NCBI RefSeq assembly: GCF_000015045.1 | Contig: NC_008609.1 | Location: 372,001-436,000 of the forward strand | Direction of reading: 5' to 3' | DNA: 64,000 nt | DNA from: Pelobacter propionicus DSM 2379 | GTDB lineage: Bacteria > Desulfobacterota > Desulfuromonadia > Geobacterales > Pseudopelobacteraceae | Shown: one piece after another, positions 1-64,000 of the stretch | How the letters are laid out: each line of letters begins with the position of its first letter | Numbering within the stretch: position 1 is the stretch's first letter | Made by a program: the position numbers and the translations under genes | Notes under the pieces: generated by a model | The model's database searches: none | The model's input: only the letters and a program-made list of their open reading frames with translations | Told to the model about the DNA's origin: nothing

Positions 1-1049
1 GAGGTCTCTTCCGGTCTCTGTTCGCACGCCCGTCGGAAGAGTTCGGGACTGGCCGCGATTTCCTCCACGAAAGCGCTCTCCAGTGGTTCCAGCAGGCGCA
101 CCAGATCCCGCAGCATGGCCGGGGGAAAGCCTTCGGCGATCCGTCGCAGCGCGTCCCCGTCCGCACCCTTCCGCCGGAGCAGTTTCCGCAGCAGGGCCGG
201 CCGGTTGCGCAGCAGCTCCTGCCAGTCGTCCTTGATTACCTCCGCGTGTCCTGTTGTCAGCGCCTCTTCGAGGCGCGTACGGAGAGACCCTCGGGTCGCG
301 GAATCGTCATGGTCGGGGAGATGCCCTGTCCCGGTCCGCATGTCTGTCACCGGAACGTCGCTCTGTTCCCGCTGATCCAGCAGGCTGAGCAGGATTGTTT
401 CCCATACGTCCCGGCGCTCCACGGTGGAGGGGAGGGAGGCCAGTGCGGTGGAGAACAGCTCTCGCAGCGAACGGCTCCAGATGGTCTGTCCCGGTGCCAG
501 CATGCGTGCCAGGTCTGCCGCGACATGCTCCCCGAATTGGCGGACGATTCTGGCTACTGTCCGCTCTTGGCGGAGCCTGTCCCCCAGGAGGCGGCGCAGG
601 CTGGTGGCGTCGCAGGAGAGGAGCTGCTCTGTCAGCTCCTCCATGGTCCGCCCGTCGGCCAGGTCAGCGTTCCAGGGTATGCAGCCGGTGGCCAGGAAAT
701 ACTCCAGCCGTTCCCGTCCATGTTCCCCGGGGGGGATGACCCTGCACCCCGCACGTGCCTCTCCGCCGTGCAGCAGGTTCTCCCGCAGTGCCGCTTCGAG
801 TCTCTCCCGGAGACGCTCGCCGGCGGCTTCGCTCCAGCCGTCACTCCCGATGCTTCCCAGATCGATGTCCAGGCGGTCGATGCGCAGCACCCCGGCGGGA
901 GGGGCGAGTCTGGTGAAAACCTCGTCCACGATCTCCAGCGCCAGGCCGGAAGCGAAGGAGCGCAGCTCCTCCTGCTGCTCGAATGCCGCCTCCTCCGAAG
1001 GGAACGAGACCTGGAACAGGGCGTTTTCCACCATGTGGGCAGCGGTCAT
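1..1049 (-). CDS. eCIS tape-measure protein, Afp14-like (partial)
   Basis: This gene runs off the left window edge. About 349 N-terminal residues are visible and the stop lies outside. Tape-measure proteins set the length of the contractile tail and occupy the tube lumen. I see the motif RIDRLDIDLG at residues 56-65, which resembles the 'R(I/L)xxLxIDLG' signature near the N-terminus of contractile-injection-system tape measures, followed by a long helical, Glu/Leu/Arg-rich region with no obvious catalytic motif. The ATG (1047-1049) overlaps the upstream baseplate gene's stop (1046-1048), so the two are translationally coupled. Position at the distal end of the cluster fits Afp14. The AAA+ ATPase (Afp15) would be expected next, outside the window. 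Confidence 0.8.
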   Translation of the reverse strand, partial: MTAAHMVENALFQVSFPSEEAAFEQQEELRSFASGLALEIVDEVFTRLAPPAGVLRIDRLDIDLGSIGSDGWSEAAGERLRERLEAALRENLLHGGEARAGCRVIPPGEHGRERLEYFLATGCIPWNADLADGRTMEELTEQLLSCDATSLRRLLGDRLRQERTVARIVRQFGEHVAADLARMLAPGQTIWSRSLRELFSTALASLPSTVERRDVWETILLSLLDQREQSDVPVTDMRTGTGHLPDHDDSATRGSLRTRLEEALTTGHAEVIKDDWQELLRNRPALLRKLLRRKGADGDALRRIAEGFPPAMLRDLVRLLEPLESAFVEEIAASPELFRRACEQRPEET

Positions 1050-3511
1050 GGCAGGTCCCCTTCTCTCTCGCGGGACCGGGTATCCCGAAGTAAAAGCACG
1101 AGCGCGCGGGAGGTCCGCTCCAGTTCGGGATCGCCCGGCTCTGGGGCGTTCATGCGACACAGCCAGGCGGCGAAGAGCGTTTCGAAAGCTGCCATGGTCT
1201 CGAATCGGAGCCAGTGACATTCCGCCAGGATGTGTGCCGGACAGTTCCGCTGCACCGTTTCCTCGGCCAGGCGGCGGAAGTTCCGATCCCGGCAGCGGGC
1301 GGTCCAGGCGGGGAACAGCACGCTCACCCGGAAGGGGAAGAAATCCGCGGGAACGCCATCTTCCCGGCCGTGCGTACCCCGGGGCCGGAGCAGGATGTGT
1401 TCGACGACGTGCATTCCCTCGCTCCCAAGGCTGAGGCCGACCAGCAGCCGGCGCAGGGCATTGGCGCTTGTCACCGCGCTCCCCTGATCCGGAAACAGTC
1501 CGATCCGCCACCACTTGCCGCTGTCGGAGGCGGCAAAAAGCAGCTGCGTACCCGTTCCCTGGGGGGCGATGCGGTAGTTATCCAGCGCAACGCCGCGTTG
1601 CAGCAACGATGGCGTCAGTCGGCCGCTGTCCGTGAAGCAGATTCCGGCGGTCAAGGGGCGCAGCTCCTCCGGCGTTCCGCCGTCGGGACCGCTGAGCGGG
1701 ACCTGGAACCACGGGGAGTCATTGCCCGGCTCTTCCGCCGGGACCGGCAGCCCGGGTTCCGTGCCCGAAAACGCCGAGTCGTCACCCAGGATGAAACCGG
1801 CGGAGAGAATCGGCCGGGTCAGGGAACGATGACTCCCGGAGCCGAAGCCGAGCATCAGGCTGACCCGCCGGTGCAGTCCCGAGACTCCGGCCCCGCTCTT
1901 GTCTGCCGCGCCATAGTCGGGCGCTTCCCCCCTGTCCCTGCCCAGCTCCACGATCTGATTCAGGAAGGCGGCTTTCTGGCGGACGGCGATTCTCTCCGTC
2001 TCCTGGGGGGGATGGTAGGAGCTGAAATCCCGCAGGGCGCTCGGGGAGACGCGTTCCCCGTACAGGGCGAGCAGGTAGTCCAGAAGCCGGTTCTTGCGCT
2101 CGAAGACGTTGTCATGCTTCTCCACCAGCGCGGCGATGGATGCTTCCGCCTGTTCCGGGTAGACCCGCTCCAGATCGGCGATGCCGCTCTCTTCCAGGGT
2201 CTGGTGCCAGTAGGTTCGTTGCGGTGAGCTTTCGATGGAGAACAGGGTGCGCAGGTTCCCCTGGTTGGCCAGGAAGTTGGCCATGAGCTGCTCGAACGGC
2301 AGCAGATACCCCTTCAGCTGCGCCGCGGCTCCTCTCCTGCGCGGCGATGCGGATTCCGCCACTCCGAACCTGCCGATGCCGTAGATGGCCGGGAACTGGT
2401 TCTGGATGGAGACGTACCGTCCCAGGTCGCGGAACTCCCCGTGCGGCAGGGGGGCTATGGCGGAGAGGTCCTGGGGAGCATGCCTCATGGATCTCCTGGC
2501 GAAATCCAGTTCCCCGTACCTGGCCTCCAGCTCCCGGGCCGACACCACGACCCGCCGTCCGCTCCGGGTCAGCTGCACCCTGATCTCCCCATCGCTTTCG
2601 GGGATGTTCAGGTACACCGCGGTTTCGGCTCCCTCGCACGCCATGCCGCTATGGTAGGTACGCCCCCCGCTTTCCAGGAACAGGCTGGTGATGTTCTCGA
2701 CACCGTCGATGGATCTGATCACCGAGTAGAGGTCGGAAACCCTGATTTCATCCCGGGCATCGTCCAGGTCGTCATCGCGGATGAATCCGAAACGGGTGAG
2801 CGGTCCCCGGAAGATCTCTTCCGGCTCCACTCCCTGGCGCAGCGCCTCTTCGTACCCCCGGGAGGAGATGCCGCCGCTGATCGACCGGGAACAGAGATGG
2901 TACAGTTCGGAGAGGATCTCGGTTGCCGGGCGGCCGGCGCCGATTTCGATTTCCCCGTGCAGTACGCAGCTGATCTCCCGGACGAACACGATCTCTTCCA
3001 GATCTTCGCAGAGGTTCCGCGACGATGAGCAGACCCGGGAAACCCGCGCCCGGATCTCCTCCCGCATGGCCCTGTGTTCCGCCCCCTCGCTCCGTTCCTT
3101 CAGCCGCAGCACAACCCGGAGCAGCGGGCCGTAGGGGCCTTCCACGGTGGTCAGCCAGACATTATCGATCTCGGGAACCGCGTCGAAGATCGCCGTGCGG
3201 TAGTCGTCGATGGTGGTCGGGCGGCAGGGGAAGATCCGTTCGGCGGGGTGGAGCGCGAGCCTGTCGCACTCCAGGGAGCCGTCCTGTCCTGCCAGAAGGT
3301 CCTCCACCGGGAAGCCGGTGCGGTAGATCAGGTCGGTCAGGCCGTAGCAGAGCTGTTCGAGGATCGTGACGCCGGGGTCGTGGAGGTTGTAGTCGGTCCA
3401 GAGGTCGCCGGCAAGCTCCTGGACGGAGCCGATCCCCTGCCGCTTCAGCTCCTCGAAGCTCCCCTGCTCCTGAACGCCTGTTGAGCGTCGTATAGTTCTG
3501 GTTTCCGGCAT
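1046..3511 (-). CDS. eCIS baseplate protein, Afp12-like
   Basis: This 821-residue protein is a large baseplate component. Near the N-terminus (about residues 39-52) is DYNLHDPGVTILEQ, followed by LTDLIYRTGF. This 'YNxHDPGxTxLE...YxLTDLxYRT' block is characteristic of large baseplate proteins in Bacteroidetes- and Geobacter-type eCIS loci. The C-terminus contains a MHVVEHILLRPR segment, also typical. In the particle it would form part of the wedge ring that links spike hub and sheath. It lies 22 bp downstream of the fibre-like gene and overlaps the tape-measure start by 3 bp. The Afp12 label rests on gene order after Afp11. The family itself is fairly clear, the exact equivalence less so. Confidence 0.75.
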   Translation of the reverse strand: MPETRTIRRSTGVQEQGSFEELKRQGIGSVQELAGDLWTDYNLHDPGVTILEQLCYGLTDLIYRTGFPVEDLLAGQDGSLECDRLALHPAERIFPCRPTTIDDYRTAIFDAVPEIDNVWLTTVEGPYGPLLRVVLRLKERSEGAEHRAMREEIRARVSRVCSSSRNLCEDLEEIVFVREISCVLHGEIEIGAGRPATEILSELYHLCSRSISGGISSRGYEEALRQGVEPEEIFRGPLTRFGFIRDDDLDDARDEIRVSDLYSVIRSIDGVENITSLFLESGGRTYHSGMACEGAETAVYLNIPESDGEIRVQLTRSGRRVVVSARELEARYGELDFARRSMRHAPQDLSAIAPLPHGEFRDLGRYVSIQNQFPAIYGIGRFGVAESASPRRRGAAAQLKGYLLPFEQLMANFLANQGNLRTLFSIESSPQRTYWHQTLEESGIADLERVYPEQAEASIAALVEKHDNVFERKNRLLDYLLALYGERVSPSALRDFSSYHPPQETERIAVRQKAAFLNQIVELGRDRGEAPDYGAADKSGAGVSGLHRRVSLMLGFGSGSHRSLTRPILSAGFILGDDSAFSGTEPGLPVPAEEPGNDSPWFQVPLSGPDGGTPEELRPLTAGICFTDSGRLTPSLLQRGVALDNYRIAPQGTGTQLLFAASDSGKWWRIGLFPDQGSAVTSANALRRLLVGLSLGSEGMHVVEHILLRPRGTHGREDGVPADFFPFRVSVLFPAWTARCRDRNFRRLAEETVQRNCPAHILAECHWLRFETMAAFETLFAAWLCRMNAPEPGDPELERTSRALVLLLRDTRSREREGDLP

Positions 3512-3533
3512 GTCGTCCTCTGAAACCGGGGTG

Positions 3534-4331
3534 TCATTCGTCGTCCGAATCCGGCAGACAATCGTTCATGAAGCTGTCGAACCAGAGCCTGGTCAGGTAG
3601 AACCTGATCCGTATGCCGTCGCCGTAATCGCTGTTGGATTTGAGCTGCAACCGGTACTCCCGGTTGGTGCCTGACCAGCGCAGCTTCAGCTTGTCCCCCA
3701 GGGAACGGTAGTGGGCCTGGTGGTAGCTGATCCGTTTCTTCAGGTTGAGGAAGTTGAACAGGAACCCGACCGGGTTGAAGGTGTTCAGGGCGAAGGCGTG
3801 CATGAGCGCGTATTTTCCGGTCCGCTTCTTTCCCACCCCGGCCATGACCTCGAAGGCCTGACAGCCGTCCAGGGGACCGGTGATGTCGTGCCACTTCCCG
3901 TCGGCCGGAACGGAGCTGTTGCCGTCGGGACCGACGCCGATGCGCCCCTGACTACGGATGACGCCGGCAACGTCCAGGGTGAACTCCGGGGCCTGGGTGT
4001 TCACTCCCACCTTTCCCCCCGGATCGAGGGTCACGGAAGGGGTCTCGTTCCCCTCCTGGTCCCGTGCGCTGAAGCTCAGGGCGTTCCGTTCCCTGTCGCG
4101 GGTGAAACCCAGGGACCAGTCGAACCGCCCCGGTTCCCCGGCGCGGGAGAAGCTCATCAGGGTATGGTGTTCCTCCTGGGTGGCTACTTCGATCCCGTTG
4201 TCCGGCGTCTTGGAAAACCCCTCGTCGACCATGTTCAGGGCCGAATCGATCAGGTCGTGAAACTGGCGTTCCGAAGGGAGGGCGCCCTTTCTGAAAAAGT
4301 TTTTCAGTGTGTCTCGGTTTCGTTTCGGCAT
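3534..4331 (-). CDS. eCIS fibre/baseplate-associated protein
   Basis: This 265-residue protein starts MPKRNRDTLKNFFRKG, then FHDLIDSALN, an N-terminal block I associate with eCIS loci. A middle segment (VGVNTQAPEFTLDVAGVI, about residues 109-126) resembles the 'VGIGTxxPxxKLDVxG' repeat of phage tail fibres and S74-type adhesins, but only one copy is present and there is no C-terminal peptidase S74 chaperone. The rest is a globular domain with no motif I recognise. The structure suggests an N-terminal baseplate anchor joined to a short fibre-like shaft and head, so a role in surface binding is plausible but inferred. It sits between two large baseplate genes, 6 bp downstream of the Afp11-like gene. 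Confidence 0.6.
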   Translation of the reverse strand: MPKRNRDTLKNFFRKGALPSERQFHDLIDSALNMVDEGFSKTPDNGIEVATQEEHHTLMSFSRAGEPGRFDWSLGFTRDRERNALSFSARDQEGNETPSVTLDPGGKVGVNTQAPEFTLDVAGVIRSQGRIGVGPDGNSSVPADGKWHDITGPLDGCQAFEVMAGVGKKRTGKYALMHAFALNTFNPVGFLFNFLNLKKRISYHQAHYRSLGDKLKLRWSGTNREYRLQLKSNSDYGDGIRIRFYLTRLWFDSFMNDCLPDSDDE

Positions 4332-4337
4332 GGTTTC

Positions 4338-7300
4338 CTAGCTGTCGATGATAAAGGTTCGCCCCACTTCCAGGTGGTCGATCCCGGTCGGCTCCGGTTC
4401 CGGAAAGCCTATGGAACCCATCGTCTCGACGAGGTGGCGGTCCGCGGGGATCGCCAGGCTCCACGGCCGCAGCGGTTCGAGCAGATCCCTGGTTGCCGGA
4501 TCTCCGCCGGGAAGCGGGTATCCTCCTTCTCCCCGCGGCGGGCGGGCGGTATCACTCAGGCCGTGGTTACGTTGTTCATCCTCGCTGGTGCGCAGGAGTG
4601 AGAATGCGGCAATGCATTCCACGTACTCCTGTTTCATCAGGTACGCCTCGATATCCTCCCGCCTGATGCGCCAGCCGAAGCGGGCCCGGCACCCCACTCC
4701 GCTCCAGGGGGAGAGGTACTCCGTGATCGCCCGGTTCAGTTCCTTCAGGTAGTGGCCGCGGCGCGCTTCGGCCGCAGGCGTCAGTTTCACGGAGCATCTG
4801 ACGTGAATCCGTTCATAGGCCGGGTTGCGCACCTCGATGGACGCGAAGGGAGGGGAGTGTTGCCGCAGGAACTCACCGATCCGGTTCAGCTCCGCCGCGT
4901 TCAGCATCGGGCTCGGATTTGGGGTATCGCCGCTGCTTTCCCCCCGGGGGACCACGACCACCAGCACCCGGCCGGGATGGGGGGCCCATCCCCGTTCGCT
5001 GCCCAGGGCGCCGAAGCATTTGACCTTGAATACGGCCGGGAAATGCTCCAGCACCAGCCGTTCGTAATCCCAGGGGAGCACGGCCCGGTTTTTATGCCGC
5101 AGCCGCTCCGAGAGCCTGATGACCTGCTCTGTCCTGTTTTCTCTCTCCCTGCCGCCGAAGCCGGCTGCCGGCTGGAGTGTCGCACCCAGTCCGGGGATGG
5201 ACATGCCGGGGCTGGTGATGCTGCCGGCCGGCAGGGGGGCGCTCACCGTCGCTCCCTCTTCCCCATCCATCTGTCGGGTGACCCTCAGGGCATTGGTGTG
5301 TACCGCATACAGGCTGCAGAAGGAATCCGGTGCTCCGTCCGAGCTGACGCGAAGCCAGAACAGGCCGTCCGGCATGACGCACTGTTCGCTGGTGAGCCCC
5401 TCCGGAAGGTCCAGGGTGATGATACCGGAAGATTGGAAGCCGCCGGTGCTGTCGGAAACGACCCGGACGTTTTCCAGGGGATGCCAGCGGTTGGAGGACA
5501 TGACATGCCAGGTGAGGGGGGAGCTTCGCCTGGTAACGGCATGGTTCGAGTCTTCCCTCATCTGGAAGAACAGGGTGAGGGTGCCGGAGATCCGCTCGGC
5601 GGAGATACCGATGAACAGGTTCCCGTCTCCGCCGTAACTTGGCAGCAGGCTGAGCCCGGCTTTTGGGGCGGACGGATACACGGTCTCCACGCCGAAGGGA
5701 TGGAGGTGAAACAGCTTCTCGCCGAGCCCGGCAGACTCCTGCGCTCCCTCGCCGCCGGGATGAATGACGCTGCGCGCGGTGTAATCCAGTGAAAGGGAGG
5801 AGATCTGCGGTGTGTAGGGGGGAGCGGGAAGCGGCTGCGTCTTCCTGACCCGTTTGCGTCTGGCGTTTTCCGTCAGCACCCGTGTCATGACGAGCGGATG
5901 CTCCCGGTGACCGAAGGCTGCCTCCGGCTCTGTCAGGGTGAGTTTCACGAAGCCGTTGCGCGCCTTCAGATCGAAGCGAGGCTCTGTCGTTCCCGGCCGG
6001 AATTCCGTGGGCTTCAGGTGGCGAATGACATCCACCGCAATGGTTTTCCGGGGGGAAATACGCTCGCCTTCACCGGCATGGTCGAACAGCACGGTACTGC
6101 TGCGTGTCTCCTGCCGGTCGGGTCTCCACCGGCCATCCCTCAGTACCGACATCTCCGCCTTGAACGAGGCGTTGTCGTAGCGCGTCTCATACCCCTGGTA
6201 ATGGAGCCGGAACCCTCCCTCCAGCGTCGGCAGGTCTGACCATTCCAGGTTCAGTTCCAGGCTGGTCAGCGGTTTTACCGACAGCTCAGGAGCGGTGATG
6301 GCGAAGTAGGAGTTGACCGCCGGGGAGGGACCGAAGGGGAGGAACGGCTGGGATGGGTCCAGCCTGCCGTGCTGATTGTACGCCATGAGCTCACGGACAC
6401 CGCTGACCCGTGTTTCGATGGCGATGTCCCTGATGCAGTGCCCCACGAGCAGGGAGTAGGGGCAGAGATTGGCCGTGGAGCGGATGCGGAAGCGCGCCAG
6501 GGGGAGAGCGGTTTGGAAACCGCCGCCGTGGAGTGTCCGGTCATAGGAGACGATGGGGGGAGCGTCGTGGTCCAGGCAGAAGGAGCAGTCGAGGCCGCTC
6601 TCCGTTTTCCCCGGGGGATCGGTGAGGGGGGAGACGAACAGCCGCGGTACGTCGTGCCACCCCGATTCCGCGGTGAGATCGACGGTGAAGATCCGTGCCG
6701 TGAGCCGGAAGAACAGGTCAATCCGGTCCTGGCTCAGGAGGTCCCGCACGAGATTTGCCGACTCCCCGGGCATGAAGGAGGCCGCGTGCCGTATGATCTC
6801 CAGCTTGTCGGCTCCGCTGAGCAGTTCGTCGCCGCCGAACAGATACTGGCCGAACAGTGCGCCGAAGGCGCCGCAGAACTCGGATTGACATCGAGCCTCC
6901 CGGAGCCGTTGCAGTACCGCGCTGACGGAGTCTCGCCCTTCACCCCCCCGGCTGAAACGGATCCTGACGCGGATCTCCCGCCGTCCCTCTCCCAGGAGCA
7001 GCAGGGGCGATGCAACGGCAAAGCCGAGTTCGGCTTCCTCTGACGTCAGGGGGCCGATTTCCCCATCAGGAGCTCCGAAGACGTGCCGGGGCGGCCCGTT
7101 CGCGTGCCTGCCGGAAGCGTCTCCCAGCGGATCTCCGGCCAGGATCCTGGTCACGTACCCCAGCTCGCGTTCCGGTGAAATCAGGGGGTCCCGCTCGAAA
7201 TAGAGCGTGCGCAGGGAGGTCACCCGCGCAGCCACCACGGCAAGATCGTTATCGGCACGGTAGACGGCCTGGTTCCCCTTGTCGTCCCTGCCGGCCGGAA

Positions 7301-8207
7301 ACGGGGTTCCCCGGGGGATGAAGGCGCCGCTGTGGCCGGAAGCCTGGAAGAGCAGGTGGGCGTGGTCCGGGGCCGCGGCGCGGGAAGCGGAGCGGAGGAG
7401 GTCGTTGTAATAGAAATCCAGGTGCCTGCGGGTGAAATCGTTCGCTTTCTGGCGGGCCGTTCCCATCAGGTGCAGAAAGGCGATGAACAGGGCCATGGCT
7501 GGGTTGTGGCGGCGGCTGCCCAGGGATCGCTCCAGGTGATGCCGGGCGGCTGCCTGGAGGAAGGAGAGCCCGCTTGCGAACGAGTCGAAGGCCGAGGTTA
7601 CGAACCTTCTGCATTGCTCCGGGCTCTCCGCCCCTCTCACGGGAGCCCTGGGAAACATCCCTGCTCCGGACGCCCCGACCCCCCAGATGGGGTGAAAACG
7701 GGCGAATCCTGACGTATACCGCTCTCCACCCTGTTCCAGGCGGCGGATAATTTCGCCGATACCGTGCAGTTCTGCCGCCAGCCTGTTGCGCACCGCCGCC
7801 TCGATGCTGAGGCTGAGGCTCTGTTCTGCCACCCCTTCCCTGTCGTTCAGGCGCCGGAACCAGTGATCCAGATCCCAGGCCAACCGGCAGAGGTAGAGCG
7901 CCGGGTTCAGGCAGTCCGGGCTGCGCCGCAGGAGCGTCATGAACTCGGCCTCGATCTTTTTCAGGTCGATGCTCAGGAGTCGGGCCATGATAACGGCTTC
8001 GTCGTTCATGAACAGTTCCGCCCAGTTTCCCTCCGTGCGGTTTTCCAGGGTATGGAAGCCAAGCATGGCCGCGAACTCGGCACTCTGGGCAAGCGCCGTT
8101 TCAAAGGAGATCTCGTCCGGCAGGAAGTATCCCTCTCCCAACGGGGGGGGGAAACGATCGTCCCGTTCGGTGCCGTCGCATATGTTCAGCCGGGTCCGCT
8201 GCGTCAT
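4338..8207 (-). CDS. eCIS large baseplate protein, Afp11-like (gp6/J type)
   Basis: This 1289-residue protein is the longest in the cluster. Its length, its place after gp25 and PAAR, and the C-terminal half (region around PWDYERLVLEHFPAVFKVKC, then repeated beta segments such as RVLVVVVPRG) match the baseplate-J/gp6-like Afp11 family. That family forms the iris ring of the baseplate and carries wedge contacts to gp25 and the sheath initiator. The N-terminal half holds a family-typical FTRRHLDFYYNDLLR segment at roughly residue 260. No enzymatic motif is seen. It lies 36 bp downstream of the gp25 gene and 6 bp upstream of the fibre-like gene. Confidence 0.75.
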   Translation of the reverse strand: MTQRTRLNICDGTERDDRFPPPLGEGYFLPDEISFETALAQSAEFAAMLGFHTLENRTEGNWAELFMNDEAVIMARLLSIDLKKIEAEFMTLLRRSPDCLNPALYLCRLAWDLDHWFRRLNDREGVAEQSLSLSIEAAVRNRLAAELHGIGEIIRRLEQGGERYTSGFARFHPIWGVGASGAGMFPRAPVRGAESPEQCRRFVTSAFDSFASGLSFLQAAARHHLERSLGSRRHNPAMALFIAFLHLMGTARQKANDFTRRHLDFYYNDLLRSASRAAAPDHAHLLFQASGHSGAFIPRGTPFPAGRDDKGNQAVYRADNDLAVVAARVTSLRTLYFERDPLISPERELGYVTRILAGDPLGDASGRHANGPPRHVFGAPDGEIGPLTSEEAELGFAVASPLLLLGEGRREIRVRIRFSRGGEGRDSVSAVLQRLREARCQSEFCGAFGALFGQYLFGGDELLSGADKLEIIRHAASFMPGESANLVRDLLSQDRIDLFFRLTARIFTVDLTAESGWHDVPRLFVSPLTDPPGKTESGLDCSFCLDHDAPPIVSYDRTLHGGGFQTALPLARFRIRSTANLCPYSLLVGHCIRDIAIETRVSGVRELMAYNQHGRLDPSQPFLPFGPSPAVNSYFAITAPELSVKPLTSLELNLEWSDLPTLEGGFRLHYQGYETRYDNASFKAEMSVLRDGRWRPDRQETRSSTVLFDHAGEGERISPRKTIAVDVIRHLKPTEFRPGTTEPRFDLKARNGFVKLTLTEPEAAFGHREHPLVMTRVLTENARRKRVRKTQPLPAPPYTPQISSLSLDYTARSVIHPGGEGAQESAGLGEKLFHLHPFGVETVYPSAPKAGLSLLPSYGGDGNLFIGISAERISGTLTLFFQMREDSNHAVTRRSSPLTWHVMSSNRWHPLENVRVVSDSTGGFQSSGIITLDLPEGLTSEQCVMPDGLFWLRVSSDGAPDSFCSLYAVHTNALRVTRQMDGEEGATVSAPLPAGSITSPGMSIPGLGATLQPAAGFGGRERENRTEQVIRLSERLRHKNRAVLPWDYERLVLEHFPAVFKVKCFGALGSERGWAPHPGRVLVVVVPRGESSGDTPNPSPMLNAAELNRIGEFLRQHSPPFASIEVRNPAYERIHVRCSVKLTPAAEARRGHYLKELNRAITEYLSPWSGVGCRARFGWRIRREDIEAYLMKQEYVECIAAFSLLRTSEDEQRNHGLSDTARPPRGEGGYPLPGGDPATRDLLEPLRPWSLAIPADRHLVETMGSIGFPEPEPTGIDHLEVGRTFIIDS

Positions 8208-8243
8208 GCTGCTCTCTCAGGGATGGGTGAAACGGTTCCGTTA

Positions 8244-8669
8244 TCAGAACCTGAGATCCGTTCCCTCAAGGAAATAGAACGGATAGACCATGTTGCTCCT
8301 GCTGTTGGTTGACCGCACGGTATAGGCGAGGGAGATGAGGACGACGCCGTCGTGGATGTTCCCGTCGTCAACGTCGATGCCGTCCAGGATGATGCGCGGC
8401 TCGTAGAAGAGTACGGCCCGGTCGATGGCGTCCTTCAGGGCGGTGACCGTGCTTTCGTTCATCTGCTCGAACATCAGGGCGTTGAGGCCGCAGCCGAATT
8501 CCGGGTGCATGAGCCGCTCACCCGGAATGGTGGAGAGCAGGATGCGCAGGCTCTCCCGGATATCCTCCTCGGCGGCCACCATCCTGACCTCGCAAGAATG
8601 GCGCTGAAACTCCGGTGGAAACCCCCAGCCCCTGCCGAGAAAACCGCCGCTCTCGTGCGCAGAATCCAT
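8244..8669 (-). CDS. eCIS baseplate wedge protein, gp25/GPW family (Afp9-like)
   Basis: This 141-residue protein belongs to the GPW/gp25 family, which seeds sheath assembly at the baseplate. Supporting motifs are GRGWGFPPEF near residue 12, the central EDIRESLRILLSTIPGERLMHPEFGCG block (written in parts: ESLRILLSTIPGER and HPEFGCGLN), then EPRIILDGIDV. 'LxTxxGERxMxPxFGCGL' and 'EPRI' are the gp25 hallmarks. The length is normal for the family. Despite the family's historical 'lysozyme' label, no muramidase active site is expected. The gene lies 9 bp downstream of PAAR and upstream of the large baseplate gene, the usual eCIS order. Confidence 0.9.
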   Translation of the reverse strand: MDSAHESGGFLGRGWGFPPEFQRHSCEVRMVAAEEDIRESLRILLSTIPGERLMHPEFGCGLNALMFEQMNESTVTALKDAIDRAVLFYEPRIILDGIDVDDGNIHDGVVLISLAYTVRSTNSRSNMVYPFYFLEGTDLRF

Positions 8670-8678
8670 CCCGTCCCC

Positions 8679-8981
8679 CTAGCCGCCGATGATCACGGTC
8701 ATGCATCCCATGACGATGCTGCCGCCATGGGCGGTGGTGTCGCCGATCCTGGCTGCCGGTTTGCCGCTGATCAGCACCGTGGCCGACCCCTTCACGATTG
8801 TGTCCGGAGGACCGACGCAGATGCAGCTGTCTCCCATCACCGCCGCGGGAAGCTTCCCTATCAGCACCGTGGCCACGCAGGGGCCGCTGACCGGCCCCCC
8901 CACGTGGGGGATGGGGGAGGGGAAGGCCGGGGTCTGCATGGGGCAGGTATGCATGTCGGTGATTCTGGCAGCCGGCGGCAT
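8679..8981 (-). CDS. eCIS spike-tip PAAR-domain protein, Afp10-like
   Basis: This 100-residue protein is nearly all PAAR domain. It starts MPPAARITDMHTCP and contains HVGGPV, GKPAARIGDTTAHGG and a closing MTVIIGG. The spaced His/Cys residues (H12, C14, H26 region, H near residue 85, C near 92) are consistent with the metal-bound cone tip that caps the VgrG-type spike. There is no C-terminal extension, so it carries no fused effector. It lies 64 bp downstream of the spike gene and 9 bp upstream of gp25. A small PAAR protein encoded separately next to gp25 is the standard arrangement in this class. Confidence 0.9.
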   Translation of the reverse strand: MPPAARITDMHTCPMQTPAFPSPIPHVGGPVSGPCVATVLIGKLPAAVMGDSCICVGPPDTIVKGSATVLISGKPAARIGDTTAHGGSIVMGCMTVIIGG

Positions 8982-9045
8982 GGTGCCTCCTCTCTCTTCA
9001 CGTTGGTTGCGCGGGATTCCCCCGTCTTTTATCCGCAGAATCGGG

Positions 9046-10836
9046 TTAATTGATCATGACCATGGCGCCCTTGACCGTGGTCTGGCCTGAGGCGGAAAGC
9101 TCGGCGCTGGCGCTCCCCTTGGCCGTGAACCCCACATTGGCGCTGTTGCTGATGTTGAGCCCGGTGATCTTGACGTCCGCCTTGGAAGAGATGGCGATCG
9201 CTCCCACGGCATCGATGCTGATCTTCCCCTTGGCAGAGATCCCGATGTCCTTGGGGCTGTCCAGCGTGATGCCACCGGTGCCCAGCTCCACCCTGTTGCC
9301 GGTCTGATCCTGCACGAGGATCTTCTTGTCGTTGTCGCTGAGCACGATGGTGTTGCCCGCCGGGGTCAGGATGGTGACCTCCTTCTTGTCGTCGTCGAAC
9401 TCCACTCTCAGCTTGCTCCTGGTGACGATGGCCTTAGTGAAGTTGTCGGCGGTCAGCTCGTGGGGAGGAGGCCTGCTGCTGCTGTAGAGACTCCCCAGGA
9501 TTACCGGATGGGACGGGTCGTTGTTGACGTACCCCAGCACCACCTCGTCGCCGATTTCGGGTATGAAAAAGGCGCCGATCCCGTTGGATGCGTGAAACTT
9601 TGCCAGCCTGGCCCAGACTCCGTCGGTCTCCGCCTGGAGCACCGGGATGGAGACCTGCACCCGCTGCTCCCCCCCGGGATCCTGGTCCAGTTTCTTCACC
9701 ACCCCGATGTGCAGCCCCTCGATCCCCGGGGTCAGGCCCGACGCCGGCGGGGCCACCAGATCCCGCCGTTCGGCGAACCACTCCCGGGACATGCCGAACT
9801 CGACTTCCGTGGTCCAGTTCCCTTCCCGGATGTCGTGGCGCACCCCGCTGACGAAGAGCGTGCCGTTGAAGCGGTTGCCTACCCCCTCCAGCTTGATGGT
9901 CCCGCCGATCCTGGCCGTGGCGCTCCCCTGGAATTTCATCCTCCCCCTGATCCGCGCCAGGCCGGCCTTCAGCTGCTGCCCAGCTGCCCACTCCTTGAGT
10001 GCCGATCGCTCCATGGTGGCGGATGTCTGCAAGCGGAAGGAGGCCGGTCCGGCAACCCTGGCCAGGGCCTTGGAATCCAGGTCCCCCTGCTGGTTCAGGG
10101 TGGCCGGTTGCGCCTTCTCCTCCGCGACAGCCTGTTTCTTCATGTCCCAACAGACGCTGGTGACCGAAACGAGCTGGCTGGTTGCGTCCAGGTCGGCGCT
10201 GAATTCGATCAGGTCCTGGCCGTAGCCGACCGCGAGCAGCGGCGGGACATCGACCTGCGGCGCCTTGACCGATACCCTGCCGTCATCGGCCATGACCAGC
10301 ATCCCGTTGACTTCGGCCCGGGAGAGCATGAAGTCCCAGTCGCTGCAGTAGTACTGCACCAGCTCCCGGTGCTGGGTGGCGGTTGCCGCCACGTCGGCGG
10401 AGAGCCCCCCGTAGGAAGCGATCAGGGTGGAGATGATGTCGCTGTCCCTGGAGTCGACGTAGGTGGCGTTTCTGCGGCCGATGGTCATGGCCACCGCCTT
10501 GTCGCGGCATTCCACCTCCAGCCGCGAGTAGTTGTCGCCGCTGATCCTGATCCCCTGACTGGTCACGATGCCCTGGAAGATGGTCTGCTCCTGGTTGTCG
10601 TACCCGGCGGCAATCCGGATCTCCCTCCCCGGCTTGAAGGCGTCGGAGTTGCTGACCGGGAAGTCCTGCTCGGGCATGTCCCCGTCCAGAACCGTGATCC
10701 TTGCCGCCGGAACCCGGTTGATGCTCTTGTCCACGGTCACGGAGATGATCTTCACGCTGTCGGCAACCTGTGCGCCGTTACTGTACAGCGTCAGCCTGAC
10801 GACTCCGCTTCCGTCTCTGCGCGGCGAATCGGCCAT
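9046..10836 (-). CDS. eCIS spike/hub protein, VgrG-like (Afp8)
   Basis: This 596-residue protein fuses an N-terminal hub domain (gp27-like, about residues 1-360), a gp5-like OB-fold region around residue 375 (GLHIGVVKKLDQDPGGEQRVQV, then VWARLAKFHASNGIGAFFIPEIGDEVVLGY in parts), and a C-terminal repetitive beta-helix spike ending in alternating small and hydrophobic residues (KGKISIDAVGAIAISSKADV and onward). 'FIPExGDEVVLGYxxxDPxHPVILGSLY' is diagnostic of VgrG/Afp8 proteins. It has no extra toxin domain. The start ATG at 10834-10836 lies 3 bp after the LysM gene stop. It would trimerise to form the central spike topped by the PAAR protein. Confidence 0.92.
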   Translation of the reverse strand: MADSPRRDGSGVVRLTLYSNGAQVADSVKIISVTVDKSINRVPAARITVLDGDMPEQDFPVSNSDAFKPGREIRIAAGYDNQEQTIFQGIVTSQGIRISGDNYSRLEVECRDKAVAMTIGRRNATYVDSRDSDIISTLIASYGGLSADVAATATQHRELVQYYCSDWDFMLSRAEVNGMLVMADDGRVSVKAPQVDVPPLLAVGYGQDLIEFSADLDATSQLVSVTSVCWDMKKQAVAEEKAQPATLNQQGDLDSKALARVAGPASFRLQTSATMERSALKEWAAGQQLKAGLARIRGRMKFQGSATARIGGTIKLEGVGNRFNGTLFVSGVRHDIREGNWTTEVEFGMSREWFAERRDLVAPPASGLTPGIEGLHIGVVKKLDQDPGGEQRVQVSIPVLQAETDGVWARLAKFHASNGIGAFFIPEIGDEVVLGYVNNDPSHPVILGSLYSSSRPPPHELTADNFTKAIVTRSKLRVEFDDDKKEVTILTPAGNTIVLSDNDKKILVQDQTGNRVELGTGGITLDSPKDIGISAKGKISIDAVGAIAISSKADVKITGLNISNSANVGFTAKGSASAELSASGQTTVKGAMVMIN

Positions 10837-10839
10837 GAT

Positions 10840-11517
10840 CTACCTCAGGGGGGGGAATCGCAGCCTGGTCCCGGGCTTGAGATCCCGGAAGCAGGTCAGG
10901 TTGTTCACGCGGGCGACCTCGGTGTAGTAGGAACAGTCCCGGTAGATGCGGTAACAGAGAAGCGGCAGGGTGTCGCCTGCGCGGACTTCGACGATGTGAC
11001 TTAAGTCCGGAGATGTTCTGGCTGCCCTCAGACTCTCCTCCTGGCTGCTCACGTAGCGGACGAAGCCGAGGGAGATCCTGGCCCGCAGCGGCTCGCCCCC
11101 GGGTTTGAAGAGGGTGTACTGGATCGACATGGACTGGAGCCTGCCGGTGAAGGAGAGGCTGCCCCACAGGAGCCGCACGATGCGCGGTTCGTGCTCCCCG
11201 CCGTCATAGTCGTAGATGATACTTTTCAGTTTCTTGATGCCGGCCTTGACGTCGTACACCTTGGCGTCCGGTGTGGGGCGTACGGCACCGGTGCCGTCGA
11301 GCATCAGTTCGAAGCTGATCGTCTCCGAGCCGGTCGAGTTGAACTTGGACTCGGGGGCAGCCTGCCCCTGGACCCTGGTCTCGCTCTGGCTGATGGAATG
11401 ACCGTGGGTATAGGACGACGGGTTGAGCATCACCTCGAATTTTGTCGACTGGTCGACGGTGACGGAGCCGTTTCTGTTCCGTGTGCATGGCGATATGGAG
11501 AGCATTACCTTTGCCAT
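10840..11517 (-). CDS. eCIS LysM tail/baseplate protein, Afp7-like
   Basis: This 225-residue protein has an N-terminal domain with the phrase FEVMLNPSSYTH at about residue 28, typical of Afp7-type proteins, and a C-terminal LysM-like module (HIVEVRAGDTLPLLCYRIY ... VNNLTCFRDLKPGTRLRFPP). Afp7/gp53-like proteins join the hub to the baseplate wedges. The LysM fold here is a structural clamp rather than proof of peptidoglycan binding. Its ATG follows directly on the stop of the 56-residue Afp6-like gene with no spacer, so the two are probably translationally coupled. Confidence 0.85.
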   Translation of the reverse strand: MAKVMLSISPCTRNRNGSVTVDQSTKFEVMLNPSSYTHGHSISQSETRVQGQAAPESKFNSTGSETISFELMLDGTGAVRPTPDAKVYDVKAGIKKLKSIIYDYDGGEHEPRIVRLLWGSLSFTGRLQSMSIQYTLFKPGGEPLRARISLGFVRYVSSQEESLRAARTSPDLSHIVEVRAGDTLPLLCYRIYRDCSYYTEVARVNNLTCFRDLKPGTRLRFPPLR

Positions 11518-11688
11518 TCATCGCTCCCGTCGTGCGTTCAGCATGTCCCTGATCATCTGCCGGCACTCCTCAATGACGTCCGACTTCAGCTCCTCGAGTC
11601 GCCCGGGGGCGAATCCCTTCGTTCTCCCCGAGCCGTTATCCGCCTGCACGGCGCAGCGTATGGTCATCTGCCTGACTTCGATGGTCAT
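11518..11688 (-). CDS. eCIS small protein, Afp6/DUF5908-like
   Basis: This 56-residue ORF begins MTIEVRQMTIRCAV and ends in a charged helix (CRQMIRDMLNARRER). The 'P/T-IEIRQMxIxxxV ... helix' layout matches the short Afp6/DUF5908 proteins found between the second tube protein and the LysM protein in eCIS clusters. The exact role in the particle is not firmly known to me. It starts 4 bp after the stop of the tube-initiator gene, and its own stop abuts the ATG of the LysM gene. Its position and the coupling on both sides make it a real gene despite its size. Confidence 0.75.
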   Translation of the reverse strand: MTIEVRQMTIRCAVQADNGSGRTKGFAPGRLEELKSDVIEECRQMIRDMLNARRER

Positions 11689-11692
11689 GGGG

Positions 11693-12166
11693 TCACAGCT
11701 CCCGTTCCGCCGAGCTGTAGCTGATCTCTATTTTCTCGATGGCGAGCTCGTTCTTTGTCGAATTGAAGCTGTCCACCTCCCATTTGACCGGGAAAGCGTT
11801 GGCAAAGGACCAACTCCGGACCGGGTCCCCCTGCTCGTTCAGCAGGAAGACCTTGAGCAGGCGCGGCTGGATCGGAAACGAACACTCCTCGATGACGTTC
11901 TTGCACCAGCGTGCCAGCGGTGAAGCGGTGGTGGCGATGCCCCGCTTCAGAACCAGGCGGGGATGCTTGACCCCCTTGGGCAACTGGTAGTAAAAGCGGT
12001 TCTCCCCTCCCTCGACGTACTCCTCGGTTTCCAGCTCCAGGCTGATCCCGCTGACCTCCTGGAACGAGCTGTCGATCGTCCCGGGAGTCCGTTCGAAGGC
12101 CACCTGAAAGTAGAACGCCGGGGGGCTGTAGCCGTAGGGTCCCCATACTTTCGCCGGATCGGGCAT
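11693..12166 (-). CDS. eCIS tube protein, Afp5-like (tube initiator)
   Basis: This 157-residue protein belongs to the gp19-like tail-tube family. It has YFQVAFE near the N-terminus, SFQEVSGISLELETEEYVEGG, KHPRLVLKRG and a final IEKIEISYSS strand, the same plan as its upstream neighbour. The divergent second tube paralogue placed before Afp6/Afp7 usually forms the first inner ring on the spike (Afp5 role), which I infer here from position. A TRP-rich RWCKNVIEE segment follows the KRG motif. It lies 66 bp downstream of the main tube gene. Confidence 0.85.
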   Translation of the reverse strand: MPDPAKVWGPYGYSPPAFYFQVAFERTPGTIDSSFQEVSGISLELETEEYVEGGENRFYYQLPKGVKHPRLVLKRGIATTASPLARWCKNVIEECSFPIQPRLLKVFLLNEQGDPVRSWSFANAFPVKWEVDSFNSTKNELAIEKIEISYSSAEREL

Positions 12167-12232
12167 GGATACTCCTTCGCACCGTGCGCCGGAAGGAGAA
12201 CTGCACGCTCCACCGGTTTTCGATGGTCACTC

Positions 12233-12691
12233 TCATTGGTTGGCGATGGTGATCCCCTCGTGGGCGATCTCTATTGTTTCGATGGCCGCCTCGTTGCCGT
12301 CGGCCTTGAGATCCGTACCGGTGATTTTGGTCGGCCAGGCATTGGCAAGGGTCCAGACCATGGTGGGGGCGCCGGATTCGTCCAGCAGGCTGATGGTGAC
12401 CGGCAGCCGCTTGATGGTGTTCATCTTGATCTGGTTGAACCAGTTCCAGAACTTGTTGTCCGATTTGAAGATCCCCTTCTTCATGGTTACGTTGCCGGAC
12501 TTCTTGATTCCGGGCATCTTGATCGTGGAGAACACCGGGCTGTCGCCGTGCCGGTACTCGATCGGCTGGGCCTCGATGTCGAGCCCCGAGACCTCTTGGA
12601 ACGACATCACCTGGCTGTCCCACTTCACCTGGAAGTAGAATTTCGGCAAGGGCCATACGTTCGTTGATTGTTTGGATCCATCGTCCGCCAT
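12233..12691 (-). CDS. eCIS major inner-tube protein, Afp1-like
   Basis: This 152-residue protein is the main tube subunit. Motifs are PLPKFYFQVKWD, MSFQEVSGLDIEAQPIEYRHG, VTMKKGIFKSDNKFWNWF and a C-terminal AAIETIEIAHEG. The 'FxVxxxxxxxFxEVSGLxxExxxxEYRxG' block is the hallmark of Afp1/gp19 tubes. Subunits stack as hexameric rings around the tape measure. It follows the sheath gene after a 114 bp spacer, the longest gap inside the operon. I see no clear terminator in that gap, though a GC-rich inverted segment could tune relative sheath and tube expression. Confidence 0.9.
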   Translation of the reverse strand: MADDGSKQSTNVWPLPKFYFQVKWDSQVMSFQEVSGLDIEAQPIEYRHGDSPVFSTIKMPGIKKSGNVTMKKGIFKSDNKFWNWFNQIKMNTIKRLPVTISLLDESGAPTMVWTLANAWPTKITGTDLKADGNEAAIETIEIAHEGITIANQ

Positions 12692-12805
12692 ATCGTGCCT
12701 CCGTCATTGAAATTGTTGGTTTTTCGTCGTGCCCGGGCCCATGGGGCGCCTCCGCCAGGTGCGACTCGCTGCCCCGCTCCGGCCGGAGATGCCGTTCTTA
12801 ACCGG

Positions 12806-14374
12806 TTACGACTTCTGCATCTGCTGCTGGAAGGTGATCTCGATGAACTCCGCCGGACGCATGACCGCCACCAGGACGGTGACCCGCAGGATCCCCTCCA
12901 GGATGTCTTCGGGGGTCATGGTTTCTCCCAGGCCGCAGAACACGGCGAAGGCGTCGTCGGGACTCGCTCCGGCGAGACCGCCCCGCTTCCAGATTCCGGT
13001 CAGGAAATTGCGGATCATGCTCTTGATGGTCACCCAGGTGGTGGCCACGTTGTTTTCGAACACATACGCCTTGCTCGCCAGTTTGATCGATTCCTCCAAC
13101 ATGATCATGGTTCTGCGCACATTGACATAGCGCCAGTCCAGGCTGTTGCCGTCCAGGGTGCGCGCCCCCCAGACCAGAGTCCCCTCGCCGATGAACGAGC
13201 GGATCGCGTTGATCGACTTGCCCTGGGTGGTGACGTTCAGGTCTTCCTGTTCGTCGTGGGAGATGTTGACCGCCGGCGATACTACGGAACTGAGGCTGAC
13301 GTTGGCGGGCGCCTTCCAGACACCGCGGGAGTCATCCACCATGGTGTAGATTCCGGCCATCGCCGCGGCCGGCGGCATCAGGTTTAGTTTGCGTCTGATT
13401 TCCATGAGGATGGTGTTGAACAGCGGGCTGATGGCGATCAGGGTCTTGTTCAGCAGCTGCTTATGGCCCGGAATCTCGTCCGCCGCGATGTCGCTCCATT
13501 CACTGGAGATGGCGGCTATGGCGTCGGCCCGCTGGATCTGTCTGGATTTCGCGTTTTTCTCCGCCGGGGGATCCGACTCCTCGATCGTCGGGAGCGGATC
13601 GGGGATGGCGAGTTCGTTCTTGAGCAGGGTCTGCAAAAGCTCTCTGGTGGAGAGGTTCTCGTAGGAGAGATCCTTGTCCTGAACGATGGTGGTGTTGACC
13701 CAGGGATAGTAGGCCGCGGCATAGTCCAGGTAGTTGATTCCCAGGGCGCCGCGGAAATTCTCGATGCAGTCGCCGGCGGGGTCCTTGCGGTCCTTGAACC
13801 CGTCCCAGATATCCAGGATGGCGATCCTGTTCTTCATCTTCCCGCCGCAATGGGCCAGGGCCGCCTGCTGCACGCTGACGCACTCTTCGGCCGATGCCAG
13901 CAGCACCGCGTCCGGAATCAGAACCATGGTCGGCTCCTGTTCCTTGATCAGGGTGTCGATGCCGCCGGTCAGCCGGTCCGACTCGATGGCTTCTCCGTAG
14001 GTTCCCACCGAGACGATATAGCAGGGGCCGCCGCCGTTCTGGTAGAAGAGCAGCATGCTGTTGTAGAGCAGGTATCTGCCCGACTCCTGGCCCAGGAAGT
14101 ACTCCTTACCTCCCTGGGAAAACGACGGGGCGTCGCCGGGAACCGTGGCCGCTTCCCCGATGGCGAACAGAGCCTTCGGGCCGAATCCGAAGTAGTCGTG
14201 AAATTCGGCCATGGAACTGATCCGCCAGGGCTTGTTCCCCAGCAACTTGCCCTTGTTGTCGGCCTTCTCGGTGTAGCCGACGAACGCCGGTACGGCGGTG
14301 GCTACCTCCACCACCGAGTTGGGGAAGGCATTCTTTTCAACGACATACACACCGGGGGTTTTCATCAGAGCCAT
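12806..14374 (-). CDS. eCIS contractile sheath protein, Afp2-4-like
   Basis: This 522-residue protein begins MALMKTPGVYVVEKNAFPNSV, the conserved start of phage-type sheath proteins whose N-terminal arm hooks neighbouring subunits. The C-terminal domain is strongly conserved: INAIRSFIGEGTLVWGARTL, DWRYVNVRRTMIMLEESI, VRP-like VMRPAEFIEITFQQQMQ at the end. The middle domain (about residues 90-300) is variable and surface exposed. Only one sheath gene is present, whereas Afp has three. The start is supported by a strong ribosome-binding site (AAGGAG, 6 bp upstream). Contraction of this polymer drives the tube through a target membrane. Confidence 0.93.
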   Translation of the reverse strand: MALMKTPGVYVVEKNAFPNSVVEVATAVPAFVGYTEKADNKGKLLGNKPWRISSMAEFHDYFGFGPKALFAIGEAATVPGDAPSFSQGGKEYFLGQESGRYLLYNSMLLFYQNGGGPCYIVSVGTYGEAIESDRLTGGIDTLIKEQEPTMVLIPDAVLLASAEECVSVQQAALAHCGGKMKNRIAILDIWDGFKDRKDPAGDCIENFRGALGINYLDYAAAYYPWVNTTIVQDKDLSYENLSTRELLQTLLKNELAIPDPLPTIEESDPPAEKNAKSRQIQRADAIAAISSEWSDIAADEIPGHKQLLNKTLIAISPLFNTILMEIRRKLNLMPPAAAMAGIYTMVDDSRGVWKAPANVSLSSVVSPAVNISHDEQEDLNVTTQGKSINAIRSFIGEGTLVWGARTLDGNSLDWRYVNVRRTMIMLEESIKLASKAYVFENNVATTWVTIKSMIRNFLTGIWKRGGLAGASPDDAFAVFCGLGETMTPEDILEGILRVTVLVAVMRPAEFIEITFQQQMQKS

Positions 14375-14392
14375 ACGGTTTCTCCTTTGCGC

Positions 14393-15232
14393 TTACGAGT
14401 TGATGAACAGTTCCGATACTGCCGCTTCGTTGCCATCGATCGTTTCCCGATCAATTCTCCTCGCCGGGGCGACCGGGAGCCGCCTGATGAGGGTGCGGCC
14501 GCTGTCCCCCTTCAGCTCGCGCAGTTGGAAGCAGCAGCCTGATGACTGGCGCAAGGGGATGGGGAGGGTGGACCTGAATACGGATGCCCGGCGTCCGTCC
14601 GGCAGCACTTCCTCTCCCCTGTGCTCGAAGTCCACCTCGCCATCCCGGTCGACGATGACAAGGTCCCGTCGCGCCAGTTCTCCCAGAATGTAGTACTTCC
14701 AGTAGGTTTCCCTGGCCTGGAACCTCAGATACCACGCTCCCTGCACTCCCTGCTCTCCCCTGAGGCGGATCACGCAGAGCGGTGGCATTGCCCGATCCCG
14801 CGGTTCGACCAGGTGTGCCAGGGGGGGGGCATCCAGACGCTGGAAATCCCGGGGCGCGACGTATTCGCCGGTGTGCAGTCTGATCCGCCCGGATTCCTCC
14901 CTGACGGCGCCCCGGCCATCCAGGTACAGCAGGGTGCCGTTTTTGCGCCAGGGTGGGGCGGTGTAGACGCCGAAGTAGGGGTCTCGGACGAAGACCCTGA
15001 ACGTCAGGTCCGGTGGCGGCTCGCCTGCTGTCGCGGCGGAGGCGAAGAGCCGGCGCCACTCCTCGTCCGCGAACAGGTGGACGCCGTTGGCCGTCCCCCG
15101 GGCCAGCAGCCCTCTCCTGTTCATCAGCGATGCGGTGGGAGAGGGGAGGGTGAATTCGAGTCCGGAACAGATGCTTCCCGGAAAAAAGGTGTGTTCGACG
15201 CTGATGCTGGCCAGCAGCTGGTAGGGTCCCAT
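14393..15232 (-). CDS. conserved eCIS-associated protein of unknown function
   Basis: This 279-residue protein lies between the tube terminator and the sheath. I do not recognise a Pfam domain. There are no signal peptide, membrane segments or catalytic motif. Recognisable features are an N-terminal beta-rich stretch (VEHTFFPGSICSGLEF), a middle FRVFVRDPYFGVYT, then RETYWKYYILGELARRDLVI followed by FRSTLPIPLRQSSGCCFQLR. The second half resembles proteins I recall from other eCIS loci at the same position, and a cap- or collar-adaptor role next to Afp16 is a guess based only on neighbours. It ends 18 bp before the sheath start and begins 18 bp after the Afp16-like gene. Confidence 0.6.
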   Translation of the reverse strand: MGPYQLLASISVEHTFFPGSICSGLEFTLPSPTASLMNRRGLLARGTANGVHLFADEEWRRLFASAATAGEPPPDLTFRVFVRDPYFGVYTAPPWRKNGTLLYLDGRGAVREESGRIRLHTGEYVAPRDFQRLDAPPLAHLVEPRDRAMPPLCVIRLRGEQGVQGAWYLRFQARETYWKYYILGELARRDLVIVDRDGEVDFEHRGEEVLPDGRRASVFRSTLPIPLRQSSGCCFQLRELKGDSGRTLIRRLPVAPARRIDRETIDGNEAAVSELFINS

Positions 15233-15250
15233 GGTAGTCCAGCCCCTGGA

Positions 15251-15820
15251 TCAGTGGTATGCGGAGGCGCGCGTGGAGGTTACCGCCGATGCCTTGCTCA
15301 GGATATCCGCCGAGTCGTACGCCACCATCCTGACCCGGTACAGGACCGACGGCAGGTACTTTCCGCTGAGGATGCTCCAGAGTGAACTCAAATCCCTGAT
15401 GTTCAGGTTTTCCATATCCAGAATCAGCCGGTCGATGCGGCTGTCCAGCTCGGGGCTGTTCTGGTGGTCGAACACCGGGTTTCTCTGGAAGAAGCCGATG
15501 GCGCTGGAGAGAAACTTCAGCGCCTCAGGATAGTTGCTGTTGCCGAAATGGGCGGCGACCATCAGGAAGAAGTTGAGAAACAGGGGAGGCGGGCTGATGA
15601 CGGTTTCGTGGGTCAACGATGTCTGCTGGCCCCGGCTTGCCAGTGTCTCCTTCTCGATGTTGACCAGAAAGAGCACCAGCCTGTTGGTGATCCGGGGGGC
15701 AAGGGAGCCGTCCTGCTCCAGGATATTGGATACGGCAACCGCCTCTTCGCTCAGGTCGAAATATCTCCTCAGGTACTGGTTCAGCTGGCCGGAGATGTGG
15801 AGTATCGCCGTGTCGATCAT
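15251..15820 (-). CDS. eCIS tube/sheath terminator, Afp16-like (DUF4255)
   Basis: This 189-residue protein is the first gene of the eCIS operon. It begins MIDTAILHISGQLNQYL, and the line ISPPPLFLNFFLMVAAHF plus the YPEALKFLSSAIGFFQRNPVF segment are typical of DUF4255/Pvc16-N proteins, which cap the distal end of the tube and sheath and set final length with the tape measure. Length is normal for the family. It starts about 195 bp downstream of the LuxR-type regulator's stop, in an AT-rich stretch (15880-15930) where the operon promoter probably lies, although I could not assign convincing -35/-10 boxes. Confidence 0.88.
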   Translation of the reverse strand: MIDTAILHISGQLNQYLRRYFDLSEEAVAVSNILEQDGSLAPRITNRLVLFLVNIEKETLASRGQQTSLTHETVISPPPLFLNFFLMVAAHFGNSNYPEALKFLSSAIGFFQRNPVFDHQNSPELDSRIDRLILDMENLNIRDLSSLWSILSGKYLPSVLYRVRMVAYDSADILSKASAVTSTRASAYH

Positions 15821-16014
15821 GGTCTGTCCGCTCGTCTGGTGAATTAGTGACTACAAACATACAGTGGCGGAGCGTGATTGACATCGGTAGTTATCACGTA
15901 TTTTTTCGTTAAAATATCGCGGTAAACTGCGGAGCTGATGCGGAGTCCGTACGTATAAACTACTGATGTATTCCCGTCCCATGACCGAACACAGAGGGGA
16001 AATTCAGTGGAGAG

Positions 16015-16665
16015 CTACCTGATGTCCAGGTTCGCCGCGTGCCGTACCAGATCCATGCGGCAGTGGGCGTTCAGTTTCCCCTGCAGTCTGGCCCGGTGAC
16101 TCTCGACGGTACGCACGCTGACGAAGAGAAGCTCGGCGATCTGGCGATTGGTATGCCCCTGGGCGATGTAGCCCAGTATCTCTGCTTCCCTGCGTGTCAG
16201 CGGCTTCCGGGGAGGGACCCTGGCCACGGCCGGAGATGTCTGGCCGTACAGGAGGCAACGGGTCATGGAAGGGTGGATGTAGAGGTCCCCGCGCCTGATG
16301 GCGTGAATGGCGTTGATCAGTTCCGATTGCGCCGCCCGGGTGGGGAGATAGCCGGAGGCGCCGGCCCGGATGATATCCCGGGCGAATGTGGTATCCTCGC
16401 AGCTGGTTACCAGGATAACGCCGATGTCGGGATGCTGGGCTTTCAGTCGTTTGGTGACCCCGATGCTGGCCTCTCTCCTGTTCAGTACAACCATTAGAAC
16501 GATGTCCGGCTCAAGTCGACCCGTTAGATAGATCGTTTCATTCTCGTCCAGCGCTTCTCCCACGACATCAAGGTTCGGCTCTGTGTGCAGCAACTCGCGC
16601 AATCCGGCGCGCAGCAGGATCTGGTCGCTTGCGACCAGAATTCCAGTAGTGTCATTGTCTTTCAC
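16015..16665 (-). CDS. LuxR/NarL-family regulator with degenerate receiver domain
   Basis: This 216-residue transcription regulator has an N-terminal receiver-like domain (residues 8-125) and a C-terminal LuxR helix-turn-helix (LTRREAEILGYIAQG, RTVESHRARL). Aligned by eye with NarL, the phospho-acceptor Asp59 is Val59 (EPDIVLMVVL), the first acidic-pocket Asp is Ser13 (VASDQ), and the conserved Lys is Thr (GYLPTR). It therefore probably cannot be activated by phosphorylation in the standard way. I choose the GTG at 16663-16665 because AAGGGG lies 6 bp upstream. An in-frame ATG at 16737 lacks a ribosome-binding site. It points into the eCIS operon, so it may control it. That link is inference. 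Confidence 0.85.
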   Translation of the reverse strand: MKDNDTTGILVASDQILLRAGLRELLHTEPNLDVVGEALDENETIYLTGRLEPDIVLMVVLNRREASIGVTKRLKAQHPDIGVILVTSCEDTTFARDIIRAGASGYLPTRAAQSELINAIHAIRRGDLYIHPSMTRCLLYGQTSPAVARVPPRKPLTRREAEILGYIAQGHTNRQIAELLFVSVRTVESHRARLQGKLNAHCRMDLVRHAANLDIR

Positions 16666-16913
16666 GGTAATCCCCTTCAGTGCGTCCCCATGCCTTGTTT
16701 CCGGTTTCGGGACGGGGGCGCTGTGGCTGCACAACATGATAGCACTTATTTATGAAGCATGGTTCATGGTGCCGGTTTTTGCCGATGCCGTCATGAGAGT
16801 GCCCCCGCATCGATGGAGGTGAGGCTGCACCGCGGGAAGGGGGCTCCCGCTGCCGTGGGTGAAGCGAAACGGTGGTATGCTTCAAAGGAGGCGCGGAAAC
16901 GGGGGAGGAAAGC

Positions 16914-19229
16914 ATGAAAGCGGATATGGCGTGTGGCGACAGGCTCCTGGGGATCGTGCTCGATTCTCTCCCGATTCCGGTGTTCTACAAGGATGGCCAG
17001 GGGCGCTATCTGAGCTGCAACTCTGCCTTCGAGGATTTCTTCGGCATGCCCAGGCGGCAGCTGGCCGGCACGGTGGTGGCCGATGTTTTCGACAGGGATT
17101 CCGCCCGCTTGTTCCATGAGATGGATTTGCGGCTGTACCGTAATCCTGGCAGGCAGGTGTACGAGTGCAGGATCGCCGATTTCAGGGGCCATCAACGGGA
17201 TGTTGTCGTGCACAACGCCACCTTTCCCCATTCCGGTGGCAATGAAACCGGGATCGTTGGTGCTATCCTGGATGTCACCGAGCTGAAAACGGCGGAAAAG
17301 AGCCTGGCCGGGGCGACGAGCCTGTTCCATCGTCTGTTCGATGCCATTCCCGATCTGCTCTCGGTGGTGGACCGGGATATGAGGATCGTCTACAGCAACT
17401 GGCATGGCGGGCATGAGTACGTCGCCGAACAGATCCGCTCCCGCACCCCCTTCTGCTACGACGCCTACTACCCTGGCCAGGGAGAACCGTGCGACCCCTG
17501 CCACCTGCTCGAGGTCTTCCGCACCGGGAGGTCGCTGATCACGGAGAAGCACAATCCGCACGTCGGCTATCAGGAGATCCATGCCTTCCCGGTGCGCGAC
17601 GAATCCGGCGCCATCGTCATGGCCGCCGAATACCTGCGCGACATAACCGCCCGCAAGGAGGCGGAACATGCCCTGCGCCAGGCCAATCACATGCTGGAGG
17701 CGATCATCAATGCCTCGCCCCTGGCCATCGCGGCCTTTGACACCGATGTCAGGCTGACCCTCTGGAACGATGCCGCCGAGGCCATGTTCGACTGGAAGAA
17801 GGAGGAGGTGCTCTCCAAGCCCTACCCCATCATTCCCGAAGACCGCATGGAGGAGGTGCGCAACAACATCAGGCTGATGCACGAGGGGGAGGTGTGCCGC
17901 TCTCTGGAGACGCGCCGCAAGCGCAAGGATGGCTCGCTGGTGGATGTGAGCCTCTCCACCGCAGTCATGTGCGGACCGGACGGGGCGGTGATCGGCTACA
18001 TGTCCATCATGTCCGACATTAGTGAGCGCAAGCAGGCGGTGCAGGCGCTCAAGGAGAGCGAAGAGCGCTTCCGGCGGATCTTCGAGGAGGACGAGGATGC
18101 GGCCCTGGTCCTCACCCCGGGGACCTTTTCCATCGTGGATGCCAACGTGGCTGCGGTACGCCTCTCCGGCTATTCCAGGAGAGAGCTCAGGAAGAACACG
18201 CCGGCCCTGTTTCTGGGGGCGGAGGAATTCGCCAGGTTCGGGGAAACCTTCGGGGCGCTGGGCGGGGAAAGCCCATCCCACGGCAGGCCGCGCAGGATCG
18301 ACCGCATGGATGTGGTTGACCGGAACGGCAAGCAGATGGTGACGGCGGTGCGGGGGAGGGTCTTCACCTCCCAGGGCATCCCCTACCTTTATTGCACCTT
18401 CAGGGATATCACCGAGCAACTGAGCATCAGGGAGGAGCGCAGGGGCTTCGAGGAAAAGCTGATGCAGGCCAACAAGATGGCGGCCCTGGGGACCCTGGCT
18501 TCGGGCATTGCCCACGAGATCAACAATCCCAACAACTACATCCTTTCCAGCACCCAGTTCCTGCTGGAAGCCTGGAAGGACATCGAATGGATCCTGCTGG
18601 AGTACGGCAGGGACAACGGTGACTATACCCTGGGAGGTTTGCCGGACGCCGAGGCAATTGCCGTGATTCCCCAGCTTCTGGCCAGCCTGCAGGAGGGTTC
18701 CGGACGCATACGGAACATCGTGGAGAATCTGAAGAGCTTCGCGCGCCAGGAAGACCGGCCCTGCGACGCCATGGTGGATGTGAACGTCGCGGTGCGGGCC
18801 GCCATGAACCTGCTGGGAAACCAGATCCACAAACATACCGACAGCTTTGTCTGCGATCTGGATGAGGGGGTGCCCTCCGTTCAGGGGAGCATGCAGCAGA
18901 TCGAGCAGGTAGTCATCAACCTGACCATGAATGCCCTGCAGTCGCTGCCGTACAAGAAGTGCGGAGTTTTCATCAGGACCTTCCATGACCGGGAAACGCG
19001 CCAGGTGGTCATCCAGGTCCGTGATCAGGGGAGGGGGATCCCGCCGGAGCTGCGCAAGCGCATCATGGAGCCATTTTTCACCACCAAGCAGGAGAGGGGG
19101 GGGACGGGGCTGGGCCTGTCCATCTGCTGCTCCATCGTCAAGAAACATCGCGGCACGCTGGACTGCCAGCCGTCCGCCGAAGGGGGCACGGTTTTCAGCG
19201 TCAGGCTGCCCGCCTCGGGAGCCGTGTGA
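16914..19229 (+). CDS. hybrid multi-PAS sensor histidine kinase
   Basis: This 771-residue soluble kinase has four PAS domains (about residues 10-125, 135-250, 255-380 and 385-510), a HisKA dimerisation helix with phospho-His534 in GIAHEINNPNN, and a C-terminal HATPase domain (VINLTMNALQSLP N-box, DQGRGIPPEL, GGTGLGLSIC). No transmembrane segments or receiver domain are present, so it senses a cytoplasmic signal. The second PAS carries a Cys cluster (CYDAYYPGQGEPCDPCHLLE), seen in many PAS domains of metal- or redox-associated kinases. The ATG at 16914 has GGAGG 5 bp upstream, so the earlier ATG at 16872 is less likely. It overlaps the response regulator start and is surely its cognate kinase. 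Confidence 0.9.
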   Translation: MKADMACGDRLLGIVLDSLPIPVFYKDGQGRYLSCNSAFEDFFGMPRRQLAGTVVADVFDRDSARLFHEMDLRLYRNPGRQVYECRIADFRGHQRDVVVHNATFPHSGGNETGIVGAILDVTELKTAEKSLAGATSLFHRLFDAIPDLLSVVDRDMRIVYSNWHGGHEYVAEQIRSRTPFCYDAYYPGQGEPCDPCHLLEVFRTGRSLITEKHNPHVGYQEIHAFPVRDESGAIVMAAEYLRDITARKEAEHALRQANHMLEAIINASPLAIAAFDTDVRLTLWNDAAEAMFDWKKEEVLSKPYPIIPEDRMEEVRNNIRLMHEGEVCRSLETRRKRKDGSLVDVSLSTAVMCGPDGAVIGYMSIMSDISERKQAVQALKESEERFRRIFEEDEDAALVLTPGTFSIVDANVAAVRLSGYSRRELRKNTPALFLGAEEFARFGETFGALGGESPSHGRPRRIDRMDVVDRNGKQMVTAVRGRVFTSQGIPYLYCTFRDITEQLSIREERRGFEEKLMQANKMAALGTLASGIAHEINNPNNYILSSTQFLLEAWKDIEWILLEYGRDNGDYTLGGLPDAEAIAVIPQLLASLQEGSGRIRNIVENLKSFARQEDRPCDAMVDVNVAVRAAMNLLGNQIHKHTDSFVCDLDEGVPSVQGSMQQIEQVVINLTMNALQSLPYKKCGVFIRTFHDRETRQVVIQVRDQGRGIPPELRKRIMEPFFTTKQERGGTGLGLSICCSIVKKHRGTLDCQPSAEGGTVFSVRLPASGAV

Positions 19230-20647
19230 TGAACGGCCCCTGCGGAAAGATCCTGCTGGTGGATGACGAGCAGAGCATCCTGCTCACCTCGGGCACCCTG
19301 CTGCGCAGTGCCGGCATACGTGACGTGCTGACTCTTGACGATGCCAGAAAGGTGCTTCCTCTGCTTGAACGGGAACGGGTGGACGTGATCGTCCTGGACC
19401 TGTTCATGCCCTTTGTTTCCGGGAAGGAGTTGCTGGCGGAGATCGCCCAGGAGTATCCCCAGATCCCCCTGCTGGTCATGACCGCAGCCGATGAGCTGGA
19501 AACTGCGGTGGAGTGCATGAAGGCCGGTGCCTTCGACTATCTGGTCAAGCCGGTGGAACGCTCGCGCTTCATCTCCAGCGTCACCAAGGCCTTGGAGATC
19601 TGCAGCCTCAGGAAACAGATGGACGATCTCCGGGATCACCTGCTGCATGGCAGGTTGGAGCAGCCCTCGGTGTTTTCAGCCATCATCACCGCCAGCGAAA
19701 AGATGACCACTATCTTCCAGTACGCGGAGGTGGTGGCCCGTTCCAGCGAGCCGATGCTGATCACCGGCGAGACCGGCGTGGGCAAGGAGTTGGTTGCCAG
19801 GGCGGTGCATGATGCCAGCGGACTAAAGGGGAGTTTCGTGCCGGTGAACGTGGCAGCCCTGGATGACGCACTGTTCTCCGATACACTGTTCGGGCACCGC
19901 AAGGGCGCCTTCACCGGCGCAAGCACACCGCGGGAGGGGATGATCGCCCAGGCCTCCGGCGGTACGCTGCTCCTGGATGAGATCGGGGACCTGAGGCAGC
20001 CGTCCCAGGTCAAGCTCCTCAGGCTCTTGCAGGAGCGGGAGTATTACCCCGTGGGTTCCGATGTCCCCCGCAAGAACAACGCCCGCATCATCGCCGTCAC
20101 CAACCGCTCCCTGCGGGACATGGTGGCGGCCGGCGCGTTCCGCAAGGACCTCTACTATCGCCTCTGCGCTCACCATGTGGAGATTCCCCCCCTGCGCGAG
20201 CGGCGGGAAGATCTCCCGCTGCTTCTGGATCACTTCCTGGAGAAGGGCTCCCTGGCCTTGGGCGTAAAGAAGCCGGCGATTCCCCCCCAGTCGCTTCCGC
20301 TGCTGGCCTCCTATTCCTTCCCTGGCAATGTGCGGGAACTGGAGGCCATGGTGTGCGATGCAATTGCCCGCCACCGTTCGGGCATGCTCTCCCTGGACAG
20401 CTTCAGGCGCTGCATGCGCGAGGGGCAGGCCATGGGGACACAACCGGGCGCCGAAGCGGCGGCATCCCGGCGGGCGTTGTGGGATCAGTTTTCCGCGCTT
20501 CCTTCCCTCAGGGAGGCGGAGAGCTTTTTGATCAGGGAAGCCCTGAAGCGGTCGGAGGGAAACCAGGGTATCGCCGCGGCGCTTCTGGGAATCTCCCGCA
20601 CCGCCCTGAATAAACGGCTGAAACGGGAACCTGGCCTGGTCCCCTGA
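19229..20647 (+). CDS. sigma-54-dependent response regulator (NtrC family)
   Basis: This 472-residue activator has a receiver domain with phospho-acceptor Asp57 (VIVLDLFMP), an AAA+ sigma-54 interaction domain with Walker A GETGVGKE at 180-187 and GAFTGA at 226-231, the C-terminal FPGNVRELEAM motif, and a Fis-type helix-turn-helix at the end (RSEGNQGIAAALLGISRTAL). It is complete and should activate RNA polymerase-sigma54 when phosphorylated by the kinase encoded just upstream. The ATG shares bases with the kinase stop (TGATG). Directly after its stop lie two inverted repeats and a sigma-54-like promoter, the likely targets. Confidence 0.93.
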   Translation: MNGPCGKILLVDDEQSILLTSGTLLRSAGIRDVLTLDDARKVLPLLERERVDVIVLDLFMPFVSGKELLAEIAQEYPQIPLLVMTAADELETAVECMKAGAFDYLVKPVERSRFISSVTKALEICSLRKQMDDLRDHLLHGRLEQPSVFSAIITASEKMTTIFQYAEVVARSSEPMLITGETGVGKELVARAVHDASGLKGSFVPVNVAALDDALFSDTLFGHRKGAFTGASTPREGMIAQASGGTLLLDEIGDLRQPSQVKLLRLLQEREYYPVGSDVPRKNNARIIAVTNRSLRDMVAAGAFRKDLYYRLCAHHVEIPPLRERREDLPLLLDHFLEKGSLALGVKKPAIPPQSLPLLASYSFPGNVRELEAMVCDAIARHRSGMLSLDSFRRCMREGQAMGTQPGAEAAASRRALWDQFSALPSLREAESFLIREALKRSEGNQGIAAALLGISRTALNKRLKREPGLVP

Positions 20648-20650
20648 CCC

Positions 20651-20668
20651 CTGTGCTTTTTTTCACAG
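20651..20668 (+). promoter_or_regulatory. Inverted repeat, candidate activator site 1
   Basis: CTGTG-N8-CACAG is a perfect 5-bp inverted repeat with an 8-bp T-rich spacer. It starts 4 bp after the response regulator stop codon and lies about 160 bp upstream of the candidate sigma-54 promoter, the normal distance for an enhancer-type site. The binding protein is inferred to be the adjacent NtrC-family regulator. Confidence 0.5.
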
Positions 20669-20737
20669 CAGGGACAATCGCCACAGCCCCGTCGGTTCCC
20701 CTGCCGCCGGCATCGGCGCGGCTCCGTTCGCCGGCGA

Positions 20738-20753
20738 TGTGCTCTTTTTCACA
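20738..20753 (+). promoter_or_regulatory. Inverted repeat, candidate activator site 2
   Basis: TGTG-N8-CACA repeats the core of site 1, with nearly identical spacer (GCTCTTTTT against GCTTTTTTT). The two centres are 86 bp apart, close to eight helical turns, so both would face the same side of the helix. This spacing and sequence match supports a paired enhancer for one regulator. Confidence 0.5.
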
Positions 20754-20815
20754 CCCGTTCCGCTGCGCCGAGCCTGTAATGGCCCGAATTGCGGCGTGAT
20801 TGTTTTTGGGGAAAG

Positions 20816-20831
20816 CGGCACGGCTTGTGCT
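20816..20831 (+). promoter_or_regulatory. Candidate sigma-54 promoter of the 74-residue protein gene
   Basis: CGGCACGGCTTGTGCT has GG at 20817-20818 and GC at 20829-20830, exactly 10 bp apart, and GGCAC in the -24 element. The -12 element is TGTGC rather than TTTGC. The predicted start of transcription is near 20842, giving a leader of about 208 nt. The two upstream inverted repeats and the adjacent sigma-54 activator strengthen the call. Confidence 0.5.
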
Positions 20832-21049
20832 TTTATGCAGGGTACATCCTGAACGAACGCATTCTCCGCCATGAGAGAAACCTATGTGTGACGCAACAGG
20901 GCTGACATCGGACAGTGAGGCTTCGTATCAGTCGTTTTTGCGAGTACATTCATCAGCGAGGGGGTGAGAGCGTCTTTTTATTGCATGCGTGCTGGCCCGG
21001 ACAGTGGTCTGTTTTTCATAACAATTCCCTTGCACAGGAGGATATCACC

Positions 21050-21274
21050 ATGGCAACCACGAAAAAGATGGTTGATGCAATTCCTTCCCCCGTCGCGCTG
21101 ATGGGGATCGCTTCACCGGAACTGGTCGACGATGAAATGAAAATGAAGGCGCGCGGCACGAAAAGCCGCGGTAACGGCAAGGCGCTGTCCAAGGCCGCGT
21201 GCAGCACCATCTATCAGTCCCATCAGTGTGATATGGCTGTTACGGATGTTGATCCCAAGATCGTTCTTCTCTGA
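21050..21274 (+). CDS. 74-residue protein of unknown function
   Basis: This small ORF begins MATTKKMVDAIPSPVALMGI after a strong ribosome-binding site (CAGGAGG, 7 bp before the ATG). It has no signal peptide or membrane segment. The N-terminal third is hydrophobic and Pro-containing, the centre is rich in Lys, Arg and Gly (MKARGTKSRGNGK), and the C-terminus holds two Cys in ACSTIYQSHQC followed by an acidic tail ending DPKIVLL. I do not recognise the family. It is the only gene behind the sigma-54-type promoter next to the two-component system, so it is its most likely target. A peptide precursor, a small regulator or a particle-associated protein are all open. No peptide-modifying enzyme is nearby. 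Confidence 0.6.
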   Translation: MATTKKMVDAIPSPVALMGIASPELVDDEMKMKARGTKSRGNGKALSKAACSTIYQSHQCDMAVTDVDPKIVLL

Positions 21275-21583
21275 TTCGTTACCGCAGCGAGAACCGGTAT
21301 TCATGACAGGCGAGCCAGGGAGGCGGGCCGCGATTCTTCCGACAGGGGATCACGGCCTGCTTCGCGTCTGGGATCCGGGCAATGGCGCGCCTCCCGCCGC
21401 CAGTTGGACTCCACTACCAGCAGCATCTGCTTTCCATCTCCTCCCGTCGAGCCCCATCCAGCATGCTGAGGCATGTGCGCTGGCCTGCAGCCACGGATGT
21501 TTCGCAAAAACAGCCCATTATTTCGTTTGACTCACAAAGGGGAAACAAGGTAGGTTGAACTCCCACTACTCCGGAGTTTCCGC
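21275..21583 (+). other. Intergenic region before plsC
   Basis: This 309 bp stretch shows no supported gene. A weak promoter-like pair (TTGACT at 21527-21532, TAGGTT at 21551-21556, 18 bp spacer) lies upstream of plsC. A short open frame (21303-21530) exists but has no ribosome-binding site and unconvincing composition. Confidence 0.3.
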
Positions 21584-22288
21584 ATGGTTCGCGCGTACCT
21601 GTTTCTGTCGCTGTTTATCCCATTCACCTTTTTCTGCGCGCTGAGCGCGCTGCTTGGTACGCTGCTGGATGCCAGCGGCAGGGTCTTTTCCGCCCATGCC
21701 CGCTTCTGGGGGCGCGGCTCCCTTTTTCTGGCCGGTACACGGGTCAGGCTGACCGGTGTCGAGCATCTTCCTTCCGGGCCGGTCATTTTCATGAGCAATC
21801 ACCAGAGCGGCTTCGACATACCGACCCTGCTGGCGGTTCTGCCGCTGGAGACCTGCTGGATCGCCAAGAAAGAGCTGTTCGACATTCCGGTGTTCGGGAG
21901 CGCCATGGGGCGCGGCGGCTATATCCCGCTGGACCGTCGCGATGCCCACCGGGCATTGAAGAGCCTGGAGATGGCCGTCAAGGTCGTCCGCTCCGGAAGG
22001 AGTCTGCTCATTTTCCCCGAGGGTACCCGCTCCATGGATTTTCGGCTGCTCCCCTTCAAGCGGGGCGGCTTCAAACTTGCGCTCCAGGCTGGAGTGCCGG
22101 TGGTACCGCTAACCATCAACGGCAGCGGCCGGGTGAATCCGGCTGGCAGCATCCGGCTCTACCCCGGCCGGATTTCCGTTACCCTGCACCGGCCGATCAT
22201 GCCGCCAGCCGGTTTTTCTCGTGCCCAAGCCGAAGTCCTGTTGCGGGAACGGGTGCATGATGCCATTTCATCGGTGCTGGAGATCTGA
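21584..22288 (+). CDS. plsC: 1-acyl-sn-glycerol-3-phosphate acyltransferase
   Basis: This 234-residue enzyme transfers an acyl group to lysophosphatidic acid to make phosphatidic acid in membrane phospholipid synthesis. An N-terminal hydrophobic segment (residues 3-25) anchors it to the inner membrane. The catalytic NHxxxxD motif is NHQSGFD with His73 and Asp78. The substrate-binding FPEGTRS motif and the VPVVPLTING block follow, in the usual order. Length is normal. It is followed 3 bp later by a small membrane-protein gene and probably co-transcribed with it and the next two genes. Confidence 0.92.
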   Translation: MVRAYLFLSLFIPFTFFCALSALLGTLLDASGRVFSAHARFWGRGSLFLAGTRVRLTGVEHLPSGPVIFMSNHQSGFDIPTLLAVLPLETCWIAKKELFDIPVFGSAMGRGGYIPLDRRDAHRALKSLEMAVKVVRSGRSLLIFPEGTRSMDFRLLPFKRGGFKLALQAGVPVVPLTINGSGRVNPAGSIRLYPGRISVTLHRPIMPPAGFSRAQAEVLLRERVHDAISSVLEI

Positions 22289-22291
22289 CGC

Positions 22292-22477
22292 ATGCATGCC
22301 GGATTACTCTACATTCCGTTGGTCCTCGCCGGTCTGGCCGCCATTGCCTGGGGGCTTCCGGCGGCGCACCGCCTGCGCCCTCCCCTGGACATCTGCGCCG
22401 CGCTCTTGGTCATGGCCGGCGTGATACTGAGTGTTCTGGGGGTTTTACTGATGGTCATTCCCCATTTCTTCGGGTGA
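22292..22477 (+). CDS. small two-helix membrane protein
   Basis: This 61-residue ORF encodes two hydrophobic segments (about residues 5-25 and 33-57) separated by a short charged loop (HRLRPP). It starts 3 bp after plsC and ends 4 bp before the next gene, so it is embedded in an operon. I do not recognise a family. An inner-membrane location is clear from composition, but function is unknown. Confidence 0.65.
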   Translation: MHAGLLYIPLVLAGLAAIAWGLPAAHRLRPPLDICAALLVMAGVILSVLGVLLMVIPHFFG

Positions 22478-22481
22478 AACA

Positions 22482-22883
22482 ATGTCTGAACGCATTAAGA
22501 GTATTCTGGTCAACGGCGTGGTGATGGCGCTTATTTGCCTGGTGCTGTTCGTGGCCGGAACCTGGTGGCGCATGCGGACCCAGTTCAACCTGGGCGAGGA
22601 AGCCTTCCGGCGGGGAGACTTCAGCGGCGCCGTGGCGGGTTATGAATCAGCCCTGCACATGTACCTTCCCGGTCACCCGGCCATGGACAGGACTGCACGC
22701 CGGCTCTGGGAGATGGGGGAGTCCAATGAACGCCAGGGTGACCTGAGCCGTGCCCTGATCGCCTACCGCGCCCTGCGGAGTTCCTACTATGCGGTTCGCT
22801 GGTTGCGGCAACCGGGACAGGAGTGGATTGCGCGCTGCGACAGGAAGATCGCTGCCCTGGCGCCGCTCCAGATCGAGAGATAA
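22482..22883 (+). CDS. membrane-anchored TPR-like protein
   Basis: This 133-residue protein has one N-terminal transmembrane helix (residues 9-27) and a soluble part with tetratricopeptide-like helices: FNLGEEAFRRGDFSGAVAGYESAL followed by MGESNERQGDLSRALIAYRAL, each about 34 residues. Such proteins usually act as scaffolds for partner proteins at the membrane. It is 4 bp downstream of the small membrane protein and upstream of the RNase J gene. No enzymatic motif is present. Confidence 0.7.
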   Translation: MSERIKSILVNGVVMALICLVLFVAGTWWRMRTQFNLGEEAFRRGDFSGAVAGYESALHMYLPGHPAMDRTARRLWEMGESNERQGDLSRALIAYRALRSSYYAVRWLRQPGQEWIARCDRKIAALAPLQIER

Positions 22884-22951
22884 CAGCCCCTTTACGGAAC
22901 AGCCGGCGGGAGACCGCGCAGGCGATGTCCCGGGGCAGGAAAGATGACACC

Positions 22952-24634
22952 ATGAATGATAATGATTTCAACGAAAACACCGATCCCCTGCGGATCATCC
23001 CCCTGGGTGGGCTGGGTGAGATAGGCCTGAACATGATGGCCTACGAGTGCGGCGGCGACATCCTCATCGTCGACTGCGGGCTCATGTTCCCCGAGCCGGA
23101 CATGCTGGGGATCGACTACGTCATCCCGGACATCGGCTGGCTGCGCGAGCGCGCCGGCCGCGTGCGTGGCATCTGTCTGACCCATGGCCACGAGGACCAC
23201 ATCGGCGCGCTTCCCTTCGTGTTGCAGGAACTGAACGTACCGCTCTTTGGCACGGCCCTGACGCTTGGGTTTGTGAACGAGAAGCTGCGCGAGTACAAAC
23301 TGGACGATCTGGTGGAGCTGGTCACCGTCAGGCCCCGTCAGAGCGTGGATCTGGGCTGCTTCCGGGTCGAATTTCTGCGGGTTGCCCACTCGGTGGTTGA
23401 TGGCTGCGCCCTGGCCATCACCACGCCTGAGGGGGTCGTGATCCATACCGGCGACTTCAAGATCGACCAGACGCCGGTGGACGGTCAGCTGACCGATCTG
23501 GCCTCCCTTTCCCGCTACGCTGAGGCCGGGGTGCTGGCGCTCCTGTCCGATTCCACCAACGTGGAACGGGAAGGATTCACCCTCTCGGAGAAGTACGTGG
23601 GCGAGGCATTCGCCGAGATCTTCCCCAAATGCCCGGGACGGATCATCGTGGCCGCCTTCTCCAGCAGCATTCACCGGGTGCAGCAGGTGGTGGACGTGGC
23701 CGTTGCCCATGGACGCAAGATCCTGCTCAATGGCCGCTCCATGATCGCCAACGTGCGCATCGCCCGTCAGCTGGGCTACCTGACCATCTCCGACAGCGAC
23801 CTGATGGACCTGAAAGAGCTGGGCCACCTGTCGCCCGAGCAGGTCTGCATCATCTCCACCGGCAGCCAGGGGGAGCCGATGAGCGCCCTGACCCGCATCG
23901 CCATGGATGACCATAAGCAGATCAAGCTGGAAAAAGGGGATACGGTGATCCTCTCCTCGCGGGTGATCCCCGGCAACGAGCGCACCATCTCCGAGCTGAT
24001 CAACCACCTTTACCGCCGCGGCGCCGAGGTCTTCCACGAAAAGGTCTCCGAGGTGCATGTCTCCGGCCACGCCAGCCAGGAGGAGCTTAAGCTGATGCTC
24101 AACACGGTGCGTCCGCGCTTCTTCATCCCGATCCACGGCGAGTACCGCCATCTGGTCAAGCACATCCAGCTGGCCCGCAAGGTCGGTATTCCCGAGGAAC
24201 GCTGCATTCTGGCCACGAACGGTGATGTGGTCGCGTTCTACGCCGATACGGCCGCCATCGTGGAAAAGATCGATTCGGGGCGGGTGTTCGTGGACGGCAA
24301 GGGGGTCGGCGATGTGGGCAATGTGGTGCTTAAGGACCGCAAACATCTCTCCGAAGATGGCATGGTGGTGGTTATCATCGGCATCAACCAGTCCTCCGGT
24401 GCCCTGATTTACGGGCCTGATATCGTGTCGCGCGGTTTTGTCTTCGAGGACGAGAGCCAGGATTACCTGGAGACCAGTCGTGCCGTCGTCTTGGAGGCAT
24501 TGGACGAACTGAACGACGAGATGCGCTGCGACAGCGAAGAGGTGAAGCAGGCCGTGCGCCAGGCGCTGCGCCGGTTTTTCAAGAAGAGCATCGAGCGGCG
24601 GCCGGTGATCCTGCCGGTGATCATGGAGATGTAG
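22952..24634 (+). CDS. rnj: ribonuclease J
   Basis: This 560-residue metallo-beta-lactamase/beta-CASP nuclease processes and degrades RNA, with 5'-exonuclease and endonuclease activity in the family. The zinc-binding HxHxDH motif is THGHEDH (His78, His80, Asp82, His83). The beta-CASP segment contains LLSDSTNVEREGFTLSE and STGSQGEPMSALTR, and the C-terminal domain is intact. The start is uncertain: the ATG at 22952 gives a typical N-terminus (DPLRIIPLGGLGEIGLNMM), while ATG 22925 would add nine residues. RNase J in a Gram-negative is consistent with a deltaproteobacterium. Confidence 0.93.
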   Translation: MNDNDFNENTDPLRIIPLGGLGEIGLNMMAYECGGDILIVDCGLMFPEPDMLGIDYVIPDIGWLRERAGRVRGICLTHGHEDHIGALPFVLQELNVPLFGTALTLGFVNEKLREYKLDDLVELVTVRPRQSVDLGCFRVEFLRVAHSVVDGCALAITTPEGVVIHTGDFKIDQTPVDGQLTDLASLSRYAEAGVLALLSDSTNVEREGFTLSEKYVGEAFAEIFPKCPGRIIVAAFSSSIHRVQQVVDVAVAHGRKILLNGRSMIANVRIARQLGYLTISDSDLMDLKELGHLSPEQVCIISTGSQGEPMSALTRIAMDDHKQIKLEKGDTVILSSRVIPGNERTISELINHLYRRGAEVFHEKVSEVHVSGHASQEELKLMLNTVRPRFFIPIHGEYRHLVKHIQLARKVGIPEERCILATNGDVVAFYADTAAIVEKIDSGRVFVDGKGVGDVGNVVLKDRKHLSEDGMVVVIIGINQSSGALIYGPDIVSRGFVFEDESQDYLETSRAVVLEALDELNDEMRCDSEEVKQAVRQALRRFFKKSIERRPVILPVIMEM

Positions 24635-24676
24635 GCCCGGCCGCTGGCGGGAATTATTGAATTACATGGGGTATGT

Positions 24677-26563
24677 GTGGCGCTTCTCTCTCTTCGTAAC
24701 ATAACCGTCGCCTTTGGCGGCCCACCGCTTCTGGACGGCGTCAACCTGCAGGTGGAGGCGGGCGACCGGCTCTGCCTTTTGGGGCGGAATGGCAGCGGCA
24801 AATCGACGCTGCTGAAGCTGATCAGCGGTGAGCTGCCCGCTGAACAGGGGGAGGTAGCCCGTCAGCAGGGTCTGCGGGTCGGGCTGGTTTCCCAAGAGGC
24901 GCCACCGGGACTGACAGGGACGGTTTTCGACGTGGTTGCCTCGGGAATGGGCAATGCCGCCGAGCTCTTGGCCCAGTATCATCAGGTGGCCCATCGGTTG
25001 TCACTTGAGGGGGGGGAAGAGCTGCTGACGCGGCTGGAATCGTTACAAAAAGAGCTGGAGGAGAGCGGAGGCTGGCACCTGAATCAGGAGGTAGAGCGTC
25101 TCCTCTCCCGCCTTGACCTGGATGCCGAGGCAGCTTTCGACACCCTGTCGGGGGGGACCAAGCGACGTGCGCTCCTGGCCCGTGCCCTGGTGGCGGCGCC
25201 CGATATCCTGCTTTTGGACGAGCCGACCAACCATCTGGACATCGAAACCATCATCTGGATGGAAGATTTCCTGCTGAAGAACGTCAAGACACTGCTCTTC
25301 GTGACCCATGACCGTGCCTTTGCGCGACGCATGGCCAACCGGGTCGCCGAGCTGGATCGGGGGAGGATCTACTGCTTCTCCTGCGGCTATGACGCCTTTG
25401 TGGAGCGGCGCGAGGAGTTGCTGGCGGCGGAGGTGGCCCGTCAGGCTCTGTTCGACAGAAAGCTGGCCCAGGAGGAAGCTTGGGTGCGACAGGGGATCAA
25501 GGCGCGTCGTACCAGGAACGAGGGGCGGGTCAGGGCGCTGAAAAAGATGCGCGAGGAGCGGAGGCAGCGCCGGGAGCGTCAGGGAACGGCCCGCATCCAG
25601 CTGCAGGAGGCGGAACGCTCCGGCAGGCTGGTGGTGGAGGCGGAGGAGGTCTCCTTTTCCTATGACGGTCGGGCGGTGATACGCAACCTGACCACCACCA
25701 TCATGCGCGGCGACCGGGTCGGCATCATCGGCCCCAACGGTTCCGGCAAGACCACGCTGCTGCGGCTGCTCTTGGGTGAACTTATCCCCCAGGGGGGGGC
25801 GATTTCCCTCGGCAGCCGCCTGGAGGTGCTCTACTTCGATCAGATGCGCGAACAGCTGGAGCTGGACAAGAGCGTGCAGGAGAATGTTGGCGAGGGAAAC
25901 GACACCCTGATGATCAACGGTGCTCCGCGCCACATCATCGGCTATCTGCAGGATTTCCTCTTTACCCCGGAGCGCGCCCGTAGCCCGGTCAGCATCCTCT
26001 CGGGTGGCGAGCGTAACCGCCTGCTGCTGGCCAAACTGTTCACCAGGCCCTTCAACGTGCTGGTGATGGACGAGCCGACCAACGATCTTGACGTGGAAAC
26101 GCTGGATCTGCTTGAGGATCTTCTGCTGGAATACACGGGCACGTTGCTGCTGGTGAGCCACGATCGTGAGTTCCTGGACAACGTGGTGACCAGCACGCTG
26201 GTAGTGGGAAGTGACGGCGTGGTACGCGAGTACGTTGGTGGGTATGGGGACTGGCTGCGGCAGGCGGAAGCTGAAGCACAGCCCACTGCGGCAGTTGCGC
26301 GTCCTGTGCAGGAAAAGCCGAGACGGCAGGCAGGGCGTCAGCGTAAACTCAGCTTCAAGGAAGAGCGGGAACTGGAGGTGCTGCCGGATATGATCGCGGC
26401 CCTGGAGGAGGAGCAGGAGCAGCTGCACGCCACCTTGGCCGATCCCGCGTTTTACAAGGGGGCTGCCGCGGAGATCGTGGCGCTCAACAGTCGCCTGGAG
26501 ACGCTGGAGCATGAGTTGGTCGAGGCCTACCGGCGCTGGGAGGAACTGGAAGCGTTGAAGTAG
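24677..26563 (+). CDS. uup: ABC-F ATPase, Uup family
   Basis: This 628-residue protein has two ATP-binding cassettes and no membrane domain. Cassette 1 has Walker A GRNGSGKST and signature LSGGTKRRALLA. Cassette 2 has GPNGSGKTT and LSGGERNRLLLA. The linker between them is rich in Arg/Glu (KARRTRNEGRVRALKKMREE). A C-terminal extension (KLSFKEERELEVLPDMIAAL and a coiled coil) is the DNA/RNA-binding tail that marks Uup. Uup-type proteins act on ribosomes or branched DNA. The start codon is GTG at 24677. A strong terminator follows 40 bp after the stop. Confidence 0.9.
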   Translation: MALLSLRNITVAFGGPPLLDGVNLQVEAGDRLCLLGRNGSGKSTLLKLISGELPAEQGEVARQQGLRVGLVSQEAPPGLTGTVFDVVASGMGNAAELLAQYHQVAHRLSLEGGEELLTRLESLQKELEESGGWHLNQEVERLLSRLDLDAEAAFDTLSGGTKRRALLARALVAAPDILLLDEPTNHLDIETIIWMEDFLLKNVKTLLFVTHDRAFARRMANRVAELDRGRIYCFSCGYDAFVERREELLAAEVARQALFDRKLAQEEAWVRQGIKARRTRNEGRVRALKKMREERRQRRERQGTARIQLQEAERSGRLVVEAEEVSFSYDGRAVIRNLTTTIMRGDRVGIIGPNGSGKTTLLRLLLGELIPQGGAISLGSRLEVLYFDQMREQLELDKSVQENVGEGNDTLMINGAPRHIIGYLQDFLFTPERARSPVSILSGGERNRLLLAKLFTRPFNVLVMDEPTNDLDVETLDLLEDLLLEYTGTLLLVSHDREFLDNVVTSTLVVGSDGVVREYVGGYGDWLRQAEAEAQPTAAVARPVQEKPRRQAGRQRKLSFKEERELEVLPDMIAALEEEQEQLHATLADPAFYKGAAAEIVALNSRLETLEHELVEAYRRWEELEALK

Positions 26564-26604
26564 GGATGGCGACTCTGGGCCGAATGTCGATGTCACGGGG
26601 AAAA

Positions 26605-26636
26605 AAAGCCCCTCCGGAATAATCCGGAGGGGCTTT
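26605..26636 (+). terminator. Bidirectional terminator between uup and the YtxH-like gene
   Basis: A perfect 14-bp inverted repeat (arms 26605-26618 and 26623-26636, GCCCCTCCGGA core) with a 4-nt loop is flanked by A-runs and T-runs. It sits between convergent genes and should stop transcription from both sides. Confidence 0.85.
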
Positions 26637-26680
26637 GCGTTGTTGCGATGGCAGGGAGTCTGGCCTGCAGCAGAGAGTCC

Positions 26681-26926
26681 TCAGATCCAAGCGTCTCCGC
26701 CATCGTAGCGGTAGTCGCCGACCTTGGTCTTTGGAGTTGCCTTGAATTTTGCCTCGCGTGCGTATCGTTTTACCTTCTCGGCGGCGCTTCCCCCGAGGTC
26801 GGACAACTGCTCACGGACTTCGCGACCCGGCTTGGGTGCCAGCAGAAGTGCGGCAACGGAGCCTATGACGGCGCCGGAAACAAAGGCTATAACGGCTGCT
26901 GCTGCATTGTCGTTAGTAGTGGACAT
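26681..26926 (-). CDS. YtxH-domain small protein
   Basis: This 81-residue protein has one N-terminal transmembrane segment rich in Gly/Ala (VIAFVSGAVIGSVAALLLAP), followed by KPGREVREQLSDL, which is the YtxH pattern (membrane helix, then 'P.SG.E.R..L' and an amphipathic helix). YtxH proteins are linked to general stress but their mechanism is poorly known. The start ATG at 26926 is preceded by AAAGGAG. A promoter-like pair lies about 55 bp upstream. A second YtxH protein is encoded at 30419. Confidence 0.8.
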   Translation of the reverse strand: MSTTNDNAAAAVIAFVSGAVIGSVAALLLAPKPGREVREQLSDLGGSAAEKVKRYAREAKFKATPKTKVGDYRYDGGDAWI

Positions 26927-26979
26927 GACGGACTCCTTTGAAACGGGGGTGAATTGGATCCGGAAGAGAAATGCCCCTC

Positions 26980-27008
26980 TTTCTAGCACAGCGGATTGCG
27001 CAAAGCAA
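26980..27008 (-). promoter_or_regulatory. Candidate sigma-70 promoter of the YtxH-like gene
   Basis: On the minus strand, TTGCTT (27003-27008) and TAGAAA (26980-26985) are separated by 17 bp, about 55 bp upstream of the ATG. Confidence 0.4.
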
Positions 27009-27391
27009 AATCTTTTATCCTGGGGGCGGCGACATGCGGACAAGGCTGTCGTTGTTAAGCCAGAGGAGTTTCTAGCGCTGCTCCGATCTTTTGTTCGGAA
27101 TCCAGGTGAAAACGAAGCCTCTCCCCGCGGATACTGCGTATCGGCACTGCCGGATTCCGCAAGTGTGCCATGGACTGAAAAAAATTGTGGTTCATGTGTT
27201 GCTGCAAACATGCTGCATTTCGTGTACTCTTTGTGCGCTCTTTCGTGGAGGCACGACGGACTGTTGTTGCTATGTCATTGTTTTTGCAATGAAAATATGG
27301 CGTGGTTTGGGTATGCAGTGTCGTCGTTTCTGTCCCGGGCAATGGCCGTAGATCGGCTTTCGATGACTGTTCGGTGACATTAAAACTTTGC

Positions 27392-27420
27392 TTGACCATG
27401 TGGGTTAAAATTGTTATAGA
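27392..27420 (+). promoter_or_regulatory. Candidate sigma-70 promoter of cobO
   Basis: TTGACC (27392-27397) and TATAGA (27415-27420) are separated by exactly 17 bp in an AT-rich stretch, 53 bp upstream of the GTG start. Confidence 0.6.
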
Positions 27421-27473
27421 GTAGTGAATATTTTACTATCGCTAAAATAGCGGTTGATAAGACGGAGAATGTA

Positions 27474-27998
27474 GTGCTTGAGCGTGGTTGTGTACAGGTG
27501 TATACCGGTAACGGCAAGGGAAAGACAACAGCCGCGCTTGGCCTGGCTTTCCGTGCAGTTGGTCGCGGGTTGCGGGTTTGCTTCTTCCAGTTTATCAAGG
27601 GGAGCGGCACCTACGGCGAACATCTGCTGGCGGAGAAATTAGCTCCGTTGATGACGATCATTAGAACCGGCCGGCCGGGGTGGGTTAACACGAAGGATAT
27701 CACCGCGGATCGCCAGGCTGCCCAGGAAGCACTGGAACAGGCCAAAAAAATTATGGCCTCGGGCGAATATGACCTGATGATTCTTGACGAGATCAATGGT
27801 GCCACCGCGTTCGGACTGATCGACGTGGAGCAGGTGCTGGAGTTGATCCGAATGAGGCCTGAAAAGGTGGAGTTGGTTCTTACCGGGCGAAGCGCCCCCC
27901 AGCAGGTCATCGAAGTCGCTGATCTGGTTACGGAAATGCGCGATATCAAGCATTACTATTCGGCAGGAGTGCCGGCGCGGACAGGTATCGAGATGTAG
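27474..27998 (+). CDS. cobO: cob(I)yrinic acid a,c-diamide adenosyltransferase
   Basis: This 174-residue enzyme attaches the adenosyl group to cobalt, making the active coenzyme form of B12. It has the CobA/CobO/BtuR P-loop (GNGKGKTTAALGLAFRA) near the N-terminus, YDLMILDEIN in the middle and EVADLVTEMRDIKHYYSAG at the end, all standard. The GTG start has GGAG 6 bp upstream. Placement beside a B12-binding mutase subunit and MeaB suggests that it supplies cofactor to that mutase, though CobO also serves general B12 synthesis and salvage. Confidence 0.92.
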   Translation: MLERGCVQVYTGNGKGKTTAALGLAFRAVGRGLRVCFFQFIKGSGTYGEHLLAEKLAPLMTIIRTGRPGWVNTKDITADRQAAQEALEQAKKIMASGEYDLMILDEINGATAFGLIDVEQVLELIRMRPEKVELVLTGRSAPQQVIEVADLVTEMRDIKHYYSAGVPARTGIEM

Positions 27999-28150
27999 AA
28001 GGCCGTTACTGGCCGAGTGTGTTGCCAATAGTCACTCCGGCGTGAATTTGCGTCACGTTTGCCAAAATGCAAGCTGTTTTTATGTTTTGTGCCGTGCCGT
28101 TTTTTGTTGGTTAGAAAATATTCCATTACCCTAGAAGGAGGAAGTATCTC

Positions 28151-28555
28151 ATGGCAGAAAGAACATTGCGCGTACTTGTGGGCAAACCTGGTTTGGACGG
28201 ACATGACCGGGGAGCCAAGATTGTTGCACGGGCCTTCCGTGATGCCGGCTTCGAAGTTATCTACACCGGCCTGCACCAGACTCCTGAGCAGATCGTTGCC
28301 GCCGCCATCCAGGAAGACGTTGATTGTGTCGGTCTGTCGATCCTCTCCGGCGCCCACAATACCCTGCTCCCGCGCGTTACGGAACTGCTGAAAGAGAAAG
28401 GCGCTGACGACATCAAGGTGTTCGGCGGCGGCGTTATCCCCGAAGACGACATCCCAGGTCTCAAGGCAGCGGGCATACTGGAAGTTTTCACTCCCGGCAC
28501 CTCCACCGACGACATCGTGAAGTGGATTCGTGGCAACATTCCGCCGCGTTCCTAA
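28151..28555 (+). CDS. B12-binding (small) subunit of an acyl-CoA mutase
   Basis: This 134-residue protein is a stand-alone cobalamin-binding domain. The DxHxxG motif is present as DGHDRG with His18 as the cobalt ligand, followed by the SxL...GG blocks ([10 protein letters not shown] and [11 protein letters not shown]). It closely resembles the C-terminal domain of methylmalonyl-CoA mutase. The catalytic TIM-barrel subunit is not in this window and must be encoded elsewhere. With MeaB and CobO nearby, the substrate is most likely methylmalonyl-CoA, but ethylmalonyl- or isobutyryl-CoA mutase cannot be excluded. AGAAGGAGG provides a very strong ribosome-binding site. Confidence 0.88.
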
Positions 28556-28632
28556 GGGGCAGGCAGGGTAGTAGGTGACAGGTACGCACCCGTGGATTCA
28601 CGGGGCGCTACCCAGAAAACAAGATCGCTGTG

Positions 28633-28682
28633 AAACCCGGAAGCGGGCGGGCGCATTCAGCCTGTCTCCGCTTCCGGTTTTA
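28633..28682 (+). terminator. Hairpin terminator or attenuator before meaB
   Basis: Arms AAACCCGGAAGCGG (28633-28646) and CCGCTTCCGGTTTT (28668-28681) pair with one bulged C and a 21-nt loop, followed by a U-rich tail (TTTTATATAT). It separates the B12-subunit gene from meaB and may lower read-through, allowing more subunit than chaperone. Confidence 0.6.
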
Positions 28683-28708
28683 TATATCTATACGACAGGA
28701 ATAAGCCC

Positions 28709-29662
28709 ATGCACCTAGCTGATATGGTTCTTGATGGTAATGTTCGCTCAGCGGCGCGACTGATGCGCGATATCGACGATGCCCGTCCCGAAGCTGTTGA
28801 AGAGTTGAAACTGCTCTACCCCCGTACCGGCAATGCCTATATCATCGGCATTACCGGTCCTCCCGGCGCCGGCAAGTCAACGCTGGTGGATCAGTTGACC
28901 AATACTTTCCGCCAGCGGGGCAAGAAAGTCGGTGTGGTCGCCATAGACCCCACAAGCCCCTTTACCGGTGGCGCCATCCTCGGCGACCGTATCCGCATGA
29001 GCCGTCATGCTGCTGACGAGGGGGTCTTTATCCGCAGCTTGGCCACCAGGGGGGCATTGGGTGGCCTTTCGCGCTCGACCTCTGATGTGGCTTTGGTCCT
29101 GGATGGCCTTGGCATGGATGTGGTAATTATCGAGACCGTTGGGGTCGGCCAGGACGAGGTGGATATCGTCAAGGCTGCCCATACCACCTGTGTGGTGATG
29201 GTTCCTGGTCTGGGAGACGATATCCAGGCCATCAAGGCCGGTATCCTGGAGATTGGCGATGTCTTCGTGGTCAACAAAGCCGACCGGGACGGGGCGGATC
29301 GGACCGCCCGCGAACTGGAGAACATGCTGGAGATGCGCAAGGCGTCGGAAGGTAGCTGGACTCCCAAGGTCAAGAGAACCGTTGCCCAGCTTGGCAAAGG
29401 CATAGATGAGCTGGTTGACGAAATCCTGGCTCACCGTGACTATCTCTTCTCCAGCGGCACGATCAATGATTTTCTGCGTGAGCGTAACAAGCGCCATTTC
29501 GTGGAAATCCTGAGAGATAGCCTGCTCAAGCAGGCCATGGCAACCATGGAGCAGGAAGGCGGACTCAACCAGGTGCTTGACAGGATCGGTTCAAACGAAA
29601 TAGATCCCTATTCCGCTGCCGAGGATGTCCTGTCGAAAATGGTGGGATGCGCTGCCGAATAA
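28709..29662 (+). CDS. meaB: MeaB/ArgK-family GTPase, mutase chaperone
   Basis: This 317-residue G3E-type GTPase loads and protects adenosylcobalamin in acyl-CoA mutases. Motifs in order are Walker A GITGPPGAGKSTLV (around residues 50-63), VAIDPTSPFTGGAILGDR (switch I), IIETVGVGQDEVDI (Walker B and switch), and the base-recognition FVVNKADRDGAD. The C-terminal dimerisation helix is present. Length is normal. It follows the B12 subunit gene by 153 bp and fits the local B12 module. Confidence 0.92.
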   Translation: MHLADMVLDGNVRSAARLMRDIDDARPEAVEELKLLYPRTGNAYIIGITGPPGAGKSTLVDQLTNTFRQRGKKVGVVAIDPTSPFTGGAILGDRIRMSRHAADEGVFIRSLATRGALGGLSRSTSDVALVLDGLGMDVVIIETVGVGQDEVDIVKAAHTTCVVMVPGLGDDIQAIKAGILEIGDVFVVNKADRDGADRTARELENMLEMRKASEGSWTPKVKRTVAQLGKGIDELVDEILAHRDYLFSSGTINDFLRERNKRHFVEILRDSLLKQAMATMEQEGGLNQVLDRIGSNEIDPYSAAEDVLSKMVGCAAE

Positions 29663-29797
29663 ATACAGACCTGCTTGAGGTGGCTGAGCAGAATTGCTCC
29701 CCCCCCTCTCCTGGAGTTTGATCGACCGCTACGGGGGGTGCGTGCGCCCGTGAACCAGTTCATTTGCCACCTTCTTTTTGCTACTCAAGTTTCTTTG

Positions 29798-29828
29798 GGA
29801 GCTGGATCCACCCCCAGCTCCTTTTTTT
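29798..29828 (+). terminator. Rho-independent terminator after meaB
   Basis: Stem GGAGCTGG/CCAGCTCC (29798-29805 and 29814-29821) with an 8-nt loop is followed directly by seven T. Confidence 0.85.
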
Positions 29829-29949
29829 ATCCACCTGATTCCCGGCATCACGCGTTGGGGAAAGCAGGAGCCTTTCAGGGGAGAGTGCTGATGACGCTGC
29901 GCCTGCCGGGTACGGAAAACCTCTGACTGCGCGATTTCGTTTTATTTGT

Positions 29950-29977
29950 TTGAAATATTTCAGCTTTGTTCTATACT
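29950..29977 (+). promoter_or_regulatory. Candidate sigma-70 promoter of the DUF948/YtxH pair
   Basis: TTGAAA (29950-29955) and TATACT (29972-29977) are 16 bp apart, 43 bp upstream of the ATG at 30021. Confidence 0.6.
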
Positions 29978-30020
29978 CGGCAGCAGATTCAGTTCTCAAC
30001 TGATATTTGGAGAGATGGAT

Positions 30021-30416
30021 ATGACCTATGTCGGAATCGCACTGATAGTTGTTGCCATCGCATTCTGTGTCCTTGTGTTGACACTGATACCGACAATTCT
30101 TGCCGTAAAGCGGACGGCCGACTCGGTGAGTGCCCTGCACGACGTGGTCCAGCAGGAACTGAAGCCGACCATCAAGGAGTTGGCCGCGGTTCTGGCTGAA
30201 ATACGGACCATCAGCAGCGGCATTGCCGCGCACACTGACGATGTAAAGTGTTTCATGTCGGCTTTGGGAGAAACCGGCGCCAATCTGCATACCATTAATC
30301 GCACGGTCGGTGTAACCGCTGGCGTGCTCAATACCGCATCTGTCTGGGTAACCGGCGCCAGGGTTGCGGGAAAATATGTGTTAGAGCGCTATCTAACAAA
30401 ACGGGGAGGAAACTGA
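30021..30416 (+). CDS. DUF948-like membrane protein
   Basis: This 131-residue protein has one N-terminal transmembrane helix (residues 3-27) followed by a long amphipathic helix region (VQQELKPTIKELAAVLAEIR and following), as in DUF948 proteins that resemble short methyl-accepting coiled coils. The ATG at 30021 is chosen because GGAG lies 8 bp upstream. The alternative at 30015 is too close to it. It ends 2 bp before the YtxH gene. DUF948 and YtxH genes commonly pair and are thought to act in envelope stress. Confidence 0.75.
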   Translation: MTYVGIALIVVAIAFCVLVLTLIPTILAVKRTADSVSALHDVVQQELKPTIKELAAVLAEIRTISSGIAAHTDDVKCFMSALGETGANLHTINRTVGVTAGVLNTASVWVTGARVAGKYVLERYLTKRGGN

Positions 30417-30418
30417 TT

Positions 30419-30730
30419 ATGTCAGAAGAGAAGGGAATACCCGCAGGAACCGTATTGGTATCGTTTATGGCCGGCGCGGCGATTGGCGCCGGGCTTGCGC
30501 TGCTGCTTGCGCCCAAGAGCGGGCCCGAGATGCGAGAGACCATCACTGACTTTGCCGAGGATGCCGTGGACAAGATCAGGGAATACGCCAAGGATGCCCA
30601 GGAAAAGATCAAGACCGCTATCGATGAGGGCAAGGATACCCTGGCGGAGAAAAAGAGCATACTGGGATCGGCTATCGAAGCCGGTCGCGAGGCGATGCAG
30701 AAGGAAAAAGAGCAGAGCACGTCGCTGTAG
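30419..30730 (+). CDS. YtxH-domain protein
   Basis: This 103-residue protein shows the standard YtxH layout: a Gly/Ala-rich membrane helix (VSFMAGAAIGAGLALLLAP), then KSGPEMRETITDFAEDA, and a Lys/Glu/Asp-rich amphipathic helix to the end. It follows the DUF948-like gene by 2 bp, is preceded by GGGGAGG, and is closed by a strong terminator. It is a paralogue of the shorter protein at 26681. Confidence 0.85.
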   Translation: MSEEKGIPAGTVLVSFMAGAAIGAGLALLLAPKSGPEMRETITDFAEDAVDKIREYAKDAQEKIKTAIDEGKDTLAEKKSILGSAIEAGREAMQKEKEQSTSL

Positions 30731-30747
30731 CCAAAACTACAGCTTTT

Positions 30748-30779
30748 CTAAAGCCCACCTTGGTGGGCTTTAGTTTTTT
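30748..30779 (+). terminator. Rho-independent terminator after the YtxH gene
   Basis: Near-perfect inverted repeat CTAAAGCCCACC/GGTGGGCTTTAG (30748-30759 and 30762-30773) is followed by TTTTTT. Confidence 0.9.
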
Positions 30780-30926
30780 GGGGCTATTCATGTTTTTTCG
30801 CAGTCTGTTCTGGCGACCGTATCCGTCTTCGACGGGTGGTGCTTTCTGACCGGCATGGGTCGGTCCTGGCGCTGCTTGGTGTGTGAGTGGCGTGCAAGTG
30901 CTTGATTCGTAAGGATAGTGATAAGA

Positions 30927-30955
30927 TTGACTTTCAGTGGGAACTCCGTTATAGT
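30927..30955 (+). promoter_or_regulatory. Strong sigma-70-type promoter of mltD
   Basis: TTGACT (30927-30932) and TATAGT (30950-30955) are separated by 17 bp. The predicted transcription start (about 30961-30963) falls only 1-3 nt before the ATG, implying a leaderless mRNA. Confidence 0.65.
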
Positions 30956-30963
30956 TTTCCACT

Positions 30964-32460
30964 ATGCTCTCAACCGCAAAGAAAACATCTCTGTTAGCGC
31001 TTGCAGGCCTGTTGTGTCAGGCCCTGCCCGCCCTCGCGGCCGAACCGGCCCACTCGCTGCTGGCGGAGTTGAGCCGTCCGTCCACCCCGCACTCTTCCAG
31101 CGCTGAGGCGCCCGCTCTGCTGTCGCAGGTTGAACGCCAGGGCGAGAACGTGCCTGGGCTGGTGTCGGAGCTTTTTTCCCTTGAGGAGATCAAGGGCAGG
31201 GGGGTGGAAGGTGTTGAGCTTGAACTGCCCGAAATCGATTTGCCTCTGTCCGATATTCCCCTGACCTTCAACAGCAAAGTCGAGTACTTTCTCTATTACT
31301 TTCAGACCAATGGCAAACCCTCATTTTCTCGCTGGCTCTCCCGCTCATCCCGCTATATCCCGATGATGAAGGAAATCCTCAGGGGCAAGGGACTGCCCGA
31401 AGATCTGGTCTATGTGGCGATGATTGAGAGCGGTTTTCACCTGCAGGCCCGCTCCTGGGCCAATGCCGTTGGTCCCTGGCAGTTCATCTCCGAAACCGGC
31501 CGGCGCTATGCCCTGCGCATCGATCAGTGGGTCGATGAACGCAAAGATCCGGTCAAGGCGACCACAGCGGCTGCCCTCTATCTGAAGGAACTGTACGGGA
31601 TGTTCAACGGTGACTGGTACCTTGCGGCCGCGGGGTATAACGCCGGTGAGAACAAGATCCTGCGCGCCATAAATATGTATAACACCAGCGACTTCTGGGA
31701 ACTCTCCCGTGGTTCCTATCTCAAGCGGGAGACCAAGGAGTATGTTCCAAAGCTGCTGGCCGCCGCCATCATCGCCAAGGAACCGGCCCGCTACGGTTTT
31801 TCCGATATCGCCTATCTGCCGCCGATCGAGTTTGATACGGTCACCGTTCCGACCCGCACCGACCTTGACTTGGTGGCCCGACTCACCGGTACCACCTATG
31901 AAGCCATCAAGGAGTTGAACCCCGATCTGCTCCACTGGTGTACGCCCCCCAACTATCCGGATTTTACCCTCAAGCTTCCCAAGGGGACCAAGAAGAGATT
32001 CATCGCTGGACTGGCGAACATTTCCGTCGAGCAGCGCTTCACCGAAAAACTGCTGTATACCCGATACCAGGCTCGCAGGAACGATACGATCGCATCCGTT
32101 GCACGTCGTTTCAATGTTTCACCGGAAGCCCTGACTCAGCTGAACGGGCTCTCCAAGAGGAGCCACATTTCCGGCAGATCGCTGATCGTACCGGCCAGGC
32201 AGATGGGTGCTCCCGTTGACCAGGTGCGAACCGCCTCGGCGCCGAAAAACAGCCCAAAGGGGGAGTACGCCAAATACCACGTCGTGAAAAAGGGTGATAC
32301 GCTGGAGTCCCTCGCCCGGAAATTCAAGGTTTCCGCGAAGCTCCTCTCGGCCTGGAACAATCTGAAGGGCAAGATTGCTCTCAAGCCGGGTCGGCGCATC
32401 ATCGTTGCCCGCTTTATCGAAAAAAACGGAGAGATGGTTCCCACCGGCAGCAAAGGCTGA
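30964..32460 (+). CDS. mltD: membrane-bound lytic murein transglycosylase D
   Basis: This 498-residue periplasmic enzyme cleaves peptidoglycan glycan strands. It has a signal peptide (MLSTAKKTSLLALAGLLCQA, then ALA cleavage region), an SLT domain (about residues 110-270) with catalytic Glu in AMIESGFHLQARS and the GPWQFI and AAGYNAG motifs, and two C-terminal LysM repeats (YQARRNDTIASVARRFNVS and YHVVKKGDTLESLARKFKVS). No ribosome-binding site precedes the ATG, and the signal peptide leaves no room for a later start. A consensus promoter lies immediately upstream, so translation may begin on a leaderless message. It is followed by a TPR protein gene. Confidence 0.92.
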   Translation: MLSTAKKTSLLALAGLLCQALPALAAEPAHSLLAELSRPSTPHSSSAEAPALLSQVERQGENVPGLVSELFSLEEIKGRGVEGVELELPEIDLPLSDIPLTFNSKVEYFLYYFQTNGKPSFSRWLSRSSRYIPMMKEILRGKGLPEDLVYVAMIESGFHLQARSWANAVGPWQFISETGRRYALRIDQWVDERKDPVKATTAAALYLKELYGMFNGDWYLAAAGYNAGENKILRAINMYNTSDFWELSRGSYLKRETKEYVPKLLAAAIIAKEPARYGFSDIAYLPPIEFDTVTVPTRTDLDLVARLTGTTYEAIKELNPDLLHWCTPPNYPDFTLKLPKGTKKRFIAGLANISVEQRFTEKLLYTRYQARRNDTIASVARRFNVSPEALTQLNGLSKRSHISGRSLIVPARQMGAPVDQVRTASAPKNSPKGEYAKYHVVKKGDTLESLARKFKVSAKLLSAWNNLKGKIALKPGRRIIVARFIEKNGEMVPTGSKG

Positions 32461-32505
32461 CCTTACCTTACTACCTGCAATCGAATCACATGAAAGGAAG
32501 AATCG

Positions 32506-33240
32506 ATGTATAACATTCTGATTGCGGCAGGATCAGCTGTGGCTGTTCTGCTGATACTGCTCTTTGGTTTCAAGCTTGCCTGGTGGAGTTCGCTGCTGAT
32601 CGCCCTGGCACTGTTTACAGGCGTCTATCTGATCACGCTGCGTCTGATCATGAAGAAGGTCATGGTGTCCATCGAAGCCGCCGGCAAGGACCTGCAGGCC
32701 CAGCGTTTCGAGAAGGCCATCCGCGGGTTGAAAGACGCGCTCAAGTACGGAAAATGGCAGATCTATGTGGAGGGGCAGATCAATTCCCAGATCGGCTCGA
32801 TCTACTACATAAAGCGGGATTTCGCCAATGCCTTTCCCTATCTGGAGAAGTCGTTCTTCAAGAACTGGGCATCCATGGCCATGCTGGCTATCTGCTACAT
32901 GAAGCGCCAGAAAAAAGATCTTATGGTCCGCACCTTCGAGAAGGCGGTCCAGTGGAGTCCGAAGGAGCATCTGCTCTGGAACATCTATGCCTATTGCCTC
33001 AACGAGTGCGGTGAGTCGACCAAGGCCAAGGAGGTCTTGGAGAAGGGGCTCAAGAAGATGCCCGGAAATCCGCAGATCAAGGAGAACCTGGAACTCCTCG
33101 GCCAGGGGAAGAAGATGAAGATGCGCAGCTATGGCGATCTCTGGTTCCAGTTCCATCTGGAGAGCGTTGCCGCTGTTCAGAAGCACCAGATGGCGGCCAT
33201 GGGCGGCCGCATGCCGCGGCGCAAGATGGTCAGGAGGTAA
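32506..33240 (+). CDS. membrane-anchored TPR protein
   Basis: This 244-residue protein has two hydrophobic segments at the N-terminus (about residues 2-24 and 26-46), then a soluble tetratricopeptide-like region: AQRFEKAIRGLKDALKYG, INSQIGSIYYIKRDFANAFPYLEKS, and AKEVLEKGLKKMPGNPQIKENL. The C-terminus is rich in Met, Arg and Lys. It follows mltD by 45 bp with AAAGGAAG before the ATG, and a strong terminator closes the pair. A scaffold role in envelope maintenance is inferred from position only. Confidence 0.75.
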   Translation: MYNILIAAGSAVAVLLILLFGFKLAWWSSLLIALALFTGVYLITLRLIMKKVMVSIEAAGKDLQAQRFEKAIRGLKDALKYGKWQIYVEGQINSQIGSIYYIKRDFANAFPYLEKSFFKNWASMAMLAICYMKRQKKDLMVRTFEKAVQWSPKEHLLWNIYAYCLNECGESTKAKEVLEKGLKKMPGNPQIKENLELLGQGKKMKMRSYGDLWFQFHLESVAAVQKHQMAAMGGRMPRRKMVRR

Positions 33241-33274
33241 TGCCAGCTCTTCCCGTTGCTAGAAAAATCATGAT

Positions 33275-33317
33275 ACACGAACGGCCTTCCTTTTTCCGGA
33301 AGGCCGTTCGTGTTTTC
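33275..33317 (+). terminator. Terminator after the TPR gene
   Basis: A perfect 16-bp inverted repeat (33275-33290 and 33298-33313) with a 7-nt loop ends in a short T-run. It lies between convergent transcription units. Confidence 0.9.
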
Positions 33318-33376
33318 GCGCCGTCGACGTGGTGACGGTTTCAGCAGCGTAGGGGCAGCATTCGCCACCCCGGTGT

Positions 33377-33994
33377 CTACTTCTTCACAGCCGGCTTTAC
33401 CGCGACCGCCAGTGTCTCCGTAGCGGTTATCACAACCTCGTCACCAACCTTCACATTGTTCAGGTTCTTCTTGTTCTCGATCTTGACGACCTTGTATTTG
33501 CCGTCTGCCAGTTTGAGGGTGACGCTTGTCTTCTGGGGACTGATGGATTCGACGGTGGCTGTTATGCTGACGTTGGCTCCCGCAATCCCTGACGGTTTTT
33601 CACCCGGTTTGGCAAGCCGCTCCGTAGCCACTGTCGCCGCGCTTCCCTGGGGCGCTTCACCCGGCTTGAAGACCTGTACCGCAATGGACTGGTAGTAGGT
33701 GATCTCCACCTGGTCGCCGACCTTCACCTGGGGCAGGTTGGTGACCTGTGGACCGGCAGTGATGTCGAAGAGGTTGTCCTTGGTGTCCCTGAGCGTTACG
33801 ACGCGCGTGTCGAGGTCGATTGCTTCGACTGTGGCGGTGATGCGGGTGGTCCGCTCTTTTTTTACCGACGGCTTTTTTGCTGTTTGAGCGGCTTTCTTCT
33901 TTGCCGCCGGGGCTGTGTCGGTGGCGGCAATGGAAACCGTGGTGAATGATGCTGCAAGCAAGGTTACTGCAAGAACAGCGGCCAGTCTTTTCAT
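33377..33994 (-). CDS. secreted protein with two repeated beta domains
   Basis: This 205-residue protein has a signal peptide (MKRLAAVLAVTLLAASFTTV, AIAA-type cleavage), a Lys/Ala-rich linker, and two similar domains: RITATVEAIDLDTRVVTLRD ... VKVGDQVEITYYQSIAVQV and SITATVESISPQKTSVTLKL ... VKVGDEVVITATETLAVAV. The repeat points to an internal duplication of an OB-like beta domain. Function is unknown, but such proteins are periplasmic. The ATG at 33994 has AAGGAG 9 bp upstream, and the longer frame is not supported. It follows the vWA-OmpA gene and a long imperfect hairpin. Confidence 0.8.
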   Translation of the reverse strand: MKRLAAVLAVTLLAASFTTVSIAATDTAPAAKKKAAQTAKKPSVKKERTTRITATVEAIDLDTRVVTLRDTKDNLFDITAGPQVTNLPQVKVGDQVEITYYQSIAVQVFKPGEAPQGSAATVATERLAKPGEKPSGIAGANVSITATVESISPQKTSVTLKLADGKYKVVKIENKKNLNNVKVGDEVVITATETLAVAVKPAVKK

Positions 33995-34019
33995 AGATAC
34001 TCTCCTTGAAGTGTGATAC

Positions 34020-34056
34020 TGGCCTGCCCGGGAACGCTGCGTTCGGGAGCAGGCCA
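34020..34056 (-). other. Long imperfect hairpin between two envelope genes
   Basis: TGGCCTGC (34020-34027) pairs with GCAGGCCA (34049-34056), and GAACGC/GCGTTC pair inside. There is no T-run on the minus strand, so it is more likely an mRNA-processing or stabilising element than a terminator. Confidence 0.45.
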
Positions 34057-34088
34057 TTCTGTATCGCGGGTTCCTGGAACTGCTCCGG

Positions 34089-36152
34089 CTACTCGGCGCT
34101 CAGATACTCCAGCGTGATGGTCACCGTGCGGTTGAAGGCACGTCCTTCGGGCGTCTGGTTGTCGAAAAGCGGAGACCCCTGCCCAACGCCCGAGAAGCGG
34201 ATACGCTCGCCGACCGGTTCGCCATAGGCGGCTGTCAACAGTTTGTAGACCGCTGCCGCACGACGCTGGGAGAGCTTGAGGTTGTAGCTCTCCGAGCCGA
34301 TGTTGTCGGTGTGGCCGACAATCGACATGCTGGCCTGGGGCAGGCTCTTGAAGCGGGTTACGATCTTGTTGACAATCTCCTGGTTGAGTCCGCTGACGGT
34401 ATCCTTGTTGAAATCGAACAGGATCAGGGCGTACTTCTCCTGAACATTCTGATCCTTCTTCTGGGTCTGGCGCTGGCTGACCTGGCTGAAGTTGACCTTG
34501 ATCGGCTCGGACGAAACGACCAGTGGCTGCCCCTTGGTGTCCTGCATTTCCAGCTTGACGATTATGTCGCCACCGGCGCCGATCGTCAGGAGATCTTTTT
34601 CCTTCAGGGGGAAGCTCACCTTTTCCGGCAGCGCCCCGCTGCCGGACTGCTGGGCAATGGCACCCGATGCGTTGCTGGCACTAATCTTCCAGTCGGAGAC
34701 GCCATGGGTCGAGCTCAGCTTTGGCGTTATCGCCAGTTCAGAGGCATCAGCCTTGCCGGAAACGTAGACGCTGCGGATCGGGGCGAGTATGGCCGTGTCG
34801 TTGCTTACTATCTCCACGCGGCGGTTTTCGGCCTGTCCTTCCTGCGAACTGCTGGAACTGGGCATCTTCGGCAGGTTGCGGGCTTCGATCCTGATCCGCT
34901 CGGGAGCGATGTTCCAGATCGTCCCCAGATAGGTTTTCACCGCTTCCGCCCGCCTGGTGGAGAGCCCTGTCTTCCCTTTTTCCGCGCCGCTGTTGTCGTT
35001 GCAGCCAACCAGGGTTATGGTGGCTCCCGGGGTGTCGGCCAGTCTCTTGCCGATGATGTTCAGGATCTGGTGGTACTTTTCGGTGGTGTCACGGAAGGTC
35101 TGCTCGTCGAATCCCTCCGTTGCACTGGCCTCGTGGAAACGGACATACGTGTCGCCAATCTCGCCCATCCCCTTGTCGAAGTAGATATGAGCCAGCAGGG
35201 GTGAGGAGTCGATGGTCTTGATCTCCTCGATGTTCAGCGTGGACGTGGCAACGGCAACGGTACCGGTGGGCACGAAGTCGTAGCTGACGACATAGTAGTG
35301 CTGCAGTTGCGAGGCAACGCTTTCGAAGATCGGGACGAGATTGTCCTCCGCCGTGGCCTTCCATATCTGGCCGTTGTTCTGGGTGGCAAAGCCGGTCAGA
35401 AATTTACTGGTCGCATAGCCCGGCATGTAATCGATGGCGTAGGCGTTGAAGCGGCCCATTCCCTGGGTCGCCTTCTGGACGTCCTCCGGCTTCAGGGCGC
35501 TGTTCAGGTCTTCACCGTCGGAAAAGACCACCATGATTCTCGGGTCCGTGGCAGGTATCTTTCGGATGATATCCAGTCCGGCCAGCATTCCTTCGTACAG
35601 TACGGTCGTCCCTGTCAGTCCCTGCTGGCTGTAGGCCTTGCTGGCAAACTCCCGCAACTCATCAGGGTTGCTGGACGTGAAGGAGTGCACGCGCAGTTGC
35701 CGTCCGCCCACGCTGGTGGTCAGTTTGTTGTCAAAAATAACCAGGTAGACCTTGTCGATCGGCCTGACGATCTTGAACACCTTGTCAAGGCCAGCGAGCA
35801 GCGCCTTAATGGCATTGCGCTCGTACATGGAAAAGGAGTTGTCCAGCATCAGGACGATGTGGCGGGTCACCTCCTGGCTCTCGGTAATCGGCTTCACCGA
35901 GATGATCCTGCCCGCAACTCCTGCCTGGCTTATGCTCAAATCCTTGGCGGTCAGCCCCATGAGCGGATTCTTGGCCGCGTCGGTGGCGCTCACCAGCACC
36001 TGTCCCTCCTTGATGGCCCGCTCCACTGCCACGGTTGCCCCGGTTCTGGTGGAGCGAATCTCCAGGACACCCGTGTCCGCCGCGAAAACAGATCCACTGG
36101 CGAACAGCAGTGTCACGGTTGTCAACAGCGCATACATTCTCTTGAGTAACAT
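34089..36152 (-). CDS. vWA-domain protein with two OmpA-like domains
   Basis: This 687-residue secreted protein has a signal peptide (residues 1-24, ending VFAAD), a von Willebrand A domain (about residues 90-290) whose MIDAS motif DNSFSM is intact, and two C-terminal OmpA/MotB-type peptidoglycan-binding domains, one around residue 370-470 (LVGCNDNSG, LSTRRAEAVKTYL) and one at the end (ILFDFNKDTV, IVGHTDNIGSESYNLKLSQRRA). A beta domain separates them. The architecture suggests a peptidoglycan-anchored adhesive or scaffold protein in the periplasm. It lies 75 bp downstream of the DUF4410 lipoprotein, and co-transcription is likely. Confidence 0.85.
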   Translation of the reverse strand: MLLKRMYALLTTVTLLFASGSVFAADTGVLEIRSTRTGATVAVERAIKEGQVLVSATDAAKNPLMGLTAKDLSISQAGVAGRIISVKPITESQEVTRHIVLMLDNSFSMYERNAIKALLAGLDKVFKIVRPIDKVYLVIFDNKLTTSVGGRQLRVHSFTSSNPDELREFASKAYSQQGLTGTTVLYEGMLAGLDIIRKIPATDPRIMVVFSDGEDLNSALKPEDVQKATQGMGRFNAYAIDYMPGYATSKFLTGFATQNNGQIWKATAEDNLVPIFESVASQLQHYYVVSYDFVPTGTVAVATSTLNIEEIKTIDSSPLLAHIYFDKGMGEIGDTYVRFHEASATEGFDEQTFRDTTEKYHQILNIIGKRLADTPGATITLVGCNDNSGAEKGKTGLSTRRAEAVKTYLGTIWNIAPERIRIEARNLPKMPSSSSSQEGQAENRRVEIVSNDTAILAPIRSVYVSGKADASELAITPKLSSTHGVSDWKISASNASGAIAQQSGSGALPEKVSFPLKEKDLLTIGAGGDIIVKLEMQDTKGQPLVVSSEPIKVNFSQVSQRQTQKKDQNVQEKYALILFDFNKDTVSGLNQEIVNKIVTRFKSLPQASMSIVGHTDNIGSESYNLKLSQRRAAAVYKLLTAAYGEPVGERIRFSGVGQGSPLFDNQTPEGRAFNRTVTITLEYLSAE

Positions 36153-36227
36153 GACGTATTCTCCTTTCCTCTGGTTGAAGGGGTCCGGCTTGGATTCCGC
36201 CCCTTGTCATGGGGACTCCCGTCGCGG

Positions 36228-36944
36228 TTATTCGATCCACCCCTGATCCTTGAAGCGTTTCTTGAGCACATCGGCGATTTCCTCGGCGGACTTCTTGGCG
36301 CGCCCCTCGATTTTGCTGCTGCCGCTCATCTCGCCGTAGACCTTCATCCCGCTGCTGACGATCAGGCCCGCCGGGTTGGCGGTGGCGATGAAGGTGGCGG
36401 CTCCCACGGCAGCCCCCGGGGTCTTGTTCCCGCCGGATTGGGTCGCGCCGTACCCCAGGGTGCGCAGCCCCTGGGGGGTCATCTGCAAGCCTTCGGCGGC
36501 AACCCTCAACTGGGATGAGCCGGATCCCATCCCGATGGTGACGCGCTTGGCGGCGCTCCCCTCGTCGTAGGAAATGATGCAGCCCCTGATGACGATGTCG
36601 TTAAGCTCTGCTGTCGTTCCCAGCGAGGCGTGCTCCGCCAACATGCCCATCTCGCGGATCTGGCTGGTCAGCTCCTGTGCTATCAGGGCGCCAAGCTTCC
36701 GGCCGTTTGCGATATGTTCGGCACTCTGTGGGGTTTCGCCGCCAGAATACTGGACGGCAAGGGCCGAGCCGGGGGGGAGTTCGTTGGGGGTTGCGGCGAA
36801 GTCGTAGACCAGAATGCGGCCGGGACGCTGAATCTGGCCGGTCACCAGCGGCTGTCGGTCGGTGACCTTGGTTGAAGCGCAGCCGGCCACAACCAGCAGA
36901 GCAACCATGCATACAATGAAACGGAAACGATAGTGAATCTTCAT
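36228..36944 (-). CDS. DUF4410-family lipoprotein
   Basis: This 238-residue protein starts with a lipoprotein signal (VALLVVAGCAST, lipobox VAGC) and then PGRILVYDFAATPNEL, the characteristic start of DUF4410. The rest is a globular periplasmic domain with Gly-rich segments (GMGSGSSQ, GGNKTPGAAVGAA). The ATG at 36944 is preceded by GGAGG at 6 bp. DUF4410 proteins have no established activity. It heads a three-gene envelope cluster with the vWA-OmpA protein. Confidence 0.8.
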   Translation of the reverse strand: MKIHYRFRFIVCMVALLVVAGCASTKVTDRQPLVTGQIQRPGRILVYDFAATPNELPPGSALAVQYSGGETPQSAEHIANGRKLGALIAQELTSQIREMGMLAEHASLGTTAELNDIVIRGCIISYDEGSAAKRVTIGMGSGSSQLRVAAEGLQMTPQGLRTLGYGATQSGGNKTPGAAVGAATFIATANPAGLIVSSGMKVYGEMSGSSKIEGRAKKSAEEIADVLKKRFKDQGWIE

Positions 36945-37382
36945 GTACAACCTCCTTTTCTGTCACTCGCCTCTCGTGGGGCCTGTTGTCTTGGCCAACT
37001 CCTGTAGACGCCGATTGCCGTCGGACTGAGTCCCAGTAGTTTTCGTACCCGAAGGCTGTCCTCAGCCACTGATGCGTCGCCCCTTTCTCTCGGGCTCAGG
37101 GTGACGGTGCTGATCTCGGCGCACAAAGAGCAGGGTACCGTGATGACGTGACGCTCCACCATAGAGTATTGCTTTACAACCACTAATTGTGCCAACTTTC
37201 ACGGCGATTGGCACTGGTCGTAACTAGCCACAAATACGCTGCATTGCCGTCGCACTCCTGGCTACGCACGCCGCTGTCGAGACTAAATATCGACCTCGGG
37301 ATGACATTTCAACTTGCGACGAACAACATCTGCACTATCATTCAGTTAAAACGATTTCAGATTCGGCCATGAGGAATCACCT
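36945..37382. other. Divergent regulatory region with inverted repeat
   Basis: This 438 bp stretch lies between the minus-strand DUF4410 gene and the plus-strand sigma-54 activator. No gene is supported. It contains a 7-bp inverted repeat GTGCCAA-N12-TTGGCAC at 37189-37214. Each half contains TGGCAC, the sigma-54 -24 core, but the matching -12 GC is absent in both directions, so I read it as an operator rather than a promoter. Confidence 0.4.
37189..37214. promoter_or_regulatory. Inverted repeat, candidate operator
   Basis: GTGCCAA (37189-37195) and TTGGCAC (37208-37214) form a perfect inverted repeat with a 12-bp spacer, midway between two divergent units. It could be the binding site of the adjacent enhancer-binding protein. 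Confidence 0.4.
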
Positions 37383-39446
37383 ATGCTGGAAAGAGCCCCC
37401 AAGAAGACCCTCCACCCGCTGCTTACCTGCGACTCTCCACGATCCGTGGCCGACGACGATCAGTGGGGCACCACGCATCACTCATGTGAAGAACTGAAAA
37501 TAAACGAGACCCGGCTCAAGCGTGCCGCGGATGCTTCAGGCACCGCCCTCTGGGCGCTGGATCTCGCGACCTCTGCGATCTGGAGCAATCATGTTGCCAG
37601 GGATATCTTCTGTCTTCCCCAAAACGGGCAGATCCGTCTGGAACAGATTCTGGACAGGGTTCATCCCGATGATCTCGATATGGTCAGGGAGGGGCTGGAC
37701 GCCATGATGCGGAGGGGTGAGACAACCAGCATCGAGTACCGCCTGCTGCTCCCGGACGGATCAATTCGCTGGATTCACTCGCGGGGGGGGCCGCACAGCT
37801 GTAATGGCGGAAAATCATACTGCGTCATGGGAGCTTCGGCGGATGTAACCCAACGGAAGCAGAATGAACAGACCCTTCTCCGGCAGCTGAGCTTCGAGTC
37901 ATTCCTGGCGGAGACCTCGTCCGTCTTTGCCAAGTCCACGCTGCCGTCTGATCTGGACCATCAGATCGAGCATGCCCTGTGGAGACTCCTGGACCATTTT
38001 CATGGCGACCGTTGCGGGCTGATCAAGGTGGATCTGGAGGGTGAAAAAACCATCATCACCCATGCCGTGTACCGGGAGGGACTTGAGCGTTTGCCCGGTG
38101 ATGTCGACCTCGTGGCCCTGTTCCCCTGGTCGTTCCGTCAGTTGCGTGAGGGGCGCTGCTACTGCTTCTCCGATCTCGCCGAACTGCCGGTCGAGGCGGA
38201 CAGGGACCGCGCTTCCTGGATGGCCATGGGGATTCGCTCCGGACTGCACGTTCCCCTGAGGGTTGAAAACAGGGTCCATTACCTGATCGTCGTGGAATCC
38301 CATTCCGGCATCCTTGCCGGGACCGAGGATGTCCTTAACCGCCTGCAGATAATCGGGGATCTGTTCGTGAACGCGCTTCACCGGAAAGCGACGGAGGACG
38401 AGCTCAGAAGTTCCTGTGACGAAATCGCCAGGCTGAAGGACAAGCTGGAGTTGGAAGCAGACTATCTTCGCAGCGAGGTTCGCGCGTCCCGCTTCAACGA
38501 TCAGATTGTCGGCCAGAGCGAACCGATCCAAGGGGTACTTGCCATGGTGGAGCAGGTGGCGCCAACCCCCTCCACCGTTCTTGTGTACGGTGAAACCGGG
38601 ACAGGCAAGGAGCTGGTGGCCCAGGCGATCCATAACCACAGCCCACGCCGGGACAAATTGATGGTGAAGGTGAATTGCGCCTCGCTCCCCTCGTCGCTGG
38701 TGGAGAGCGAGCTGTTCGGGCGGGAGCGGGGAGCCTATACCGGCGCCCTGACGCGCCAGATGGGGCGTTTCGAGCTTGCCGACGGTTCCTCTCTCTTTCT
38801 GGACGAGATAGCGGAGTTGTCGCTGGAGCTGCAGAGCAAGCTGCTGCGGGTGCTGCAGGAGGGGGAGTTCGAGCGCTTGGGATCTCCCCGGACGATCAAG
38901 GTTGACGTGCGCGTGATAGCCGCAACCAACCGCAATCTGCTGGAAGAGGTGCGCAAGGGCAGATTTCGCGAAGACCTGTACTACCGCCTGAGCGTTTTTC
39001 CCATCGTCGTCCCCCCCCTTCGTGAGCGGCGGGAGGACATCCCCCTGCTGGCGTGGGAGTTCGTGCGGGATTTCAACGAGAAGATGGGCAAACGGATTCT
39101 CAGGATCGCAAAGAGGGACATGCTTGCGCTGCAGTCCTATTCCTGGCCGGGCAACGTGCGGGAGCTGAGGAACGTCATTGAATACGCGGTGATCGTCAGT
39201 CCGGGAGACGAGTTGAAGATACGGCTTCCGGAAAATATCGTTAACGCCCCTCCCCAGATGACAACTCTCGAAGAGATGGAGCGCCACTACATCCAGGATG
39301 TTCTGCGCCGGACGGAGTGGCGCATAAAAGGCGAGGGGGGCGCCGCCCATATCCTGGATCTCAATCCGGCCACACTCTATTCCCGGATGAAAAAACTGGG
39401 CATACTCCCTCCCCGGGAGAAAGACGGCATACCATCCTCAGGTTGA
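37383..39446 (+). CDS. sigma-54 enhancer-binding protein with PAS and GAF sensing domains
   Basis: This 687-residue activator has a PAS domain (about residues 40-160), a GAF domain (175-340), a short coiled coil, an AAA+ domain with Walker A GETGTGKE (403-410), GAYTGA loop (450-455) and WPGNVRELRNV, then a Fis-type C-terminal helix-turn-helix (GGAAHILDLNPATLYSRMKK). There is no receiver domain, so the PAS and GAF domains, not phosphorylation, must set its activity. The loop has Tyr instead of the usual Phe in GAFTGA. It resembles FhlA/NorR-type regulators in layout. Likely targets include the divergent envelope operon, by proximity only. Confidence 0.88.
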   Translation: MLERAPKKTLHPLLTCDSPRSVADDDQWGTTHHSCEELKINETRLKRAADASGTALWALDLATSAIWSNHVARDIFCLPQNGQIRLEQILDRVHPDDLDMVREGLDAMMRRGETTSIEYRLLLPDGSIRWIHSRGGPHSCNGGKSYCVMGASADVTQRKQNEQTLLRQLSFESFLAETSSVFAKSTLPSDLDHQIEHALWRLLDHFHGDRCGLIKVDLEGEKTIITHAVYREGLERLPGDVDLVALFPWSFRQLREGRCYCFSDLAELPVEADRDRASWMAMGIRSGLHVPLRVENRVHYLIVVESHSGILAGTEDVLNRLQIIGDLFVNALHRKATEDELRSSCDEIARLKDKLELEADYLRSEVRASRFNDQIVGQSEPIQGVLAMVEQVAPTPSTVLVYGETGTGKELVAQAIHNHSPRRDKLMVKVNCASLPSSLVESELFGRERGAYTGALTRQMGRFELADGSSLFLDEIAELSLELQSKLLRVLQEGEFERLGSPRTIKVDVRVIAATNRNLLEEVRKGRFREDLYYRLSVFPIVVPPLRERREDIPLLAWEFVRDFNEKMGKRILRIAKRDMLALQSYSWPGNVRELRNVIEYAVIVSPGDELKIRLPENIVNAPPQMTTLEEMERHYIQDVLRRTEWRIKGEGGAAHILDLNPATLYSRMKKLGILPPREKDGIPSSG

Positions 39447-39585
39447 GATTTCGTCTCTCGATCCGGTGCCGAGCCAGCGCGCCCGTCCCGTCCCGGCAGT
39501 GTAACTCTCTACATTGTCTCTTGTTTTAAAACAATATTCAGCTTTCGTTTCGGTTGGCACAGAACTGGGATGGAGATTCTCCACC

Positions 39586-39948
39586 ATGATCATCGTCACC
39601 CTGAAAACGATACCGCTCAATGAAAAACGCCGGGAGACTCTGGACATACTCCTTACCATCAAGGGGCCCATTATGGCGGAGTCGGGCTGCCTTGCCTGCA
39701 GCATCTACGAGGAGCATGATGAAGAGCAGGGCCTGCTCTACGTGGAGCTGTGGCGGTCCCTGGCGGAACTGAAACGGCATATCAAAAGCAGCAACTACGC
39801 CAAGATTCTGGAGGCCATGGAGCTGTCGTCACAGATTCCGGAGATATCGTTCTACGAATCCAGCGAGACGCAGGGGATCGAACTGATCGAGAAAATCAGA
39901 GGGGAAGACGGACCGGGTTCAGGAAGGACTCCCCCTGGGGCACGCTGA
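39586..39948 (+). CDS. antibiotic-biosynthesis-monooxygenase (ABM) domain protein
   Basis: This 120-residue protein has the ferredoxin-like ABM fold pattern: MIIVTLKTIPLNEKRRETL at the start, then GPIMAESGCLACSIYEEHDE and LLYVELWRSLAELKRHIKS. Family members include quinol monooxygenases and heme-degrading enzymes, and many have no known substrate. The ATG at 39586 gives the canonical N-terminal beta strand. A GGAG lies about 12 bp upstream. It is a single gene between the activator and a lipoprotein gene. Confidence 0.75.
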   Translation: MIIVTLKTIPLNEKRRETLDILLTIKGPIMAESGCLACSIYEEHDEEQGLLYVELWRSLAELKRHIKSSNYAKILEAMELSSQIPEISFYESSETQGIELIEKIRGEDGPGSGRTPPGAR

Positions 39949-40063
39949 ACCCGCTTCGGACCAGGGAGAAGGGCGAAGCGGGAAGGGAGCATGCGCCAGG
40001 GGAACATTCCTGACCAGTCGGTACAGTCGCTTCACAACACTCAAGCATGAAAGGAGAGACAGC

Positions 40064-40765
40064 ATGAAATGGATGAAAACACCGGTACTGGTTGCGCTGT
40101 TCGTGGCAGGTGCATTGCAGATGGGCGGATGCGCCGGAAGCTATCAGGCGCGCAGCGTTGACCTCAAGGAATCGCCGCTGGTCAACCCGGAGATTCTGGT
40201 CGAGGGGAGCGGTAATCAGGCCCTGTACCGATACGTGAACCCAAAGGCCGAAGTCAAGAGCTACAACAAGGTAATGATCGACCCGGTCATCATCTACAAG
40301 GATGGCGAGCTGGACAAGGACCAGCTGGAGAACCTGCAGGCACTGGCCAACAACGCCCATGTCTACTTGAGCAAGGAACTTGAGCAGGATTACACGGTCG
40401 TTACCTCGGCTGAGCCGGGCACCATGCGCATCCAGTGGGCAATCATCGATGCAGACTCCTCCAAGCCGGCCCGCAATACGATCTCCACGCTCTCTCCCAT
40501 CGGCATCGGCCTTAATATCGTCAAAATGTCCGTCACCGGCAAGCAGATGGGGGTGGGTGAGATAACCCTGCAGATGAAAATTACCGACGCCTCCAGCGGC
40601 GAACTGCTGGGTGCGGCCCTGGACCGGCGCGTGGGAGGCAAAACCATCACCAAGCTCTGGAGCAGCTGGTATAACGCCGACGAGGCACTCAAATACTGGG
40701 CCAAGAAAATACGCTTTGCCCTGTGCGACAACCGGGGTGGCACCAACTGCGTCATGCCGGACTGA
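40064..40765 (+). CDS. DUF3313-family lipoprotein
   Basis: This 233-residue protein has a lipoprotein signal (LFVAGALQMGGCAGS, lipobox MGGC), followed by VMIDPVIIYKDGELDKDQLEN and a C-terminal region with KLWSSWYNADEALKYWAKKIR, which is typical of DUF3313. An AAAGGAG lies 8 bp before the ATG. Function is unknown. It is an outer-membrane or periplasmic lipoprotein, one of several in this part of the window. Confidence 0.8.
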   Translation: MKWMKTPVLVALFVAGALQMGGCAGSYQARSVDLKESPLVNPEILVEGSGNQALYRYVNPKAEVKSYNKVMIDPVIIYKDGELDKDQLENLQALANNAHVYLSKELEQDYTVVTSAEPGTMRIQWAIIDADSSKPARNTISTLSPIGIGLNIVKMSVTGKQMGVGEITLQMKITDASSGELLGAALDRRVGGKTITKLWSSWYNADEALKYWAKKIRFALCDNRGGTNCVMPD

Positions 40766-40994
40766 TCAGGCGGTATTCCGCGCCAGCCGTCGATGGATAT
40801 CGGCGGCTGGTTCGTACCGATGGCAACAAGGAAAAGAGTGCGGCCGTTGTAACCATGAGTTAGAATGGCTGACGCTTCAAGAAACCGAGGCCTGCTTCAC
40901 ATGGCCAGGACAAATTCCCCGCACGCAGTTCCATCCCCACCAGGCCAACCGACTGAGCGATTCAGCGACGGCGTAAGGGAACAGGAGACACGCC

Positions 40995-41660
40995 ATGAGC
41001 GCCAGTGAGATCAGCCTGGAGCGGTCCGGCGATGGCGATTTGCCGCTGCTGATCGCCTGTCACGAGTGTGACCTCCTCCAGCGGGAGATCAAGCTTCTCC
41101 CCGGCAAAGTGGCTCGTTGCGTACGCTGCGGAGCCAAGCTCTACCGCTCACCCCATGCCAGCCTGGACTATACCCTTTCCTTTACCCTGACCGCCGCCCT
41201 GGTTTTCATCGTCGCCAATGCCTACCCCATCGTTGGCATCAACATCCAGGGGACGCGCCACGACACCACCCTCATGGGTGCGGCCCGGGCGCTCTGGAAC
41301 CAGGACATGACCACCATCTCCCTGCTGGTGTTCCTGACCACCCTCCTGATGCCGGCCCTGGAAATCGCCTTCATGCTCCACCTGCTGCTGGCGCTCAAGT
41401 CCGGGCGCCGGCCGGCCGGCCTGAACATCAGCATGCGCATCCTGCGGAACCTGAGCCCCTGGGGCATGGTGGAGGTGTTCCTGCTGGGGGTGCTGGTGGC
41501 GCTGGTGAAGCTCACCCATTTTGCCAGAGTCATCCCCGGCCTGGCCCTCTGGTCCTTCGGCGTCCTGATCCTGCTGATGGCTGCCGCCGCCGCATCCTTC
41601 GATATTCGTGATGTCTGGGTGCGGGCGGAAGCTGCCGCTGGGGAGAGGAACGGCCCATGA
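40995..41660 (+). CDS. pqiA: PqiA-like inner-membrane protein, first half
   Basis: This 221-residue protein has an N-terminal Cys-rich rubredoxin-like knuckle (ACHECDLLQ ... ARCVRCGAKLYR) and four transmembrane helices (around residues 55-75, 105-130, 150-175 and 180-200). It matches one half of E. coli PqiA/YebS, which carries two such modules in one chain. Here the second half is a separate gene that overlaps by 4 bp (ATGA). With PqiB and PqiC downstream it should form a trans-envelope lipid transport complex. AGGAG lies 9 bp upstream of the ATG. Confidence 0.87.
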   Translation: MSASEISLERSGDGDLPLLIACHECDLLQREIKLLPGKVARCVRCGAKLYRSPHASLDYTLSFTLTAALVFIVANAYPIVGINIQGTRHDTTLMGAARALWNQDMTTISLLVFLTTLLMPALEIAFMLHLLLALKSGRRPAGLNISMRILRNLSPWGMVEVFLLGVLVALVKLTHFARVIPGLALWSFGVLILLMAAAAASFDIRDVWVRAEAAAGERNGP

Positions 41661-42298
41661 CCAGAGCCCCGCTTACCGCGCAGGATTGCGGACTGTTCTC
41701 CTGCCATGTGTGCGGCCTGCTGTCAAAGGGAGTGAAAGGCAGCGGAGAGTCCCGCTGCCCCCGCTGCTCCGCGCCGTTGCACTTCCGCAAGCCCAACAGC
41801 GTGTCGCGCTCCTTGGCGCTCTTGATCGCGGCCTACATCATGTACATCCCGGCCAACCTGCTGCCGATCATGAAGACCGGTTCGATGTTCGGCGCCCAGG
41901 ACGACACCATCATGAGCGGGGTCGTCTATCTCTGGCATTCTGGCTCCTGGGATCTGGCCCTGGTTGTGTTCATCGCCAGCATCTTGGTGCCTTTGCTGAA
42001 ACTGATCGCATTGACCCTGCTGCTGGTTTCCGTGCACTTCCGCTCCACCTGGCTGCCGCTGCAGCGGACAAAACTCTACCGGATCGTGGAGCTGATCGGC
42101 CGCTGGTCCATGCTGGATATCTACGTGGTAACCATCCTGGCCGCACTGGTGCAGGTCGGCTCTCTGGCCACCATTACCGCCGGCCCGGCGGCACTGGCCT
42201 TCGGCGCGGTCGTGGTCCTGACTATGTTCGCCGCCATGGCATTCGACCCGCGCCTTATCTGGGATCCCCTGAAGAAAGCGAGAACCGAACATGACTGA
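41657..42298 (+). CDS. pqiA: PqiA-like inner-membrane protein, second half
   Basis: This 213-residue protein repeats the module: Cys knuckle (SCHVCGLLSKG ... RCPRCSAPLHFRK), then four membrane helices with AAYIMYIPANLLPIM and LAATITAGPAAL-type segments. It overlaps the first half by 4 bp and pqiB by 8 bp, so all three are translationally coupled. The 'PANLLPIM' motif is a PqiA hallmark. The split at exactly the module boundary suggests an ancestral two-gene form or a clean gene fission. Confidence 0.87.
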   Translation: MTRAPLTAQDCGLFSCHVCGLLSKGVKGSGESRCPRCSAPLHFRKPNSVSRSLALLIAAYIMYIPANLLPIMKTGSMFGAQDDTIMSGVVYLWHSGSWDLALVVFIASILVPLLKLIALTLLLVSVHFRSTWLPLQRTKLYRIVELIGRWSMLDIYVVTILAALVQVGSLATITAGPAALAFGAVVVLTMFAAMAFDPRLIWDPLKKARTEHD

Positions 42299-43928
42299 GA
42301 CATCCCAAGACCAGGAATTTCAGGACATCCCCGAGGCGGTGGCCGAGCCGAAGCGGCGCTTTTCCCTGCAGCTGGTCTGGCTGATCCCCATCGTGGCGGC
42401 CATCATCGGCGGAACCCTGGCCGTCAGATCCTACCTGCAGCAGGGGCCGACCATCAGCATCAGCTTCAAGAGCGGTGACGGGCTGGAGGCGGGCAAGACC
42501 AAGATCAAGTTCAAGGATGTGGAGGTCGGCCTGGTCACGGAGATCAAGATTTCCAAGGACCTGAAGCATGTGATCGCCACCGCCGAGCTGGTCAAGGAGG
42601 CCACCCCCTACCTGGTGGAGGACACCAAGTTCTGGGTCGTGCGCCCCCATATCTCCGGGGGGAGCGTCACCGGACTGGGCACCCTGATGGGGGGGAGCTA
42701 CATCAGCATGGACGTGGGCACAGCAAAAAAAACACTGCGCAACTTCCAGGGGCTGGAGACTGCCCCGGTGGTTACCATGGATGAGCCGGGGAGCCGCTTC
42801 AAGCTGCACAGCCAGGATCTGGGGTCGCTGGACATCGGTTCCCCGCTCTATTTCCGCCGTATCAAGGTGGGGCAGGTGCTCTCCTACGAACTGGACAAAG
42901 ACGGCAGGGGGGTCACCTTCAAGGTATTCGTCGCCGCCCCCTACGACAGGTATGTCAGGGCCAACAGCCGCTTCTGGCATGCCAGCGGAGTCGATATTGC
43001 CATAGACGCCAATGGCCTGAAGGTGAACACCCAGTCGCTGGTCTCCATCATGGTGGGGGGGATAGCCTTCCAGACCCTGGATGAGGATGCCGAAGCCCCT
43101 CCGCCTGATCGGAACCTGGCCTTCACCCTCTGCGCCAACCGCGAAGAGGCGATGAAACAGCCTGATTCCTACAGCAATACCTACACCATGGTCTTCCACG
43201 AATCGGTGCGTGGCCTGTCGGTGGGGGCGCCGGTTGACTTCCGCGGAGTGATTGTCGGCGAGGTTACGGGAATCCAGGTGGAGTTCGACAGCCGCAGCAA
43301 GCAGCTCAACATGCTGGTGGAGACGCGGGTCTATCCCCACAGGATGACTTCGCGGTCCAGCCAAATGCTTGTAAGCAATCCGAGGGATCCCCAGAGTTAT
43401 ATCAACCAGATGGTTACCTACGGACTGCGGGGGCAGCTCAAGAGCGGCAACCTGGTTACCGGACAGCTCCTGGTCTCCCTGGACTTCTTCCCCCGCGCTT
43501 CCAAGGCCAGCATCAACTGGTCCAGCGATCCTCCCCGCTTCCCCACCACCCCCAGCAGCCTGGTGGAACTGGAGGCAACGCTGGGCAAGGTTATGAAAAA
43601 ACTGGAAAGACTGCCGCTGGATGAGGTGGTCGGCGATGTGCGACAGGCATTGCAGTCCTTCGACGCCACCATGAAGAGTACGGATCAGGTGGTCAAGCGG
43701 GCGGGTGGCGAGGTCGTGCCCGAGGCGCGGGCAACCCTGGAGGAGGCACGCAAGACGCTGCAAACGGCGAAAAAGGTCCTGGAGGACGACGCGCCGCTGC
43801 AGCAGGATCTGCGAGAAACATTGCGGGAACTGTCGCGCGCCGCCCAGTCGCTGCGGATGCTTACCGATCAGCTGGAGCGTCATCCCGAGTCGCTGATCAG
43901 CGGCAAGCCCGCCGCCAAAGGAGAGTGA
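42291..43928 (+). CDS. pqiB: PqiB-like MCE protein
   Basis: This 545-residue protein is nearly the same length as E. coli PqiB. It has one N-terminal membrane helix (FSLQLVWLIPIVAAIIGGTL) and three MCE domains, starting near GPTISISFKSGDGLEAGKTK, GSPLYFRRIKVGQVLS and GAPVDFRGVIVGEVTG. A C-terminal helical region with VKRAGGEVVPEARATLEEAR forms the needle-like coiled coil. MCE rings form a hydrophobic channel for lipids between inner and outer membrane. It overlaps pqiA and is followed by the lipoprotein gene after 1 bp. Confidence 0.9.
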   Translation: MTETSQDQEFQDIPEAVAEPKRRFSLQLVWLIPIVAAIIGGTLAVRSYLQQGPTISISFKSGDGLEAGKTKIKFKDVEVGLVTEIKISKDLKHVIATAELVKEATPYLVEDTKFWVVRPHISGGSVTGLGTLMGGSYISMDVGTAKKTLRNFQGLETAPVVTMDEPGSRFKLHSQDLGSLDIGSPLYFRRIKVGQVLSYELDKDGRGVTFKVFVAAPYDRYVRANSRFWHASGVDIAIDANGLKVNTQSLVSIMVGGIAFQTLDEDAEAPPPDRNLAFTLCANREEAMKQPDSYSNTYTMVFHESVRGLSVGAPVDFRGVIVGEVTGIQVEFDSRSKQLNMLVETRVYPHRMTSRSSQMLVSNPRDPQSYINQMVTYGLRGQLKSGNLVTGQLLVSLDFFPRASKASINWSSDPPRFPTTPSSLVELEATLGKVMKKLERLPLDEVVGDVRQALQSFDATMKSTDQVVKRAGGEVVPEARATLEEARKTLQTAKKVLEDDAPLQQDLRETLRELSRAAQSLRMLTDQLERHPESLISGKPAAKGE

Positions 43929-43929
43929 G

Positions 43930-44541
43930 ATGAACAACGGATTCAACCTGCCGAGAACGCTCATTCTGGTCATTGCAACCATCTGGCTTGCCGGTTGCGC
44001 ACGTTCGCCACAGGCCCGCTTCTATACGTTGAGCCCCCTTGGCCCCCAGGCAGCGAAACCGCCGGCATCGGCGGTAAGGCAGGTCTCCCTCAGTATCGCT
44101 CCGGTTGAGGTCCCCGACTACCTGAACCGTCCCCAGATCGTGACCAGGAGCGGACAGAACGAACTGAAACTGGCCGAATTCGACCGCTGGGCCGGTTCCC
44201 TTCCCGACAATATCGCCGCAGTGATGGCGGAGAACCTCTCCCTGCTCCTTGCCAGCGACCGGGTGCAGGCCGCACCCCGGGGACGGAACGAAAAAGCCGA
44301 CTATACCCTGGCCATGCGAATCCTCCGTCTGGACTGCGTGCCGGGGGACCAGCTGAGCATGAGGGTTCAGTGGACCCTTTCCGCCGCGGATGGAACCTGC
44401 GTCGCGGCGCGTGTGTCGACCTGTATGGAGAAGCTGAAAGATTCCCGCTACGATACGTTGGTGGCGGCCGTTAGCAGCGCTCTCGGGCAGGTGAGCAGGG
44501 AGATCGCCCGGGAGATCCATGATCCCATGAAGGCTGAGTGA
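43930..44541 (+). CDS. pqiC: PqiC-like outer-membrane lipoprotein
   Basis: This 203-residue protein has a lipobox (IWLAGCARS) and the family phrase ARFYTLSPLGP just after it, then VEVPDYLNRPQIVTR and LAEFDRWAGSLPDNI, all standard for PqiC (ABC-type transport auxiliary lipoprotein, DUF330). It caps the PqiB needle at the outer membrane. It starts 1 bp after the pqiB stop. Confidence 0.9.
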   Translation: MNNGFNLPRTLILVIATIWLAGCARSPQARFYTLSPLGPQAAKPPASAVRQVSLSIAPVEVPDYLNRPQIVTRSGQNELKLAEFDRWAGSLPDNIAAVMAENLSLLLASDRVQAAPRGRNEKADYTLAMRILRLDCVPGDQLSMRVQWTLSAADGTCVAARVSTCMEKLKDSRYDTLVAAVSSALGQVSREIAREIHDPMKAE

Positions 44542-44635
44542 GCAGTTTCGCCCATTGCTCATCCCCCAGCTGACACCGGCGGAAGCGGCAGGCCGGTCGC
44601 TCCCGCCACATTACGACGAGTGGAGAATACCATCA

Positions 44636-45760
44636 ATGAAACCTGCTACCCCCTCCGCGGACATCGCTCGCACCACCCTGGCGGTGCTGTTCATCGCTAT
44701 CCTGATCAGCGCCAGCTTCTGGGTGCTGCGCCCCTTTCTTACGGCGCTGGTCTGGGCAACCATGATTGTCATCACCACCTGGCCGCTGATGCTCTCGCTC
44801 CAGAAGTGCCTGTGGGGAAAGCGGGCACTGGCGGTTGCGGCAATGAGTGCCGCGCTCTTGCTCCTGCTGGTTATCCCCCTGACCCTGGCAATCGTCAGTA
44901 TCGTCGAACGCTCCGATGACATCGTCGGTTGGGCCAGGTCACTGGCCATGTACACGCCGGCACCGCCACCGGCCTGGGTGGAGCAGGTCCCTGTGATCGG
45001 GCCGAAACTGGCCGAACGCTGGCGCACTCTGGCGACGATCGACCCGGTGGAGTTGTCCGCCCGTCTGGCGCCCCATGTCAAGGCAATCGTCGGCTGGATT
45101 GTGGCCCAGACAGGGAGCGTCATGATGATGGTCGTGCAGTTTCTGCTGACCGTGATCATCAGCGCGGTGCTCTACGCCAGCGGTGAGAAAGCGGCCATGG
45201 GGGTCCGCCTCTTTGCCCATCGGCTTGGCGGCAAGAGCGGTGAAGACGCCTCCATCCTGGCCGCAAAGGCCATCCGCGGCGTTGCCCTCGGCGTGGTCGT
45301 CACCGCCCTGGCCCAGGCCCTGCTGGGCGGCATCGGTCTGGCCCTGTCCGGGGTTCCGGCAGCCACGCTGCTGACTGCGGTCATGTTCATCCTCTGCGTG
45401 GCCCAGCTCGGTCCCTCCCTGGTGCTCATCCCCGCCGTTATCTGGCTCTTCTGGAAAGACCAGACCATGTGGGGCTCTATCATGGTGGTCTGGGCGGTTG
45501 TCGTGGGCACCATGGACAATTTCATCCGGCCGATCCTGATCAAGAAGGGCGCCGACCTGCCCCTGCTCTTGATCTTTGCCGGGGTGATCGGCGGCTTGAT
45601 CGCCTTCGGCGTGATCGGCCTGTTCATCGGGCCGGTGATGCTGGCCGTGACCTACACCCTGCTGGTTGCCTGGGTGATGGGGCCGGAGCCGACGGAGGAG
45701 GCCGCTGCTGGAAGCGATTTCGGTACGGGTCACCCTCAACGGGAAGACAGCGCCCTGTGA
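44636..45760 (+). CDS. AI-2E family transporter (YdiK-like permease)
   Basis: This 374-residue inner-membrane protein has about eight transmembrane segments and the family blocks SFWVLRPFLTALVWATMIVI near the N-terminus and PILIKKGADLPLLLIFAGVIGG, FIGPVMLAVTYTLL near the C-terminus. The name comes from TqsA, but most members move unknown substrates or act in sodium/proton exchange. Length matches E. coli YdiK. The ATG at 44636 has GGAG 10 bp upstream, and an in-frame extension further upstream is not supported. Confidence 0.85.
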   Translation: MKPATPSADIARTTLAVLFIAILISASFWVLRPFLTALVWATMIVITTWPLMLSLQKCLWGKRALAVAAMSAALLLLLVIPLTLAIVSIVERSDDIVGWARSLAMYTPAPPPAWVEQVPVIGPKLAERWRTLATIDPVELSARLAPHVKAIVGWIVAQTGSVMMMVVQFLLTVIISAVLYASGEKAAMGVRLFAHRLGGKSGEDASILAAKAIRGVALGVVVTALAQALLGGIGLALSGVPAATLLTAVMFILCVAQLGPSLVLIPAVIWLFWKDQTMWGSIMVVWAVVVGTMDNFIRPILIKKGADLPLLLIFAGVIGGLIAFGVIGLFIGPVMLAVTYTLLVAWVMGPEPTEEAAAGSDFGTGHPQREDSAL

Positions 45761-45818
45761 CCCTGCCTGTTGGGCAGGGCCAGGGGACCATGAACATACA
45801 TCCGAAGGGAGTACCGTC

Positions 45819-48578
<2,760 letters not shown>

Positions 48579-48639
48579 CGGGCGGCGGAAGGGTGCCCGG
48601 CTGCCTGTTTTCTACCAGCCGGGAGATAAGGAGCATGCC

Positions 48640-50118
48640 ATGAGCGCGTGGCCGCAACATCCGCTTATCTACGAGATCAACACCTGGGTCTGGCTCCGGG
48701 AGCTTGGTCAACAACTGGGCGAGCCGCTGACCCTGGCCAGCGTCCCCAAGAGCGTGTGGGACGACATCGCCTCCTTAGGCTTCGATGGGGTCTGGCTGAT
48801 GGGGGTCTGGGAGCGCAGTCCCGCCGGCATCCAGGTGTCCATGGCCAACCAGGGACTGCTGGATGACTTTTCCCGGGCCCTGCCCGACTTCAGGGCGGAA
48901 GACAACGTCGGTTCCCCCTACTGCGTGCGCAACTACGAGGTGGACCCTTGTCTGGGGGGGAGGGAGGGGCTGGCGGTTGCCCGTCAGGAACTGGCCAGCC
49001 GGGGCCTTGCCCTGATCCTGGACTTGGTCCCCAACCACGTGGCTCCCGACCACCCCTGGGTGACGGAGCATCCCGACTACTTCATCCGGGGGGATTACGG
49101 CGATGTTATGCGGGAACCGGCGTCGTTTCTGACTACAGGAGGGCATGTGTACGCCTGCGGCCGGGATCCTTTCTTCCCGGCCTGGCCCGACGTCCTGCAG
49201 CTGAACGCCTTCGATCCCGGCCTGCGGGCCGCGGTGAGGGAGACGGTTGGCTCCATCGCCGACCAGTGCGACGGCGTGCGCTGCGACATGGCCATGCTGG
49301 TCATGAACCACATATTCCAGCGCACCTGGGGGGAGCGGGCCGGGGTACCCCCTGCCGTTGACTACTGGCCGGAGCTGATCGGTGCGGTGCGCGCAACCCA
49401 CCCCGGCTTCCTCTTCATGGCCGAGGCGTACTGGGAGCTGGAGTGGGAACTGCAGCAGCAGGGGTTTGACTTCTGCTACGACAAGAAGTTGTACGACCGG
49501 CTGGAGCACGGCCCGGCCGAGAACGTCCGACTGCACCTCTGCGCCGAGGCGACCTATCAGGAGCGGCTGGTGCGTTTCATCGAAAACCACGACGAGCCGC
49601 GGGCCGCCGCCACCTTCTCGCCGGAGAAGGAGAGGGCCGTTGCCCTGCTCACCACCACCCTTCCGGGGGCGGCGCTGCTCCACGAGGGGCAACTGGAGGG
49701 GCGCAGGGTAAGGCTTCCCGTGTTCCTCGGCCGCCGTCCTGCCGAGGAGGTTGACCATAAGTTACGGGCATTCTACCAGGCCCTGCTGGTGGTAATCGCC
49801 CGTGAAGGGGTGCGCGGCGGTCGTTGGCGCCTCTGTGAACGGAGCGGCTGGCCGGACAACGCCAGCCACCTGAATATCGTTGCCCACTGCTGGAGCGGGG
49901 AGAAGAGCCGCCACCTGATCGTCGTAAACTTGAGCGCTACCGCCGCCCAGGCCCGCGTCCAGCTGCCGTGTGAGGAACTGCGGGGGAGAACCTGGCGTCT
50001 GGTGGATCTGCTGACCGCTGAGAGCTGGGACCGGGACGGGGACGAGATGACGGGGGCGGGGCTGTATGTCGACCTGGGGCCGTGGAAATGCAACATCTTC
50101 CGGCTGGAGCCGCTGTGA
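48640..50118 (+). CDS. GH13 alpha-amylase-family glycosidase
   Basis: This 492-residue protein has a GH13 barrel starting PLIYEINTWVWL. The catalytic residues are present: nucleophile Asp216 in CDGVRCDMAM, acid/base Glu262 in FMAEAYW and third carboxylate Asp318 in FIENHDEP. The LDLVPNHVAPDHPW motif (region I) is intact. A beta C-terminal domain follows. No signal peptide is found, so it is cytoplasmic, fitting glycogen or maltodextrin turnover. The start ATG at 48640 follows AAGGAG by 6 bp. The VRCD in place of the usual FRxD is a mild deviation. Confidence 0.87.
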   Translation: MSAWPQHPLIYEINTWVWLRELGQQLGEPLTLASVPKSVWDDIASLGFDGVWLMGVWERSPAGIQVSMANQGLLDDFSRALPDFRAEDNVGSPYCVRNYEVDPCLGGREGLAVARQELASRGLALILDLVPNHVAPDHPWVTEHPDYFIRGDYGDVMREPASFLTTGGHVYACGRDPFFPAWPDVLQLNAFDPGLRAAVRETVGSIADQCDGVRCDMAMLVMNHIFQRTWGERAGVPPAVDYWPELIGAVRATHPGFLFMAEAYWELEWELQQQGFDFCYDKKLYDRLEHGPAENVRLHLCAEATYQERLVRFIENHDEPRAAATFSPEKERAVALLTTTLPGAALLHEGQLEGRRVRLPVFLGRRPAEEVDHKLRAFYQALLVVIAREGVRGGRWRLCERSGWPDNASHLNIVAHCWSGEKSRHLIVVNLSATAAQARVQLPCEELRGRTWRLVDLLTAESWDRDGDEMTGAGLYVDLGPWKCNIFRLEPL

Positions 50119-50173
50119 GAGGTCCCATGGGACAGGCCTGATCCGGAGGGTGATGGTGGAGGAGAAACGACAG

Positions 50174-51244
50174 ATGGTACTGAATATTCGGATCCTCGCT
50201 GCGGCGGCACTGATGGTAGCGTTTCTGACCGGCTGCTCCGGCCTTGGTCCGGCTACCGTTGCCCGCGACCGCTTCGATTACACCGCAGCCATCTCGGAGT
50301 CGTGGAAGCGGCAGATGCTGCTCAACATCGTCAAGATCCGCTACGGAGACGCGCCCATCTTCCTGGACGTGGCTTCCATCATCAACCAGTACCAGGTCTC
50401 CACCGCCCTGAATGCCGCCTTCGGCTGGTCGTACCCCCCCCAGGCCAACAGCCAGCTTCTGGGCGTGGAGGGCAACTTCATCGACCGCCCCACCATCACC
50501 TATACCCCACTGACCGGAGAGAAGTTCGCCCGCAACCTGATGACCCCCGTGGCACCGGCTACGGTGATGAGCCTGGTGGAGGGGGGCTACCCCATCGACC
50601 TGGTCTTCCGCATCCTGGTCCACTCGGTCAACGGCATCCAGAACTCCTTCGGAGGGTCGGCCCGGGCGCGGAAGGCCGACCCGGAGTTTTACCTCATCCT
50701 GGAGAAAATGCGCCATATCCAAGCCTCGGGTGCCGTTGCCCTGCGGGTCAGGAAGATGGAGAACCGCGACGCCCTGATGATGGTCTTCCGCAAGCGTATG
50801 GACCGGGAAACGGAGCAGGCATCGCGGGAGGTGCGGCGCATGCTCGGCCTCAAGGAGGAGGGGGGAGAATTCCGTGTTGTCTACGGATCGGTGTCAGGCA
50901 GTGACGAAGAGGTCGCCCTGCTGACCCGTTCGATCATCGAAGTCTTGAGCGACATCTCCGCCACCATCCAGGTGCCGGCCGAGCATGTGACCGAGCGGCG
51001 AGTGCCTGCGACCATGGAACCGGAAGGGGAGGGGATCAGGGGGACCATGATCCGCATCCTCTGCTCCACGGCAAAGCCTGACGACGATTTTGCCGCCGTG
51101 CCGTACCGGGGCCGCTGGTTCTGGATCGACGACCGGAATTACGTCTCGAAAAAACTCTTCTCCTTCCTGATGTTCGTCATGACCCTGACCGAGACCGGCG
51201 GCAAGGAGGGGGCACCCATCGTCACCATCAATGCCGGCGGATAA
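50174..51244 (+). CDS. orphan lipoprotein of unknown function
   Basis: This 356-residue protein has a lipoprotein signal (LMVAFLTGCSGLG, lipobox LTGC) and a globular domain with ESWKRQMLLNIVKIRYGDAP near the N-terminus, a 'W...Q.LLNIV..RY.D.P.FL...S....Q' pattern that I recall from conserved lipoproteins but cannot name. A C-terminal block contains RGRWFWIDDRNYVSKKLFSFL. The ATG at 50174 is favoured by GGAGGAG 9 bp upstream, while ATG 50153 lacks one. It follows the GH13 gene by 55 bp, but a functional link to glycan metabolism is not evident. Confidence 0.7.
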   Translation: MVLNIRILAAAALMVAFLTGCSGLGPATVARDRFDYTAAISESWKRQMLLNIVKIRYGDAPIFLDVASIINQYQVSTALNAAFGWSYPPQANSQLLGVEGNFIDRPTITYTPLTGEKFARNLMTPVAPATVMSLVEGGYPIDLVFRILVHSVNGIQNSFGGSARARKADPEFYLILEKMRHIQASGAVALRVRKMENRDALMMVFRKRMDRETEQASREVRRMLGLKEEGGEFRVVYGSVSGSDEEVALLTRSIIEVLSDISATIQVPAEHVTERRVPATMEPEGEGIRGTMIRILCSTAKPDDDFAAVPYRGRWFWIDDRNYVSKKLFSFLMFVMTLTETGGKEGAPIVTINAGG

Positions 51245-51670
51245 TTTCCCCGCCGTTACAGTGGGCAAGCCGACGCCAGCCTGGGCTCTGGTTGTCAAGG
51301 CGTGCGGCAGCAAAAAGGGGGCGCCAATGGCAGTTGCGTCCCTGCAGACTGCCAGGAAAGCACTTCTATCGGGAGGACTGAATATCAACTCACGGATGAT
51401 ATGTCGTCTCTGGCTATCCGGGTGGCTGCGTATCCGTCGCTGGTCCGTGGCTATGGTTGATTGAAATACGCCCGGTTAGCGCCCGACTGGAGTTGCGCAC
51501 GTAGCTGGCATGTTTTTGGCAAATTACGAGAGTCGAGCTGTCCAATTGGTACCGGCAGGCAGCAGTTCATGAGCAGCTTTTGTCCAGTTCGCACAATGGA
51601 TTCAGCACGCCGAAATCCAGCAAACTGGTTTTCTCTTGTTTTAACTACTGGCATCTCATGGGGGTAGAGC
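51245..51670 (+). other. Intergenic region before the RND efflux operon
   Basis: This 426 bp stretch has no supported gene. It contains a good sigma-54-type promoter at 51506-51521 and about 140 bp of leader before the membrane-fusion protein gene. Confidence 0.5.
51506..51521 (+). promoter_or_regulatory. Candidate sigma-54 promoter of the RND efflux operon
   Basis: TGGCATGTTTTTGGCA has GG at 51507-51508 and GC at 51519-51520 with exactly 10 bp between. It matches TGGCACG-N4-TTGCA except at two positions. Predicted transcription start is near 51532. Confidence 0.55.
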
Positions 51671-52894
51671 ATGAAGAGTCTCAGGAGCGTCCGCACATTG
51701 TTCTGGTCGACCGGTTATGCCGGGCGGTGCTTCACGGCAGCCGCCTGCTTGGTTGCACTGCTGGCAAACGGCTGCGCCAAGAAGGAAAAGCCTGTCGCGT
51801 TACCTCCGCCGGCGGTCGAGATTGTCCAGGTCATTGCCAAAGACACGCCGATTATCTCCGAATACGTGGCACAGACCCAGAGTTCGCAGCAGGTGAGCAT
51901 CCAGGCCCGGGTAAATGGCTTCCTGGAAAAGCGGGCCTATACCGAGGGGAGTATTGTGAAGGCGGGTACCGTCCTCTTCCTGATGGACAAGAAACCGTTT
52001 CAGGCCCAGGTGGATGCCGCGAGCGCGGCACTGGATCGGCAAAAGGCCGCCATGAAGACGGCCCGCCTCAATCTTGATCGCACCAAGCCCCTGACTGAAA
52101 AGAACGCCCTCTCCAAGAAGGACCTGGATGACGCCACCGGCGCCTATGAATCGGCGGCAGCGGCTGTGGAGGCGGCCAAAGCCCAGCTGCTGACGGCGCG
52201 GCTCAACCTCTCCTACTGCACCATAACCTCCCCGGTGAACGGCATCACCAGCGCCGCCCTGCAGCAGGAAGGCGCCTACATCAACACGCAGAACAGCCTG
52301 CTGACCACCGTGGCGGTCCTCTCACCCATCTGGGTCAACTTCAGTTTGTCGGAAAACGAGTTGAAGGAATATAGCGATCAGATTGCCAAGGGACAGATCC
52401 GCCCCCCCAAAGGGCAGAATTACGAGATCGAGATCGTGCAGGTTGACGGCTCCATCTTCCCCCACTCCGGCCGCATCACCTTCGCCGACCCCTCCTTCAA
52501 CCCCCAGACCGGCACCTTCCTGCTGCGGGCCAGCGTCAACAACCCCAAAGGAGTCCTGCGTCCGAACCAGTACGTACGCGCCCGCATCAAGGGGGCCATC
52601 AGGCCCAACGCCATCCTGGTGCCGCAACGGGCGGTGCAGCAGGGGGCCAAGGGGCACTTCGTCTGGGTCGTGGACAGGGAGAACAAGGCGGAATCCAGGC
52701 CGGTGGTGGTGGGTGAACTGATGGGCAACGACTGGTTCATCAGCGAGGGGCTCAAGGCCGGCGAAAAGGTGGTGGTGGACGGCGGCATGACCCTGCGGCC
52801 GGGCATCCAAGTGGTGGTGAAGCAGGCTGGCGCCTCCCAGAGCGGCCCCGCGGCCGCCGAACCGAAACCGACCCCGGCGAAGAAGGCCGACTGA
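51671..52894 (+). CDS. RND efflux periplasmic adaptor, AcrA/MexA-like lipoprotein
   Basis: This 407-residue protein links the inner-membrane pump to the outer-membrane channel. It has a lipobox (VALLANGCAKK), a beta-barrel/lipoyl/hairpin layout with VSIQARVNGFLEKRAYTEGSIV and VLFLMDKKPFQAQVDAA, a coiled-coil hairpin (ALDRQKAAMKTARLNLDRTK), and a C-terminal segment with PNAILVPQRAVQQGAKG. All are typical of the HAE1 adaptor family. It is the first gene of a complete three-gene efflux operon and sits behind a sigma-54-like promoter. Confidence 0.92.
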   Translation: MKSLRSVRTLFWSTGYAGRCFTAAACLVALLANGCAKKEKPVALPPPAVEIVQVIAKDTPIISEYVAQTQSSQQVSIQARVNGFLEKRAYTEGSIVKAGTVLFLMDKKPFQAQVDAASAALDRQKAAMKTARLNLDRTKPLTEKNALSKKDLDDATGAYESAAAAVEAAKAQLLTARLNLSYCTITSPVNGITSAALQQEGAYINTQNSLLTTVAVLSPIWVNFSLSENELKEYSDQIAKGQIRPPKGQNYEIEIVQVDGSIFPHSGRITFADPSFNPQTGTFLLRASVNNPKGVLRPNQYVRARIKGAIRPNAILVPQRAVQQGAKGHFVWVVDRENKAESRPVVVGELMGNDWFISEGLKAGEKVVVDGGMTLRPGIQVVVKQAGASQSGPAAAEPKPTPAKKAD

Positions 52895-52909
52895 CAGAGG
52901 AGGGGCAGC

Positions 52910-55900
52910 ATGTTTTCCAAGTTTTTCATCGAACGGCCGATCTTCGCCACGGTCATCTCCCTGATCATCGTCATCGCCGGCCTGGTGGCGATGAAGGCCC
53001 TGCCGGTGGCCCAGTACCCCACCATCACGCCGGTGACGATCCAGGTGACGACCACCTATCCCGGCGCCGACTCCAAGACGGTGGGTGACTCGGTGGCCGC
53101 CCCCATCGAGGCGCAGATCAATGGTGCCGACAACCTGCTCTACATGACCTCAACCAGCTCCAATACCGGTCAGATGACCATCACCGCCTACTTCGCCCTC
53201 AATGTCGATCCTGATATCGCCCAGGTGGACGTGCAGAACCGGGTCAACCTAGCCATGCCCCAGCTCCCCGATGCGGTCAAGACGTACGGCGTCTCGGTGC
53301 AGAAAAAATCGTCAAGCCCCCTGATGATCATTTCGCTCTACAACAAGGACGGCCGCTACACACCGGAGTATGTGAACAATTACGCCAATGTCTACGTGCT
53401 GGATGCCATCAAGCGGGTCAACGGGGCCGGACAGGCCCAGATTTTCGGCGTGCCGGACCAGGCCATGCGCATCTGGATGAACCCGGACCGCATGGCATCT
53501 CTCGGCATCACCACCAGCGACATCCAGAATGCGGTGGCCAAGCAGAATGCCCTGTTCGGGGCCGGACAGGTCGGTTCCCAGCCCAGCGACAAGTCGGTGC
53601 AGCTGACCTTTCCGGTGGTGACCCAGTCGCCCTTTGTCAAGCCCTCGGAATATGAGAATATCATCCTGCGCGCCAGCCAGGACGGCAGCGCCATCGTGCG
53701 CATCAGGGACGTGGCCCGCGCCGAGACCGGCCGGCGCCAGTACATCGACGACAACCGGTTGAACGGCTATCCCTGTGCGCCGATCATCGTCTACCAGCAG
53801 GCCGGCGCCAATGGGCTGGAAGTGTCCAAGGGGGTGCGCAAAGTCATGGAGGATCTGAAGAAGACCCTTCCCGCCGGCATCGAGTACACCATCTCCCTTG
53901 ATACCACCGAATTCGTGCGTCTCTCCATCGAGGAGGTCATCCACACCCTGTTCGAGGCCATCGTGCTGGTCATCCTGGTGGTCTATCTCTTCCTGCAGAG
54001 CTTCCGCTCCACCATCATCTGTACGGTGGCAGTCTTCGTCTCGCTGATCGGTACCTTCGCCGGCATGCTGGCAATGGGGTTCTCCATCAACCTGCTGACC
54101 CTGTTCGGCATCGTGCTGGCCATCGGCATGGTGGTCGACGACGCCATTGTGGTGGTGGAGAACGTGGAAAGCAACATGATCAAGAAGCACCTTCCTCCCA
54201 AGGAAGCCACCATCCTGGCCATGGAGCAGATCGGCACCTCCCTGATCGCGGTGGTGCTGGTCATGGCGTGCGTCTTCATTCCGGCGGCCTTCCTCCCCGG
54301 CACCACCGGACAGCTCTACAAGCAGTTCGCCATCACCATCGTTGTGTCCGTGGCCCTGTCCGGTTTCGTTGCCCTGACCCTGACCCCGGCCATGTGCGGC
54401 TTCATGCTCAAGCACAACCCGCCCCCCCAGAAGGGGTTCTTCGCCTGGTTCAACCGCATGTTCGACACGTTCACCCTGAAATTCGGTGACGCCGTGGTGC
54501 TGATGATCAAGCGCATGACCGTGGCCTTCGTGCTGCTGGCCGTGATGATGTTCGGCCTGGTGCACCTGTTCAAGACCATCCCCACCAGCTTCGTCCCCAA
54601 TGAGGACCAGGGCTACATCTTCACGCAGATCATGATGCCGGATGCTGCCAGCCTGAACCGTACCTCGGAGATGGCCATGAAGGTGGACGCGCTGTTCGCC
54701 AAGAACCCGGCGGTGGAGAACCGGACCATGATCGGCGGCTACAGCCTGATCGACAGCCAGTACAAGCCCAACGTTTCGACCTTCTTCGTCACGCTCAAGG
54801 ATTTCAAGGAACGCTATTCATCCGGGGATCGCGCCAAGAAGGAGAACGCTGAGGCCGTGCTGAAGCAGATCGGGGGGGCCGCACGCACCATCAAGGATGG
54901 GGTAACCATCCCCATCGCCCCGCCGGCGATTCCTGGTATCGGCACCACCGGCGGCTTCGAGTTCTGGATCCAGGATAAGGGGAGCGGCGAGCCGGCCCGC
55001 CTGTACGAGGCCACCCAGCAGTTCCTGGCCAAGGCGCGCCAGCGCCCCGAACTGACCGGGCTGAACACCACCTTCCGCGCCGCCTCCCAGCAGCTGAAGG
55101 CCGAGGTTGACCGCTCCAAGGCCGTGCTCTTGGGGGTGCCGGTGGAGGATGTGTACAGCGCCCTGCAGGCCCAGTTTGGTTCGATCCAGGTCAGCCAGTT
55201 CAACCAGTACAGCAGGGTCTGGAACGTCATCCTCCAGTCCGATGCCCCCTACCGCCGCACCCCCGCGGACATCACCCGGCTCTACACCCGCTCCACCACC
55301 GGCCAGATGGTGCCGCTGTCAGCCGTGGTCAACACCAGTTACGTGACCAACCCCGACCTGGTGCCCCACTTCAACGGCTTTCCGGCCGCCCAGGTCACCG
55401 GCAACGCCCAGGCGGGATTCAGCTCGGGCGAGGCCATCAAGGCCATGGAAGAGGTGGCGACGGAAGTTCTTCCCCAGGGGTACAGCTTTGCTTGGTCGGG
55501 CATGGCCTACGAGGAGAAGAAATCAGGCGGCACCTCCGCCGCTGCCTTCGCCTTCGGCCTGGTTATCGTCTTCCTCCTGCTGGCGGCCCAGTTCGAATCC
55601 TGGACCCTGCCCGGCTCGGTCATGACGGCCGTTCCCTTCGGCATCCTGGGCGCCCTGATGTTCAACTGGATGCGGGGCTTGAGCAACGACGTCTACTTCC
55701 AGATCGGCCTGCTGGTTCTGATCGGCCTGGGAGCCAAGAACGCGGTCCTGCGGGTGACCTTTGCCGTGGAACTGCGGGAACAGGGGCTCTCCATCATGGA
55801 CGCCACGGTGCGGTCAGGCGAGGAGCGCTTCCGCCCCATCATCATGACCTCCCTGGCCTTCATCTTCGGCGTACTGCCGCTGGCCATCGCCACCGGCGCC

Positions 55901-56131
55901 GGCGCCAACGCCCGACACTCCATCGGTACCGGCATCATGGGGGGGATGATCGGCGAGGCAACCCTGGCCATGCTGTACGTGCCGCTCTTCTTCTATATCT
56001 TTGACAATCTGACCGAGCGTAACAAGGAGAAGAAAGCGAAGAAAGCGGCGGCCGAAGGGCGTCCGCCGGACACGCCGCAGGTGGCGAGCCTGACCGAGAG
56101 CCATGATATCCACCGGGAAGGGGGTAACTGA
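52910..56131 (+). CDS. RND efflux inner-membrane pump, AcrB/MexB-like (HAE1)
   Basis: This 1073-residue proton-driven exporter has 12 transmembrane segments in two repeats and two large periplasmic loops. The start MFSKFFIERPIFATVISLII is characteristic. The proton-relay Asp pair sits in LAIGMVVDDAIVVVENVE (TM4), and GLGAKNAVLRVTFAVELR marks TM10 with a Lys-Asn. The sequence is intact at full family length. Substrates of the family are hydrophobic drugs, solvents or fatty acids. It starts 15 bp after the adaptor gene. Confidence 0.94.
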   Translation: MFSKFFIERPIFATVISLIIVIAGLVAMKALPVAQYPTITPVTIQVTTTYPGADSKTVGDSVAAPIEAQINGADNLLYMTSTSSNTGQMTITAYFALNVDPDIAQVDVQNRVNLAMPQLPDAVKTYGVSVQKKSSSPLMIISLYNKDGRYTPEYVNNYANVYVLDAIKRVNGAGQAQIFGVPDQAMRIWMNPDRMASLGITTSDIQNAVAKQNALFGAGQVGSQPSDKSVQLTFPVVTQSPFVKPSEYENIILRASQDGSAIVRIRDVARAETGRRQYIDDNRLNGYPCAPIIVYQQAGANGLEVSKGVRKVMEDLKKTLPAGIEYTISLDTTEFVRLSIEEVIHTLFEAIVLVILVVYLFLQSFRSTIICTVAVFVSLIGTFAGMLAMGFSINLLTLFGIVLAIGMVVDDAIVVVENVESNMIKKHLPPKEATILAMEQIGTSLIAVVLVMACVFIPAAFLPGTTGQLYKQFAITIVVSVALSGFVALTLTPAMCGFMLKHNPPPQKGFFAWFNRMFDTFTLKFGDAVVLMIKRMTVAFVLLAVMMFGLVHLFKTIPTSFVPNEDQGYIFTQIMMPDAASLNRTSEMAMKVDALFAKNPAVENRTMIGGYSLIDSQYKPNVSTFFVTLKDFKERYSSGDRAKKENAEAVLKQIGGAARTIKDGVTIPIAPPAIPGIGTTGGFEFWIQDKGSGEPARLYEATQQFLAKARQRPELTGLNTTFRAASQQLKAEVDRSKAVLLGVPVEDVYSALQAQFGSIQVSQFNQYSRVWNVILQSDAPYRRTPADITRLYTRSTTGQMVPLSAVVNTSYVTNPDLVPHFNGFPAAQVTGNAQAGFSSGEAIKAMEEVATEVLPQGYSFAWSGMAYEEKKSGGTSAAAFAFGLVIVFLLLAAQFESWTLPGSVMTAVPFGILGALMFNWMRGLSNDVYFQIGLLVLIGLGAKNAVLRVTFAVELREQGLSIMDATVRSGEERFRPIIMTSLAFIFGVLPLAIATGAGANARHSIGTGIMGGMIGEATLAMLYVPLFFYIFDNLTERNKEKKAKKAAAEGRPPDTPQVASLTESHDIHREGGN

Positions 56132-56132
56132 C

Positions 56133-57566
56133 ATGCGCCGACTACTCGTTCTCACACTCGCAACCCTGCTTGCCGGTTGCATGATCGGCCCGGACTACCA
56201 CAGACCGGTGGTGGAAACTCCATCCTCCTTCATATACGAAGACAAGGAGGCCCGTGCCACGGCGGACACCGAATGGTGGAAGCAGTTCCAGGACCCGGTG
56301 CTCGATGCTCTGATTAGTGATGCCCTTACCAACAACAAGAACATCAAGATCGCTGCCGCCAACATCGAACAGGCCTCAGGGTTCCTGACCCAGACCCGCT
56401 CCCCGCTCTTCCCGCAGCTGGGCTATGGCGCCGATGCCGGGCGTCAGCGGCTGAGCGAAAACAACGCCATCCCCGTCTCTCCCGGTATCAACAACCCCCA
56501 GGATTACTTCCAGCTCTTCGGCGGCGCCAGCTGGGAGCTGGATCTCTGGGGCCATGTCAGGCGCCTCTCCGAGTTCGCACGGGCCAACCTGCTGGCCAAT
56601 CAGGAGGCACGCCGCGGCGTGATTCTCACCCTGGTGGCAGCGGTGGCGGGCGACTACCTGCAGCTGCGCGGGCTGGACGAACAGCTGGTGATCTCAAAGC
56701 GCAACCTGGCGGCCTATGCCGATTCGGTGAAACTGTTTGAACTGCAGTTCCAGTACGGCCAGATATCCATGCTGAACGTCCAGCAGGCCCGCACCCAGTA
56801 TGAGACCGCGGCGGCAACCATATCGCAGATCGAATCCCAGATCAGCCAGCTGGAGAATGCCTTGTCGATCCTGCTGGGCCGCAATCCGGGATCGATTCCG
56901 CGCGGCAAGACGATCCATCAGTTGGCCTCCCCGGCTGTTCCGGCAGGTCTCCCCTCCCAGCTGCTTGAGCGCCGGCCGGACCTGGCGCAGGCCGAACAGA
57001 ACCTGATCGCCGCCAACGCCCAGATCGGCGCGGCAAAGGCGCTCTACTTCCCGACCATCTCGCTTACCGGTAATTTCGGCTTTGCCAGCGAGAACCTCTC
57101 CGATCTCTTCAAGGGGCCGAGCAAGCTCTGGAGTTATGGCGGCTCGATTACCGGCCCTATCTTCACCGCCGGCGCCATCTCTGGTCAGGTTAGGCAGAGC
57201 GAAGCACTACAGAAGGCGGCGCTCCAAAGGTACGAGGCTGCGATTCAGAGTGCCTTTGCCGACGTGGAAAATGCCCTGGTCATCCGCCAGAAGTTGGCCG
57301 GACAGCTTCTGGCCCAAGAGCGGCTGGTCAAGGCCAGCCAGGAGTACGAGCAACTGGCCAAGCTTCAGTATGATGGAGGCTACGCCCCCTACCTCACCGT
57401 TTTGAGCGCGCAGCAGCAGCTCTTCCCCGCCGAACTCACCCTTACCCAGTTGCGCGCCTCGCTGCTTACATCCTACGCCAACCTGTACAAGGCCATGGGT
57501 GGCGGCTGGGTGGATGCGGCCGACAGGCTGGCAGGCACGCCTCCCGCCGCGTCCCCTCGCCTGTAG
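56133..57566 (+). CDS. RND efflux outer-membrane channel, NodT/OprM-like lipoprotein
   Basis: This 477-residue protein has a lipobox (TLLAGCMIGPDYHRP, lipobox LAGC) and two outer-membrane efflux repeats. Conserved pieces include FQDPVLDALISDALTNNKNI near the N-terminus, ASWELDLWGHVRRL and LLERRPDLAQAEQNLIAANA. It forms the trimeric exit duct of the efflux system. The ATG at 56133 lies 1 bp past the pump gene stop. A longer frame starting inside that gene lacks a signal peptide. Confidence 0.92.
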   Translation: MRRLLVLTLATLLAGCMIGPDYHRPVVETPSSFIYEDKEARATADTEWWKQFQDPVLDALISDALTNNKNIKIAAANIEQASGFLTQTRSPLFPQLGYGADAGRQRLSENNAIPVSPGINNPQDYFQLFGGASWELDLWGHVRRLSEFARANLLANQEARRGVILTLVAAVAGDYLQLRGLDEQLVISKRNLAAYADSVKLFELQFQYGQISMLNVQQARTQYETAAATISQIESQISQLENALSILLGRNPGSIPRGKTIHQLASPAVPAGLPSQLLERRPDLAQAEQNLIAANAQIGAAKALYFPTISLTGNFGFASENLSDLFKGPSKLWSYGGSITGPIFTAGAISGQVRQSEALQKAALQRYEAAIQSAFADVENALVIRQKLAGQLLAQERLVKASQEYEQLAKLQYDGGYAPYLTVLSAQQQLFPAELTLTQLRASLLTSYANLYKAMGGGWVDAADRLAGTPPAASPRL

Positions 57567-57825
57567 GGAGGCGATCGAGGTCTACTGCAAGGTGGACAGC
57601 CCAGAGGATGCGTGCTTCTGGAGTGCCGCGGCAAGCATAGCGGTGACTTTCCCGCGTCAGCAGGTAGCCGTGTAACAGTGGGTCGAACAAGGCAGGGCAC
57701 GCTTGGCGGAGGCAAAGCGCATCTGACGAAGCATGTGATCGGACGTTATCTGTTATATCAGTTCTTTCCGCCCTCCACTGCCTTTGCTTGTTGGGCTCCG
57801 GCTTTGCCGGCTCAGGGGACCGTCC

Positions 57826-58542
57826 ATGAAGTGCGCACCTGCCGATATGTACCTGCGGTTACGGGCATTCTGGCTGGGAGACGAGGCTCTTTCGGTGTTT
57901 CTGGTCCTCCTCTTCCTTGCCCTTTTTCTCGGGCCGTTCCTCGACTCTCCGCAGGTGAGGCTGCTGACGAGCCTCTTTTTCTCGCTGCTGATGGTATCCG
58001 GGATTGTCAACATATCGCGGCGACCATCAATCAGGTGTGTGGCCGGCATGGTGGCCTGTAGCGCCATCGCGCTGCGCTGGCTCACCCATGTCCTGCCGAC
58101 GCCGGAAACGCTGCGCTGGGGAAGCCTTGCATCCCTCATCTACATGATCATGCTGTCCATGGTTATCCTGTACAAAGTCTTCATGGACGACAAACCGGTC
58201 ACCGGCAATCGCGTAAAAGGGGCGGTAGCCGCCTATCTGCTGTTCGGCATCACCTGGTCAGTTCTCTACGGATTCCTTGACCAGGTTTTGCCCAACGCCT
58301 TCAACCTCCCCCAGGCCGCCGGCGATTACGGTCCCGCACGCCAGGAGGTGTTCGTCTACTACAGTTTCATCACCCTCACGACGGTCGGCTACGGTGACAT
58401 CAGCCCGACCCACGATGTCTCGCGCATGTTCGCGGTGATGGAGGCGCTGGTGGGGCAGCTCTACCCGGCCACGCTGCTGGCCAGGCTCGTCTCCCTGGCC
58501 ATAACCCAGCAGCAGGAGACGACGCGGGACACGAGAGGTTGA
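57826..58542 (+). CDS. potassium channel family protein
   Basis: This 238-residue membrane protein has hydrophobic segments at about residues 20-45, 48-60, 65-85, 100-120, 135-155 and 200-220, and a pore loop with the selectivity filter TVGYGD at 186-191, preceded by FVYYSFITLT. It matches two-TM-pore (Ion_trans_2) channels with extra N-terminal helices, and there is no cytoplasmic RCK domain. The start ATG at 57826 has AGGGG 7 bp upstream. A longer N-terminal frame is less likely. Confidence 0.85.
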   Translation: MKCAPADMYLRLRAFWLGDEALSVFLVLLFLALFLGPFLDSPQVRLLTSLFFSLLMVSGIVNISRRPSIRCVAGMVACSAIALRWLTHVLPTPETLRWGSLASLIYMIMLSMVILYKVFMDDKPVTGNRVKGAVAAYLLFGITWSVLYGFLDQVLPNAFNLPQAAGDYGPARQEVFVYYSFITLTTVGYGDISPTHDVSRMFAVMEALVGQLYPATLLARLVSLAITQQQETTRDTRG

Positions 58543-58766
58543 ACTTCCGGTTCGGCTGAGACGCCTGCTCCAGTACCCGTCGAAAGCCGACTCAATAGAA
58601 CGCGGAAAAATCGGATGCAATGGATAACAACGGATCGAATTCCATTCCAGTGAACAATCCAGCTGTTTCCGGCTTTTTACGATGTGATCCGCGTTCCATG
58701 CGTACTGAGGTATGAACCGGCAAGCTGCGTCTCCGCCATACCGTTACGACTGTTCAGAGGAATACC

Positions 58767-59738
58767 ATGTTGCGACTCCTGCAATCCATATTCGGTAGCG
58801 AACGACAGGGTACGTACCCCGAGTCGCTGGTCAGGGAGGCCATCGAACGGACGGTGGAAGGCACCGACCCCTGGCTGCGCGGCGTGTCCGGCTACCGCAA
58901 GAAGCTGCGGCCGGCAGTCCTGGCTGCCATCGATCACGTGGTGACGCTGGTGGACTCCCTGCCGCCACCCATACCCCTCTCCCTCTCCAGCTTCATCGAC
59001 GACCGTCTCCTGAAGAGTATGTTCATCTCCTCTCGTGACATGAGCCAGATTCTGTCTGGCGACCGGAGCCTTGCCGAGTTCAGGCGGGAGGAGGCCGGTG
59101 ACGCTTCCCGGGTCGTTGCCCTGCTGGCCATGGAAAAGCAGGAGAGGGTGGCCTTTGGCGCCGGGCTGTCGGGCGAGATCGTTGTCCGCGATATGCCGAT
59201 AGTAACGGTCAGTTTCGAGGGCCATCGCTTTCTCGACCCGACCGGTGACGAGGCTGAGACCCGCCGCCTGCTCAAGCGCCGGGCCTTCGACCATCTGCTC
59301 GGCCTGGGGCTTAAACGCCTGGGCGACGTGAAATCGGAACGCCGGGAGCTGGAACGGCGGCGCGCGCTGCTTCAGGCCAAGCTCAACCTGCTTGAACGTG
59401 AGGGGTGGGGGTTCGATACGCTGCGTACCACGGAGGGCGGCGCTGGCGTCGATGTGGAGCGGCAACTCGGGGAGATCGAGCAACAGTTGCTGGAACTGGG
59501 TGGTGATGACCGTATGCTCGACCTGTATCTTGAGATCGTTGCCCAGCTCTTGGGCAGCCCTAAAGAGCAGTTGTGGATGCAGCCGGAAACGGTGTACATC
59601 GACCGCATGGGGGTCAAGCGTCAGGAAGCCGCCGACGACGCCACGGAGATTACCCTGAGCATGTTGTACAACGCAGCGGGCCGCAGTCAGGCGGTGATGC
59701 TCGTCTCCCTCAAGAGCGAGGAGTTGCGGGAACTGTGA
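58767..59738 (+). CDS. conserved protein of unknown function
   Basis: This 323-residue soluble protein starts MLRLLQSIFGSERQ and has a signature helical region: RLLKRRAFDHLLGLGLKRL, then a Glu/Arg-rich coiled coil (ERRELERRRALLQAKLNLLERE), and a C-terminal domain with QPETVYIDRMGVKRQ. I do not recognise a family, signal peptide or membrane segment. The coiled coil suggests oligomerisation. It lies directly upstream of glycogen phosphorylase on the same strand, 73 bp apart, so it may be linked to glycogen metabolism by co-transcription, but this is inference. Confidence 0.6.
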   Translation: MLRLLQSIFGSERQGTYPESLVREAIERTVEGTDPWLRGVSGYRKKLRPAVLAAIDHVVTLVDSLPPPIPLSLSSFIDDRLLKSMFISSRDMSQILSGDRSLAEFRREEAGDASRVVALLAMEKQERVAFGAGLSGEIVVRDMPIVTVSFEGHRFLDPTGDEAETRRLLKRRAFDHLLGLGLKRLGDVKSERRELERRRALLQAKLNLLEREGWGFDTLRTTEGGAGVDVERQLGEIEQQLLELGGDDRMLDLYLEIVAQLLGSPKEQLWMQPETVYIDRMGVKRQEAADDATEITLSMLYNAAGRSQAVMLVSLKSEELREL

Positions 59739-59811
59739 TCCCCGGACTGCCCATGAAACGGGGAACCAGCCGTATACAAACGGCATGCCTTCATACCAAG
59801 GAGTCGACGAC

Positions 59812-62313
59812 ATGGCAGATAAACTCGTGCACAGAGGGGACTCGTCTTCGTCCCGTGAAACAACAGGGGACATCCGTCGGGGCATGGATTGCGCCGACCT
59901 GAAACAGGCTATCATCGACCACATCAATTTCACCCAGGCCCGACTGGTCTCCCAGGCCACCCTCAATGACTGGTACATGGCAGTTGCCTACGCGGTCCGC
60001 GACCGGATGCTGGATGACTGGCACGTCTCCCTGGGGCACCTGCGCAACAGGAGCCTTAAGATCGTCAGCTATCTGTCGGCCGAGTTTCTGATGGGTCCCC
60101 ACTTGGGCAATAACCTGGTCAATCTGGGTATCGTGGAGTCGGTCCGTCGGGCAGTGGCCGAACTGGGCCAGAACCTGGACGACCTGCTGCGCCAGGAGGA
60201 GGAGCCGGGGCTCGGCAACGGCGGTCTCGGCAGGTTGGCCGCCTGTTACCTGGACTCCCTGGCCACCCTGCGGGTTCCGGCCATCGGCTACGGCATCCGC
60301 TACGAGTTCGGAATCTTTGACCAGGAGATCCGTGATGGCTGGCAGGTAGAAATAACCGACAAGTGGCTGCGCATGGGCAATCCCTGGGAGATCTGTCGCC
60401 CCGATATCAGCTACCTGGTCAAGCTGGGGGGCCACACGGAGCAGTACAGCGACGAGAACGACTGTCTGCGGGTACGCTGGGTTCCTGGCAAGGTGATCAA
60501 AGGGGTTGCCTACGATACGCCGGTGGCCGGCTATTGTTCGGGAGTGACCGACCTTTTACGTCTCTGGAAGTCGGAGGCGGTGGAGTCGTTCAACTTCCAG
60601 GCCTTCAACCTGGGTGACTATTACCGGGCTGTGGACGAGAAGGTCAGCTCGGAGACAATCTCCAAGGTGCTCTACCCCAACGACGAGCCACAGATCGGCA
60701 AACAGCTCCGCCTGGCCCAGCAGTACTTCTTCGTCTCCTGCTCCCTCCAGGACATGCTGCGCATCCAGCGACTGCGCGGGGAAAACATAGGCGACCTTGC
60801 CGGGAGTTTTGCCGTGCAGTTGAACGATACCCACCCGTCCATCGCGGTGGCGGAACTGATGCGGCTTCTGGTGGACGAGCAGATGATGGAGTGGGAACCG
60901 GCCTGGGAGATCACCTGCAACGTCATGGCCTACACCAACCACACCCTGTTGCCCGAGGCGCTGGAGAAGTGGCCGCTGCCGTTGTTCAGCGCCATGCTGC
61001 CGCGGCACCTGGAGATCATCTTTGAAATCAACCGGCGCTTTCTTGACCAGGTGCGCAGCGCCTCTCCGGGGGATGACGGGCTAGCGGCGCGGCTCTCCAT
61101 CATCGATGAGGGCGGCGAGCGCTACGTGCGCATGGCCCATCTTGCCAGTGTGGGCAGCCACGCCATCAACGGGGTGGCTGCGCTGCACACGGAGCTGCTC
61201 AAGGAGACCGTGCTCAAGGATTTCCACGACCTCTATCCGGAACGTTTCCACAATGTCACCAACGGAGTTACGCCGCGGCGCTGGGTACTGCTCAGCAACC
61301 CCGCCCTGGCCCGCCTGATCTCGGGGAAGATCGGTGAGGGCTGGGTGACCAGGCCCGAGGAGTTGCGGGCCTTGGAGAAATTCGCCGGCCAGCCCGCATT
61401 CCAAAAATCCTGGCGGAAGGTCAAGCTGGAGAACAAGAGCATTCTGGCAGCGGTGATCCGGGAGCGGACCGGCATCCAGGTTGATCCGGCCAGCCTGTTC
61501 GACGTGCTGGTGAAACGGATCCACGAGTACAAGCGCCAGCATTTGAAGGTGCTGCACATCATCACCCTCTTCAACCGCATCAAGGCCGACCCGAAGAGCG
61601 AGGTGAGGTCGCGGACCTTCATCTTCGGCGGCAAGGCGGCGCCCGGCTACCACATGGCCAAGCTGATCATCAAGCTGATCACCTCGGTGGGAGAGGTGGT
61701 GAACAACGATCCGGACGTGGCCGGACGTCTGAAGGTGGTCTTCTTCCCCGACTTCAACGTTACCAACGGCCAGCTGGTCTACCCGGCCGCCGATCTGTCG
61801 GAACAGATTTCCACCGCCGGTAAGGAGGCCTCCGGGACCGGCAACATGAAATTCTCCCTGAACGGCGCCCTGACCATCGGCACCCTGGACGGCGCCAACG
61901 TGGAGATCCGCCAGGAGGTGGGGGAGGAGAACTTCTTCCTGTTCGGTCATACCGCGGCTGAGGTCCAGGAACTGAAGTCCCGGGGCTACGATCCACGCAG
62001 CTGGTACGAGGGAAACGCCCCGTTGCGGGCAGTCATCGACCGGATTGCTGCGGGCGATTTCTCCCCCGGCGATCGGAACCTGTTCCAGCCGCTGGTGGAC
62101 CAACTCCTGGGGCATGACGACTATCTGCTGCTGGCCGACTACCAGGCATACATGGACTGCCAGGACCGGGTCGACGCAGCGTTCCGGGACAGGGACGCAT
62201 GGACGGAGATGTCCATCCTGAACGTGGCCCGCATGGGAATGTTCTCTTCCGATCGTGCCATCCGCGAGTACTGCGAGAACATCTGGCATGCCCCGCCGAT
62301 CCCGGGCGATTGA
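59812..62313 (+). CDS. glgP: glycogen/maltodextrin phosphorylase
   Basis: This 833-residue enzyme releases glucose-1-phosphate from alpha-1,4-glucans. The PLP lysine is Lys680 in GTGNMKFSLNG, and the LDGANVEI and EYKRQHLKVLHI blocks near it are canonical. N-terminal YLSAEFLMG, GNGGLGRLAACYLDSLA and GYGIRYEFGIFDQ are typical. Length is normal for the family (about 810-840). The ATG at 59812 is preceded by AAGGAG at 8 bp, so the earlier in-frame ATG is not used. With the two glycosidases it indicates storage-polysaccharide turnover. Confidence 0.95.
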   Translation: MADKLVHRGDSSSSRETTGDIRRGMDCADLKQAIIDHINFTQARLVSQATLNDWYMAVAYAVRDRMLDDWHVSLGHLRNRSLKIVSYLSAEFLMGPHLGNNLVNLGIVESVRRAVAELGQNLDDLLRQEEEPGLGNGGLGRLAACYLDSLATLRVPAIGYGIRYEFGIFDQEIRDGWQVEITDKWLRMGNPWEICRPDISYLVKLGGHTEQYSDENDCLRVRWVPGKVIKGVAYDTPVAGYCSGVTDLLRLWKSEAVESFNFQAFNLGDYYRAVDEKVSSETISKVLYPNDEPQIGKQLRLAQQYFFVSCSLQDMLRIQRLRGENIGDLAGSFAVQLNDTHPSIAVAELMRLLVDEQMMEWEPAWEITCNVMAYTNHTLLPEALEKWPLPLFSAMLPRHLEIIFEINRRFLDQVRSASPGDDGLAARLSIIDEGGERYVRMAHLASVGSHAINGVAALHTELLKETVLKDFHDLYPERFHNVTNGVTPRRWVLLSNPALARLISGKIGEGWVTRPEELRALEKFAGQPAFQKSWRKVKLENKSILAAVIRERTGIQVDPASLFDVLVKRIHEYKRQHLKVLHIITLFNRIKADPKSEVRSRTFIFGGKAAPGYHMAKLIIKLITSVGEVVNNDPDVAGRLKVVFFPDFNVTNGQLVYPAADLSEQISTAGKEASGTGNMKFSLNGALTIGTLDGANVEIRQEVGEENFFLFGHTAAEVQELKSRGYDPRSWYEGNAPLRAVIDRIAAGDFSPGDRNLFQPLVDQLLGHDDYLLLADYQAYMDCQDRVDAAFRDRDAWTEMSILNVARMGMFSSDRAIREYCENIWHAPPIPGD

Positions 62314-62363
62314 GGGCTTCGGACGCATGTCCCCTGTTTTGCGTGGCGAGAGGTGAATGAACC

Positions 62364-63584
62364 ATGATCATAGGCTCTGCATTTGTCATGCTCCTCTTCC
62401 TGTACAGCCTGATCTCCGAGCGTCTGAAACGCACCATCATCACGCCTCCCATACTCTTCACCGTCGGAGGCATGGCACTGATCCTCGCCGTGCCCACTCT
62501 TCGCGAGATCGACGTGGAACGGGAGAGCCTGCTGAAACTTGCCGAGATCGGGCTGGTCATGCTCCTGTTCACCGACGCCACTCACATCGACTTTACTAAA
62601 CTGCGCAGTCGGGAACGGCTGCCGCTGCGGCTTTTGAGTGTGGGCATGCTGCTGACCATCCTGCTGGGGGCGGTTGCCGGCCAGATGGTTTTCCCCGACC
62701 TGTCCCTCTGGGAGACGGGAATCCTGGCCGCCATCCTGGCTCCCACCGATGCCGGCCTGGGGCAGGTCATCGTCCAGAGTCCGCTGGTGCCGCTGCGCAT
62801 TCGCCAGTCCCTGGATGTGGAAGCCGGTCTCAATGACGGACTCTCCGTTCCGTTCCTGCTGTTTTTCATTGCCGTGTCCCAGGCAGGAACCGACGGGGGT
62901 GGGGCGGTCTTTTCCCGTTTCATCTTCCAACAGCTGGGTCTGGGCGCCCTGGCGGGGGGGGGCATCGGCCTGGCCGGCGGCGCGCTGCTGGGACTGGCGC
63001 ATCGCAAGGGGTGGATGGCCGAATCGGTCCAGCAGCTGGGGCTGGTGACGCTGCCCATGCTCTGTGTCCTGGCCTGCGAGCCGCTTGGCGGGAGCATGTT
63101 CATCGCCGCCTATGTGGCCGGCCTGGCGGTCCTGGTCGGATTCAAGGATGCCGCAGCCCACTGCACGGAATTCACCGAGGGGTGGGGACAGCTGTTCGAT
63201 TACTTTGTCTTCTTCTTTTTCGGGCTGATCGTGGTGTTTCTGCTCGACCGTCTTACCACTCTCCACCTGCTCTACGCCCTGCTCAGCCTGACCCTGGTGC
63301 GCATGCTTCCTGTGGCCATCGCCCTCTTGGGCACCCGCCTGAGTTCCGCCACCGTTCTGTTCATGGGCTGGTTCGGTCCCCGCGGTCTGGCCTCCATCGT
63401 GCTCGGCCTGGTTTTCCTGGAAGAGGAGGCGCGCCTGCCGGGGGAAGAGACCATTAAGCTGGCCGTCATCGCTACGGTCATGCTGAGCATTTTTGCCCAC
63501 GGTTTCAGTGCCCTGCCCGGTATCAGCTGGTACGGTCGCAGGGTGGCTAAGCTGGATGGCCAGGCATTCGAGAAACAGCAATAA
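62364..63584 (+). CDS. CPA1-type cation:proton antiporter
   Basis: This 406-residue membrane protein has about 11-12 transmembrane segments and the NhaP/CPA1 motifs ILAPTDAGLGQVIVQSP and SLDVEAGLNDGLSVPFLLF (the ND-type ion-binding motif), plus FMGWFGPRGLASIVLGLVF near the C-terminus. There is no TrkA or CNMP cytoplasmic domain. It exchanges Na+ or K+ for H+ in pH and ion homeostasis. It follows glgP by 50 bp. Confidence 0.88.
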   Translation: MIIGSAFVMLLFLYSLISERLKRTIITPPILFTVGGMALILAVPTLREIDVERESLLKLAEIGLVMLLFTDATHIDFTKLRSRERLPLRLLSVGMLLTILLGAVAGQMVFPDLSLWETGILAAILAPTDAGLGQVIVQSPLVPLRIRQSLDVEAGLNDGLSVPFLLFFIAVSQAGTDGGGAVFSRFIFQQLGLGALAGGGIGLAGGALLGLAHRKGWMAESVQQLGLVTLPMLCVLACEPLGGSMFIAAYVAGLAVLVGFKDAAAHCTEFTEGWGQLFDYFVFFFFGLIVVFLLDRLTTLHLLYALLSLTLVRMLPVAIALLGTRLSSATVLFMGWFGPRGLASIVLGLVFLEEEARLPGEETIKLAVIATVMLSIFAHGFSALPGISWYGRRVAKLDGQAFEKQQ

Positions 63585-63611
63585 CCCGAACCTGCGCGTA
63601 AAGGAGGCCGT

Positions 63612-64000
63612 ATGAGACGAACATCCCTTTGGATCAGAGCACTGCATTTCCTGCTCGCCATGCTGCTGGCCATACCCCTTCAGCCAATGGCCCAACAAGG
63701 GGGGGGAGGGGCGACCAATAAGCTGTCCCAGCAAGAGCTGGCGCAACTGCTGGCCCCCATCGCCCTCTATCCCGATGAACTGGTTTCACAGGTCCTCATG
63801 GCGTCAACCTACCCGCTGGAGGTGGTCCAGGCCGACCGTTGGGTGCAGGGGAACAAGGGGCTCCAGGGTGACGCACTGGCCAAGGCCCTGGAAAAGGAGA
63901 GCTGGGATCCCAGCGTCAAGTCGCTGGTCAACTTCCCCTCCGTGCTTTCTGCCATGAGCCAGAAGCTGGACCTGACCACCAAGCTGGGAGATGCCTTCCT
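63612..64000 (+). CDS. DUF3300-family secreted protein (partial)
   Basis: This gene is cut by the right window edge after about 129 residues. It begins MRRTSLWIRALHFLLAM, a signal peptide, then LAQLLAPIALYPDELVSQVLMASTYPLEVVQADRW, which is the DUF3300 hallmark. AAGGAGG lies 5 bp upstream of the ATG. DUF3300 proteins are periplasmic with no established activity. Confidence 0.85.
   Translation, partial: MRRTSLWIRALHFLLAMLLAIPLQPMAQQGGGGATNKLSQQELAQLLAPIALYPDELVSQVLMASTYPLEVVQADRWVQGNKGLQGDALAKALEKESWDPSVKSLVNFPSVLSAMSQKLDLTTKLGDAF

Follow-up and report, generated by a model that had tools for sequence, protein, structure and literature searches.

A sigma-54 two-component circuit in Pelobacter propionicus, probably derived from an alcohol dehydrogenase cassette, precedes a small protein resembling the N terminus of the enzyme

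The described systems closest to our locus connect a sigma-54-dependent activator with alcohol dehydrogenase genes. In Desulfovibrio vulgaris, the sigma-54-dependent response regulator DVU2394 has the adh operon DVU2405-2397 as its DAP-chip target (PMC3333781; PMC4641369), and in Clostridium beijerinckii, the sigma-54 activator AdhR has three upstream sites and adhA1/adhA2 as its output (PMC7017808). DVU2394 resembles our case in being a sigma-54 two-component regulator mapped to an alcohol dehydrogenase operon, a relation shared at the superfamily level, but it differs in that a direct repeat was validated as its site and an enzyme operon is its target. AdhR likewise activates alcohol dehydrogenase genes with sigma-54 from more than one upstream site but differs in having three sites and enzymes as its output, and the term two-component is absent from its description (PMC7017808).

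Cassettes of a histidine kinase, a response regulator, and an iron-type alcohol dehydrogenase (HK-RR-Fe-ADH) in the same bacterial order (for example, L082, L083, L223, and L090) share with our locus the kinase and regulator families and the arrangement of site and -24/-12 element, and two of them (L082 and L083) have the very same site. Where our locus encodes 74 residues, these cassettes have a 387-residue Fe-ADH as their output and a Phenol_MetA_deg-type protein close by. In the literature available to us in part, we found no description of this cassette, which is not proof of absence, nothing on bacterial microproteins or on small proteins that arose by truncation of enzymes, and nothing useful on Fe-ADH domain swapping. 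MicroProteins, known from eukaryotes, are short derivatives of larger oligomeric proteins that are kept as separate genes; our small protein would likewise be a short derivative of an oligomeric protein encoded by a separate gene, and binding to the parent is hypothetical here.

Pelobacter propionicus lives on alcohols. In the window analyzed, a stretch of 64,000 nucleotides of its genome, we confirmed the predicted order of kinase, NtrC-type regulator, two TGTG-N8-CACA sites, -24/-12 element, and 74-codon open reading frame (ORF) (Table 1), and a search of neighboring genomes, as originally proposed, found the same order of regulator, site, promoter, and small ORF in the congener G001. The kinase ORF ends at 19229 and has candidate starts at an ATG (16914) and a GTG (16872). 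It had been described as a four-PAS protein; Pfam recovers three PAS stretches at an E value of 0.01, and the fourth, which has no separate score, is likely. The H, N, and G boxes were located as strings, so that the kinase has the motifs of a working protein, as does the regulator. Both genes are open and conserved in the window genome and in G001, the kinase being 76% identical to its counterpart there and the regulator being 79% identical to those of G001, 74% to G114, and 70% to G131, two related genomes that also carry the circuit. The kinase, directly upstream of the regulator, is of the cassette type, with 37 to 53% identity to kinases adjoining Fe-ADH genes. A scan of genome contigs with patterns from the regulator alignment, which proved to be common receiver-domain stretches, yielded little, with 52% identity as the best among the matches listed.

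Table 1. Positions in the window of the components of the circuit and of the gene that follows
Feature	Position	Strand	Basis or remark
Sensor histidine kinase, three to four PAS + HisKA + HATPase_c	16914..19229	+	Domain matches; H/N/G boxes
NtrC-type response regulator (receiver, sigma-54 AAA+, Fis-type HTH)	19229..20647	+	Domain matches
Upstream activator site 1, TGTGCTTTTTTTCACA (predicted)	20652..20667	+	
Upstream activator site 2, TGTGCTCTTTTTCACA (predicted)	20738..20753	+	
Predicted sigma-54 -24/-12 promoter element, CGGCACGGCTTGTGCT	20816..20831	+	
74-residue protein, read as a reduced and remodelled Fe-ADH N terminus	21050..21274	+	Profile, start-anchored alignment, tblastn
1-Acylglycerol-3-phosphate acyltransferase (plsC-like)	21584..22288	+	Next gene in both congeners

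The two matched repeats and the sigma-54-type promoter element of the original prediction are real sequence features of this DNA. TGTG-N8-CACA by itself is not rare, since it occurs at 20 places in 4.24 Mb versus 15 for the reversed-pattern control; the refined form, TGTGCYNTTTTTCACA, has two exact matches in the genome, both at this locus, none with one mismatch, and 16 with two (18 matches in total versus 9 for the control). The one strong site cluster of the genome sits here, in keeping with the claim of a circuit at this locus. The promoter element CGGCACGGCTTGTGCT matches 10 of 12 consensus letters and has a GG-N10-GC core with consensus flanks, and scores of at least 10 are expected only 0.12 times when 19 leaders of this kind are shuffled as a set. 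In all four close orthologues, site 1 lies 4 to 7 nt past the regulator stop, a CACA half site is present (in the window, 18 bp beyond site 1), and the -24/-12 element starts 164 to 170 nt from the start of site 1. The expectation that close relatives retain the repeats held for site 1, whereas an exact second site is found in two of the four (the window genome and G131) and is absent in G001 and G114. Similarly, a spacing of eight helical turns is found here (86 bp from start to start, or 8.2 turns at 10.5 bp), but the helical phase is not conserved, with a spacing of 89 bp in G131. No Rfam families were found in 20600-21700 at an E value of 0.1.

We surveyed the neighborhoods of the best 31 regulators of our match list, of which 26 were assessable for Fe-ADH. 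An Fe-ADH lies within about 5.5 kb of the regulator in 17 of the 31 (17 of the 26 assessable), downstream and on the same strand in 14, and the others comprise two with the small ORF, nine with neither, and three at contig ends. In a tree, the pair of regulators with the small ORF is nested among Fe-ADH-linked regulators and groups with those of G114 (97/88) and G131 (100/99), both of which are Fe-ADH bearing. In the two nearest regulator relatives outside the genus, the same site and promoter are followed by a full 387-residue Fe-ADH. Among 19 leaders, a -24/-12 match of at least 9 is present in 15, with 1.0 expected per shuffled set, and TGTG-N8-CACA is present in 8. Our locus has the regulator, kinase, and site with promoter that define such a cassette and lacks an intact Fe-ADH behind the promoter.

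The small protein itself resembles the start of that enzyme. A two-row profile of the small proteins searched against 141 genomes of the order gave, after both small ORFs, an Fe-ADH of G120 (contig C24) as its best match, with an E value of 4.4e-7 over residues 1 to 53. The alignment runs from the first residue and is gapless across most of the length of the small protein, and the start-anchored scores of the two small proteins against Fe-ADH (54 and 74) stand against a maximum of 15 among the other 506 ORFs and were matched in none of 20,000 shuffles. The G120 enzyme found the two leaders by tblastn in a two-sequence database (3e-7 for G001 and 7e-4 for the window), and the Fe-ADH N terminus retrieved the G001 small ORF from the whole G001 genome (5e-5); the window small ORF was unlisted at an E value of 0.001 in the same search. 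G114 and G131 have at their loci Fe-ADHs about 65% identical to that of G120, of a subtype other than the one closest to the small protein. The small protein extends only to the position that corresponds to residue ~69 of Fe-ADH, short of the GGGSSHD stretch, which we take to be tied to the nucleotide- and iron-binding parts of Fe-ADH, and because it ends before these parts, it cannot be the enzyme. No further Fe-ADH piece was found by tblastn on the coding strand between the small ORF and plsC.

The regulator family, the site, promoter, and Fe-ADH of the relatives, the N-terminal homology, and purifying selection on the ORF shared with the congener lead us to conclude that the locus is probably an Fe-ADH cassette under sigma-54 two-component control, with its enzyme reduced to a remodelled, retained N-terminal fragment. 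The main rival, which we consider somewhat unlikely, is that the Fe-ADH was lost and its fading 5' end is what remains as the small ORF, with the circuit idle or serving something else. A truncated enzyme without catalytic parts would fit this view, as would the hydrophilic stretch that replaces the Fe-ADH strand KALLVTD in both small proteins and the low confidence of a single-sequence AlphaFold prediction made without an alignment (pLDDT 51, pTM 0.18). The dN/dS of the small ORF (0.31, with dS near saturation) also exceeds that of five neighbors (0.09 to 0.22), and selection on it therefore appears weaker. Against a fading gene stands the comparison of the only two genomes from which the small ORF is known, the window genome and G001: the two copies are of the same length, 46% identical, and gapless over 74 codons, and at a nucleotide divergence of 44% they have no indel and share an insertion and a KIVLL end, which together with IYQxHxCD makes up the conserved residues of the small protein itself. 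Their pS of 0.67 and pN of 0.37 were reached in 0 to 9 of 1,000 neutral simulations, a codon pattern that computation supports as purifying selection, and the probability that both frames are open by chance is ~0.055, with indels left out of the estimate. The kinase, regulator, site, and promoter are all retained, as is the Shine-Dalgarno sequence, an AGGAGG just 5' of the small ORF that is kept in the congener. Computation supports the parts of the circuit, the homology to the Fe-ADH N terminus, and a truncation common to two species. The small protein had no match among plasmids.

It is quite improbable that a small protein with no relation to Fe-ADH simply came to stand behind the promoter in place of the enzyme, even though Pfam found no families, Fe-ADH (PF00465) included, in either small protein even at an E value of 10, a PDB profile search with the small protein gave no Fe-ADH (best E value, 0.33), and the window copy is weak when scored alone. 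With a profile of Fe-ADH N termini, this copy scored 6.6 bits, below the best shuffles (9.5), and the G001 copy scored 12.6, above them. Set against these results are the mostly gapless alignment from residue 1 and a position that Fe-ADH occupies in the relatives. The idea that the small protein is a product of independent origin is one that we set aside in favor of an Fe-ADH-type cassette with N-terminal likeness, Pfam, PDB, and the profile score of the window copy being contrary; it would be, on sequence grounds, a homologous fragment rather than a member of PF00465.

Equally improbable is that the real output is plsC and the later gene(s), reached by read-through, with the small ORF as a leader. 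Such read-through is possible because a simple scan of 20600-21700 for sigma-70-type promoters gives plsC none of its own, a simple scan from 21274 to 21584 shows no forward terminator, and plsC comes next in both congeners. However, gaps of 309 and 232 nt separate it from the small ORF, the small ORF is itself under selection, and the promoter in G114 precedes an Fe-ADH and a MetA-type protein rather than plsC. Very improbable, too, is that the main targets of the regulator lie elsewhere, for example at intact Fe-ADH genes, and that the small ORF is a by-product. The window genome does have three Fe-ADH genes as well as a fourth that is more distant, and a weak -24/-12 match lies within 260 bases at 6 of the 28 other site loci, but the refined site does not recur elsewhere with zero or one mismatch, the second cassette of this genome has its own regulator (58% identical), and none of the 28 loci (5 of the 20 TGTG-N8-CACA places being left out) joins two refined sites with a promoter. 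The suggestion that circuit and protein serve the adjoining contractile injection system (eCIS), whose genes were confirmed at 8244-15820, did not survive and has almost no probability, since a congener has the circuit without the eCIS marker: Pvc16_N occurs in the window genome (G000) only and in none of the three other genomes with the circuit (G001, G114, and G131), the eCIS lies on the opposite strand behind a LuxR-type regulator, and the genes upstream of the kinase in G001 differ from those in the window (molybdate-transporter-like by reading of their translations), so that the circuit does not travel with the eCIS as an accessory gene would.

On our preferred reading, an Fe-ADH cassette with a retained enzyme fragment, the gene of the enzyme was probably shortened to the leading ~69 codons in an ancestor of this genus and the control circuit was kept. 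The kinase, probably via its PAS domains, would sense a signal linked with alcohol or redox metabolism. It would phosphorylate the regulator, which would then bind the TGTGCYNTTTTTCACA sites and loop to the -24/-12 promoter, switching on a transcript with the 74-residue protein as its first gene. We infer that this protein most likely works by binding a partner protein, for which the cell's own intact Fe-ADHs are the prime candidates. It is a tentative and unlikely extension that it acts as a microprotein that enters intact Fe-ADH oligomers or touches their regulator, and so lowers or re-routes alcohol oxidation upon the signal; if so, a circuit that once made an enzyme would now make its modulator.

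The locus offers a traceable case in which an enzyme gene shrinks to a small protein and a complete signaling circuit is retained, and it gives one orphan small protein a concrete origin. Genetics at this locus would also test cleanly whether remnants of this kind acquire a regulatory function or just vanish slowly.

We consider it rather probable that the circuit in the window is an iron-containing alcohol dehydrogenase (Fe-ADH) cassette, i.e., a kinase, an NtrC-type regulator, an activator site, a sigma-54 promoter, and an Fe-ADH gene, in which the enzyme gene has been reduced to a retained N-terminal fragment. Rereading the sequence bore out the original prediction of a kinase, regulator, two sites, -24/-12 element (sigma-54-type promoter), and small open reading frame (ORF) in this order at 16914-21274. 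The promoter-to-ORF leader (20842-21049) exceeds its counterparts in a congener with the small ORF (G001) and in the nearest relatives outside the genus (G114 and G131) by about 150 bases, and the element-to-ORF distance is 234 in the window versus 78, 62, and 60, respectively. Within this leader, a small hairpin and a T run at 20998-21016 resemble a terminator, which makes attenuation possible.

Features of the locus and its neighborhood in the window
Feature	Position	Strand	Remarks
eCIS (extracellular contractile injection system) genes	8244-15820	minus	gp25-like, hub, tube, sheath, Pvc16
LuxR-type response regulator	16015-16737	minus	between eCIS and kinase
Sensor kinase	16914 (ATG) to 19229		motifs of working proteins present
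Regulator, NtrC-type	19229-20647		motifs of working proteins present
Activator sites	starts 20652 and 20738		
-24/-12 element	20816-20831		
Small ORF	21050-21274		74 codons

In a regulator search of 147 genomes, with at most 11 candidates scored per genome, the best matches listed outside the window's own genome were G001 (79%), G114 (74%), and G131 (71%, or 70% in the alignment), followed by matches of 63% or lower; no further close orthologue was found at the cutoff in 141 genomes of the order. Behind the equivalent site and promoter, G114 and G131 both carry a gene for a 387-residue Fe-ADH. Neighborhoods were taken for 31 regulators, the best of a longer list of matches (identity from about 56%). 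An Fe-ADH lies no farther than about 5.5 kb away in 17 of them; it is downstream in the same orientation in 14 and on the other side in G132_C33a, G120_C7, and G132_C55. Two others have the small ORF, three lie at contig ends, and nine have neither gene, including G128_C75, with just 0.3 kb downstream up to its contig end. In the regulator tree, the small-ORF pair (support 99/96) joins G114 (97/88) and G131 (100/99), all nested in an Fe-ADH-linked part that is itself supported by 87/88 only. A second cassette in the window's genome combines a 58% identical regulator with an Fe-ADH. A protein of ~298 residues adjoins the Fe-ADH in cassettes (L082 11018-11911 and equivalents) and is of the Phenol_MetA_deg type, a family assignment tested for one such protein.

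TGTG-N8-CACA by itself is common in the genome (20 places versus 15 for the control); the refined site, TGTGCYNTTTNTCACA, has only two exact occurrences in the 4.24-Mb genome, and each of them is at the window locus. Its exact matches in G001 (one), G114 (one), and G131 (two) all lie at the orthologous locus, so that the predicted pair of matched repeats holds for the window and G131, while G001 and G114 have a single exact site. The more distantly related G130 and G120 had no exact match, and one-mismatch matches away from the locus (1, 1, 1, 2, and 4 in G001, G114, G131, G130, and G120) about equal those of the control (1, 2, 2, 0, and 4). Because the motif was read from these very sites, the counts show that there are no other strong matches and are not an independent discovery. 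In the window, G001, G114, and G131 alike, the site starts 4 to 7 nt past the regulator stop, a CACA half site lies 18 bp farther along, and the -24/-12 element starts 164 to 170 nt past the site start. Across 19 leaders ahead of an Fe-ADH or the small ORF, a -24/-12 match of at least 9 is present in 15 (a shuffled set would be expected to give 1.0) and TGTG-N8-CACA in 8. Four leaders of Fe-ADH cassettes in a sister subclade (L085, L090, L222, and L224) carry a TGTAAAA-type palindrome instead, and the regulator family therefore seems to have switched its site. On another contig of the window's genome, two TGTGAA-type palindromes lie 98 bp apart (G000:C1:169848 and 169946), with no -24/-12 match of at least 9 within 260 bases.

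In its first part, the small protein resembles the N-terminus of Fe-ADH, although family searches speak against this: at E 0.01 neither Pfam nor NCBIfam gave a match, Pfam gave none even at E 10, and a PDB profile search yielded no Fe-ADH. A two-row profile of the small ORFs run against 141 genomes returned both of them and then the Fe-ADH of G120:C24 (E 4.4e-7, residues 1-53); three of the eight best further matches were identified as cassette Fe-ADHs (4.4e-7, 0.011, and 0.06), the other five lying at 0.022-0.059. Over the first 32 residues, the start-anchored gapless score against the best Fe-ADH is 54 for the window and 74 for G001, compared with a maximum of 15 in 506 other ORFs with a Shine-Dalgarno sequence (524 minus 18 set aside beforehand for an Fe-ADH-like motif). 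The best score was reached in 0 of 20000 shuffles and the mean over ten Fe-ADHs in 0 to 0.0012 of them. The comparisons with ORFs and with shuffles both used ten of 11 Fe-ADHs, one being omitted for its four-residue N-terminal insertion. With an Fe-ADH N-terminus profile, the G001 copy scored 12.6 bits, above all 9799 shuffles scored, but the window copy scored 6.6 bits, under the best shuffles at 9.5, which counts against the resemblance; a search with the Fe-ADH N-terminus found the G001 copy at 5e-5, and the window copy was not among matches at 0.001, a further point against it. A multiple alignment places the conserved KIVLL end on the Fe-ADH strand preceding FDGAEPNPT; ahead of it, the two small proteins share a five-residue insertion, and this arrangement favors a single truncation in their common ancestor.

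Between the small-ORF stop and plsC, the next gene, no additional stretch of Fe-ADH turned up on the coding strand, and a simple scan of that interval revealed neither a forward terminator nor a sigma-70-type promoter. The transcript may therefore run on from the small ORF into plsC; we count this read-through as a rival reading and give that of a retained fragment slightly less weight for it. By eye, both plsC leaders share a TTGACT-bearing stretch.

That the fragment is a relic fits less well with its conservation. The window and G001 copies align without gaps over 74 codons with 34 identical residues, and codon-position identities are 48, 44, and 35 of 75 codons (stop included). Their dN of 0.50 and dS of 1.64 give a rough ratio, since dS is near saturation; the pairs for neighbors are 0.14/1.23 (regulator), 0.15/1.11 (kinase), 0.16/0.75 (plsC), 0.18/0.86 (TPR gene), and 0.06/0.65 (RNase J). 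In 1000 simulations without amino-acid selection, the observed pS - pN was reached 0 to 9 times across six settings and 34 identical residues 0 or 1 time, and the chance of both frames staying open is about 0.055. Purifying selection on the small ORF thus reads as weak but real. Moreover, invariant residues make up 17 of the 31 C-terminal residues versus 17 of 43 in the first part, although the first part most resembles Fe-ADH, which suggests that the small protein is under constraints of its own.

The eCIS genes are real, yet the proposed link to the circuit was rejected, as G001, G114, and G131 keep the circuit with no Pvc16 marker; the eCIS is a neighbor only. A second Pvc16_N place lies at G000:C3:1962317 in the window's genome.

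DVU2394 (PMC3333781) and AdhR (PMC7017808) are precedents for sigma-54 control of an alcohol dehydrogenase. The window kinase is similar to those of the cassettes, also in its PAS part, and it therefore probably responds to the same type of signal as they do, an alcohol or redox one. Following the established NtrC-type scheme, the kinase would phosphorylate the regulator, which would bind the upstream sites and then open the sigma-54 promoter by looping. The 74-residue product cannot be the Fe-ADH enzyme itself. Fe-ADHs are oligomers, and a PDB search shows that solved relatives exist; our preferred but unproven role for the small protein is that it would bind intact Fe-ADHs.
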